The position numbers were made by a program, and so were the translations under genes. Under the pieces are notes generated by a model. That model was not told where the DNA came from and did no database searches. It worked only from the letters and a program-made list of their open reading frames with translations. From the NCBI GenBank assembly GCA_902791945.1, contig CADAXR010000012.1, forward strand, positions 1 through 34,755: 34,755 nt of DNA, in the 5' to 3' direction. The stretch is from an uncultured Bacteroidia bacterium (GTDB taxonomy: Bacteria; Bacteroidota; Bacteroidia; Bacteroidales; UBA932). Positions 1 through 34,755 of this stretch are shown here, one piece after another. Every line of letters begins with the position of its first letter. Positions within the stretch are counted from its first letter, which is position 1.

Positions 1-978
1 CTTGGAGGCTTCGGGGTGGAAGATGGTCCGGTAGGCGTTGTTGAAGACATAGAAGCCGGCGGCAAGGTTCCCGCCGAACGGGGCTTCGCGGAAGTAGCCG
101 TCGATCCTCGGCGTGCCGAAGATCTTCGGCTTGTAGATAGCGCCTGTCGCCTTCAGGAAGATCTCTCGGACAATAAGGAATATTATAAGGAAGGCTCCGG
201 CGAGAAGGGCGAGGATGATGAGAAGGGTCTCGAAATCGATGCCGGATCCCTTGGCGTAGGAACTGCCCTTGAAGGCCTTCTTACGCATCTTTTCGAACTT
301 GATGTCCCGCTCCACTGTCGGCGACAGGAGCCCCTTGTCGAACTGGACGAGGGCTATCATGCTCTCAACCCTGCCGTCGGACTCGAATGCGATACCGTCC
401 TCCTCGAGCCAGCACTCGCCTTCGTAGCCGAAGCCCCAGAAGTGGACGTTCTCCTCGGTCCATGCGGGGCCGCCGGTCTTGTTGGAGATTATAAGATTTA
501 CATACTGCGGGGTCGCGACAAGGCCCGGGTTGACGAACATGTAGTTGAAGGCGTCGGAGTCCTTGAGGCTCTGGACGAGGCCGGTCAGGTGATAGGTCAC
601 GAGCCACTCGTGGTCCCCGTAGCTGCCCTGGCCCCAGCAGAGCTCCACTCCGTCGGAGCCTTTCTCGAGGATGCCGCAGCGGCCGGCTTTTTCGTCGATG
701 CTGCGGTGCGTGTCCCACGAACGGCCTTCGGAGATGAACTCCCTGCCGTTCTCATAGACGCGGAGGTCTTCGACAGTCATCTTGCCGAGATTGCCGACGG
801 GGATGTACCATTCGGTCCCGGAGACGACGTTGACGTTCCAGATCTGGGAGACGTCGGCGGAACCGTCGGCATAGACCTCGCAGAGGGTCCGGATGGAACG
901 GATCTCCTGCGCGGGGGCCGCGAGGCATGGCAGAATAAGGACGGCGAGGACCGCAGCCTTTGTCAGAAAACTCCGCAT
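1..978 (-). CDS. DUF2207-like membrane protein, partial (C-terminus outside window)
   Basis: This reading frame is open from the ATG at 978 to the window edge (326 codons), so the protein is incomplete. It begins with a Sec signal peptide (residues 1 to about 23, ending in APAQ). An extracytoplasmic beta-rich domain follows, with the 'YADGSADVSQIWNV' style opening typical of DUF2207 proteins. A hydrophobic helix lies around residues 250-270, and a cytoplasmic part starts 'IYKPKIFGTPRIDGYFREAP'. DUF2207 proteins are predicted membrane proteins of unknown biochemical role and often sit beside lemA. That is the arrangement here: lemA ends 7 nt upstream, so the two are almost surely one operon. 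The family call rests on layout and motif memory, not on a search. Confidence 0.75.
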   Translation of the reverse strand, partial: MRSFLTKAAVLAVLILPCLAAPAQEIRSIRTLCEVYADGSADVSQIWNVNVVSGTEWYIPVGNLGKMTVEDLRVYENGREFISEGRSWDTHRSIDEKAGRCGILEKGSDGVELCWGQGSYGDHEWLVTYHLTGLVQSLKDSDAFNYMFVNPGLVATPQYVNLIISNKTGGPAWTEENVHFWGFGYEGECWLEEDGIAFESDGRVESMIALVQFDKGLLSPTVERDIKFEKMRKKAFKGSSYAKGSGIDFETLLIILALLAGAFLIIFLIVREIFLKATGAIYKPKIFGTPRIDGYFREAPFGGNLAAGFYVFNNAYRTIFHPEASK

Positions 979-985
979 GGGACTA

Positions 986-1540
986 CTAAAAATCGGGGAA
1001 GTCGGCCTTCGAGGCTTCCTCCGCGAGGTACTCCTTCGGAGGGAAGCCGAGCATGCCGGCGACGATGGAGCCGGGGAACATGCGGGCCAGGTTGTTGAAC
1101 TTCGTCACGGTGTCGTTGAAGGTCATCCTGGAGAGGCGGACGTTCTCTTCGTAGCCCTTGATGTCGTTCATCGTCTGCAGATAGACCTGGTTGGCCTTGA
1201 GGTCGGGGTACTGCTCGGCGACGGCGGAGATCTGGGCGGTTATGGCGCGGAGGTTCTGCTCGTTGCGCTGGATGTCGGCGACGGTCGGGGACGGGCTGGA
1301 GGTCACCTTGCGGGCCTCGATGACGCCCTTGAGGGTGTCGCTCTCGTGGGCCGAGTACTCGCGGGTCAGCTTGACGAGCGCCTTGATGGCGTCGTAGCGG
1401 CTCATCTGCTGGACGTTGATCTGGCGGAGGGCGTTCTTGGAAAGTTCGTCGGCCTTGACGAGTTTGTTCTGTACGCTGATGCCCCAGAGCACGAGGATGA
1501 CGACGAGGGCGACAACGCAGACGGTGATAATCATTGACAT
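986..1540 (-). CDS. lemA: LemA family protein
   Basis: A 184-residue protein with an N-terminal membrane helix (residues 1-20, MSMIITVCVVALVVILVLWG). A long helical region follows with the LemA hallmarks 'VKADELSKNALRQINVQQMSRYDAI', 'AEQYPDLKAN' and a C-terminal 'YFxEEASKADFPDF'-like tail (here YLAEEASKADFPDF). LemA proteins are small membrane-anchored helical-bundle proteins of unclear function, with the helical part probably outside the membrane. I chose the ATG at 1540 because it places the membrane helix at the N-terminus as the family requires. The frame stays open upstream to about 1843, but that extension has no family resemblance and would run through the promoter. It is cotranscribed with the DUF2207 gene 7 nt downstream. 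Confidence 0.93.
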   Translation of the reverse strand: MSMIITVCVVALVVILVLWGISVQNKLVKADELSKNALRQINVQQMSRYDAIKALVKLTREYSAHESDTLKGVIEARKVTSSPSPTVADIQRNEQNLRAITAQISAVAEQYPDLKANQVYLQTMNDIKGYEENVRLSRMTFNDTVTKFNNLARMFPGSIVAGMLGFPPKEYLAEEASKADFPDF

Positions 1541-1593
1541 AATATAAAAGGTTATGGTTCGACTGTTTACGGGCGCATGGCGCGCGTTCCCCA

Positions 1594-1601
1594 CAAATAT
1601 A
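1594..1601 (-). promoter_or_regulatory. -7 promoter box for lemA
   Basis: On the minus strand this reads TATATTTG, a perfect match to the Bacteroidota -7 consensus TAnnTTTG. It lies 53 nt before the lemA ATG. No clear -33 TTTG is visible, only a T-rich run at the expected place. Confidence 0.6.
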
Positions 1602-1623
1602 ATCATATTCCTTAAAAAATTGC

Positions 1624-1631
1624 TACTTTTG
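1624..1631 (+). promoter_or_regulatory. -7 promoter box for the 1674 operon
   Basis: The sequence TACTTTTG matches TAnnTTTG. Transcription would start near 1638 and give a leader of about 36 nt that holds the hairpin at 1644-1669. It is divergent from the lemA promoter, with 22 bp between the two boxes. Confidence 0.55.
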
Positions 1632-1643
1632 TACGGCATCGAA

Positions 1644-1669
1644 TATGCAGGGGTGAGCCCCGCTGCATA
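1644..1669 (+). promoter_or_regulatory. 5'-leader hairpin just before the 1674 start codon
   Basis: Arm TATGCA+GGGG (1644-1653) pairs perfectly with CCCC (1658-1661) and TGCATA (1664-1669). The loop is TGAG and there is a 2-nt GC bulge at 1662-1663, giving 10 base pairs. It ends 4 nt before the ATG, where it would affect ribosome access. Its role, if any, is unknown. There is no U-run, so it does not look like a terminator. Confidence 0.6.
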
Positions 1670-1673
1670 AAAA

Positions 1674-2300
1674 ATGAAAGACATGAAGAAGATCGTTTTA
1701 TTGATTGCATCGGTCCTTCTCGCCGTGACCGCGGCTTTTGCGGAGGAGCCGAAAAAAGAAAAAGAGGTACCTGTAGGTATCGTAAACGAGGACGGGACCG
1801 TCAACTGGGTCCCGGGCCAGATTGTGAAGAAAGGCACGACCATCGCGATAGACGGCTACAAGCTTCCCGCCGACCTCAGGCGCTCCCTGCTCTCCAACGT
1901 ATCGGGCGAGGACCTCAACCCCAAGTGGGACAAGTACAACACCGAATTCTGGACCGGCGTCGGCTTCCTCTGCGGAGGCGTGACCGGCTCCGCCATCTGC
2001 TTCTGCTGGGGCGGCGCCTATTTCCTGGCGGCATTGGTAGGGACCATATTTGTGGCTCCGTTCGGCGAAAAGGCGGTCGATGACCTCTGGTCGAACATGA
2101 GCAAGGAGGCCCAGATTCCGGGCTATGTCAGCCTCGTGACCTCCGCGATGACCGTCACGGGCGTCGTGCTGATGTGCGTCGGAGACCACGGTTTCCGCAA
2201 GACCGTCAAATACTGCAACTCCATCGGAGAGCCGCAGCAGGCCTATTTCGATTTCGGCCCCACGGCTTCCGGAGGGACCGGCCTGACCTTCAATTTCTAG
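1674..2300 (+). CDS. Hypothetical secreted/membrane protein with two hydrophobic segments
   Basis: A 208-residue protein I do not recognise. It has a signal peptide (cleavage after about residue 23, AAFA), a lysine/glutamate-rich stretch and the segment 'VGIVNEDGTVNWVPGQIVKKG'. Two strongly hydrophobic segments follow, at roughly residues 97-125 (glycine/cysteine rich) and 148-167. The C-terminus 'GGTGLTFNF' ends in an aromatic residue, as many Bacteroidota envelope proteins do. An in-frame ATG at 1683 would give MKKIVLL and is an equally good start. The LolA-like gene follows after 3 nt, so a role in the cell envelope is plausible. It is preceded by a promoter box and a leader hairpin. Confidence 0.8.
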   Translation: MKDMKKIVLLIASVLLAVTAAFAEEPKKEKEVPVGIVNEDGTVNWVPGQIVKKGTTIAIDGYKLPADLRRSLLSNVSGEDLNPKWDKYNTEFWTGVGFLCGGVTGSAICFCWGGAYFLAALVGTIFVAPFGEKAVDDLWSNMSKEAQIPGYVSLVTSAMTVTGVVLMCVGDHGFRKTVKYCNSIGEPQQAYFDFGPTASGGTGLTFNF

Positions 2301-2303
2301 GGT

Positions 2304-2927
2304 ATGAGACGTTTGTTCCTGATATTGTCGGCCGCTCTGCTCCCTCTTGCCGCGTCCGCGGCGTCGGAGAGCGAGATACTCGACAAGATAGAGAAGGCCA
2401 ACGCGGCGCTTCCCGCCGCCCAGAGCCATTTCGACCAGTCCCGCTTTATCAAGGCTTCCGGCAAGACCATCAATATGGAAGGGGCGATGTATTTCGTCCC
2501 GCCGGAGAAGCTGCGCATGCAGTACTCTTCGCCGGCGACGGACCTTACCGTCATCAACGGCAAGATGATGTATATCCGCCGCGGGAGCGACGTCGGCAAC
2601 GCTTTTGACTGCTCGAAGACCCCCGCGATGGGAGTCCTCCGCAATTCACTGCTCTACAGCATCAGGGGGATGATGCGCGACGTCGCGAAGGAGAACGACG
2701 GCGCCCTCACAGTGACCGAGGAGGCGAAGAACTACATCGTGACAGTCTCGGCCCGGAAGAAGGCCGCGAGGGGATATTCCCGCATCAGCGTGACCTACCG
2801 CAAGAGCGACTGCCTGCCGGTGGTGCTGGTGATGGAGGAGTTCTCCGGGACCGTCAACACCTACACGATGTCCGACATCGTGACCCGCAAGCCCGCCGAC
2901 ACCGTCTTCGAAATCCCCAAACGCTAG
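2304..2927 (+). CDS. LolA-like outer-membrane lipoprotein carrier protein
   Basis: A 207-residue periplasmic protein with a signal peptide (1 to about 19, ASAA). It shows the LolA-type layout: an N-terminal helix ('ILDKIEKANAALPAAQSHFDQSRFI'), repeated beta strands of an open barrel ('GAMYFVPPEKLRMQYSSP', 'TVINGKMMYIRRG') and the late 'SRISVTYRKSDCLPVVLVMEEFSG' strands. LolA carries lipoproteins across the periplasm to the outer membrane. Bacteroidota commonly encode several divergent LolA-like proteins, so this may be a specialised paralogue rather than the main carrier. Length fits the family. It sits between an unknown membrane protein (3 nt upstream) and a lipoprotein (24 nt downstream), apparently in one operon. 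Confidence 0.82.
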   Translation: MRRLFLILSAALLPLAASAASESEILDKIEKANAALPAAQSHFDQSRFIKASGKTINMEGAMYFVPPEKLRMQYSSPATDLTVINGKMMYIRRGSDVGNAFDCSKTPAMGVLRNSLLYSIRGMMRDVAKENDGALTVTEEAKNYIVTVSARKKAARGYSRISVTYRKSDCLPVVLVMEEFSGTVNTYTMSDIVTRKPADTVFEIPKR

Positions 2928-2951
2928 CTGCCCCAGAACCTTAACGCCCAT

Positions 2952-3722
2952 ATGAAGAAGATACTGACAATGCTTGCCGCTGCCGCCCTCCTCGCGGCGG
3001 GCTGCTCCCGTCTACCCAGGACGGAGAACTATGCCGTCACGATCAGCTATCCGCTGGAAGAAGGCGTCGAAAAGCCCGACATTTCGATTGACATTTCTAT
3101 CGATTACCCTGTCGGGGGCCTTCAGGACAGCGTGCTTACCCTGATGACGTCGAACATCCTCTCCTTCGCCCTAGACCTCGACTCCGACCCGTCGGACGTG
3201 AAGACGACGGTCGATTCCTTCGTGGAGTCGCTCGAGGACACCTACCGCACCGAGAATCTCGAATTCTGGAGGACGGACAGGGAGAAGATCACGGGGGATG
3301 AGATGAAGGAGTTCTACTGCTGGGAGAACAACACCTACGGCTATTTCAGTGGCCGCTGGAGGAATTATCTCACCTATATCACCGAGTACTACACCTACTC
3401 GGGAGGCGCCCACGGCGTGCAGGGACTCTCCCCGATAGTGTTCGACGCGAAGACGGGAGACGCGGTGAGCGAGTCGGAAATCTTCTCCGAGGGCTATGAG
3501 GAAGCGCTGACGGAGGGGCTCAGGAAGCACCTTCTGGACGTTTTCCCGGAGGGCTCGGACGAGTACGAGGGCCTCTTTGTCAAGGATATCACGCCTAACG
3601 GCTGCTTCGAGCTCGGCAAGAAGGGCATAACCTATTACTACCAGCCCTACGAGATCGGCGCCTACTATCTCGGCGTCATCTCCGTCACAGTACCCTGGAA
3701 GGAACTCCGCGACTTTATCTAG
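2952..3722 (+). CDS. DUF3298 (RsiV-like) domain lipoprotein
   Basis: A 256-residue predicted lipoprotein: signal peptide with lipobox ending at Cys19 (AAGC), followed by SRLPR. The C-terminal half has the DUF3298 signature: 'YTYSGGAHG' around residues 146-154, then 'VFDAKTGDAV', 'YYYQPYEIGAYYLGVISVTVPW'. In RsiV this domain binds lysozyme, and in PdaC-type proteins it accompanies a deacetylase. Here it stands alone, so no enzymatic role can be assigned. The N-terminal half probably carries the DUF4163-like part. Its 3' end overlaps the convergent SGNH hydrolase gene by 8 bp, leaving no room for a separate terminator. Confidence 0.82.
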   Translation: MKKILTMLAAAALLAAGCSRLPRTENYAVTISYPLEEGVEKPDISIDISIDYPVGGLQDSVLTLMTSNILSFALDLDSDPSDVKTTVDSFVESLEDTYRTENLEFWRTDREKITGDEMKEFYCWENNTYGYFSGRWRNYLTYITEYYTYSGGAHGVQGLSPIVFDAKTGDAVSESEIFSEGYEEALTEGLRKHLLDVFPEGSDEYEGLFVKDITPNGCFELGKKGITYYYQPYEIGAYYLGVISVTVPWKELRDFI

Positions 3723-5172
3723 AATAGAGCCACCCGAGGACCTGGAGCGAGGACGACATCTGGCCGGAGAATCCGGTGTGGACGTCGTCCTTGTCGCATA
3801 CAAGGACCCCGTCCTGCAGTTTCTCTTCAAGCTGCGAGGCGGGGTCCTGGCAGTGCCAGACGTCAAGAAGGTCGATCTCCGGGCGTCTTGAAGCCCATTC
3901 GCGGAAGAGCCGCAGGATGGCCATTACACGGGTGTTGTTTCCGTTGATGCCATACTGTCTCGGCTTGAAGGACGGCCCCCAGAGGGCCGGATTGCAGGCG
4001 CCGGGCCAGCGGTTGACGAAGTGGGCGCACGGAAGGGCTCCGAAGCACGACATAAGGGCTGAGAGAGCCCCTGCGGCAGCTTCGACCGAAGTCCCGCTGT
4101 CGCCGTCGTTGATGCCGATGTTTACGACTACGTGGGTAGGGGAGCACACCGAAACCTTTTTCAGAAGGGCCCGCGTCACGATGCGGCTGCCTATGGTGTA
4201 ATACCTCCCGTCGCTGCCGCGGACCCTTTCCCCGGCGGGGTTCTCCGAAACGGCCGGGAGGCGGATCCCGTTGTCGTCCATGGTGCGGTAACGCTCAAGG
4301 TACGTCTCAAGGGAGAATGCGCAGTCTCCGCTTCGTGCGGCCTCGAGGCTGTAAAATTCATTGATCGGGTTCTCGGCGAGGGCGAGAGTCCATTTTTCCA
4401 GGGCGGCGATCTGCTTTGCCGAGCCTTTGTATTTCCCCTTTCCGGTAAACTCCGGATAGCCGTGGGTGCCACTCACTTCCCGGACGAAATTCCAAAGGAC
4501 GGCGTCGCCGTCGGGGTGGTATTTGCCGAAGGGAGTGCGGGCCATCAGGTCGTGCTGCCGTGTTTCTCCATTGTAGGGTTCTCCGGTCACTGAACGGAGG
4601 CCGAGGGCGTACCACATGGCTTCGGCTTTGAAAAAGTGGGACGGGGCGTGAGGATCGATTTTGGCGGCGCATGGCCAGTTGAGGAAGGTATAGGCCGACC
4701 AGCCGCCGTGGGCGGTGTAGGAGGCCTGTCCGGTGAGCGATTCCGTCCCGAGGCAGACGATGTCCGCTCCGTCCCGGGCGGCCCGGGTTTGCATCATCGA
4801 CACCCAGTTCCAGCCGTCGTCGGTGCTGCCGGACCACGGGTGGCGGCTTACCGTCGCGGTCGTGCTCTCTCCTATGCAGAGCACCCTGAGGCGACGGGAT
4901 GAAGGGGAGGCGGCGACGACGCGGACCGTGTCTTCCGCCAGGCGGGAGCCGTCCGAAAGCGTCACGACATTGACGCCGGGACGCAGCACGGCTTCTTTTT
5001 CTCCGTCGATGAACAGTTTCTGACCTGCTTCAAGGACGAAGCCCTCGGGATACACTGTTACATTCCCTCCGGCCGAATAGAGTGTACCGGACGGGAAAAT
5101 GCGCAGGGACTCCTGTGAAAAGACTTGTGCACAGAGGCTTAGCAGAAGCAGGACGAGGACGGGTTTCTTCAT
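3715..5172 (-). CDS. Secreted SGNH/GDSL-type hydrolase
   Basis: A 485-residue Sec-secreted protein (signal peptide 1 to about 19, QVFSQ). A small beta domain (about 20-95) precedes the SGNH hydrolase fold. Visible blocks are: block I 'GESTT' with Ser103 as the likely nucleophile; a GGW segment at 156-158; block III 'GIND' with Asn355; and block V 'DDVH' with Asp462 and His465 as the likely catalytic pair. The family removes acyl groups (often acetyl) from carbohydrates or lipids. The substrate cannot be read here. It diverges from the transmembrane regulator across only 60 bp, so it may belong to the same regulon and act as a glycan deacetylase for the locus; this is inference. Confidence 0.85.
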   Translation of the reverse strand: MKKPVLVLLLLSLCAQVFSQESLRIFPSGTLYSAGGNVTVYPEGFVLEAGQKLFIDGEKEAVLRPGVNVVTLSDGSRLAEDTVRVVAASPSSRRLRVLCIGESTTATVSRHPWSGSTDDGWNWVSMMQTRAARDGADIVCLGTESLTGQASYTAHGGWSAYTFLNWPCAAKIDPHAPSHFFKAEAMWYALGLRSVTGEPYNGETRQHDLMARTPFGKYHPDGDAVLWNFVREVSGTHGYPEFTGKGKYKGSAKQIAALEKWTLALAENPINEFYSLEAARSGDCAFSLETYLERYRTMDDNGIRLPAVSENPAGERVRGSDGRYYTIGSRIVTRALLKKVSVCSPTHVVVNIGINDGDSGTSVEAAAGALSALMSCFGALPCAHFVNRWPGACNPALWGPSFKPRQYGINGNNTRVMAILRLFREWASRRPEIDLLDVWHCQDPASQLEEKLQDGVLVCDKDDVHTGFSGQMSSSLQVLGWLYSR

Positions 5173-5185
5173 TTCAGGACAGAAG

Positions 5186-5230
5186 TTTGGGCATAAATAT
5201 AGATATTTTTCGTATCTTGCACACGATACG
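5186..5230 (+). promoter_or_regulatory. Promoter region of the transmembrane regulator with two palindromes
   Basis: TTTG at 5186-5189 could be the -33 element. Two imperfect -7 candidates follow: TATTTTTC (5204-5211) and TATCTTGC (5213-5220). Two perfect inverted repeats lie here: AAATAT-AG-ATATTT (5195-5208) and CGTATC-N8-GATACG (5211-5230), the second ending 2 nt before the start codon. Either could be an operator for the divergent pair. Whichever -7 box is used, the leader is at most about 15 nt, too short for a normal ribosome-binding site. Confidence 0.45.
5194..5201 (-). promoter_or_regulatory. Probable -7 box for the SGNH hydrolase
   Basis: Read on the minus strand this is TATATTTA, one mismatch from TAnnTTTG. 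It lies 22 nt before the ATG at 5172. It overlaps the palindrome at 5195-5208. Confidence 0.4.
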
Positions 5231-5232
5231 AT

Positions 5233-7671
5233 ATGACTAACCGCATATTCGCCATACTGCTTTTCGTCCTTTTCCCGCTCAAGGCCCTTGCAGGGCTTGG
5301 AGACGGTATGCGTTTTATGTCATACGAGGTTCCGGCGGAGCAGCGGACATCGCTGGTGCTCCCCGCCGGGAACCACGAATGGATCACTTTTTCCGACTCC
5401 CTGACTGTCTCATTCTCCCTCAAGATAGAGAGGGATATGGGCTCGTTCGGCTATATATGCCGCGTAGCGCTGGACGACCTTCTCCCCATAGACCTCATCA
5501 TGTCGCCCGAGGACGACAATCCCTCTATTTCCGCGACGGCGGATCACCACAACATCGTCCCAATCTACGACGAGGGTGAGGACATCCACGAGTGGAAGGA
5601 CCTCTATCTCCGTTTTTACGAAGACGGCGGGAAGTTGTCGATAGTGGCCAATTCGCGGGAGGTCTTCCGCACGGCATACAAGGCGAAACGGCACAGGGTG
5701 CGCTTTTTCTTCGGCAAGGTGGACGCCGCGGGCTATGCGACTTCGGACGTCGCACCGATGGTACTGGCGGACCTTCAGGTCAGGGCCGACTCAAGGAGGA
5801 GCATCGCCTGGATGCTCAACGACAGCAGTGACCTCACGACGAGGCATGGCTTGAGCATTAGGGCGGTCAACCCCGTCTTTATGCGCGAGCGCAACAAGCA
5901 CTGGGTGAAAATCGCCACCGTGGAGCAGCCGTCCAATGCCTACGCCTGCTTCTCTGAAAGGTGCGACAAGGTCTGGTTCGTCTCGGAAGGGCAGGTCGCC
6001 ACGGTGGATGTCCCGTCAGCGAAGACTACCGTGCGGAAGTTCGGCGCAAAGATGAAAATTCCCCTTTCCTGCAGCCAGTTCGTCGTCCTTCCTTCAGGGG
6101 AGCTCGCACTTGCGGACTCCGAGCGCGGGCAGCTGGTGCGATATGACGCAGCCTCCGGCGAGTGGGAGGAGGACAACGGCCGCACTAGGACATTTACCTA
6201 CCTCCACGGCAACACCTTGTATCTTAAGGACAGCGGGAAATTCATCGAAATTTTCGGCTACGGGCAGCACCGCTACTCCAACGCGGTCCGTGTCTGGAGC
6301 CCGGAGGATATAGGCGCAGTCTGTACATCCACCCTCGAGGGCGTCGAGCCGAGGTATCTCGCAGGGGCCGGGATCAGCGACGGCAAGATCTACGTCCTCG
6401 GCGGCAAGGGCAACGAGTCCGGCCGTCAGGAGCTTGGCGTACGTCTTTTCGACAGCCTCGTCGAGACGGATCCCGTAACCCTTTCCTCCCGTACTCTCTG
6501 GGAGAATGAAATTCTCGGGGAGAAAGTGCCGGCGAAGGACCTTGTCTTTACGGAAGAGGGGATTTATACTCTTCTCTATAATCCCGAAATCCACGACTCC
6601 TCTCTCCAGCTATGGCGTTTCAATCCGGAGGACGGCAGTGCCGAGCCTCTCGCCGACGCCATACCGTATCCGTTCAATGATGTTTCTTCCGAAGCAAGGC
6701 TCGGATTCGACAGGGAAAGGGAGACACTTGTCGCAACTGTGTCCTTCGCAGGCGACGACGGAGTCTCCAGGGCCGAGGTCTGGACAGTCGCTTTCCCTGT
6801 CCTCGCTGCTCCGGAGACTTCCGAAGCGAGTGTACGCGGGCAGTTTATATGGGCTCTTGTGGCCGGTATGATAGCGGCCGCCATCCTGCTGGCCCTGGCA
6901 TTTCTAAGGCTTCGCCGCGCGGCCTCCCGTCCGGACGAGACTGACTTCCAGCCCCGTCAGGAAGTCCCTAAGAAGCCCGGTGTCTATCTCATTGGCGGAT
7001 TCCACGTGATTGACAGGGACTCTAACGACATAGCATCGCAATTCTCCCCGATCCTCGTCCAGCTGCTGTCCATTCTCGTCATCTACACTGTCCACAAGGG
7101 AGGCGTTTCAAACGCCAAACTCAAGTCGCTCCTCTGGGACGACAAGTCCGACAGCAGTTTCAACAACAACAAGGGCGTCAACATCAGCCGCCTGCGTGTC
7201 CTCCTTTCGCAGGTGGGTGAAATTACAATAGCGCAGGACGGCGGATTATGGCGCATCGAGGACGGCGCAGGGCTCTGCGACTACATAGTCGCCATTCATC
7301 GCATCGAAGGCGAGGACGCCTCCCTTGCGCTCCGGACCGCCTCATGGGGCCCTCTTCTTCCTGAATACCACTACGAGTGGCTCGATTCCGCCAAAGCGCG
7401 CTACACGGACCTTGTCCTCTCCCGCCTCGACTCCATGGCGGATGACGCGGCAGCGAATCCGGAGCTCGCTGTGAGGGTAGCCGACTGCCGCCTGCTCTTC
7501 GACACGCTTGACGAGGATGCCGTCCGCAGCAAGTGCCAGGCCCTCGTGACCCTCGGAAGGGTGGGCACGGCAAAGGCCGTCTTCGAACGTTTTACAAGTG
7601 AATACAAGAACATTATGGGCGAGGAATTTTCGAAAGATTTCACTTCTTTCCTGAAAAATTCCGAGCATTAA
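5233..7671 (+). CDS. One-component transmembrane transcriptional regulator, SARP-like winged-helix output
   Basis: An 812-residue protein. In order: signal peptide (1-20, ending ALAG); a lectin/LamG-like beta region (about 25-200); a beta-propeller or Kelch-like region (about 215-525, e.g. 'GKIYVLGGKGNESGRQ'); one membrane helix (about 539-559) with an arginine-rich cytoplasmic edge; a winged-helix domain (about 580-690, 'YLIGGFHVIDRDSNDI', 'KLKSLLWDDKSDSSFNNN', 'VNISRLRVLL'); and a helical C-terminus like the bacterial transcriptional activator domain (700-812). The DNA-binding part resembles the SARP/OmpR class found in Bacteroidota membrane regulators. It should sense a ligand outside the inner membrane and act on DNA directly, with no kinase step. 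Position just before cotH-susCD suggests it controls that operon (inference). The ATG at 5233 is fixed by the signal peptide. Confidence 0.85.
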   Translation: MTNRIFAILLFVLFPLKALAGLGDGMRFMSYEVPAEQRTSLVLPAGNHEWITFSDSLTVSFSLKIERDMGSFGYICRVALDDLLPIDLIMSPEDDNPSISATADHHNIVPIYDEGEDIHEWKDLYLRFYEDGGKLSIVANSREVFRTAYKAKRHRVRFFFGKVDAAGYATSDVAPMVLADLQVRADSRRSIAWMLNDSSDLTTRHGLSIRAVNPVFMRERNKHWVKIATVEQPSNAYACFSERCDKVWFVSEGQVATVDVPSAKTTVRKFGAKMKIPLSCSQFVVLPSGELALADSERGQLVRYDAASGEWEEDNGRTRTFTYLHGNTLYLKDSGKFIEIFGYGQHRYSNAVRVWSPEDIGAVCTSTLEGVEPRYLAGAGISDGKIYVLGGKGNESGRQELGVRLFDSLVETDPVTLSSRTLWENEILGEKVPAKDLVFTEEGIYTLLYNPEIHDSSLQLWRFNPEDGSAEPLADAIPYPFNDVSSEARLGFDRERETLVATVSFAGDDGVSRAEVWTVAFPVLAAPETSEASVRGQFIWALVAGMIAAAILLALAFLRLRRAASRPDETDFQPRQEVPKKPGVYLIGGFHVIDRDSNDIASQFSPILVQLLSILVIYTVHKGGVSNAKLKSLLWDDKSDSSFNNNKGVNISRLRVLLSQVGEITIAQDGGLWRIEDGAGLCDYIVAIHRIEGEDASLALRTASWGPLLPEYHYEWLDSAKARYTDLVLSRLDSMADDAAANPELAVRVADCRLLFDTLDEDAVRSKCQALVTLGRVGTAKAVFERFTSEYKNIMGEEFSKDFTSFLKNSEH

Positions 7672-7678
7672 TTCTTTC

Positions 7679-7714
7679 GTTAATCCCTTTGTTAACAGCC
7701 GCGGTTTAGCTTTG
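7679..7714 (+). promoter_or_regulatory. Promoter of the cotH-susCD operon with GTTAA direct repeats
   Basis: TAGCTTTG (7707-7714) is a perfect TAnnTTTG -7 box; TTTG at 7688-7691 lies 15 bp upstream. GTTAA occurs twice in direct orientation, at 7679-7683 and 7691-7695 (12-bp period, in the contexts CTTTCGTTAA and CTTTGTTAA). The pair ends about 11 bp before the -7 box. This placement resembles the direct heptamer repeats bound by SARP activators. Expected start is near 7721, giving a leader of about 13 nt. Confidence 0.55.
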
Positions 7715-7733
7715 CGTTCAAATCATATGATTA

Positions 7734-9050
7734 ATGAACACAACGCGCGCGCACAAGATTTTCTCAGCCCTTATTGTCGTCTCGGCTGTTTTGTTCTCCT
7801 GTCACAAGGCCCCTCAGGCCGTTCAGGAAGAGCCTGAAGAGCCTGTAGACCCTGTCGAGCAGCCCGGGAAAGAAGAGCAGGGCGCCGGCGGAGAATCTTT
7901 CGGCTGGATTGGCACAGGTCTCCCCACTGTTGTCATAGATACCCCCGATGCGGCTCCGATCACTTCCAAGGAAGTGTGGATGGAGGGCGCCACAGTGACC
8001 GTCTACAATCCCGACGGCAGCGTTGATTACAGCGGCGGCCTCAGCGTAAAAGGCCGCGGCAACAGCACCTGGACCCAGTTCCCCAAGAAGCCGTATGCGA
8101 TGAAGCTCGACTCCAAGGGCAAGATCCTCGGGATGCCGAAGCACAAGAGGTGGTGCCTCCTCGCCAACTGGATGGACCGCACTCTCATACGCAACGACGT
8201 CGCGTTCGAGGTCTCCCGCCGCACCGGACTGGCCTGGACCCCATCCGGCCGTTTTGTCGAGCTCGTCCTCAACGGGGAGCACATCGGCAACTACTACCTC
8301 TGCGAGCAGATCAAGGTGGATGCGGCCAGGGTCAACATCGCGAAACTTGACGAGGACGCCACCGAGGGCGAAGCCATAACGGGCGGCTACCTGATGGAAT
8401 GCGACGCCTGGTTCGACGAAGCCTTTAAATTCCGTTCCACCATCCACGACGTCCCCATCCAGTTTAAGGATCCGGACGAGGTCAACGAGGCCCAGTTCGC
8501 CTACATGAAAGACTATGTCAACGCCTTCGAGGAGGCGCTCTACGATGAAACGTCCTTCGCTGCCGGCGACTGGAAGGAGTACATAGACATGGGATCCTGG
8601 GTGGACTGGTGGCTGGTCAACGAGCTCTGCCAGAACTCCGAGGTCAACCAGCCCAAGAGCGCCTATTTCCACAAGGACATCGGCGGCAGGCTGGTTGCTG
8701 GTCCTGTGTGGGACTTCGACTGGGGCACTTTCATGCCGAAGGACAGGTACAACTACGTCGCGATTGGTCCCAAGTATTACGTAGGCCAGCTTTTCAAGGA
8801 CCTTTCCTTCCGCCGTCTCGCCAAGGCGCACTGGGCGGAATACAGGGAGGGCCTTTCCAAAATACCGGAATACATAGACGAGGTGGCCGCGACGCTTGTG
8901 GCCTCCGACGCGATTAACATAGCGATGTGGCCTATTTCCAGGACGACCAACGGCGATGTCGACCTGAGCTATCCGGAAGCCGTAGCCAGGCTGAAGAAGG
9001 CATACACCGAGAAATTCGAATGGCTTGATACAAATATCCAAACATATTAA
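7734..9050 (+). CDS. CotH-family kinase lipoprotein
   Basis: A 438-residue surface or periplasmic lipoprotein (lipobox ending at Cys23, then a Glu/Pro-rich linker to about residue 50). CotH motifs are clear: 'RGNSTW' (108-113), 'LANWMDRTLIRN' (143-154), 'CEQIKV' (190-195) and the metal-binding active-site block 'GPVWDFDWG' (323-331), with Asp327 and Asp329 as the expected metal ligands. Bacillus CotH is an atypical secreted protein kinase that phosphorylates spore-coat proteins. Bacteroidota homologues next to SusC/D have no established substrate. It is the first gene of the long operon and ends 4 nt before susC, so a surface protein or the glycan itself may be the target (inference). Length and motif set suggest an intact enzyme. 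Confidence 0.9.
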   Translation: MNTTRAHKIFSALIVVSAVLFSCHKAPQAVQEEPEEPVDPVEQPGKEEQGAGGESFGWIGTGLPTVVIDTPDAAPITSKEVWMEGATVTVYNPDGSVDYSGGLSVKGRGNSTWTQFPKKPYAMKLDSKGKILGMPKHKRWCLLANWMDRTLIRNDVAFEVSRRTGLAWTPSGRFVELVLNGEHIGNYYLCEQIKVDAARVNIAKLDEDATEGEAITGGYLMECDAWFDEAFKFRSTIHDVPIQFKDPDEVNEAQFAYMKDYVNAFEEALYDETSFAAGDWKEYIDMGSWVDWWLVNELCQNSEVNQPKSAYFHKDIGGRLVAGPVWDFDWGTFMPKDRYNYVAIGPKYYVGQLFKDLSFRRLAKAHWAEYREGLSKIPEYIDEVAATLVASDAINIAMWPISRTTNGDVDLSYPEAVARLKKAYTEKFEWLDTNIQTY

Positions 9051-9054
9051 CCTT

Positions 9055-12000
9055 ATGACCACCAGATCCAGGGTTCTGTCCGTTCTTCTCATCGCGGCGC
9101 TCACGGCGTCGGCGGGAATCGCGGACAGTTTTGCCCAGACCAAGAAAACAGACAACCGGGTTGTCCGTACCATAACCGGTACGGTCAACGCCGGCGAGCC
9201 GTTCCCGGGGCCGCTCCCCGGCACAGCCGTCATCAACGCCAAGACCAAGCAGGGCGTCGTTACGGACGAGAACGGTAACTACTCGATCGGTATCACCGGT
9301 CCGGAGGACATCATCCAGTTCCGCCTTCTCGGCTACAAGGACGCCGACAGGATAGCGGGCGTCGGCGACAGGCTCGACGTAACTCTGGAAGATGCTTCCG
9401 ACGTCCTGGACGAGACCGTCATCATCGGCTACGGCACGACGAAAAAGAGGGACATCACCGGTTCCATCGTCTCAGTGACCAAGGAAGACATCGAAAACAA
9501 GATGCCGACCAACGTCTTCGACGTCCTCCAGGGCTCGGCCGCCGGCGTGCAGGTCACGTCCGGTTCCGGACAGCCCGGTGAAGGCTCCTCCGTCATCATC
9601 CGCGGTACTTCCACGATGAACGACGCCGGCGTCGGCCCCCTCTGGGTGGTGGACGGAGTCCCCACGACGGACATCGACCAGATCAACCCCTACGACATCG
9701 AGTCTATCGAGGTCCTGAAGGACGCCGCCTCGGCCGCCATCTACGGAGCGCGCTCCGCCAACGGAGTCATCCTCGTGACCACGAAAAGGGGCAATGAGAG
9801 CAATCCTGTCCTCGAGATCCGTTACCAGCACTCTTTCGCGACCCTCACCCACAAGCTTCCGCAGATCAATGCCAACCAGTACCGTAACATGCAGAAGGGC
9901 TACCTCGAGTATGCTGAAGGAGAGGGCAGCGGACTTGTGTCGCAGGCCGTGGTCAATATCCTCAATTCACAGCTCGGCGACCCCTACAACGCCCTCCTCA
10001 ACAATGACAATGACTACCAGAAGCTGGCCTACCGCCTGGCCCATAAGGACCAGGTGGACCTCAGTTTCGGCGGCGCTTCCCGACAGCTCAAGTATATGCT
10101 GATGGGCGGCTTCTACAACGAGCAGGGTATCATCAAGAAGACCAATTTCCGCAGGGCTTCCCTCCGTCTCAATGCGGACTATACCGCCAACAAGGTCCTC
10201 TCCCTCGGCACCAAGATCAATGTCAGCTACGCCAAGAAGGACGGTGTCGAAGAGGCTGGCTACCTCAACAGCATCCTCTCCCGCAAGCCGACCCTCGCGA
10301 CCCATTATCCTGACGGCACCCTCATCGGTACGCTCTGGGGGATGAGTCCTCTCGCGGCAAGCCTCCAGACCAACTTCAACGAGTACTTCAGGGCTTCGCT
10401 GTTCCAGTACCTCGACCTCAAGTTTACCGACTACCTCAAGTGGACGACCAACCTCAACGCCAATTTCGGCCTCGTCCGCTATACCTATATGCGTCCTACG
10501 GCCCTCAGCGACCAGTACCTCCACAATAACGGAGAGCACCGCACCACGCTGACCTTCGACCTGATGAACGAGAACTACCTCAACTTCAATTACACGGTGG
10601 GCGACGCGCACAACATCTCCGCAATGGCCGGATTCTCCATCCAGAGCTGGAGGACTGCACTTGACTACTACAAGGGCAAGGATTCCGCGACCGACGCCGT
10701 CTGGACGATGAACGCCTTCGCGGCCAACTTCGACCTCACTGCTACCGGCTCCACCGAGACAAGGCACAGGATGCTCTCCGGCTTCGCGCGCTTTACCTAT
10801 AATTATAAATCGCGCTACATCGTCTCAGCCAATGTCCGTGCCGACGGATCCTCCCGCTTCGCTTCCGACAGGAAAGTCGGTTTCTTCCCGTCAGTCTCCG
10901 CAGCATGGCGTTTCTCCGACGAGCGTTTCCTGCGCGGCGCGATGAAGGCTATAAAACTCACCGACGGAAAACTCCGCTTCAGCTACGGTCTCACAGGAAA
11001 CGAGGCTATCGGCGATTTCGACTCCCAGCTCAGCTATGCTGTGGGCGGCATCTACGATGGCGTCGCCGGAGTGACGGCTTCAAGAATCGCCGTCAATGAC
11101 CTCGGCTGGGAGCGCACGCGCCAGCTCAACGCCGGTCTCGACCTGAGCTTCCTCCAGGGACGCTTCCAGATCACGGTCGATTTCTTCGACAAGTACACTG
11201 ACAACCTCCTCGCCAACTACGAGATCCCCAAGGAGTGGGGTTTCAATACCGTCCGCAAGAACATCGGCGCCATAGACAACAGAGGAGTCGAACTCGCTTT
11301 CAAGGGCACTATCGTCAACAAGAAGAACTGGTACCTCCATCTGGATGCCAACCTCACCTACAGCCGCAACAAGGTCGTGGAGCTTGCCAACCACACAGCC
11401 TATATCCACTCCGACAACTGGTATATCTCCGAAGGCCGCCCTCTCGGTGACTTCTACGGCTACAGGAATCTCGGAGTCTTCGCCTATGACGAGTCAAACG
11501 CCTTCACTCCCGACTGGCAGCAGCTGACTCCCGTCTTCGACGGAGGAGTCTTCTCGGGATACACCCTCAACGGGCAGGCTTACAGCGGAGAGGTCCGCCA
11601 GAAGACTCTCCCGAGCGGTGTACCGTTCCGCGGCGGCGACATCAACTGGGACGAAAATCCGGACCACAGGGACGGCATCATCAATGACCAGGACCGTATG
11701 ATCCTCGGCAACGCCCAGCCTTTCCTCACCGGCGGTCTTTCGCTCACCTTCCGCTACAAACAGTTCACTCTCACGGCAGCCTCCTACTTCTCCTTCGGCG
11801 GCAAGATCTACAACTTTGCCCGCTACAATCAGGACCGCAACTCGATGTCCGCGTGGAGCACTACACCTACCGTTGGCTGGGTGGACAACTTCTGGGTCCG
11901 CCAGGGCGACGAGGTCGATTACCCTCGTCCCTTCGCTGACAGCTTCCAGAACGACCGCAGCGTCAATTCCAGGTACATCGAGAACGGTTCCTACTTCAAG

Positions 12001-12225
12001 ATCCGCAATGTGCGCCTCACATACCGCCTGAAGCAGACGGTAGTTCAGAAGATGAAGCTCCGCGGACTCGCTTTCTACGTGTACGTCACGAATCCTCTCA
12101 CCTTCACGGCCTACAGCGGCTACGATCCGGAGTTCTCCAACTACAGCGCCCTTTCCATAGGAATGGACACGAACCGGTTCCCCCGCAACCGCGAAGCAGG
12201 TCTCGGTTTCACGCTTAATCTGTAG
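9055..12225 (+). CDS. SusC/RagA family TonB-linked outer-membrane transporter
   Basis: A 1056-residue TonB-dependent transporter. It has a signal peptide (1 to about 28), a carboxypeptidase-regulatory-like domain (about 36-115, 'KQGVVTDENGNYSIGI'), the SusC box 'DETVIIGYGTTKKRDITG' near 119-136, a plug ('DVLQGSAAGVQVTSGSGQPG', 'SIEVLKDAASAAIYGARSANGVILVTTKRG') and a 22-strand barrel ending 'AGLGFTLNL'. SusC forms the barrel of the SusCD 'pedal-bin' importer for oligosaccharides. No STN signalling domain is present, so it probably does not signal through an anti-sigma factor. I use ATG 9055 rather than the upstream TTG at 9025, since 9055 starts directly with the signal peptide and lies 4 nt after the cotH stop. 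susD follows 5 nt downstream. Confidence 0.97.
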   Translation: MTTRSRVLSVLLIAALTASAGIADSFAQTKKTDNRVVRTITGTVNAGEPFPGPLPGTAVINAKTKQGVVTDENGNYSIGITGPEDIIQFRLLGYKDADRIAGVGDRLDVTLEDASDVLDETVIIGYGTTKKRDITGSIVSVTKEDIENKMPTNVFDVLQGSAAGVQVTSGSGQPGEGSSVIIRGTSTMNDAGVGPLWVVDGVPTTDIDQINPYDIESIEVLKDAASAAIYGARSANGVILVTTKRGNESNPVLEIRYQHSFATLTHKLPQINANQYRNMQKGYLEYAEGEGSGLVSQAVVNILNSQLGDPYNALLNNDNDYQKLAYRLAHKDQVDLSFGGASRQLKYMLMGGFYNEQGIIKKTNFRRASLRLNADYTANKVLSLGTKINVSYAKKDGVEEAGYLNSILSRKPTLATHYPDGTLIGTLWGMSPLAASLQTNFNEYFRASLFQYLDLKFTDYLKWTTNLNANFGLVRYTYMRPTALSDQYLHNNGEHRTTLTFDLMNENYLNFNYTVGDAHNISAMAGFSIQSWRTALDYYKGKDSATDAVWTMNAFAANFDLTATGSTETRHRMLSGFARFTYNYKSRYIVSANVRADGSSRFASDRKVGFFPSVSAAWRFSDERFLRGAMKAIKLTDGKLRFSYGLTGNEAIGDFDSQLSYAVGGIYDGVAGVTASRIAVNDLGWERTRQLNAGLDLSFLQGRFQITVDFFDKYTDNLLANYEIPKEWGFNTVRKNIGAIDNRGVELAFKGTIVNKKNWYLHLDANLTYSRNKVVELANHTAYIHSDNWYISEGRPLGDFYGYRNLGVFAYDESNAFTPDWQQLTPVFDGGVFSGYTLNGQAYSGEVRQKTLPSGVPFRGGDINWDENPDHRDGIINDQDRMILGNAQPFLTGGLSLTFRYKQFTLTAASYFSFGGKIYNFARYNQDRNSMSAWSTTPTVGWVDNFWVRQGDEVDYPRPFADSFQNDRSVNSRYIENGSYFKIRNVRLTYRLKQTVVQKMKLRGLAFYVYVTNPLTFTAYSGYDPEFSNYSALSIGMDTNRFPRNREAGLGFTLNL

Positions 12226-12230
12226 GAAAA

Positions 12231-13730
12231 ATGAAAAGAATCCTCAATATTACACTTGCCGGCCTCCTTGGCATTGCAACGGCCGGCTGCAGCTACCTTG
12301 ACGTGGATCCGATAAGCGAGGTCCCCGCAAGCGAGATGTGGAAGAACCAGAGGGATGTCAATGCCGGCATCGCCGAGATATATGCTTCCTTCCGCACTGC
12401 CCTGCGCAGCAACTGGTTCTCCTGGGGAGAAATGCGTTCGGACAACTTCGTCCTCTACCAGGAACTTCCTTCCGAGTATTCGAAACTCCTTCTGAATCAG
12501 ATGACGACGGACCTTCCGTCCACCAACTGGACTTCCCTCTACAAGGTCATCAGCAACACCAATTTCGCCATCCAGAACATTCCTGATGCCGACATCACCG
12601 ACCAGGCCCTCAAGAACGACTATCTCGCTCAGGCCTATGCGATGCGTGCTCTGTGCTACTTCTACGCCGTCAGGGTCTGGGGAGCGGTGCCGGTGTACCT
12701 TGAGCCTGTGGACAACCTCAAGAAAGCCGAGGTCAAGGGGCGTACCCCGATGGACGAAGTCCTCAGGGATGTTATTATTCCCGACCTTGAAATGGCAGAG
12801 TCCCTCATCAATCCAGCCAACGTGGAGCGCAAGCGCATAAGCCGCAACGCAATCTACGCCATCCTTGCCGACGCCCAGATGTGGCTCGGCGAGTGGGACG
12901 CAGCTGACGCGACCATCGACCGCTTCATGGCGGCAAACGGCAGCCCCAGTGCAGCGATCACCAATTCGAAGGTTGTTTTCCAGAAGGACATTGTCGCTCT
13001 TAAAAACACCTTCGTCGAGGCCCTCAACAATAAGGACGGCGACAATAATCCGACTGTCGACGAGTATGGCGACCCCAACGAGTTCATCTTCGTTATCCAC
13101 CAGAACATCGGCGAGGCCGGCCTCAACAACTACTCCCTTATCTGGAGCATCCTCGGATGCGGGATGGGCCAGGGTTCGACCGTGGTCCTTTCCCCGAAAC
13201 TCCAGCAAATCTACGAGGACGCCGCGGCGAGGGCTCCTGTCGACAAGCGCTTCGAGCAGTATCTCTGCCCCTCAAAGAGCAGTGCCGAGAGCTACCAGGT
13301 CCATAAGTATATGGCCAACGGAACCAGGGTCAACTATCAGGACTACATCAACTGCCAGGTGGCCTATCCAATCTACCGCTACACCGATGTCCTCCTCATG
13401 CAGGCCGAGGTGAAGGCCAATCTCGACAAATGGCAGGATGCCCTCAATACTGTTCAGTTCGTGCTTGAACGTGCAGGTGTCTCGTCCAGGCTACCTTCCG
13501 TGAGCAATTTCAGCTCGCGCGACGAACTTATCGACTATATCCTCGACCAGAAGCAGATCGAACAGGTCGGTGAGGGCAAGCGCTGGTTCGACCTCGTGCG
13601 CAACCATCGCGCCGTCGAGGTGATGAACCCCATTAACGGGCTTTCGGACCAGAGGGAGGAACTCTTCCCCATCCACCAGTCCGTCATTAATCTCTGCCAG
13701 GGCGCCTACGAGCAGAATCCCGGTTATTAA
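12231..13730 (+). CDS. SusD/RagB family glycan-binding lipoprotein
   Basis: A 499-residue outer-membrane lipoprotein (lipobox 'ATAGC', Cys20, followed by SYLDVDPISEVPASEMWKN, the classic SusD start). The helical TPR-like body includes 'AYAMRALCYFYAVRVWGAVPVYLEP'. The C-terminal block 'YRYTDVLLMQAEVKANL' and 'GEGKRWFDLVRNHRAVEVM' is typical of the family. It acts as the surface lid of the SusC transporter and helps capture the glycan. It lies 5 nt after susC and is the obligate partner gene. Nothing looks broken. The ligand cannot be read from the sequence. Confidence 0.97.
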   Translation: MKRILNITLAGLLGIATAGCSYLDVDPISEVPASEMWKNQRDVNAGIAEIYASFRTALRSNWFSWGEMRSDNFVLYQELPSEYSKLLLNQMTTDLPSTNWTSLYKVISNTNFAIQNIPDADITDQALKNDYLAQAYAMRALCYFYAVRVWGAVPVYLEPVDNLKKAEVKGRTPMDEVLRDVIIPDLEMAESLINPANVERKRISRNAIYAILADAQMWLGEWDAADATIDRFMAANGSPSAAITNSKVVFQKDIVALKNTFVEALNNKDGDNNPTVDEYGDPNEFIFVIHQNIGEAGLNNYSLIWSILGCGMGQGSTVVLSPKLQQIYEDAAARAPVDKRFEQYLCPSKSSAESYQVHKYMANGTRVNYQDYINCQVAYPIYRYTDVLLMQAEVKANLDKWQDALNTVQFVLERAGVSSRLPSVSNFSSRDELIDYILDQKQIEQVGEGKRWFDLVRNHRAVEVMNPINGLSDQREELFPIHQSVINLCQGAYEQNPGY

Positions 13731-13743
13731 TTGAGACAGCCTT

Positions 13744-14385
13744 ATGAAAAAGATACACATAGCAGCAATTGCAGCCATTTCTCTGGCCCTTTCCGCTTGC
13801 AACGGCTTTACGGTCCAGAAGGACTACAAGTACAAGAGCCAGCCGCTTGACCCCCACGTCGGAGTGAACGCCTGGGAATTCATGCAGACCCGGAGCGACC
13901 TCTCCGAGATGGTCAAGGCGGTCGAATACACCGGCCTTCAGGACCTCTACACCCAGGAAGACAGGACTCTTACATATCTGTTCCTCAACAACACGGCCTT
14001 CGCCAACTTCAAAAACGTACATGCCCAGGTGGAGAACATTACAGCCATAGACGTTGAGCAGGTGAAAAGGCTTCTGCAGTATCACATCGTCATCGGCGAG
14101 TATCATTCCCTCAACCAGAAACTTCCGGTACAGCCTATCTATGTGAAGACGCTTCTGGACGGGGAGTGGGGACTTATGACCCTGAAGGTCAATAAATCCT
14201 CTTCCAACTCCATAGGTTACCCCATCTCCAACGGCAACATTGTCGCCAACGAGAAGGGAAGTATTTTCAACAGCCGCCAGGCGAGCAGCATTGCTTCGAA
14301 CATTATGCCGACCAACGGCTTCATCCACATAATGAACGACTACGCGATGTTCCGCAAGACCGCCACTGACGAATCACCCTTTTAA
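13744..14385 (+). CDS. Fasciclin (FAS1) domain lipoprotein
   Basis: A 213-residue lipoprotein (lipobox ending at Cys19, LSAC). One FAS1-like domain spans about 45-205, with the two usual conserved blocks: H1 'YLFLNNTAFANF' and H2 'LLQYHIVIGEYHSL', then a C-terminal 'NGFIHIMNDYAMF' strand that matches the 'NGviHviD' pattern. FAS1 domains mediate adhesion or carbohydrate/protein contact on cell surfaces. FAS1 lipoproteins occur next to susCD in several Bacteroidota loci with unknown roles. The gene lies 13 nt after susD and 12 nt before the next lipoprotein gene. It probably acts as an accessory surface binding protein of this SusCD complex (inference). Confidence 0.85.
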   Translation: MKKIHIAAIAAISLALSACNGFTVQKDYKYKSQPLDPHVGVNAWEFMQTRSDLSEMVKAVEYTGLQDLYTQEDRTLTYLFLNNTAFANFKNVHAQVENITAIDVEQVKRLLQYHIVIGEYHSLNQKLPVQPIYVKTLLDGEWGLMTLKVNKSSSNSIGYPISNGNIVANEKGSIFNSRQASSIASNIMPTNGFIHIMNDYAMFRKTATDESPF

Positions 14386-14397
14386 CAGGATACAGGT

Positions 14398-16068
14398 ATG
14401 AAAAAGATATTTTTTGCATTCTGCGCCGCTGTCCTTTCTCTTGCCGCATGCTCGGAAAAGGAAGGAAACTATTCCGGAATGGCCGCGCCTGTCATCGAAT
14501 TGATGTACGAGAGCATAAATCCGGATCTCAACAGGGTGGACAACACTCCGGTCGTATGCGTAGTGTTCTCCGAAGCCGGCCTTCGCAGCGTCTCCCTTTA
14601 TAAGATGGAATCAGAGGAGGAAACGCTGCTGAGTGAGGTCACGGAGTTCCATGATATTCACCAGTATTCGATGAAGGAAACCCCTTCGTGGAACGAGAAC
14701 ATCACTTCTCTCAGGATAGTAGCCGTCGACAAGGCTTCCCGTGAAGCCTTCGTGGAAATCCCCGTCACCATCACGCCTTTCCTCCCGGCTCCGACCATCA
14801 TTTTCGAGCTGGAGAAAATCCATATCGACGAACGTAATGAGGACCCTAACGAGATCGTTACCAATTTTGACGTGACTTCACCGGCGGCCCTCTCAAGCGT
14901 CAGCGTGTCCATGTTCACTTCCGACGGTATAGTGGACGTCCCGCTCGAGCCATCCTTTCATGCCGGAGAATCCTCCTACGCTTTCTCCAAGACTCTCACG
15001 TATTTCGAAGGCTACCGCGGACTTCAGGTCTCCGCGACAGACGTCAACGGAAAGATAAAAATTGAAACGCTTCCCGTCGAGTATATTCCGGCGCCGGCGC
15101 CGGTCATGACGCCGACAGGCGAAACCGTTGTCGAGCCTGTCTTTGTCAAGGCTTCGGATTCACGCAGTTTCACATTCCATGTCGAAGCGGAGACAGGTCT
15201 TGCAAATATCGAGGTTGCAAAACTCACGAAAGACATCCAGGGGGCCGATGTGAGGAATCGTCTTGCCATCGAGTACTATGATGCTTCTTCGGATTTCTCC
15301 GTGGATTACAGTTTCACAGCTGAATCCTTCGACGAAGGAAGCCATGCCCTCGAGTTTATCGCGACGGATCGTCTCGGCCATGCGGCTACGGTGCATATCC
15401 CGACTCTTGTCAATCTTCGCTACGGCGCAGACATCGTGATTGCCGCCCAGCGCAACACAAAGGATCCGCTTATCCTTGAAGGATACCCGGGAGAGCACTA
15501 CTGTTTCTTCTCCGTCCGTGATTTCAAGACCTACTCCCTGTTTGATTTCTGGGATACCACCCAGAGGCGAAACATCGATTTCTTCTATTTTGCCTGGAAC
15601 AACGGCGGCGCTTCCGACAACGGTACACGCCTTATGAAGGCAAATGAGGACCGTGCAGGTCAGGATCCCGTCTGGTTTACCTACGTAAACGAGCAAGGTA
15701 CTACCGAGATACCCGTCCTCAGCGCTTCGAACTCCGAATGGGGAGGTCGCAACGGTACATATATCAAGAAATTGACCAGTGCTTACTCGTTCAACTTCGA
15801 CAATGTGACCGTCTCCGACCTTCTGGATCCTTCCGTCCAGTCTTACGTCGTACAGGGCAAAACGAACCCCGACTGGATTAATTACAAAGCAGGAGATTGT
15901 TTCCTCTTCAAGACAGGACCGGCTTCCACTTGTCCCAATTGCACCGGCATAGTACGCTTTGAGATGATCGAAGGCAGCAGGGACTCCTTCACAGGGCAGA
16001 ATGCCGTCCCGAACGACAAGCCATGCTACATCATTGTTTCCATAAAGGCACAAGTCATCGGGCAATGA
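14398..16068 (+). CDS. Multi-domain Ig-like surface lipoprotein (SusE/F-position)
   Basis: A 556-residue lipoprotein (lipobox ending at Cys18, LAAC) that I cannot assign to a named family. About three immunoglobulin-like repeats are suggested at roughly 30-118, 120-225 and 228-340; each starts near a 'P.i.l' strand and ends with a sentence like 'LRIVAVDKASREAFVEIPV', 'LQVSATDVNGKIKIETLPV' or 'LEFIATDRLGHAATVHIP'. A different C-terminal domain follows (345-556), rich in aromatics, with an odd 'TCPNC' cysteine pair near residue 523. Position after susD and the fasciclin gene suggests a surface glycan-binding protein analogous to SusE/SusF. Its stop overlaps the next start by 4 nt (ATGA). Confidence 0.8.
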   Translation: MKKIFFAFCAAVLSLAACSEKEGNYSGMAAPVIELMYESINPDLNRVDNTPVVCVVFSEAGLRSVSLYKMESEEETLLSEVTEFHDIHQYSMKETPSWNENITSLRIVAVDKASREAFVEIPVTITPFLPAPTIIFELEKIHIDERNEDPNEIVTNFDVTSPAALSSVSVSMFTSDGIVDVPLEPSFHAGESSYAFSKTLTYFEGYRGLQVSATDVNGKIKIETLPVEYIPAPAPVMTPTGETVVEPVFVKASDSRSFTFHVEAETGLANIEVAKLTKDIQGADVRNRLAIEYYDASSDFSVDYSFTAESFDEGSHALEFIATDRLGHAATVHIPTLVNLRYGADIVIAAQRNTKDPLILEGYPGEHYCFFSVRDFKTYSLFDFWDTTQRRNIDFFYFAWNNGGASDNGTRLMKANEDRAGQDPVWFTYVNEQGTTEIPVLSASNSEWGGRNGTYIKKLTSAYSFNFDNVTVSDLLDPSVQSYVVQGKTNPDWINYKAGDCFLFKTGPASTCPNCTGIVRFEMIEGSRDSFTGQNAVPNDKPCYIIVSIKAQVIGQ

Positions 16069-18053
16069 AAAAGTGGTTCACAATTCTCGCGTCAGTGCTG
16101 ACCCTCTCCGCTTTTGCGCAGGGGGGCAGCTACGACGTCGTGGTCTATAGCGGCACCGCCTCGGGTGCGATAGCGGCTTATACGGCTGCGAAGGAAGGGC
16201 TCAGCGTGGCCCTTCTGGAGCGCACCGGCCACATCGGCGGTCTCACCACCAGCGGTATCGGCAACGTCGATATCGGCTGGGCGACGACTGTCGGCGGCTA
16301 CACCGCGGAGTTCCTCCGCAAGGTCGGTGCCCACTACGGGACGCCCCACCGCATGCAGATTTCCCTCGAGTGCAAAATCGCCGAGAATATCCTCGACGAG
16401 ATGCTCTCCGGGGCCGGCGTCAATGTGTTTCTCCACACCAGGCTGCAGGAAAAAGGCGGCGTTAAGGTTGAGGACGGCAGGATCGTCTCCATTACGATGG
16501 AGAACGGAGACGTCTTCTCCGCGCCCGTTTTTATCGACTGCTCCTACGAGGGGGACCTGATGGCGCAGGCCGGGGTGAGCTACCTCACCGGCCGCGAGGG
16601 CCGCGAGACCTTCGGGGAGTCATCCGCCGGAGTCTCCGAGTACAAGGTTTTCCGCACCTACACTCCTGAAGAACTTCTCGAAGTCAGGAAAGTCGCGGCG
16701 AAATACCCCCTCGACATAATCTTCGAGGAAAAGGCGAAGGAAGGCTCGGCCGACTCCAAGTCGCAGGCCTATGTCTACAGGCTCATCGTGACGGACAACC
16801 CCGACAATCAGGTGCCGTTCTATGAGCCCGAGGGCTATGATCCGGACAGGTATTTCAATGTCCTTTACAGGATCAAGCGCCGCGGTGCCACCCGTTTCGG
16901 ACAGATGGTGACCCTCTACAAGCTGCCCAACCAGAAGTATGACCTCAACCACATGGACCTTATCAACGCCTCCTGGAACTATCCGGAGGGCACCTACGCG
17001 CAGCGTGAGGCCATCGACCTCTACCACCGCCGTTATCAGGAAGGCCTCCTGTGGTTCCTGGGCCACGACCCGAGGGTGCCGGAAGCCCTGCGCAAGGATA
17101 CGCAGCGCTACGGCCTCGCCGCGGACGAGTTCACCGACAACGGCAACTGGCCCTGGCAGCTCTACATCAGGGAGGGCCGCCGTATGAGGGGTGAATATAT
17201 AATGGTCCAGCAGGACGCCTGGGAGAATCCCACCAAGGAAGACGCGGTGGCCATCGGGTCCTATTTCCTCGACTGCCACATAGTGTCTTCCGTCGTCAAC
17301 AAGAGGGGAATACACCTTGAGGAGGGCAACTTCGATTACACGCCTTACCGGCCGTATGAAATCCCCTACCGCGCCATTACGCCCAGGAAATCGGAGTGCA
17401 CCAACCTCCTTGTCCCTGTCTGCATGAGTGCCTCGCATGTCATCTGCGCTTCGCTCCGCATGGAGCCCGTCTATATGATGCTCGGTCAGGCGGCGGCGGA
17501 TGCCGCGGCGCTTGCCGTCAGCGGCGGAGTGGCGGTCCAGGATGTGGACGTCAAGACCCTGCAGAAGAAACTCAGGGAGCAGAAGCAGATCATCCATTTC
17601 AAGACTCCGCTCGGCATGTACCTGAAGAAGGATCAATTCGAGGGCGTGGTGATGGACGATGCGGACCTGGGTCTCGGAGAGGCTGTCTGGCAGCACTCCA
17701 CCAGCCAGGGACCGTTCATGAACTACGACTACCGCTTCCAGCCGGCGAGGCCGCAGGGCGGTGCCGAGGCCGTCTTCAAGCCTGAGCTTCCCGGCAAGGG
17801 GAAATATGAGGTGCAGATAATGTACTCGCCTTCCGGCAACCGCACGAAGAACGCCGATGTCACCGTCTTCGACAAGAAGGGTGCGCACCACTGCCCGGTC
17901 GACATGACGGTCAGTCCGCGCGCGGACGGTGGCTACTGGCATAGTCTTGGCACATTCACCCACGATCCCAAGAAACCTCTTAAGGTGGTCATTACCAACA
18001 AGGGAGAAAGCGGAATCGTGGTGATGGACGCCGTAAGATTCGTGAAGAAATGA
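16065..18053 (+). CDS. Secreted FAD-dependent oxidoreductase with golvesin-like C-terminal domain
   Basis: A 662-residue protein with a Sec signal peptide (1-18, AFA). The Rossmann FAD-binding segment is at 23-53 ('YDVVVYSGTASGAIAAYTAA', then 'LLERTGHIGGL'), characteristic of the PF12831-type FAD oxidoreductases. Later motifs include 'FIDCSYEGDLMAQAG' and 'FTDNGNWPWQLYIREGRRM'. From about 527 to the end a separate beta-sandwich starts 'VVMDDADLG', resembling the golvesin/xanthan-lyase C-terminal domain, a putative carbohydrate-binding module. I use ATG 16065; an in-frame ATG at 16023 lies inside the previous gene and lacks a signal peptide. The start overlaps the previous stop and its own stop overlaps the next start, each by 4 nt. 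The natural substrate is unknown; a sugar hydroxyl is a guess. Confidence 0.87.
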   Translation: MKKWFTILASVLTLSAFAQGGSYDVVVYSGTASGAIAAYTAAKEGLSVALLERTGHIGGLTTSGIGNVDIGWATTVGGYTAEFLRKVGAHYGTPHRMQISLECKIAENILDEMLSGAGVNVFLHTRLQEKGGVKVEDGRIVSITMENGDVFSAPVFIDCSYEGDLMAQAGVSYLTGREGRETFGESSAGVSEYKVFRTYTPEELLEVRKVAAKYPLDIIFEEKAKEGSADSKSQAYVYRLIVTDNPDNQVPFYEPEGYDPDRYFNVLYRIKRRGATRFGQMVTLYKLPNQKYDLNHMDLINASWNYPEGTYAQREAIDLYHRRYQEGLLWFLGHDPRVPEALRKDTQRYGLAADEFTDNGNWPWQLYIREGRRMRGEYIMVQQDAWENPTKEDAVAIGSYFLDCHIVSSVVNKRGIHLEEGNFDYTPYRPYEIPYRAITPRKSECTNLLVPVCMSASHVICASLRMEPVYMMLGQAAADAAALAVSGGVAVQDVDVKTLQKKLREQKQIIHFKTPLGMYLKKDQFEGVVMDDADLGLGEAVWQHSTSQGPFMNYDYRFQPARPQGGAEAVFKPELPGKGKYEVQIMYSPSGNRTKNADVTVFDKKGAHHCPVDMTVSPRADGGYWHSLGTFTHDPKKPLKVVITNKGESGIVVMDAVRFVKK

Positions 18054-19426
18054 AAAGGATCGCTGCTCTCATACTGATGCTTTCCGTCCTTTTGCCCGTC
18101 CGGGCAAAATGCAAATCCTCCTTTGACGTGCGTGTCGGGGGAAAGAAGGTCACGGTGTACGACCTCAGGGTCTCCCCGGCGGACAGTCTTCTCCGAATGA
18201 AAGGGATGGACGACAAGAAGGGATCGAAGGACATCTTCGAGAAGGCGGCGTTCTGCTCGGCGGATATCGACGCTCCGGCCCTTGTTAAGGTGAAAGTCGC
18301 CTCCGAGGTCAGAAGCGCGAAGGTCCTTCCGTCCTCCCGCGGAATCACTCCGCAGGTCAGCGGAAAGGAAATCAGCTTCGAGGCCGCTCCCGGCGACAGG
18401 CTCACCCTCGAGGTCAACGGCGACGAGATTCATTCACTCCATATATTCACGAACGCGCGCGAGGAAGACGTGCCCTCTCCGACTGATCCGAATGTCCTTT
18501 ACTACGGCCCTGGCGAGCACTATGTCTCAAGGATAATAGTGCGCTCGGGGCAGACTCTCTACCTCGCCCCCGGAGCCGTGCTCTACGGGGAGATGTTCCA
18601 GAGGGAGAAAGGAGGGGCGTATTCACCGGTAGTGTCGCTTATCGGCGACAATATCAGGGTCTGCGGCCGTGGCATCATCGACGGCTCGCTCTGCGAGACG
18701 CTGACGACGAATCTTCTCTATATCAACGGAAAGAACATCACAGTCGAAGGAATTATCCTTCGTGACGCCTCCGTCTGGACCGTGCCTGTGAAGAATTCCG
18801 AGAACGTGGTGCTCGACGGAGTCAAGATCCTCGGCTACAGGGCCAATTCCGACGGAATTGACATATGCAACAGCCGCGGAGTCACTGTGAAGAACTGCTT
18901 CGTGAGGACACTCGACGACCTCGTGGTCGTCAAGACGACCCGCGCAGGCGGCACCGCGGAGAATATCCGCGTGACTGGGAATGTCCTGTGGAACGAAGTC
19001 GCCCACGCCCTCAGCGTCGGCGCGGAGATCAATCACGACATCTCCGACGTCGTGTTCGAAGACAACGACATCATCCATGACAAGGGCCGCGAGTGGAGCC
19101 TCAGGGTGTACCACTGTGACAACGCGAAGGTCTCCGGCGTCGTGTTCAGGAATATCAGGATAGAGGAAAGCAAAAACCTGATATCCCTATGGATCAACAA
19201 GGCGGTCTGGTCCTCTTCGGAGGAGAGAGGCCGTATCGACGGAGTCCTCTTCGAGAACATCCGGGCGGAAAGGGTCTCGAACCCTGCAGTCCAGGTACTC
19301 GGCTACGACGGGGAACACCTTGTCGAGAACGTCACTTTCGACGGCGTTACCGTCGATGGGAAGGGCATAAGCCCGAATAATCTGAAGACCAACGGATTTA
19401 CCAAAAACATAATTATAAAGCAATGA
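18050..19426 (+). CDS. GH28-like right-handed beta-helix protein
   Basis: A 458-residue secreted protein (signal peptide 1 to about 19). An N-terminal beta domain (about 25-145) precedes a parallel beta-helix (about 160-455) with repeated 'V.I.g..I.v' rungs such as 'VSLIGDNIRVCGRGIIDGS' and 'NITVEGIILRDAS'. GH28 landmarks are recognisable but altered: 'NSDGID' (266-271, Asp268), 'LDD' (Asp289/Asp290), 'AHALSVGAE' (318-326, His319) where polygalacturonases have GHG, and 'RVYH' where they have RIK. The three acidic positions of GH28 are therefore present, but the canonical substrate-carboxylate-binding RIK is not. It is probably a glycosidase of a GH28-like or related clade rather than a true polygalacturonase. 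It is coupled on both sides by 4-nt overlaps. Confidence 0.82.
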   Translation: MKRIAALILMLSVLLPVRAKCKSSFDVRVGGKKVTVYDLRVSPADSLLRMKGMDDKKGSKDIFEKAAFCSADIDAPALVKVKVASEVRSAKVLPSSRGITPQVSGKEISFEAAPGDRLTLEVNGDEIHSLHIFTNAREEDVPSPTDPNVLYYGPGEHYVSRIIVRSGQTLYLAPGAVLYGEMFQREKGGAYSPVVSLIGDNIRVCGRGIIDGSLCETLTTNLLYINGKNITVEGIILRDASVWTVPVKNSENVVLDGVKILGYRANSDGIDICNSRGVTVKNCFVRTLDDLVVVKTTRAGGTAENIRVTGNVLWNEVAHALSVGAEINHDISDVVFEDNDIIHDKGREWSLRVYHCDNAKVSGVVFRNIRIEESKNLISLWINKAVWSSSEERGRIDGVLFENIRAERVSNPAVQVLGYDGEHLVENVTFDGVTVDGKGISPNNLKTNGFTKNIIIKQ

Positions 19427-20013
19427 AAACAAGAATCCTTGCGGCGGCCGTCCTGGCCTGCCTTTCCGTTCCTGCTTTCGCTCAGGAATTCGAAGAAACT
19501 ATGGGAACGCTCCCCGTCATGATGAGCGCTTCCGACCTCAACGAGGAGAACGGCTTCCGCTACAGCGGCAAGTTCACCTATGAAGGCGACGCCGAAATCC
19601 AGTACACCGGCGCCACCCCCAAGAACGCCTCCTACAAGACCCAGTTCGGCAACGAGGCCTCCCGCAGCTGCAATGTCCGCATCTCCGACAAGCACAACTG
19701 CTACTTCCAGATCAACGGCATCAACACGATGGATATCAAGAAGCCCGTCGTCGGCTTCGCTCTCCTCAAGGGTGTCCGCCGCTTCGACGGCACCGACCTC
19801 GTGGTCGAATGGTCCGAGGACGGTCTCCGCTGGACCGAGCTCGATTTCGAACCTCTTCCCACTGACGAGGGTTCCGAGCTTACCTTCATGTACCGCCGCA
19901 CTTCTCCCCTTCCCAACAAGGAGAATCTTTCCCTGCGCTTCCGCCAGAACGGCTACGGCTGCGTCTTCAGAATCGATGACGTGAGCGTCGGCCCCAAAAA
20001 GCCTAAGAAGTAA
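19423..20013 (+). CDS. Small secreted jelly-roll domain protein
   Basis: A 196-residue secreted protein (signal peptide 1 to about 20, AFAQ). I do not recognise a named family. The pattern 'EFEETMGTLP ... YEGDAEIQYTG ... YFQINGINTMDIKKPVVGFALLKG ... LVVEWSEDGLRWTELDF ... FRIDDVSV' resembles the beta-sandwich found at the end of many Bacteroidota extracellular nucleases and peptidases (choice-of-anchor-like domains). Here it is a free-standing protein. The tail is lysine-rich (GPKKPKK). It overlaps the GH28-like gene by 4 nt and the GH97 gene by 1 nt (TAATG). A carbohydrate-binding or complex-assembly role is inference. Confidence 0.75.
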   Translation: MKTRILAAAVLACLSVPAFAQEFEETMGTLPVMMSASDLNEENGFRYSGKFTYEGDAEIQYTGATPKNASYKTQFGNEASRSCNVRISDKHNCYFQINGINTMDIKKPVVGFALLKGVRRFDGTDLVVEWSEDGLRWTELDFEPLPTDEGSELTFMYRRTSPLPNKENLSLRFRQNGYGCVFRIDDVSVGPKKPKK

Positions 20014-22016
20014 TGCTGCGCAGGTGCTTCATCATCCTTGCCGCCTTCCTCGCGTCGGCCCTGGCGGGCGCGGGGAAGAGCTACAGCGTCTCTTCTCCCG
20101 ACGGGAACGTCTGCCTCAAGGCTGAGCTCGACGGGGAGTTGAGGCTGTCGCTGACCTTCCGCGGAGAGGTCCTGCTGCAGGATTCTCCCTACGTCCTTTC
20201 GACGGACAGGGGAGAATTCGGCAGGGCGTTCCGTCTCAGGAAGGCCGTGAAGCGGCACGTCGATGAACGCTTTGAGACTCCTGTTTATAAAAGGAGCGCC
20301 GAGACAAGCATCTTCAACGAGGTCCTTCTTCGCGGGAAGGACGGCTACGACATCGTCCTCCGCGCCTCGGACGAGGGCGCGGCCTGGCGCTTTGTCTATA
20401 CCGGCAAGGCGCCTCTGAAAGTCGTCTCCGAGACCAGCGGATTCGCCCTCGGGGCCGACAGGAAGGCGTATATCCCTTATGTACGGAAGACCGGCGATTT
20501 CTCCGTCCAGTTCTTCAACACCTTCGAGAATGTCTATGAGATTTCGGACGTGACGAAGTGGCAGGAAGGCCGCCTGGCCTTTCTTCCGGTGCTCTTCGAG
20601 ACGGACGGATGCAAATTCGTCGTCACGGAGTCGGATCTGGAGCACTATCCCGGGATGTACCTTCTCGGCGACGGATCCACGACGCTCCGCGGCGTGTTCG
20701 CCCCTTATCCGAAGACTCTCCGGCAGGGAAGTCACGACCCTTCCGTGACAATCGGAGGACACAATCAGGTCGTAGTTGACAGGGAAGATTTCATCGCGAA
20801 GCTTAATCCCGGCGAACCCCTCCCCTGGAGGGTCGTCGCCGTGGCTGCCGACGATGCCGCGCTTCTCGACAACAACATCGTCTATAAACTTGCCCGCCCC
20901 ACGGTCCGGGCTGATTTCTCCTGGGTAAAACCCGGCCAGGTGGCCTGGGACTGGTGGAACGACTGGAATCTCACCGGCGTCGATTTCGAAGCCGGCATCA
21001 ACAACGAGACCTACCGCTACTACATCGATTTCGCCGCATCCTACGGCATCCCTTACGTGGTGCTCGACGACGGCTGGTACGACCGCATGGCGGGCAGCGC
21101 CTTCGCAGTCGTCCCCTCCATCGATCTTCCCTCGCTCATCTCCTATGCCCGCGACAAGGGCGTCGGCCTGATGCTCTGGGTGGGCTACTATGTCTTCCAG
21201 AAGGACATGGAACGGATAATCCGGGAGTACGCGGCGATGGGCATCAAGGGATTCAAGCTTGACGCCATCGGCAGGGACGACCAGTTGATGAACGAGTTCT
21301 ACTACAAGGCCGCGCAACTCGCCCTGGAGAACAGGGTGGTGCTGGATTTCCACGGCGGGGCGAAGCCCGCCGGCCTCAACAGGACCTATCCCAACGTCCT
21401 CAACTTCGAGGGCGTCCACGGCCTGGAGCAGCTCAAGAATCCCAAATACGACTGCGACCTTGTGACCTACGACGTGACGTTCCCCTTCATACGCGGCATA
21501 GCAGGCCCTGCGGATTACACCCAGGGCGCCATGAAAAACGGCACGAAGGCGGATTACCGTTCCGTCTGGTCCGAGCCTATGAGCCAGGGGACCCGCTGCC
21601 GCCAGCTTGCGGAATACGTCATCTTCGAGTCGCCGCTCTGCATGCTATGCGACTCTCCGTCCAACTACCTGAAGGAGCCTGAGTGCACCGCGTTCATAAG
21701 CTCGGTGCCCACCGTCTGGGAAGAGACGAAGGTAATCGAAGGCCGGATAGGGGAATACATTACGTTTGCCCGCAAGGCCTCCTCCGGCGACTGGTTCGCA
21801 GGGTCCCTTGCCTCCTGGGAAGGACGCGATGCCGTGCTACCCCTCGGTTTCCTCGGGGAGGGCCGCTTCGTCGCGGAAATCTATCAGGACGGGATCAACG
21901 CCTCCCGTAACGCCAACGACTATAAATTCACCTCCAGGGAGGTGTCCGGCAAGGACACTCTGTCCATCCGGATCGCCCCCGGCGGAGGATATGCCATACG
22001 ATTCAGAAAGATATGA
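20013..22016 (+). CDS. GH97 family glycosidase, retaining type (alpha-galactosidase-like)
   Basis: A 667-residue secreted enzyme (signal peptide 1 to about 20). It shows the N-terminal GH97 beta-sandwich ('SVSSPDGNVCLKAELDGEL', 'EVLLRGKDGYDIVLRASDEGAAWRFVY'), the TIM barrel ('VAWDWWNDWNLTG', 'YYIDFAASYGIPYVVLDDGWYD') and a C-terminal beta domain. GH97 contains inverting alpha-glucosidases (SusB) and retaining alpha-galactosidases. In retaining BT1871 the nucleophile is Asp415 and the acid/base Glu470. This protein has Asp417 in 'FKLDAIGRDDQ' and Glu466 in 'NFEGVHG' at nearly the same positions, which favours the retaining branch. It probably removes terminal alpha-galactosyl residues in the periplasm. 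The start overlaps the previous stop by 1 nt, and the stop overlaps the esterase start by 4 nt. Confidence 0.92.
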   Translation: MLRRCFIILAAFLASALAGAGKSYSVSSPDGNVCLKAELDGELRLSLTFRGEVLLQDSPYVLSTDRGEFGRAFRLRKAVKRHVDERFETPVYKRSAETSIFNEVLLRGKDGYDIVLRASDEGAAWRFVYTGKAPLKVVSETSGFALGADRKAYIPYVRKTGDFSVQFFNTFENVYEISDVTKWQEGRLAFLPVLFETDGCKFVVTESDLEHYPGMYLLGDGSTTLRGVFAPYPKTLRQGSHDPSVTIGGHNQVVVDREDFIAKLNPGEPLPWRVVAVAADDAALLDNNIVYKLARPTVRADFSWVKPGQVAWDWWNDWNLTGVDFEAGINNETYRYYIDFAASYGIPYVVLDDGWYDRMAGSAFAVVPSIDLPSLISYARDKGVGLMLWVGYYVFQKDMERIIREYAAMGIKGFKLDAIGRDDQLMNEFYYKAAQLALENRVVLDFHGGAKPAGLNRTYPNVLNFEGVHGLEQLKNPKYDCDLVTYDVTFPFIRGIAGPADYTQGAMKNGTKADYRSVWSEPMSQGTRCRQLAEYVIFESPLCMLCDSPSNYLKEPECTAFISSVPTVWEETKVIEGRIGEYITFARKASSGDWFAGSLASWEGRDAVLPLGFLGEGRFVAEIYQDGINASRNANDYKFTSREVSGKDTLSIRIAPGGGYAIRFRKI

Positions 22017-22993
22017 GAAAAGTATTGCTGGGCATCGCGCTGCTCATTATGACGGCCGGCCCGATGTGTTCACAGGAAAGGATTATCAACCGTTACGGCC
22101 TCGGCCTGATGATGGTGAAGGGCGGACAGTTCCGCCTTATGGACCAGGACGCCATAGCGGCCAAGGGCCTTTTCGACCTCGAGAAGGTGCCCGCGGATAT
22201 GTATGAGATCTACAACCGCAGCCGTGTCTTCCTCAAGGACACTGACTTCCACGAGTGCGAGACCATAGAGGTGGTCTATAAGAAATACCCCGGCTACGAG
22301 CTGAAGCTCGCCCTCGACCTTCCCCGTAACAGGGAAGGGAAGGCCCTCCCCTTCATGGTGTGGATCCACGGAGGCGGATGGCACACGGGCAATTTCGGCG
22401 GCCACAGCCTCCACTCGCGTTTCCTCGCGGGCAATGGCATCGCCGGAGTGCGCATCTCCTACTCCCTGCTGACCCAGGGGGCGGTTTTCGCCGACACCTG
22501 GCAGGATATCCAGGATGCCCTCGCTTATGTGCAGGAGCATGCCGCCGAGTATAACCTCGACCCGAACCGCTTCGGCTTTGCAGGCCACTCTGCCGGCGGA
22601 CACCTCGCTTCTTATGCGGCGATGCGCATCCCCGGGACACGCCTTCTCGTGAGCCTCAACGGCATCTACGACCTCGTCCACACTGTGCCCGGATATGTCC
22701 CTTCCAGCCGCCACGACACTTACTTCGGGCTTGACAGCGAATACTCAAGGGCCCAGTGCTCTCCGGTCACTTTCGTCCACCCCGGCGCACCCTACTGTCT
22801 CCTGACATTCACGGGCGGCGACACACTCGTGGACAAGGACCAGGTGAAGACCTTCACCCGCGCCCTCCGCGAGGCCGGCGTGAAGTACGACCTTATCTAC
22901 AAGGATTACTATTCCCACAACGGCTTCAACGACACCGACCTTTTCGAGCCGATGGCGATGAAGATACTCATTACGGCACAGAAGTACCTCTAG
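22013..22993 (+). CDS. Secreted alpha/beta-hydrolase esterase (BD-FAE/acetyl-esterase-like)
   Basis: A 326-residue protein with an N-terminal signal peptide (about 1-20, cleavage near CSQ). The alpha/beta-hydrolase fold shows the oxyanion block 'HGGGW' (119-123), the nucleophile elbow 'GHSAGGH' with Ser193, and a late 'SHNGFND' histidine. An acidic residue near 'FTGGDTLVDKDQ' would complete the triad. The segment between 22 and about 85 is unlike simple esterases and may contact substrate. The closest functional class is the bifunctional deacetylase/feruloyl-esterase group found in PULs. It probably removes acetyl or aryl esters from the glycan before the glycosidases act. The start overlaps the GH97 stop (ATGA), and the next gene begins 1 nt after its stop. 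Confidence 0.87.
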   Translation: MRKVLLGIALLIMTAGPMCSQERIINRYGLGLMMVKGGQFRLMDQDAIAAKGLFDLEKVPADMYEIYNRSRVFLKDTDFHECETIEVVYKKYPGYELKLALDLPRNREGKALPFMVWIHGGGWHTGNFGGHSLHSRFLAGNGIAGVRISYSLLTQGAVFADTWQDIQDALAYVQEHAAEYNLDPNRFGFAGHSAGGHLASYAAMRIPGTRLLVSLNGIYDLVHTVPGYVPSSRHDTYFGLDSEYSRAQCSPVTFVHPGAPYCLLTFTGGDTLVDKDQVKTFTRALREAGVKYDLIYKDYYSHNGFNDTDLFEPMAMKILITAQKYL

Positions 22994-22994
22994 G

Positions 22995-24836
22995 ATGAAA
23001 CTAAGAGCCGTCATAGTCTCTCTTCTCATCTGCACCGGCCTTGCCGCGCAGACGAATTACGATGTCGTAATCGTCGGCGGCACTCCGGGCGGCATCACCT
23101 GCGCCGTCTCCGCGGCCCGGGAAGGGATGAGCGTCCTTCTGCTGGAGCGTACGGGACATATCGGCGGTCTCCCGGCCAACGGGCTCGGCGCCACCGACAT
23201 CACGACCCGCGGCGCGACGGCCGGCCTCTTCCTGGACTTTGTCCGCCGCAACCGGCAGTACTATGCCGACACCTACGGGGAAGATTCCCCCCAGGTGAAG
23301 GACTGCTCGGACGGCTACCATTTCGAGCCTTCGGTAGCGGAGAAGACTTTCCTTGCCATGCTTTCGGAGCATGAGGGCATCACCGTCCTTCTCAACCGCC
23401 AGTTCGATTCCGATCCTTCCAACGTGAAGATGGAGGGAGGCATCATTAAGGAGATCCGCATTCTCAACAGGGAGACTTCCGGGACCGAGGTCTATACAGG
23501 TGGAATGTTCATCGACGCCACTTATGAAGGCGACCTCGCCGCGGCGGCGGGCGTTCCCTACCGTCTCGGCAGGGAGTCCCGCGCCGAGTTCGGCGAGCCC
23601 TGCTCGGGGAAGATCTACCGTCACTGGGGCGTCCAGTTCGGAAAGGGCGAAAAGTCCTCATGGAACGGCTACGACGGCTTCGAGTCCGAGGGTACGACCT
23701 ATCAGGGGGACAACGCCGTCCAGGCCTACAATTACCGTCTCTGCCTCACGAAGGACAAAAAGCACAGGGTGAAAATACGTAAACCCGCCACCTACAACCG
23801 CGAGGAATACGTTTCCCTTATCGAGGACGTTTGGACCGGGCGTAACACCGGTATCGAGACGGCCGGGCTGACCGACGAAGATTACGAAGCCAACCGTGCC
23901 GTGCTGAAAGCCGGCGGCGTCACTCAGATTCCCGGCGACCCCTGGGGTATCGCCAAGGTTACCAATATGGTGAAGCTCCCCAACGGCAAGACCGACGCCA
24001 ACAACCAGCACATGGCCTTCATCTCCACCGACCTTCCGGAGGAGAACTGGCCCTGGCCGACGGCTTCCTGGGAGTGGCGCGACCGCTTTGCGAAGCGCCT
24101 TCAGGACTATACTATGGGGCTCCTATGGTTCGTTCAGCACGACAAGGCGCTTCCCCGGAAGTTCCGCCGGGAGTGCCGTTCGTGGGGACTTTCATCGACG
24201 GAGTACACCGACAACGGCAATTTCCCCCGCCAGGTTTACGTGAGGGAAGGACGCCGTATGGAAGGAACCTATTTCTTCACGGCCGGCGACGCCATCGCCG
24301 TCGCCGAAGGACAGAGGCCTCCGGTCCACGCCGAAAGCATAGCCTCCAGCCACTACGCACTGGACTCTCACGCCTGCCACAAGCGGGAGAAGGGCAGGGT
24401 GCATCTCGACGGATTCTTCGGATACGAGAGCGTGCCCTACACCATTCCTTTCGGGGTTATGGTCCCGAAGGAGGTCGGCAATCTGCTGTTCCCGGTGCCT
24501 GTGTCGGGCTCCCATGTGGGTTTCTCCACTATGCGTATGGAGCCCTGCTGGATGGCGCTCGGCGAAGCCGCCGGAGTGGCTGCTGCGATCGCCGTCAGGG
24601 AAGGGCTCCCCGTGCAGGACCTTCCGGTCCCGTCCATCCAGGACAGGCTTCTGGATGAAGGGGCATCCCTTATCTGGTTCAAGGACGTCTTCCCCTCCTC
24701 GCCGGACTTCAAACTTGTCCAGAAGATGGCTCTGAAGGGCTATCTCACCGGATGGGAGGCCCGCCTCGACGAGCCCGTTTCGGAGGGAGGTATGACAAGA
24801 AGAGAAATGCTTCAAAAATTATCGGATAAATTATGA
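22995..24836 (+). CDS. Second secreted FAD-dependent oxidoreductase
   Basis: A 613-residue paralogue of the protein at 16065-18053, of the same PF12831-type family but without the golvesin-like C-terminal domain. Signal peptide 1 to about 19 (GLAAQ). FAD-binding Rossmann motif 'YDVVIVGGTPGGI' (22-34) and 'LLERTGHIGGL' (49-59). Shared internal motifs are 'FIDATYEGDLAAAAGVPYRLGRESRAEFGE' (as four short blocks) and 'YTDNGNFPRQVYVREGRRM'. The C-terminus 'YLTGWEARLDEPVSEGGMTRRE' looks like a repeat of the type that ends many secreted Bacteroidota proteins. Two such flavoenzymes in one operon suggest two oxidation steps or two substrates. It is translationally coupled to the GH92 gene by an ATGA overlap. 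Confidence 0.87.
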   Translation: MKLRAVIVSLLICTGLAAQTNYDVVIVGGTPGGITCAVSAAREGMSVLLLERTGHIGGLPANGLGATDITTRGATAGLFLDFVRRNRQYYADTYGEDSPQVKDCSDGYHFEPSVAEKTFLAMLSEHEGITVLLNRQFDSDPSNVKMEGGIIKEIRILNRETSGTEVYTGGMFIDATYEGDLAAAAGVPYRLGRESRAEFGEPCSGKIYRHWGVQFGKGEKSSWNGYDGFESEGTTYQGDNAVQAYNYRLCLTKDKKHRVKIRKPATYNREEYVSLIEDVWTGRNTGIETAGLTDEDYEANRAVLKAGGVTQIPGDPWGIAKVTNMVKLPNGKTDANNQHMAFISTDLPEENWPWPTASWEWRDRFAKRLQDYTMGLLWFVQHDKALPRKFRRECRSWGLSSTEYTDNGNFPRQVYVREGRRMEGTYFFTAGDAIAVAEGQRPPVHAESIASSHYALDSHACHKREKGRVHLDGFFGYESVPYTIPFGVMVPKEVGNLLFPVPVSGSHVGFSTMRMEPCWMALGEAAGVAAAIAVREGLPVQDLPVPSIQDRLLDEGASLIWFKDVFPSSPDFKLVQKMALKGYLTGWEARLDEPVSEGGMTRREMLQKLSDKL

Positions 24837-26962
24837 ATTTTCGTTTAATACCGGCGCTTGCCGCTGCAGCGGTCCTTCTCGCCTGCAGCGAGGATGTGTG
24901 CCGCTATGCCGACCCGCTTGTCGGGACGGCCGACAACGGACACACTTTCCCCGGCGCATGCGTCCCCTTCGGACTGGTCCAGCCCAGTCCCGACTCCGGC
25001 AACGACGCATGGGAGTACTGCTCCGGCTTCAACATCGCCGACAGCACCCTGATCGGATTCTCCCAGACCCACCTCAACGGGACCGGCTGCCGCGACCTCG
25101 GCGACGTGCTGCTCCTTCCGTTCTCCACAGACGCCCCGGTCAGGGACAACCCCTACGTGAAGGAGTCCCTCAAGGCCACTCCTGGCTATGCCTCGGTGCA
25201 GTTCCAAAGCGGCATCTCCGTCGAGATGACCGCGACAGAGCACGTCTCCCATTACCTTATGAAATACGCGGACCCCTCGTCCCGCAGGCTTTATGCCGAC
25301 TTCCAGAACGGAATGGTCAACGCTCCCGGAAACCTTCTTTTCCACGTTCTCGACGCGGAAATCAACTATGAAGACGAATCCACCATCACCGGCCATCTCG
25401 TCACAAAGAACTGGACGGAGAGGGAGTGGTACTTCGTCCTTACATTCTCGGAGCCTTACACCGTCCGCACCAACGTGCCTCTCAGGGACAAGGAGAAGGC
25501 CGACAAGGTCATCCTCGATTTCGCCCCCGGCAGCAAGCCTCTCGGGGTTAAGGTGGCCATCTCCTCCGTCAGCATCGACGGCGCCCGCAGCTCCATGAAG
25601 GCCGAGGATCCGGGCTGGGATTTCTCCGCAATCCGCCGTGCGGCCCACGAAAAATGGCATGCCCTTCTCTCAAGGGTTTCCGTCAAGGGCACGGAAGAGC
25701 AGAAAAAGAACGTCTATACGGGCCTCTATCACCTTTACATCCAACCCAACAACATAGCGGACGCAGGGGAGAAGCTCTATTCCACATTCTCCCTCTGGGA
25801 CACCTACAGGGCCGCGAATCCCTGGTACACTATCCTCAATCCCGAGATGGTGGACGACTTTGTGAATAGCATGCTCGCCCAGTACGACAAGCAGGGCTAT
25901 CTCCCGATATGGCCCCTCTGGGGCAGCGAGACCCACTGCATGATCGGCAACCACGCCGTCCCTTCCATCGTGGAAGCCTACCTGAAGGGCTACCGCGGCT
26001 TCGACGCGGAACGCGCCTGGGAAGCGGTGAAAACTTCTCTCACCACCAACCATCCCCGATCCTCCCGTTTCGACCTTTTCGACGAATACGGCTACTATCC
26101 TTTCGACATTATGGAGAGGGAATCCGTCTCCTGCACCATGGAGATGTGCTATGACGACTACTGCGCCGCCCTTTTCGCCGAGGCCCTCGGCCACGACGAA
26201 GATGCGGCCTATTTCAGAAAGCGTTCGGAGGGCTGGCTCAACCTCTTTGACCCGGAGTCCAGGCTCGTAAGGGGTAAGGATTCGAAGGGCAACTGGAGGA
26301 CTCCTTTCGACCGTTTCGCCCTTTCCCACGCCGCCACCCACGGCGGGGACTACACCGAAGGCAATGCCTGGCAGTACACCTGGCATGTGCAGCAGGATCC
26401 TGCAAAACTCATAGAGCTTATGGGAGGCGAAGACGCTTTCGAGACCAAACTCGACTCACTCTTCTTCCTCGACACGGTCAGCGAAGGCAACACCGGCTTT
26501 GTCGGCGACGTGACGGGCCTCATCGGCCAGTACGCCCACGGCAACGAGCCGAGCCACCACGTGGCTTACCTCTACCAGTTCGCCGGCAAGCCCTGGAAGA
26601 CGGAATCCCTCATCCGCGAAGTCTTCGACCGCTTCTACCGTCCGCTCCCGGACGGCCTCTGCGGCAACGACGACTGCGGCCAGATGAGCGCCTGGTACCT
26701 GTTCTCGGCCCTCGGGTTCTATCCTGTGGATCCCGTGAGCCTCGAGTATGTGATAGGCGCTCCGCAGATTCCGGAAATAACCCTCAGCCTCCCCGGCGGC
26801 AGGATCTTCACGATGAAGGCCCGTGGCCTCAGCGAGGAGAATAAATACGTAGAAAGCGTTTCCCTCAACGGCAAACCGCTGGAAGGCTACAAGCTCAGCC
26901 ATGCGGATATCGTCTCCGGAGGCCTTCTCGAATTCACCATGACAGATAAACCAAAACAATAA
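24833..26962 (+). CDS. GH92 family alpha-mannosidase lipoprotein (GNDD type)
   Basis: A 709-residue lipoprotein (lipobox ending at Cys18, LLAC). Family motifs run in order: 'YADPLVGTADNGHTFPGACVPFG', 'GFSQTHLNGTGC', 'LYHLYIQPN', 'FSLWDTYRAANPWYTI', 'TEGNAWQYTW' (Glu509, the family's catalytic acid position), 'AHGNEPSHHVAYLY' and 'GNDDCGQMSAWYLFSALGFYPVDP' (Asp613/Asp614). GH92 enzymes are calcium-dependent inverting exo-alpha-mannosidases. The base motif is GNDD, where many members have GDED, so the first Asp of the D-x-D pair is Asn612 here. The specific linkage (alpha-1,2, 1,3, 1,4 or 1,6) cannot be read. Length is normal. The small ORF follows after 12 nt. Confidence 0.94.
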   Translation: MNFRLIPALAAAAVLLACSEDVCRYADPLVGTADNGHTFPGACVPFGLVQPSPDSGNDAWEYCSGFNIADSTLIGFSQTHLNGTGCRDLGDVLLLPFSTDAPVRDNPYVKESLKATPGYASVQFQSGISVEMTATEHVSHYLMKYADPSSRRLYADFQNGMVNAPGNLLFHVLDAEINYEDESTITGHLVTKNWTEREWYFVLTFSEPYTVRTNVPLRDKEKADKVILDFAPGSKPLGVKVAISSVSIDGARSSMKAEDPGWDFSAIRRAAHEKWHALLSRVSVKGTEEQKKNVYTGLYHLYIQPNNIADAGEKLYSTFSLWDTYRAANPWYTILNPEMVDDFVNSMLAQYDKQGYLPIWPLWGSETHCMIGNHAVPSIVEAYLKGYRGFDAERAWEAVKTSLTTNHPRSSRFDLFDEYGYYPFDIMERESVSCTMEMCYDDYCAALFAEALGHDEDAAYFRKRSEGWLNLFDPESRLVRGKDSKGNWRTPFDRFALSHAATHGGDYTEGNAWQYTWHVQQDPAKLIELMGGEDAFETKLDSLFFLDTVSEGNTGFVGDVTGLIGQYAHGNEPSHHVAYLYQFAGKPWKTESLIREVFDRFYRPLPDGLCGNDDCGQMSAWYLFSALGFYPVDPVSLEYVIGAPQIPEITLSLPGGRIFTMKARGLSEENKYVESVSLNGKPLEGYKLSHADIVSGGLLEFTMTDKPKQ

Positions 26963-26974
26963 ATCATTAACCTT

Positions 26975-27115
26975 ATGCGTTACAACAAAAAAACAAAAGA
27001 GGAGTACAGCACTCCCGAGGTGCGCATCCGTGACATCCGCATGGAACACGGACTCTGCGTAAGTCCAACCACCCAGAACGAGGACTTCGAGGAAGACCCT
27101 GAATACACATGGTAA
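26975..27115 (+). CDS. 46-residue small protein upstream of fimbrillin-like lipoprotein
   Basis: A short ORF with a basic N-terminus (MRYNKKTKEE), a central 'YSTPEVRIRDIRMEHGLCVS' and an acidic tail ending 'EDPEYTW'. There is no signal peptide. The 'PEVRI.DI.ME.GLC' pattern recurs in tiny Bacteroidota proteins encoded just before fimbrillin-like or BspA-like surface proteins, to my recollection; their role is unknown. It is supported as a real gene by a start context (ATTAACCTTATG) identical to that of susC, good spacing (12 nt after GH92, 16 nt before the next ATG) and non-random composition. One cysteine lies at residue 28. Confidence 0.7.
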   Translation: MRYNKKTKEEYSTPEVRIRDIRMEHGLCVSPTTQNEDFEEDPEYTW

Positions 27116-27117
27116 AA

Positions 27118-27124
27118 AAGGAGG
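27118..27124 (+). promoter_or_regulatory. Strong Shine-Dalgarno sequence
   Basis: AAGGAGG lies 7 nt before the ATG at 27132. Such a full match to the anti-SD is unusual in Bacteroidota, and I saw no comparable one before the other genes of this operon. It confirms the start of the fimbrillin-like gene. Confidence 0.75.
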
Positions 27125-27131
27125 AAAAGTC

Positions 27132-28733
27132 ATGAAAAAGTATTTTATCGCAATTGCCTGCGCCAGCCTGGCTCTCATTTCCTGCAATAAGGAAAGCGTC
27201 AAGACGTCATCCTCTCTTACCCGTTCTTTCTCTGTCGTCAGGGAAACCCCCGGAGCTGATGGTAAAGCATCCCTCGACGGTACCGGTGTCGTCTTCACTT
27301 CCGGCGACGCCGTCAGCGTCTTCGACGGCACTTCCAACAACAAGTTCACCACAACCGGAAGCGGTGCGACCGTAACCTTCTCCGGTGAAGCCGCCGATGC
27401 CGACCGCTACCTCATCCTCAGCCCTTACAATGAGAACGCGACGCTCCAGTCCGCCTCAGTTGTCAACATCACCATTCCCGATGTGCAGGTTGCGACTCCC
27501 GGCGGCGTCGATCCCCAAGCGCTTATCAGCGCGGGTATCGCCCAGGGCGACGGCACTGTCACCCTTTACAATGCCGTCGGCCTTGTCAAGATTGTCGTTC
27601 CCGCCGGACTCACCGTCAAGAGCATCCAGGTTGGCGGCGGACGGGGCGCCACGATCGGCATCTGTGGGAAATTCCGGTTCAATGCAGCTACTCAGATTGT
27701 GGAACCGGTCGAGATGACCGGAATCATTACGCTTGTTCCTGCCGAGGGCGAAGATACCATCGCTCCCGGTTCATACTATGTGGCCGTGCGGCCTAAACCC
27801 GACTATAACGGTTTGGTCGTCGCTTATTTGGACGGCAACAATGTGCTTAACAAACGCCTGAGCCCGGATGAAATCATCAATGTCTATCGCAGCCACATCC
27901 TTCCGCTCGGAAGCCTTGCCAGCGGCTATACCCCTGTCAGCGGAAATGCAGTGATGAGGACAACCGGTAATGCTGTCCAGTTCTCCGGCCGCTTGAAAAA
28001 ATTAGCCGGAGGATCCGGTACGGCCACAGAAGATGACAATGTCATTAAAAAAGTTATCTTCCGGTCTCATGCTCTTGTCCCGAACAACTGGAGAGATTAT
28101 GATCAGACGGATGGAAATGTAGTTTCCGCCGGAGTATCTTCCACCGGATGCGAAATCTTTGCCCACCTGGAAGGAAGCACGATGTATATCGTTACGGAAG
28201 GCCCGGGATTCACCATCAATGCCAACAGCAATCACCTGTTCAGGAATTTCAAGGCACTGGAGGAAGTCGTATTCGATAATGTGACCACCCAGGCAAGTAC
28301 CAATCTGAGCTATATGTTCAGATATTGCCCGAAGTTGGAACGTGTGGACTTCGGACAGGCCGACCTTTCCAAGGTGACGGATATGAGTTATATGTTCTAT
28401 CCGAACGGGGAGTCCAATCTTACTTACATCAACCTTGGGAACACCGCGACAACTAAAGCTACGACCATGCAGTCCATGTTCAACGCCTGTGTCAACTTGA
28501 GGACCTTGAAACTTGGTTCCAATTTTACCCTTGCGAGCAACACGACCAATATGTTCAACGGTACCGCTTCCACGACGACGACAATCCAGGACGAGGAAGG
28601 CCACGGCCTTCAGTGCAAGCTCTATGCTTCACAGGACCTCTGGGATGCCCTGAACGTCAATCTGAATGAGAACGGAGTCAATCCCACGACTCAGTTCAAC
28701 AAGAACCGTTTCTACTTTATTCCCGCTGAATAA
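27132..28733 (+). CDS. Surface lipoprotein: fimbrillin-like N-terminus with DUF285 (BspA-type) repeats
   Basis: A 533-residue lipoprotein (lipobox ending at Cys18, LISC). The N-terminal 20-270 resembles the fimbrillin clan: 'GVVFTSGDAVSVFDGTSNNKF' in short form, then 'YLILSPYNENATL', 'AVGLVKIVVPAGLTVKSI' and 'APGSYYVAVRP'. The C-terminal part (about 290-510) carries DUF285/BspA-like 26-residue repeats, each with an 'xMF' core (28314, 28392, 28476, 28551). BspA-type repeats bind host or bacterial proteins. Fimbrillin folds act in adhesion or pilus assembly. It is not a usual PUL component, and may attach cells to the glycan-bearing surface. GC content drops in the repeat region. It ends 3 nt before the second GH92 gene. 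Confidence 0.82.
   Translation: MKKYFIAIACASLALISCNKESVKTSSSLTRSFSVVRETPGADGKASLDGTGVVFTSGDAVSVFDGTSNNKFTTTGSGATVTFSGEAADADRYLILSPYNENATLQSASVVNITIPDVQVATPGGVDPQALISAGIAQGDGTVTLYNAVGLVKIVVPAGLTVKSIQVGGGRGATIGICGKFRFNAATQIVEPVEMTGIITLVPAEGEDTIAPGSYYVAVRPKPDYNGLVVAYLDGNNVLNKRLSPDEIINVYRSHILPLGSLASGYTPVSGNAVMRTTGNAVQFSGRLKKLAGGSGTATEDDNVIKKVIFRSHALVPNNWRDYDQTDGNVVSAGVSSTGCEIFAHLEGSTMYIVTEGPGFTINANSNHLFRNFKALEEVVFDNVTTQASTNLSYMFRYCPKLERVDFGQADLSKVTDMSYMFYPNGESNLTYINLGNTATTKATTMQSMFNACVNLRTLKLGSNFTLASNTTNMFNGTASTTTTIQDEEGHGLQCKLYASQDLWDALNVNLNENGVNPTTQFNKNRFYFIPAE
28300..28562 (+). repeat. DUF285/BspA-type protein repeats
   Basis: Met-Phe codon pairs occur at 28314, 28392, 28476 and 28551, so the units are 26, 28 and 25 residues long. 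This fits the 26-residue 'bacterial surface protein repeat'. The pattern is visible at protein level only; the DNA copies have diverged. Confidence 0.7.
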
Positions 28734-28736
28734 AAA

Positions 28737-30881
28737 ATGGGTTCTCCGCTGAGATACTTTCTGCCCGCACTTCTTCTCCTGGCCTCCTGCGGCCGGGAGG
28801 AGAAGGAGCCGGTGGATTATGTGAACCCGTACATCGGTAACATAAGCCACCTGCTTGTCCCTACTTTTCCTACGGTGCAGCTGCCCAATTCGATGCTCAG
28901 GGTCTATCCGACCCGGGCGGACTACACGGGCGAGTATCTTGACGGCCTCCCGGTGGTGGTAACAAACCACCGCGAGCGTTCTGCTTTCCGGATTTCAGTC
29001 GATACGGGGGACGGCCCCGTCACGGCCCCGTCGCCTCTTAGTTATGACAATGAAAGGATCACGCCGTATTCCTACAGGGTTACAATCCTGGACGGGGACG
29101 TCGATGTCCGATTCGCTCCTTCGCATCAGAGCGCGATGTACTCCATCTCTTCCGACCGGCCGCTGAGGCTCTCTCTGTGGAGCCTGGGCGGAGAAGCCGG
29201 GGAGGATGAGGAAGGCTTTTTCGCAAGCCAGGCGGTGCAGGGGCCTACCCGTGTCTATGTCTATCTGCAGGCAAAGCAGAAAGCCGCTGCGGACCTTTCG
29301 TCCGACCACGTGACGCTTTCTTTTCCGGAAGGGAAGGCTGACCTGCGCTACGGAATATCCTTCATCAGTGCAGAGCATGCGAAAGCCAATCTGCTGCGTG
29401 AGCAGAAGGATTACGATATAGACTCTCTGGAGAAGGAAGGCCGGCGCATCTGGAACGAGACGCTTTCCAGGATCAAGGTGGAGGGCGGTACGGAAGATGA
29501 GAAGACAGTGTTCTATACCTCTTACTACCGCACTTTCGAACGCCCCGTCTGCATAAGCGAGGACGGGCTCTACTGGAGCGCCTCCGACGCTTCCGTCCAT
29601 GAGGACGGCGGCACTCCCTTCTACACCGACGACTGGCTCTGGGATACCTACAGGGCCGCTCATCCCCTTCGTGTACTGACGGACGGACAGGTGGAGGAGA
29701 ACATCCTCGCCTCCTTCCTCAGGATGGCAGAGGCAGACGGCAGCGGATGGCTTCCAACCTTCCCTGAGATTACCGGCGACAGCCGACGTATGAACTCAAA
29801 CCACACGATTGCGTCCTTTGCCGACGCCGTCGTGAAGGGCCTTCCGGTGGACAGGGATGCGGCGCTTGATGCTTCGGTGAAAACCCTGACGGAGAAGACT
29901 CTGGCCCCGTGGAGCGGTGCTCCGGCCGGCGAGCTGGACCGCTTCTTCTGGGAGAACGGCTATGTGGCCGCACTCCGTCCCGGAGAGGAGGAGACCGATC
30001 CGGTGGTGGACGGCTTCGAAAGGCGGCAGCCTGTCGCCGTGACCCTCGGGACGGCCTACGACTGCTGGTGCGTCGCAGTCCTCGCCAGGGCGGCCGGACG
30101 CGAAGATGTCGCGACCCGTTACGAAGAATATGCACGGCGATTCAGGACCCTGTTCAATCCTGAAACGCTGTTTTTCCACCCGAAAGATAAGGAAGGAAAC
30201 TTCATAGAGGGGGTCGATTACGACTTCCCGGGAGGTCTCGGCGCCCGCGAGTACTACGACGAGAACAACGCCTGGGTCTATCGCTGGGACGTCCAGCACG
30301 ATATTCCCGGCCTCATCGGCCTGATGGGAGGGGAGGAGAGATTCTGCGACGAGCTCGACAGGATGTTTGCCGCTCCTCTCGGTCGCAGCAAATTCCAGTA
30401 TTACGCCAAACTTCCGGACCACACAGGCAATGTCGGGCAGTTCTCTATGGCCAACGAGCCGTCGCTGCACGTGCCGTATCTTTACAACTACGCCGGCAAG
30501 CCATGGAAGACGCAGAAACGGGTGAGGCAGATGCTCTCCACCTGGTTCCGCAACGACCTGATGGGAGTCCCCGGCGACGAGGACGGCGGAGGACTTTCTT
30601 CCTTCGTGGTGTTCTCGTCCCTCGGCTTCTATCCGGTCACTCCCGGCAAGGCTGAATATGCAATAGGGAGCCCTGTGTTCGAGAAATCTACTGTCCGTCT
30701 CTCCGGCGGCGGGACCTTTACGGTCCTCGCTCCCGGCGCCTCCGCCGAGAGGAAATATATAGTCTCGGCAACTCTTGACGGCAAGCCTCTGACAAAGCCT
30801 TTCCTCTCCCACGAGGACATAGTCTCCGGCGGCACTCTCCGCCTTGAAATGTCCGACAAGCCCTCTTCCTGGGGCCGCTAA
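28737..30881 (+). CDS. GH92 family glycosidase lipoprotein (GDED type)
   Basis: A 714-residue lipoprotein (lipobox ending at Cys18, LASC). It is a divergent GH92: 'DYVNPYIGNISHLLVPTFPTVQLPN' in place of the usual opening, 'DDWLWDTYRAAHPL', 'DENNAWVYRWDVQHD' (Glu509 conserved but TEGN changed to DENN), 'MANEPSLHVPYLYNYAGKPWKT' (SHH changed to SLH) and 'GDEDGGGLSSFVVFSSLGFYPVTP' (Asp614 and Asp616, both base-motif aspartates kept). Catalysis is therefore probably intact, but sugar recognition should differ from the GH92 at 24833. It is the last gene of the long operon. Its 3' end overlaps the convergent comF gene by 4 bp, so the operon has no intergenic terminator here. Confidence 0.9.
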   Translation: MGSPLRYFLPALLLLASCGREEKEPVDYVNPYIGNISHLLVPTFPTVQLPNSMLRVYPTRADYTGEYLDGLPVVVTNHRERSAFRISVDTGDGPVTAPSPLSYDNERITPYSYRVTILDGDVDVRFAPSHQSAMYSISSDRPLRLSLWSLGGEAGEDEEGFFASQAVQGPTRVYVYLQAKQKAAADLSSDHVTLSFPEGKADLRYGISFISAEHAKANLLREQKDYDIDSLEKEGRRIWNETLSRIKVEGGTEDEKTVFYTSYYRTFERPVCISEDGLYWSASDASVHEDGGTPFYTDDWLWDTYRAAHPLRVLTDGQVEENILASFLRMAEADGSGWLPTFPEITGDSRRMNSNHTIASFADAVVKGLPVDRDAALDASVKTLTEKTLAPWSGAPAGELDRFFWENGYVAALRPGEEETDPVVDGFERRQPVAVTLGTAYDCWCVAVLARAAGREDVATRYEEYARRFRTLFNPETLFFHPKDKEGNFIEGVDYDFPGGLGAREYYDENNAWVYRWDVQHDIPGLIGLMGGEERFCDELDRMFAAPLGRSKFQYYAKLPDHTGNVGQFSMANEPSLHVPYLYNYAGKPWKTQKRVRQMLSTWFRNDLMGVPGDEDGGGLSSFVVFSSLGFYPVTPGKAEYAIGSPVFEKSTVRLSGGGTFTVLAPGASAERKYIVSATLDGKPLTKPFLSHEDIVSGGTLRLEMSDKPSSWGR

Positions 30882-31588
30882 AGCACGGCCGACAGGGTCG
30901 CGACGGAGATGCGCACCGGGAGCGGATAGACGCTCCGGAGCGCAAGGAAGGATGCAGTGAGGGTCGCTCCTGTGGTGAGGACATCGTCAATCAACAGGAT
31001 ATGCCTGACGCCCGGCCTCGGCGGGGCGGCCCGGAAGGCTGAAGCGACGTTGCGCGCCTTTTCTTCTACGGAAAGGCGCGTCTGCGTTTTCGTGCGGCGG
31101 CGACGCCTGAGGGCGCGGGGGTCGCAGGAAGCGCCGAGGGCCCCTGCGACGGCACGGGCGATGACTTCCGCCTGGTTGTAGCCGCGGCGGAACTTCCTCG
31201 TCCAGTGGAGCGGCACGGGGACAACGAGGTCCACGTCCGCGAAATGCGCCGCCTCCCGCAGCCGCAGTCCGAGAAGGCGCGCGAAACGCCGTCCGGCGGT
31301 CCTGTCGTAGCTGTATTTCAGCGCCTGGGGAATTTTGTTGTACGGCGAACCGGACTTGTAGATAAGGAGCGCGGCGGCGTAGGCGTAGTGCTCCCCGGGG
31401 GCTTCGATGCGGGCGTTAAGGCGGTCCGAGAGGGGATTGTGTGGCAGCTTCCAGAGATGGGTAAACGGGAGCCCCGCTGCGCAGGGGATGCACAAAGAAT
31501 CCTCGGCGGCGCCGAGGGGGCAGCCGCAGACGAGGCAGTTTCGTGGAAAGAAAAGGTCCCTGAGGGCCCGGAGAGTCGTTTTTATCAA
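30878..31588 (-). CDS. comF: ComF family phosphoribosyltransferase-like protein, TTG start
   Basis: A 236-residue cytoplasmic protein. The N-terminal zinc-ribbon-like cysteines are C18, C21, C33 and C36 ('CLVCG', 'CIPC'). The body has 'LKYSYDRTAGRRFARLLG', 'VDLVVPVPLHWTRKFRRGYNQAEVIA' and the PRPP-binding loop 'LLIDDVLTTGATL'. ComF/GntX proteins belong to the type I phosphoribosyltransferase fold. In naturally competent bacteria ComF helps DNA uptake; elsewhere its role is uncertain. No ATG exists before the first cysteine pair. The start is a TTG at 31588 that overlaps the fabG stop as TTGA, so translation should be coupled. Third gene of a minus-strand operon. Confidence 0.9.
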   Translation of the reverse strand: MIKTTLRALRDLFFPRNCLVCGCPLGAAEDSLCIPCAAGLPFTHLWKLPHNPLSDRLNARIEAPGEHYAYAAALLIYKSGSPYNKIPQALKYSYDRTAGRRFARLLGLRLREAAHFADVDLVVPVPLHWTRKFRRGYNQAEVIARAVAGALGASCDPRALRRRRRTKTQTRLSVEEKARNVASAFRAAPPRPGVRHILLIDDVLTTGATLTASFLALRSVYPLPVRISVATLSAVL

Positions 31589-32331
31589 GTGTAAAGGGCG
31601 CCGTTGACGGCTATCAGCTGGCCGGAGACGTAGGACGAGAGATCGCTGCCGAGGAAAAGGGCCACGGAAGCGATTTCATCCGGCGTCCCGCCGCGGTGCA
31701 TCGGAATCTTTCCGATGTACTCTTCGCGGACCTTTTCCGGGAGGGCGTCGGTCATTGCGGAGATGACAAATCCCGGGGCGATGGCGTTGGCGCGTATGCC
31801 GCGCGAACCCATCTCCCGCGCCACGGACTTCGCCATCGCGACGAGTCCGGCCTTTGAGGCTGAGTAGTTGACCTGTCCGGCGTTGCCCATCTGTCCGGCT
31901 ACGGAGGACATGTTGATGATGCTGCCGCCCTTCTGGCGGGACATCACGGGGACCACTGCGTGGATGAAATTGAACGCCGACTTTAGGTTGACGTCGATGA
32001 CGTCGTCCCACTGCTCCTCGCTCATGCGCATTACGAGGCTGTCACGGGTGATGCCTGCGTTGTTGACGAGAATGTCGATGCGGCCGAATTCGGCGGCGAT
32101 TTTCGCCACGGTCTCCTGCGTCTGCGCAAAATCCGCCGCATTGGAGGCGTAGGCCTCGGTCTTCGCGCCGAGGGCCCTTATCTCTGCGAGCGTCGCCTTT
32201 GCATCGTCGTCTATCGCGAGGTCGGTAAAGGCGATGTCCGCCCCTTCGGAGGCGAATCTGAGCGCAATCGCCTTTCCGATACCCCTCGCCGCTCCCGTAA
32301 TGAGCGCAACCTTTCCTTCAAGAAGTCCCAT
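31585..32331 (-). CDS. fabG: FabG-type 3-oxoacyl-[ACP] reductase (SDR family)
   Basis: A 248-residue short-chain dehydrogenase. The NAD(P)-binding motif is 'TGAARGIG' (12-19), followed by 'NNAG' (90-93) and the catalytic residues Ser143, Tyr156 and Lys160 in 'YSASK'. 'LLEGKVALITGAARGIGKAI' in short blocks matches Bacteroidota FabG, which reduces 3-oxoacyl-ACP in fatty acid synthesis. I chose ATG 32331 (MGLLEGK), 4 nt after the upstream stop; in-frame ATG 32343 and TTG 32346 would overlap that stop. The C-terminus reads 'VNGALYT' where FabG usually has 'VNGGMYM', a small deviation. It sits between a secreted hydrolase and comF and is probably cotranscribed with both. Confidence 0.88.
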   Translation of the reverse strand: MGLLEGKVALITGAARGIGKAIALRFASEGADIAFTDLAIDDDAKATLAEIRALGAKTEAYASNAADFAQTQETVAKIAAEFGRIDILVNNAGITRDSLVMRMSEEQWDDVIDVNLKSAFNFIHAVVPVMSRQKGGSIINMSSVAGQMGNAGQVNYSASKAGLVAMAKSVAREMGSRGIRANAIAPGFVISAMTDALPEKVREEYIGKIPMHRGGTPDEIASVALFLGSDLSSYVSGQLIAVNGALYT

Positions 32332-32335
32332 ATTC

Positions 32336-34075
32336 TTATTCATCAAATTTAGCCATTGTCTTTACATATTCGCCGATGCGGTCGAGCCACGTGTAGCTGC
32401 CGGTGCCCGGGGAGGCGGACCGCTGGAAGCAGTGGGGCCGGAGGGCGAGCGTGTGGAGCTCGCTCTGGATCCCCATCGCCCTCATCTTCTCCCAGACCTT
32501 GACGGAATTCATCGCCGGCCAAGGGTCCGCGTCGCCGTGGATCATCAGCATGGGGGCCGTGTCGAGGTCGAAACTGAACTCGGGCACGAGGATGTCCTCG
32601 TCGAGGTTTCCGCCGTGGAGAGCGTGGAAATCGGCATTGTCAGTGAGCGAATACGCAGGATAGATGCCGATTCCCCACTGAACGTTGCAGGGAAGCTTGT
32701 CGATGTCGTCTTTCGGGAGATACGAATTGTGGCGGGAAGAGGTGACGCCCATAAGGGTGAGGTGTCCTCCTGCGGAGCTGCCCATAATGCCGATATGCTC
32801 CGGATCAAGGCCGTATGAGGCCGCTTCGCTGCGGACGAGGCGGATCGTCCGCTGGAGATCCTGCCAGGCCGTCGTGTGCTTTGCGAGCCCGCTTTCCGGA
32901 AGCGGCCTCGGAGTGCGGTACTTGAGGGTCACGACGGTCATCCCCATCGCGTTGAGGTAGCGGCGCGCCGGGGCGACCTCGAAATCATCGGGGTCATTGT
33001 GCGAATAGCCGCCGCCGGAGTAGATGATCTGGATTGCCGTAGTCTTCATGACCTTCGGGAAGTGCCACTCGATGTAGGGCTCGCACTGGTTCTCCTGAGG
33101 ATTCGGCATCTTGCCTTCCGGCCAGACCGGCTCTTTCACTACCTTCTCCCTGTCGGAATCGGAAGTGTAGCGGTCCATAAGTTTTTCTTCCGGCTCAAGG
33201 GGACCGGTGAATCCCATCTGGTGGAGGAATTCGACCGCCCTGTCGAGGCCGAGGGCCTTGTGGCCGAAATTGGGATAAAGGTGGACTTCGGCGGGGATGC
33301 CGCGACGGCGGAGCTCCCTGTAGATAAGCGTCGATCCGTTTGGAGTATACGGGTCGAGGCCCCCGTGCTGCATGCTTATGGGGCACGTCGAAGAGTCGAA
33401 CTTGAACACGGAAGAAATTCTGACGTCCGCGCCGTAACCTTCGCGGGTCGCCCTGGAGCCGGCCTCGCTGTCGGTCGTGACATAGGCCGGGGCGTGGAGG
33501 ATGGCCCAGGCGATATTGCACGGGATTTCATCCTTCTTGTCGACGGGTTCGTAGGCAGGAGTCTCGGAATTGGCCGCAAGAAGAAGGCTCAGGTGGGATC
33601 CGGCGGACATGCCGACGACACCGATCTTGTCGGGGTCGAAGCCGCGCTTTGCCGCTTCGCTGCGCACCAGCCTTACGGCTCTCTGGCCGTCCTCCCAGGC
33701 GCTCTGGTAGATAGGAAGTCCATTAGGCCTGGGCGTGCGGTAGATGAGTTTGACACACTGGAAACCAAGGGAAGAGAACTTCTCAGGCCAGATTTTAGTG
33801 ACGTGCTTGACGTCCGCCAGGTTGTTGTAGCCTCCTCCGGAGATCAGGATTACGCATCCTCCGTTCGGCTTTTCCGGAGCGTCCAGCCATTCGATATATG
33901 GGGCCCTGTGCTTCTCCGGCTTGAAATCCGGCTCGGAACTTTCATTCCTGAGGGCGGCTATCTGGTGGTCCTGCGGGTCGGGCATTTTCCCTTTCGGCCA
34001 GAGGTTTACGCGCTCGACGGCGCCGGCGAAAAGGACTGTGGAAAGCAGAAGGATGGAGAGTAGGGCTCTTTTCAT
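32336..34075 (-). CDS. Secreted protein with two tandem alpha/beta-hydrolase domains
   Basis: A 579-residue secreted protein (signal peptide 1 to about 19). It contains two homologous esterase domains in tandem, about 25-290 and 317-579. Each opens with 'WPxGKMPxPQ' and 'PYIEW', has an 'SGGGY' oxyanion block and 'YRTPRP', and carries a full triad: Ser157 ('GMSAGS'), Asp241, His272 in the first, and Ser434 ('GSSAGGH'), Asp517, His548 in the second. The fold matches acetyl-xylan-esterase-like and BD-FAE-like enzymes. Related single-domain proteins are common in glycan loci. Both domains look active. It has its own -7 box and may serve the neighbouring locus, though it is cotranscribed with fabG and comF. 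Confidence 0.87.
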   Translation of the reverse strand: MKRALLSILLLSTVLFAGAVERVNLWPKGKMPDPQDHQIAALRNESSEPDFKPEKHRAPYIEWLDAPEKPNGGCVILISGGGYNNLADVKHVTKIWPEKFSSLGFQCVKLIYRTPRPNGLPIYQSAWEDGQRAVRLVRSEAAKRGFDPDKIGVVGMSAGSHLSLLLAANSETPAYEPVDKKDEIPCNIAWAILHAPAYVTTDSEAGSRATREGYGADVRISSVFKFDSSTCPISMQHGGLDPYTPNGSTLIYRELRRRGIPAEVHLYPNFGHKALGLDRAVEFLHQMGFTGPLEPEEKLMDRYTSDSDREKVVKEPVWPEGKMPNPQENQCEPYIEWHFPKVMKTTAIQIIYSGGGYSHNDPDDFEVAPARRYLNAMGMTVVTLKYRTPRPLPESGLAKHTTAWQDLQRTIRLVRSEAASYGLDPEHIGIMGSSAGGHLTLMGVTSSRHNSYLPKDDIDKLPCNVQWGIGIYPAYSLTDNADFHALHGGNLDEDILVPEFSFDLDTAPMLMIHGDADPWPAMNSVKVWEKMRAMGIQSELHTLALRPHCFQRSASPGTGSYTWLDRIGEYVKTMAKFDE

Positions 34076-34098
34076 TTCGTTTCAGCGTTTACAATACA

Positions 34099-34106
34099 CA
34101 AAGATA
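34099..34106 (-). promoter_or_regulatory. -7 box for the tandem hydrolase-fabG-comF operon
   Basis: On the minus strand this reads TATCTTTG, a perfect TAnnTTTG. It is 23 nt before the ATG at 34075. No clear -33 TTTG. Confidence 0.6.
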
Positions 34107-34136
34107 AATGAATTTTTAATATTGCTTTCTTTGGAT

Positions 34137-34144
34137 TAACTTTG
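34137..34144 (+). promoter_or_regulatory. -7 box for ahcY and short inverted repeat
   Basis: TAACTTTG matches TAnnTTTG and lies 13 nt before the ATG at 34158. A small inverted repeat, GTCTT-TTC-AAGAC (34144-34156), lies between box and start, so the leader would be about 7 nt. No SAM or SAH riboswitch fits in this space. Confidence 0.55.
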
Positions 34145-34157
34145 TCTTTTCAAGACA

Positions 34158-34755
34158 ATGCAAAAGATGTACTCGATCCGTGACATTTCACTGGCCCCTT
34201 CGGGCGAGCTTAAAATAGAGTGGGTGAGGCGCCATATGCCGCTTCTCGACGCCCTGGAGAAAGAATTCCTGTCGACTAAGCCCTTCAAGGGGCTCAAAAT
34301 AGCCCTTTCGGTCCACCTGGAGGCCAAGACGGCGCACCTTTGCGAGGTGCTCGCTTCCGGCGGCGCCGAGATGTGGGTGACGGGCAGCAACCTCTGAGGG
34401 ACTCAATGTCTTCGCCCTCCATGGCGCGACGCCGCAGGAGTACGAGGAGGGAATCCGGAAGGTAGTTTCCGTCGGCCCCGACATCATCATCGATGACGGC
34501 GGAGACCTCGTGACCTGTATCCACAAGGAGTTCCCCGAACTGGTGGGGAAGGTCATCGGCGGATGCGAGGAGACGACGACGGGCATCCTCCGCCTCCAGG
34601 CGATGGACCGCGCCGGCGAGCTCCGCTTCCCGATGATGCTGGTCAACGACGCCGCCTGCAAGCACTTCTTCGACAACCGCTACGGCACCGGCCAGAGCGT
34701 CTGGGACGGCATCAACCGCACGACCAACCTCATAGTCGCAGGCAAGAGCGTCGTA
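34158..34755 (+). pseudogene. ahcY: S-adenosylhomocysteine hydrolase, frame-broken by a deletion, and cut by window end
   Basis: The first frame (34158-34397, 79 residues) reads 'YSIRDISLAPSGELKIEWVRRHMPLL' in short blocks up to 'AEMWVTGSN', then hits TGA. The homology resumes one frame over at 34399 with 'GLNVFALHGATPQEYEEG', 'PDIIIDDGGDLVT', 'GGCEETTTG' and 'FDNRYGTGQSVWDGINRTTNL', open to the window edge. Intact proteins of this Thermotoga/archaeal type read 'TGSNPLSTQDDVAAAL...' at the break. About 15 codons are missing (only 7 nt remain, so about 38 nt lost), including the STQDD block that holds the adenosine-contacting Gln. SAHH converts S-adenosylhomocysteine to adenosine and homocysteine. 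Every other conserved block is intact, so an assembly or sequencing error is at least as likely as a real pseudogene. ATG 34167 is an alternative start. Confidence 0.85.

What the first reader, a model, noticed from the sequence alone, without database searches (positions are those of the whole stretch)
7679..7714. SARP-like direct repeats in front of the PUL operon, right after a SARP-like membrane regulator
GTTAA occurs twice in direct orientation with a 12-bp period (7679-7683, 7691-7695), ending about 11 bp before a perfect TAnnTTTG box. SARP activators bind direct heptamer repeats with about one-helical-turn period next to the promoter. The gene just upstream encodes a transmembrane protein with a SARP-like winged helix. 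I did not find this repeat before the other promoters in the window. This suggests an operator for direct, kinase-free activation of a SusCD operon.
Basis: partly seen in the sequence, partly recalled or inferred. Interest (0 to 1): 0.72.

Follow-up and report, generated by a model that had tools for sequence, protein, structure and literature searches.

The report
Operator array for membrane-anchored SARP regulators
Just in front of a gene cluster for taking up and digesting sugar polymers lie three evenly spaced copies of a short DNA word, a pattern that recurs at nearly the same spacing beside genes for related membrane regulators across the Bacteroidota, so it is likely the docking site through which such a regulator would switch the cluster on directly, without a kinase.

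Summary
The repeat is real and larger than reported: three TTAA units (7668-7671, 7680-7683, 7692-7695), 12 bp apart, ending exactly 11 bp before TAGCTTTG (7707-7714). In 200 genomes of the genus the full pattern matches 22 times, the reversed control once; 6 of the 22 are Pho-box-like, and the other 16 lie in 13 genomes, 12 of which encode this regulator. Arrays with at most 2 of 18 mismatches precede 23 of 36 genes adjacent to a regulator homologue (discovery set), 20 of 39 (held-out) and 33 of 49 (third set, phylum-wide), against 5 of 246, 2 of 78 and 8 of 152 other genes of the same loci. The 11-nt distance to the -7 box peaks in each set. The regulator's C-terminal domain is predicted to have the SARP fold (winged helix plus BTAD): AfsR and EmbR are its only strong PDB matches. 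Most likely it binds the array and activates a PUL operon from a promoter lacking a -33 element. No binding or expression data exist. Ten literature searches found no paper on such a regulator in PULs.

The parts
   Evidence: sequence; conserved in L081-L084
   Evidence: sequence; conserved in L081-L084
   Evidence: sequence; unit at 11 nt before the box in 69 of 123 adjacent promoters
7696..7706 (+). 11-nt spacer, fixed in length, variable in sequence
7707..7714 (+). TAGCTTTG, match to the sigma-ABfr -7 consensus TAnnTTTG
   Evidence: consensus from PMC7366714 (passages)
5233..7671 (+). regulator gene, 812 aa, predicted one-component membrane protein
5305..5802 (+). predicted concanavalin/laminin-G-like domain (about residues 25-190)
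   Evidence: AlphaFold2 model, Foldseek
5860..6807 (+). predicted kelch-type beta-propeller (about residues 210-525)
   Evidence: Pfam Kelch only below its cut-offs
6823..6927 (+). predicted transmembrane helix (residues 531-565)
   Evidence: model and sequence; topology inferred
6979..7263 (+). predicted winged helix of OmpR/PhoB type (residues 583-677)
7279..7656 (+). predicted BTAD-like helical domain (residues 683-808)
7734..9050 (+). CotH, first gene of the operon
   Evidence: Pfam PF08757
9055..12225 (+). SusC-like TonB-dependent receptor
   Evidence: Pfam Plug and CarboxypepD
12231..13730 (+). SusD-like protein
   Evidence: Pfam PF07980 and PF14322
13744..30881 (+). rest of the co-directional run: fasciclin, two FAD oxidoreductases, GH28, GH97, esterase, two GH92, LRR/DUF285 and two proteins without Pfam match; operon inferred from gene spacing

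Best explanation
Three TTAA units 12 bp apart (7668-7695), ending 11 bp before the TAnnTTTG box at 7707-7714, are likely the operator of the regulator encoded just upstream, a predicted membrane protein whose C-terminal part has a predicted SARP fold and which would switch on the PUL operon directly. Inferred mechanism: a glycan would bind the lectin-like domain and propeller in the periplasm, and the signal would pass through one transmembrane helix. SARP protomers would then line up side by side on the units and hold RNA polymerase on a promoter that has a -7 box but no -33 element, as AfsR does in Streptomyces. Shown here: the array, its geometry, its association with the regulator family in three sets of loci, its presence in front of relatives of window operon genes at unlinked places, and the lack of a -33 TTG. 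Predicted: folds and membrane helix. Not tested: binding, direction of control, ligand.
For: Strict pattern 22 vs 1 in 200 genomes; 12 of the 13 genomes with arrays that are not Pho-like are among the 29 of 200 with the regulator, hypergeometric p 1e-10. Adjacent vs other genes with an array of at most 2 mismatches: 23 of 36 vs 5 of 246 (discovery), 20 of 39 vs 2 of 78 (held-out), 33 of 49 vs 8 of 152 (third set). Unit 3 stands 11 nt before the box in 69 of 123 adjacent promoters, against 4 at 10 nt and 15 at 12 nt, with the peak in each set. 0 of 40 arrays have a -33 TTG, 27 of 143 control promoters do. The 12/12 arrays found away from a regulator precede relatives of window operon genes. The C-terminal domain folds like AfsR and EmbR.
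Against: No binding or expression data. 9 of 36 genus loci and 17 of 39 held-out loci show no significant array beside the regulator, and 34 of 67 third-set loci have none within 2 mismatches before an adjacent gene. G142 has the array but no detected regulator. Pho boxes in this genus use similar units. Pfam BTAD does not match. Association cannot tell activation from repression.
Confidence: 0.85

Rival explanations
1. The array is a Pho box: PhoB, a winged-helix response regulator, binds the TTAAC repeats and puts the PUL under phosphate control.
For: Six of the 22 strict matches form a Pho-like group (TTAACC / TTTAAT / CTTAAC at 11/11); four precede a PHO4 phosphate transporter and five lie beside a PhoR-like kinase. 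One of them is in the window's own genome.
Against: The Pho-like sites are 11/11 in all six, the window's clade is 12/12 in all five loci. Of the 16 other matches, 15 lie in genomes with the regulator. No phosphate gene was seen among the 18 window proteins scanned.
Confidence: 0.06
2. The regulator binds the array but represses the operon, and the glycan releases it.
For: The units overlap the -33 region, where a bound protein could also block RNA polymerase.
Against: Array promoters lack a -33 TTG (0 of 40 vs 27 of 143), which fits a need for help; the fold matches the activators AfsR and EmbR; the distance to the box is fixed.
Confidence: 0.06
3. Another DNA-binding protein that merely accompanies these PULs reads the array.
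For: Association is not binding; G142 carries the array before orthologues of window genes without a detected regulator.
Against: The regulator is the one gene shared by loci of quite different PUL content, and its predicted fold is of the kind that reads such repeats.
Confidence: 0.04
4. Chance: TTAA words of an AT-rich spacer.
For: The two-unit GTTAA pattern is not enriched genome-wide.
Against: 0 of 200 shuffles of the window's flanks reach the observed score, and 27 of 36 genus and 22 of 39 held-out loci reach p <= 0.035; replicated against other genes of the same loci.
Confidence: 0.01

Closest known systems
SARP activators (AfsR of Streptomyces coelicolor; EmbR of Mycobacterium tuberculosis as fold relative)
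   Same: Predicted winged helix followed by BTAD-like helices; direct repeats about one helical turn apart close upstream of the promoter's downstream box; two or three repeats are known for SARPs (PMC10936776, PMC5930380, PMC10972967, passages).
   Different: Bound to a membrane helix and a lectin-plus-propeller sensor; Bacteroidota PULs instead of actinobacterial antibiotic genes; TTAA core; 12-bp period in the window's clade; Pfam BTAD does not match by sequence.
Hybrid two-component systems (HTCS) of Bacteroides
   Same: Large membrane sensors encoded next to the susCD operon they control.
   Different: HTCSs carry kinase and AraC-type domains (PMC3878776, passages); none was found here.
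SusR
   Same: One-component membrane regulator of a sus operon with a direct-repeat operator (PMC3878776, passages).
   [quoted passage not shown] here about one turn.
PhoB and Pho box
   Same: TTAAC-like direct repeats read by a winged helix, similar distance to the box.
   Different: 11/11 period in all six Pho-like sites, beside PHO4/PhoR-like genes; the present arrays go with the membrane regulator.
ToxR, TcpP (membrane-tethered winged-helix regulators)
   Different: No BTAD; from general knowledge their DNA-binding domain is N-terminal, here it is C-terminal.

Membership tests
SARP family | OmpR/PhoB-type winged-helix DNA-binding domain | tested here: met
   Predicted fold only: pLDDT 96.7, AfsR/EmbR matches; PhoB-family chain by profile, E 0.0013
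SARP family | BTAD directly after the DNA-binding domain | tested here: inconclusive
SARP family | Target promoters with direct repeats 11 or 22 bp apart | tested here: inconclusive
   Repeats present; 12 bp apart in the window's clade, 11 or 12 in relatives
SARP family | 3' repeat 8 bp from the -10 element | tested here: inconclusive
   11 nt from TTAA, which would be 8 from a 7-bp unit starting at TTAA; unit edges not known (definition PMC10936776)
SARP family | Binds its repeats and activates transcription | not testable with these tools
   needs footprint and in vitro transcription
HTCS | Histidine kinase, receiver and AraC-type domains in one protein | tested here: not met
   Pfam finds only sub-threshold kelch motifs in the regulator
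SusR | Direct repeats separated by six or seven helical turns | tested here: not met
   Units about one turn apart; definition from PMC3878776. SusR sequence homology was not tested
Pho box | 11-bp period and phosphate-gene context | tested here: not met
   12/12 in the window; Pho-like sites of the genus are 11/11
sigma-ABfr promoter | -7 box TAnnTTTG | tested here: met
   TAGCTTTG 7707-7714
sigma-ABfr promoter | -33 TTTG/TTG at gap 19-21 | tested here: not met
   absent in 40 of 40 arrays, the window's included

The most novel reading that the evidence does not exclude
A phylum-wide, so far unnamed class of PUL switch in the Bacteroidota, beside HTCS, SusR and ECF sigma/anti-sigma pairs: a single transmembrane protein reads glycans in the periplasm with a lectin-like domain and propeller, and its SARP domain assembles at the inner membrane on a 3- to 4-unit TTAA array that replaces the -33 element. 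Different periods (11 or 12 bp) would help keep regulators and promoters apart.
Probability: 0.68. Interest if true: 0.86.

Novelty: new variant of a known kind. Interest (0 to 1): 0.76.

Why it matters
PUL control in the Bacteroidota is described through HTCS, SusR and ECF sigma factors. A membrane-anchored SARP with a promoter-locked operator would be a further, one-component route from glycan to RNA polymerase, and would carry SARP-type activation from antibiotic genes of Actinobacteria into glycan use. The operator can be read from sequence, so target operons can be predicted genome by genome, and the regulator occurs in cultured species such as Bacteroides cellulosilyticus and B. oleiciplenus, where it can be tested.

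Tried and rejected
Pfam and NCBIfam do not name the C-terminal domain (Trans_reg_C appears only at E 0.2 in one homologue); Pfam BTAD finds nothing in the own genome. The two-unit pattern alone is not significant genome-wide. Spacing class against the tree of C-terminal domains: 10 changes vs 17.1 shuffled, 0 of 1000 as few (9 vs 13.0, 0 of 1000, without the window's clade); but the second spacing alone (65 of 1000) and, without the window's clade, the first spacing alone (276 of 1000) are not significant. Site and gene are also inherited together, so I use this only as weak support.

Rows dropped before counts: six near-identical loci before the tree and (L061, L063, L064, L092, L095, L096); tree labels and one search use only the 40 of 68 loci with at most 2 mismatches and p <= 0.035. 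In one search, 9 of 80 loci were dropped as copies of earlier ones and 4 because no regulator ORF was recognised; one search had returned the best 80 of 134 confirmed loci. In some searches and 91 genes with under 250 bp of upstream sequence in the locus were not scored. The discovery set keeps near-identical loci (L094-L096) in its counts. The 12/12 pattern with up to 3 mismatches in 7 genomes gives many AT-rich hits and control hits; only hits with 0-1 mismatch were read further, and two of these (L106, L108) led to no clear target. The genus loci are a discovery set, because the pattern was first seen there (that first script read some loci from the wrong side, as loci are not oriented, which was put right from then on).

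Literature: full-text searches; none listed a paper on SARP-type PUL regulators. One search required only 2 of 4 terms and is uninformative; most subscription papers and all preprints are missing from the library. I saw listings only, and for PMC7366714, PMC3878776, PMC5930380, PMC10972967, PMC10936776 and PMC3747994 the passages returned. PMC3747994 (B. cellulosilyticus WH2) has no occurrence of 'SARP' or 'kelch' in its main text.

Full report
OBSERVATION. The two GTTAA copies, the 12-bp period and the 11-nt distance to a perfect TAnnTTTG are as reported. A third TTAA lies 12 bp further upstream, at 7668-7671, sharing three bases with the regulator's stop codon. The array is TTAA-N8-TTAA-N8-TTAA-N11-TAGCTTTG (7668-7714), and 19 nt separate the box from the ATG of CotH at 7734. 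The pair GTTAA-N7-GTTAA occurs once in the window (0.03 expected) but twice in the genome against 4 for the reversed control, so the pair alone proves little. No other place in the window reaches the full pattern within 3 mismatches.

DISCOVERY IN THE GENUS. A protein search found the regulator in 29 of 200 genomes of the genus. Flanks of its homologues showed TTAA repeats in front of neighbouring genes, SusC-type operons among them. The pattern TTAAN{7,8}TTAAN{7,8}TTAAN11TNNNTTTG gave 22 matches in 17 of 200 genomes; the reversed control gave 1. Of the 22, 9 lie in the spacer beside a regulator homologue, 4 on the same contig about 5-28 kb away, 2 on another contig of a regulator genome, 1 in a genome without a detected regulator (G142), and 6 are Pho-box-like (below). 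Of the 13 genomes with arrays that are not Pho-like, 12 are among the 29 with the regulator (hypergeometric 1e-10).

ORTHOLOGUES. Window, L081, L082 and L083 share the order regulator-CotH-SusC, with regulators 51-55% identical to the window's. All four have the array without mismatch at 12/12/11; L084 (40%) has 1 mismatch at 12/12. The 11 nt between unit 3 and the box share no evident sequence, yet their length is the same.

TESTS BEYOND THE DISCOVERY SET. The score was fixed as mismatches out of 18 positions (three TTAA, period 11 or 12, 11 nt, TAnnTTTG). In spacers beside the regulators, 27 of 36 genus loci and 22 of 39 held-out loci (L155-L193: two from a further genome of the genus, 37 from other families of the order) reach p <= 0.035 against 200 dinucleotide shuffles; 9 and 17 do not. 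By gene, at most 2 mismatches within 300 bp upstream: discovery 23 of 36 adjacent vs 5 of 246 other genes in the same loci (Fisher 5e-20); held-out 20 of 39 vs 2 of 78 (6e-10); third set, loci with record titles from across the phylum, 33 of 49 vs 8 of 152 (2e-18), in 33 of 67 loci. Three of the five 'other' hits of the discovery set are in the same fetched stretch as the regulator, 5 to 14 kb off (L067, L086, L089).

GEOMETRY. For 123 adjacent promoters I counted exact TTAA at every distance before a TAnnTTTG with at most 1 mismatch: 69 at 11 nt, against 4 at 10 and 15 at 12, with further peaks at 22 (22) and 23 (45). Given a unit at 11 nt, a further exact TTAA stands 11 bp (11 promoters) or 12 bp (35) upstream, then at 22-24 and at 33-35, so some arrays have a fourth unit. 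The 11-nt peak is present in each set: 21 of 35, 15 of 39 and 33 of 49. The 466 other promoters show a small peak too (29, against 7 at 10 and 12 nt), which may come from further targets in the same loci. A protein bound in fixed phase to RNA polymerase predicts such a lock.

PROMOTER TYPE. None of 40 arrays has a TTG at the -33 gap of 19-21, against 27 of 143 control promoters (p 9e-4); for TTTG it is 0 of 40 vs 14 of 143 (p 0.04). The units take up part of that space, which lowers the expectation somewhat. The sigma-ABfr consensus is from PMC7366714 (passages).

REGULON. In relatives of the window's clade, 12/12 arrays found away from a regulator precede relatives of window operon genes. L101 (G012, other contig than its regulator, 1 mismatch): FAD oxidoreductase at 69%. 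L072 (G142, no regulator found): the 196-aa protein at 71%, then GH92 at 74%. L080 (window's own genome, unlinked, 1 mismatch) and L071 (G047): LRR/DUF285 proteins 43-48% identical to the window's 27132-28733 protein. Beside the regulator, L084 (G012) has GH97, esterase and GH92 at 70-72% without CotH/SusC, and L156 (G567) has SusC at 69%. The site thus goes with these genes where they are arranged differently.

PHO-BOX RIVAL. Six of the 22 strict matches share TTAACC/TTTAATA-like/CTTAAC at 11/11. Four stand before a PHO4 transporter and five lie beside a PhoR-like kinase; for L078 neither was found in its 5.7 kb. Another winged-helix protein thus probably reads similar words in this genus. 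The window's 12/12 array, its position and its co-occurrence with the regulator argue against PhoB here.

COMPARISON. [quoted passage not shown] PimR uses three heptamers with 4-nt spacers (PMC5930380, passages). With a 7-bp unit starting at TTAA, the present spacing to the box would also be 8, but the unit's edges are not known.

DISTRIBUTION. The regulator is in 29 of 393 genomes of the order (18 of 206 genera) and its C-terminal domain in 31 of 395 genomes of the phylum (25 of 171 genera), own genome included; the weaker phylum matches (E 1e-11 to 1e-22) may be other proteins with such a domain. Named carriers include Bacteroides cellulosilyticus, B. oleiciplenus, Coprobacter secundus, Draconibacterium orientale, Lutibacter, Fulvivirga and Sphingobacterium.

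WHAT IS SHOWN AND WHAT IS NOT. Shown: array, geometry, association, placement before related genes. Predicted: folds, membrane helix. Inferred: binding by this regulator, activation, operon extent, ligand sensing without a kinase. GH28, GH92 and GH97 suggest a complex glycan as substrate, which is a guess.

Noticed in passing
L067 9738-12267 (+); L069 8089-10706 (-): In two genus loci the regulator is split near the membrane segment into two adjacent ORFs (sensor part and SARP part); in L069 they overlap by one base. Natural two-protein form or a frameshift in the assembly.
   Followed up: no
L187, L188, L190-L193: The same C-terminal domain on a different sensor: only the C-terminal 280 or so residues match the family, and in the three scanned (L188, L190, L193) a Laminin_G_3 domain lies at about 393-556. 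One of the six loci (L191) has a significant array.
   Followed up: partly
L073 1566-1610 (-); L075-L079: Likely Pho boxes of the genus: TTAAC-like repeats at 11/11, in front of PHO4 in four of six and beside a PhoR-like kinase in five of six.
   Followed up: partly
L072 6173-6219 (+), genome G142: A perfect 12/12 array before orthologues of two window PUL genes in a genome where no regulator was found: lost, missing from the assembly, or replaced.
   Followed up: no
L080 7074-7120 (-); L071 6189-6235 (-): Unlinked 12/12 arrays precede a 44- to 55-codon ORF followed by LRR/DUF285 lipoprotein-like genes; similar short reading frames stand before both.
   Followed up: partly
L228 and L231, upstream of the divergent operon: In Bacteroides oleiciplenus and B. 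cellulosilyticus the TTAA units appear to number more than three, some of them degenerate (by eye).
   Followed up: no
window 14398-16068 and 19423-20013 (+): Two proteins of the PUL (556 and 196 aa) without any Pfam match, with relatives at 65-73% and 71% in other genomes.
   Followed up: no
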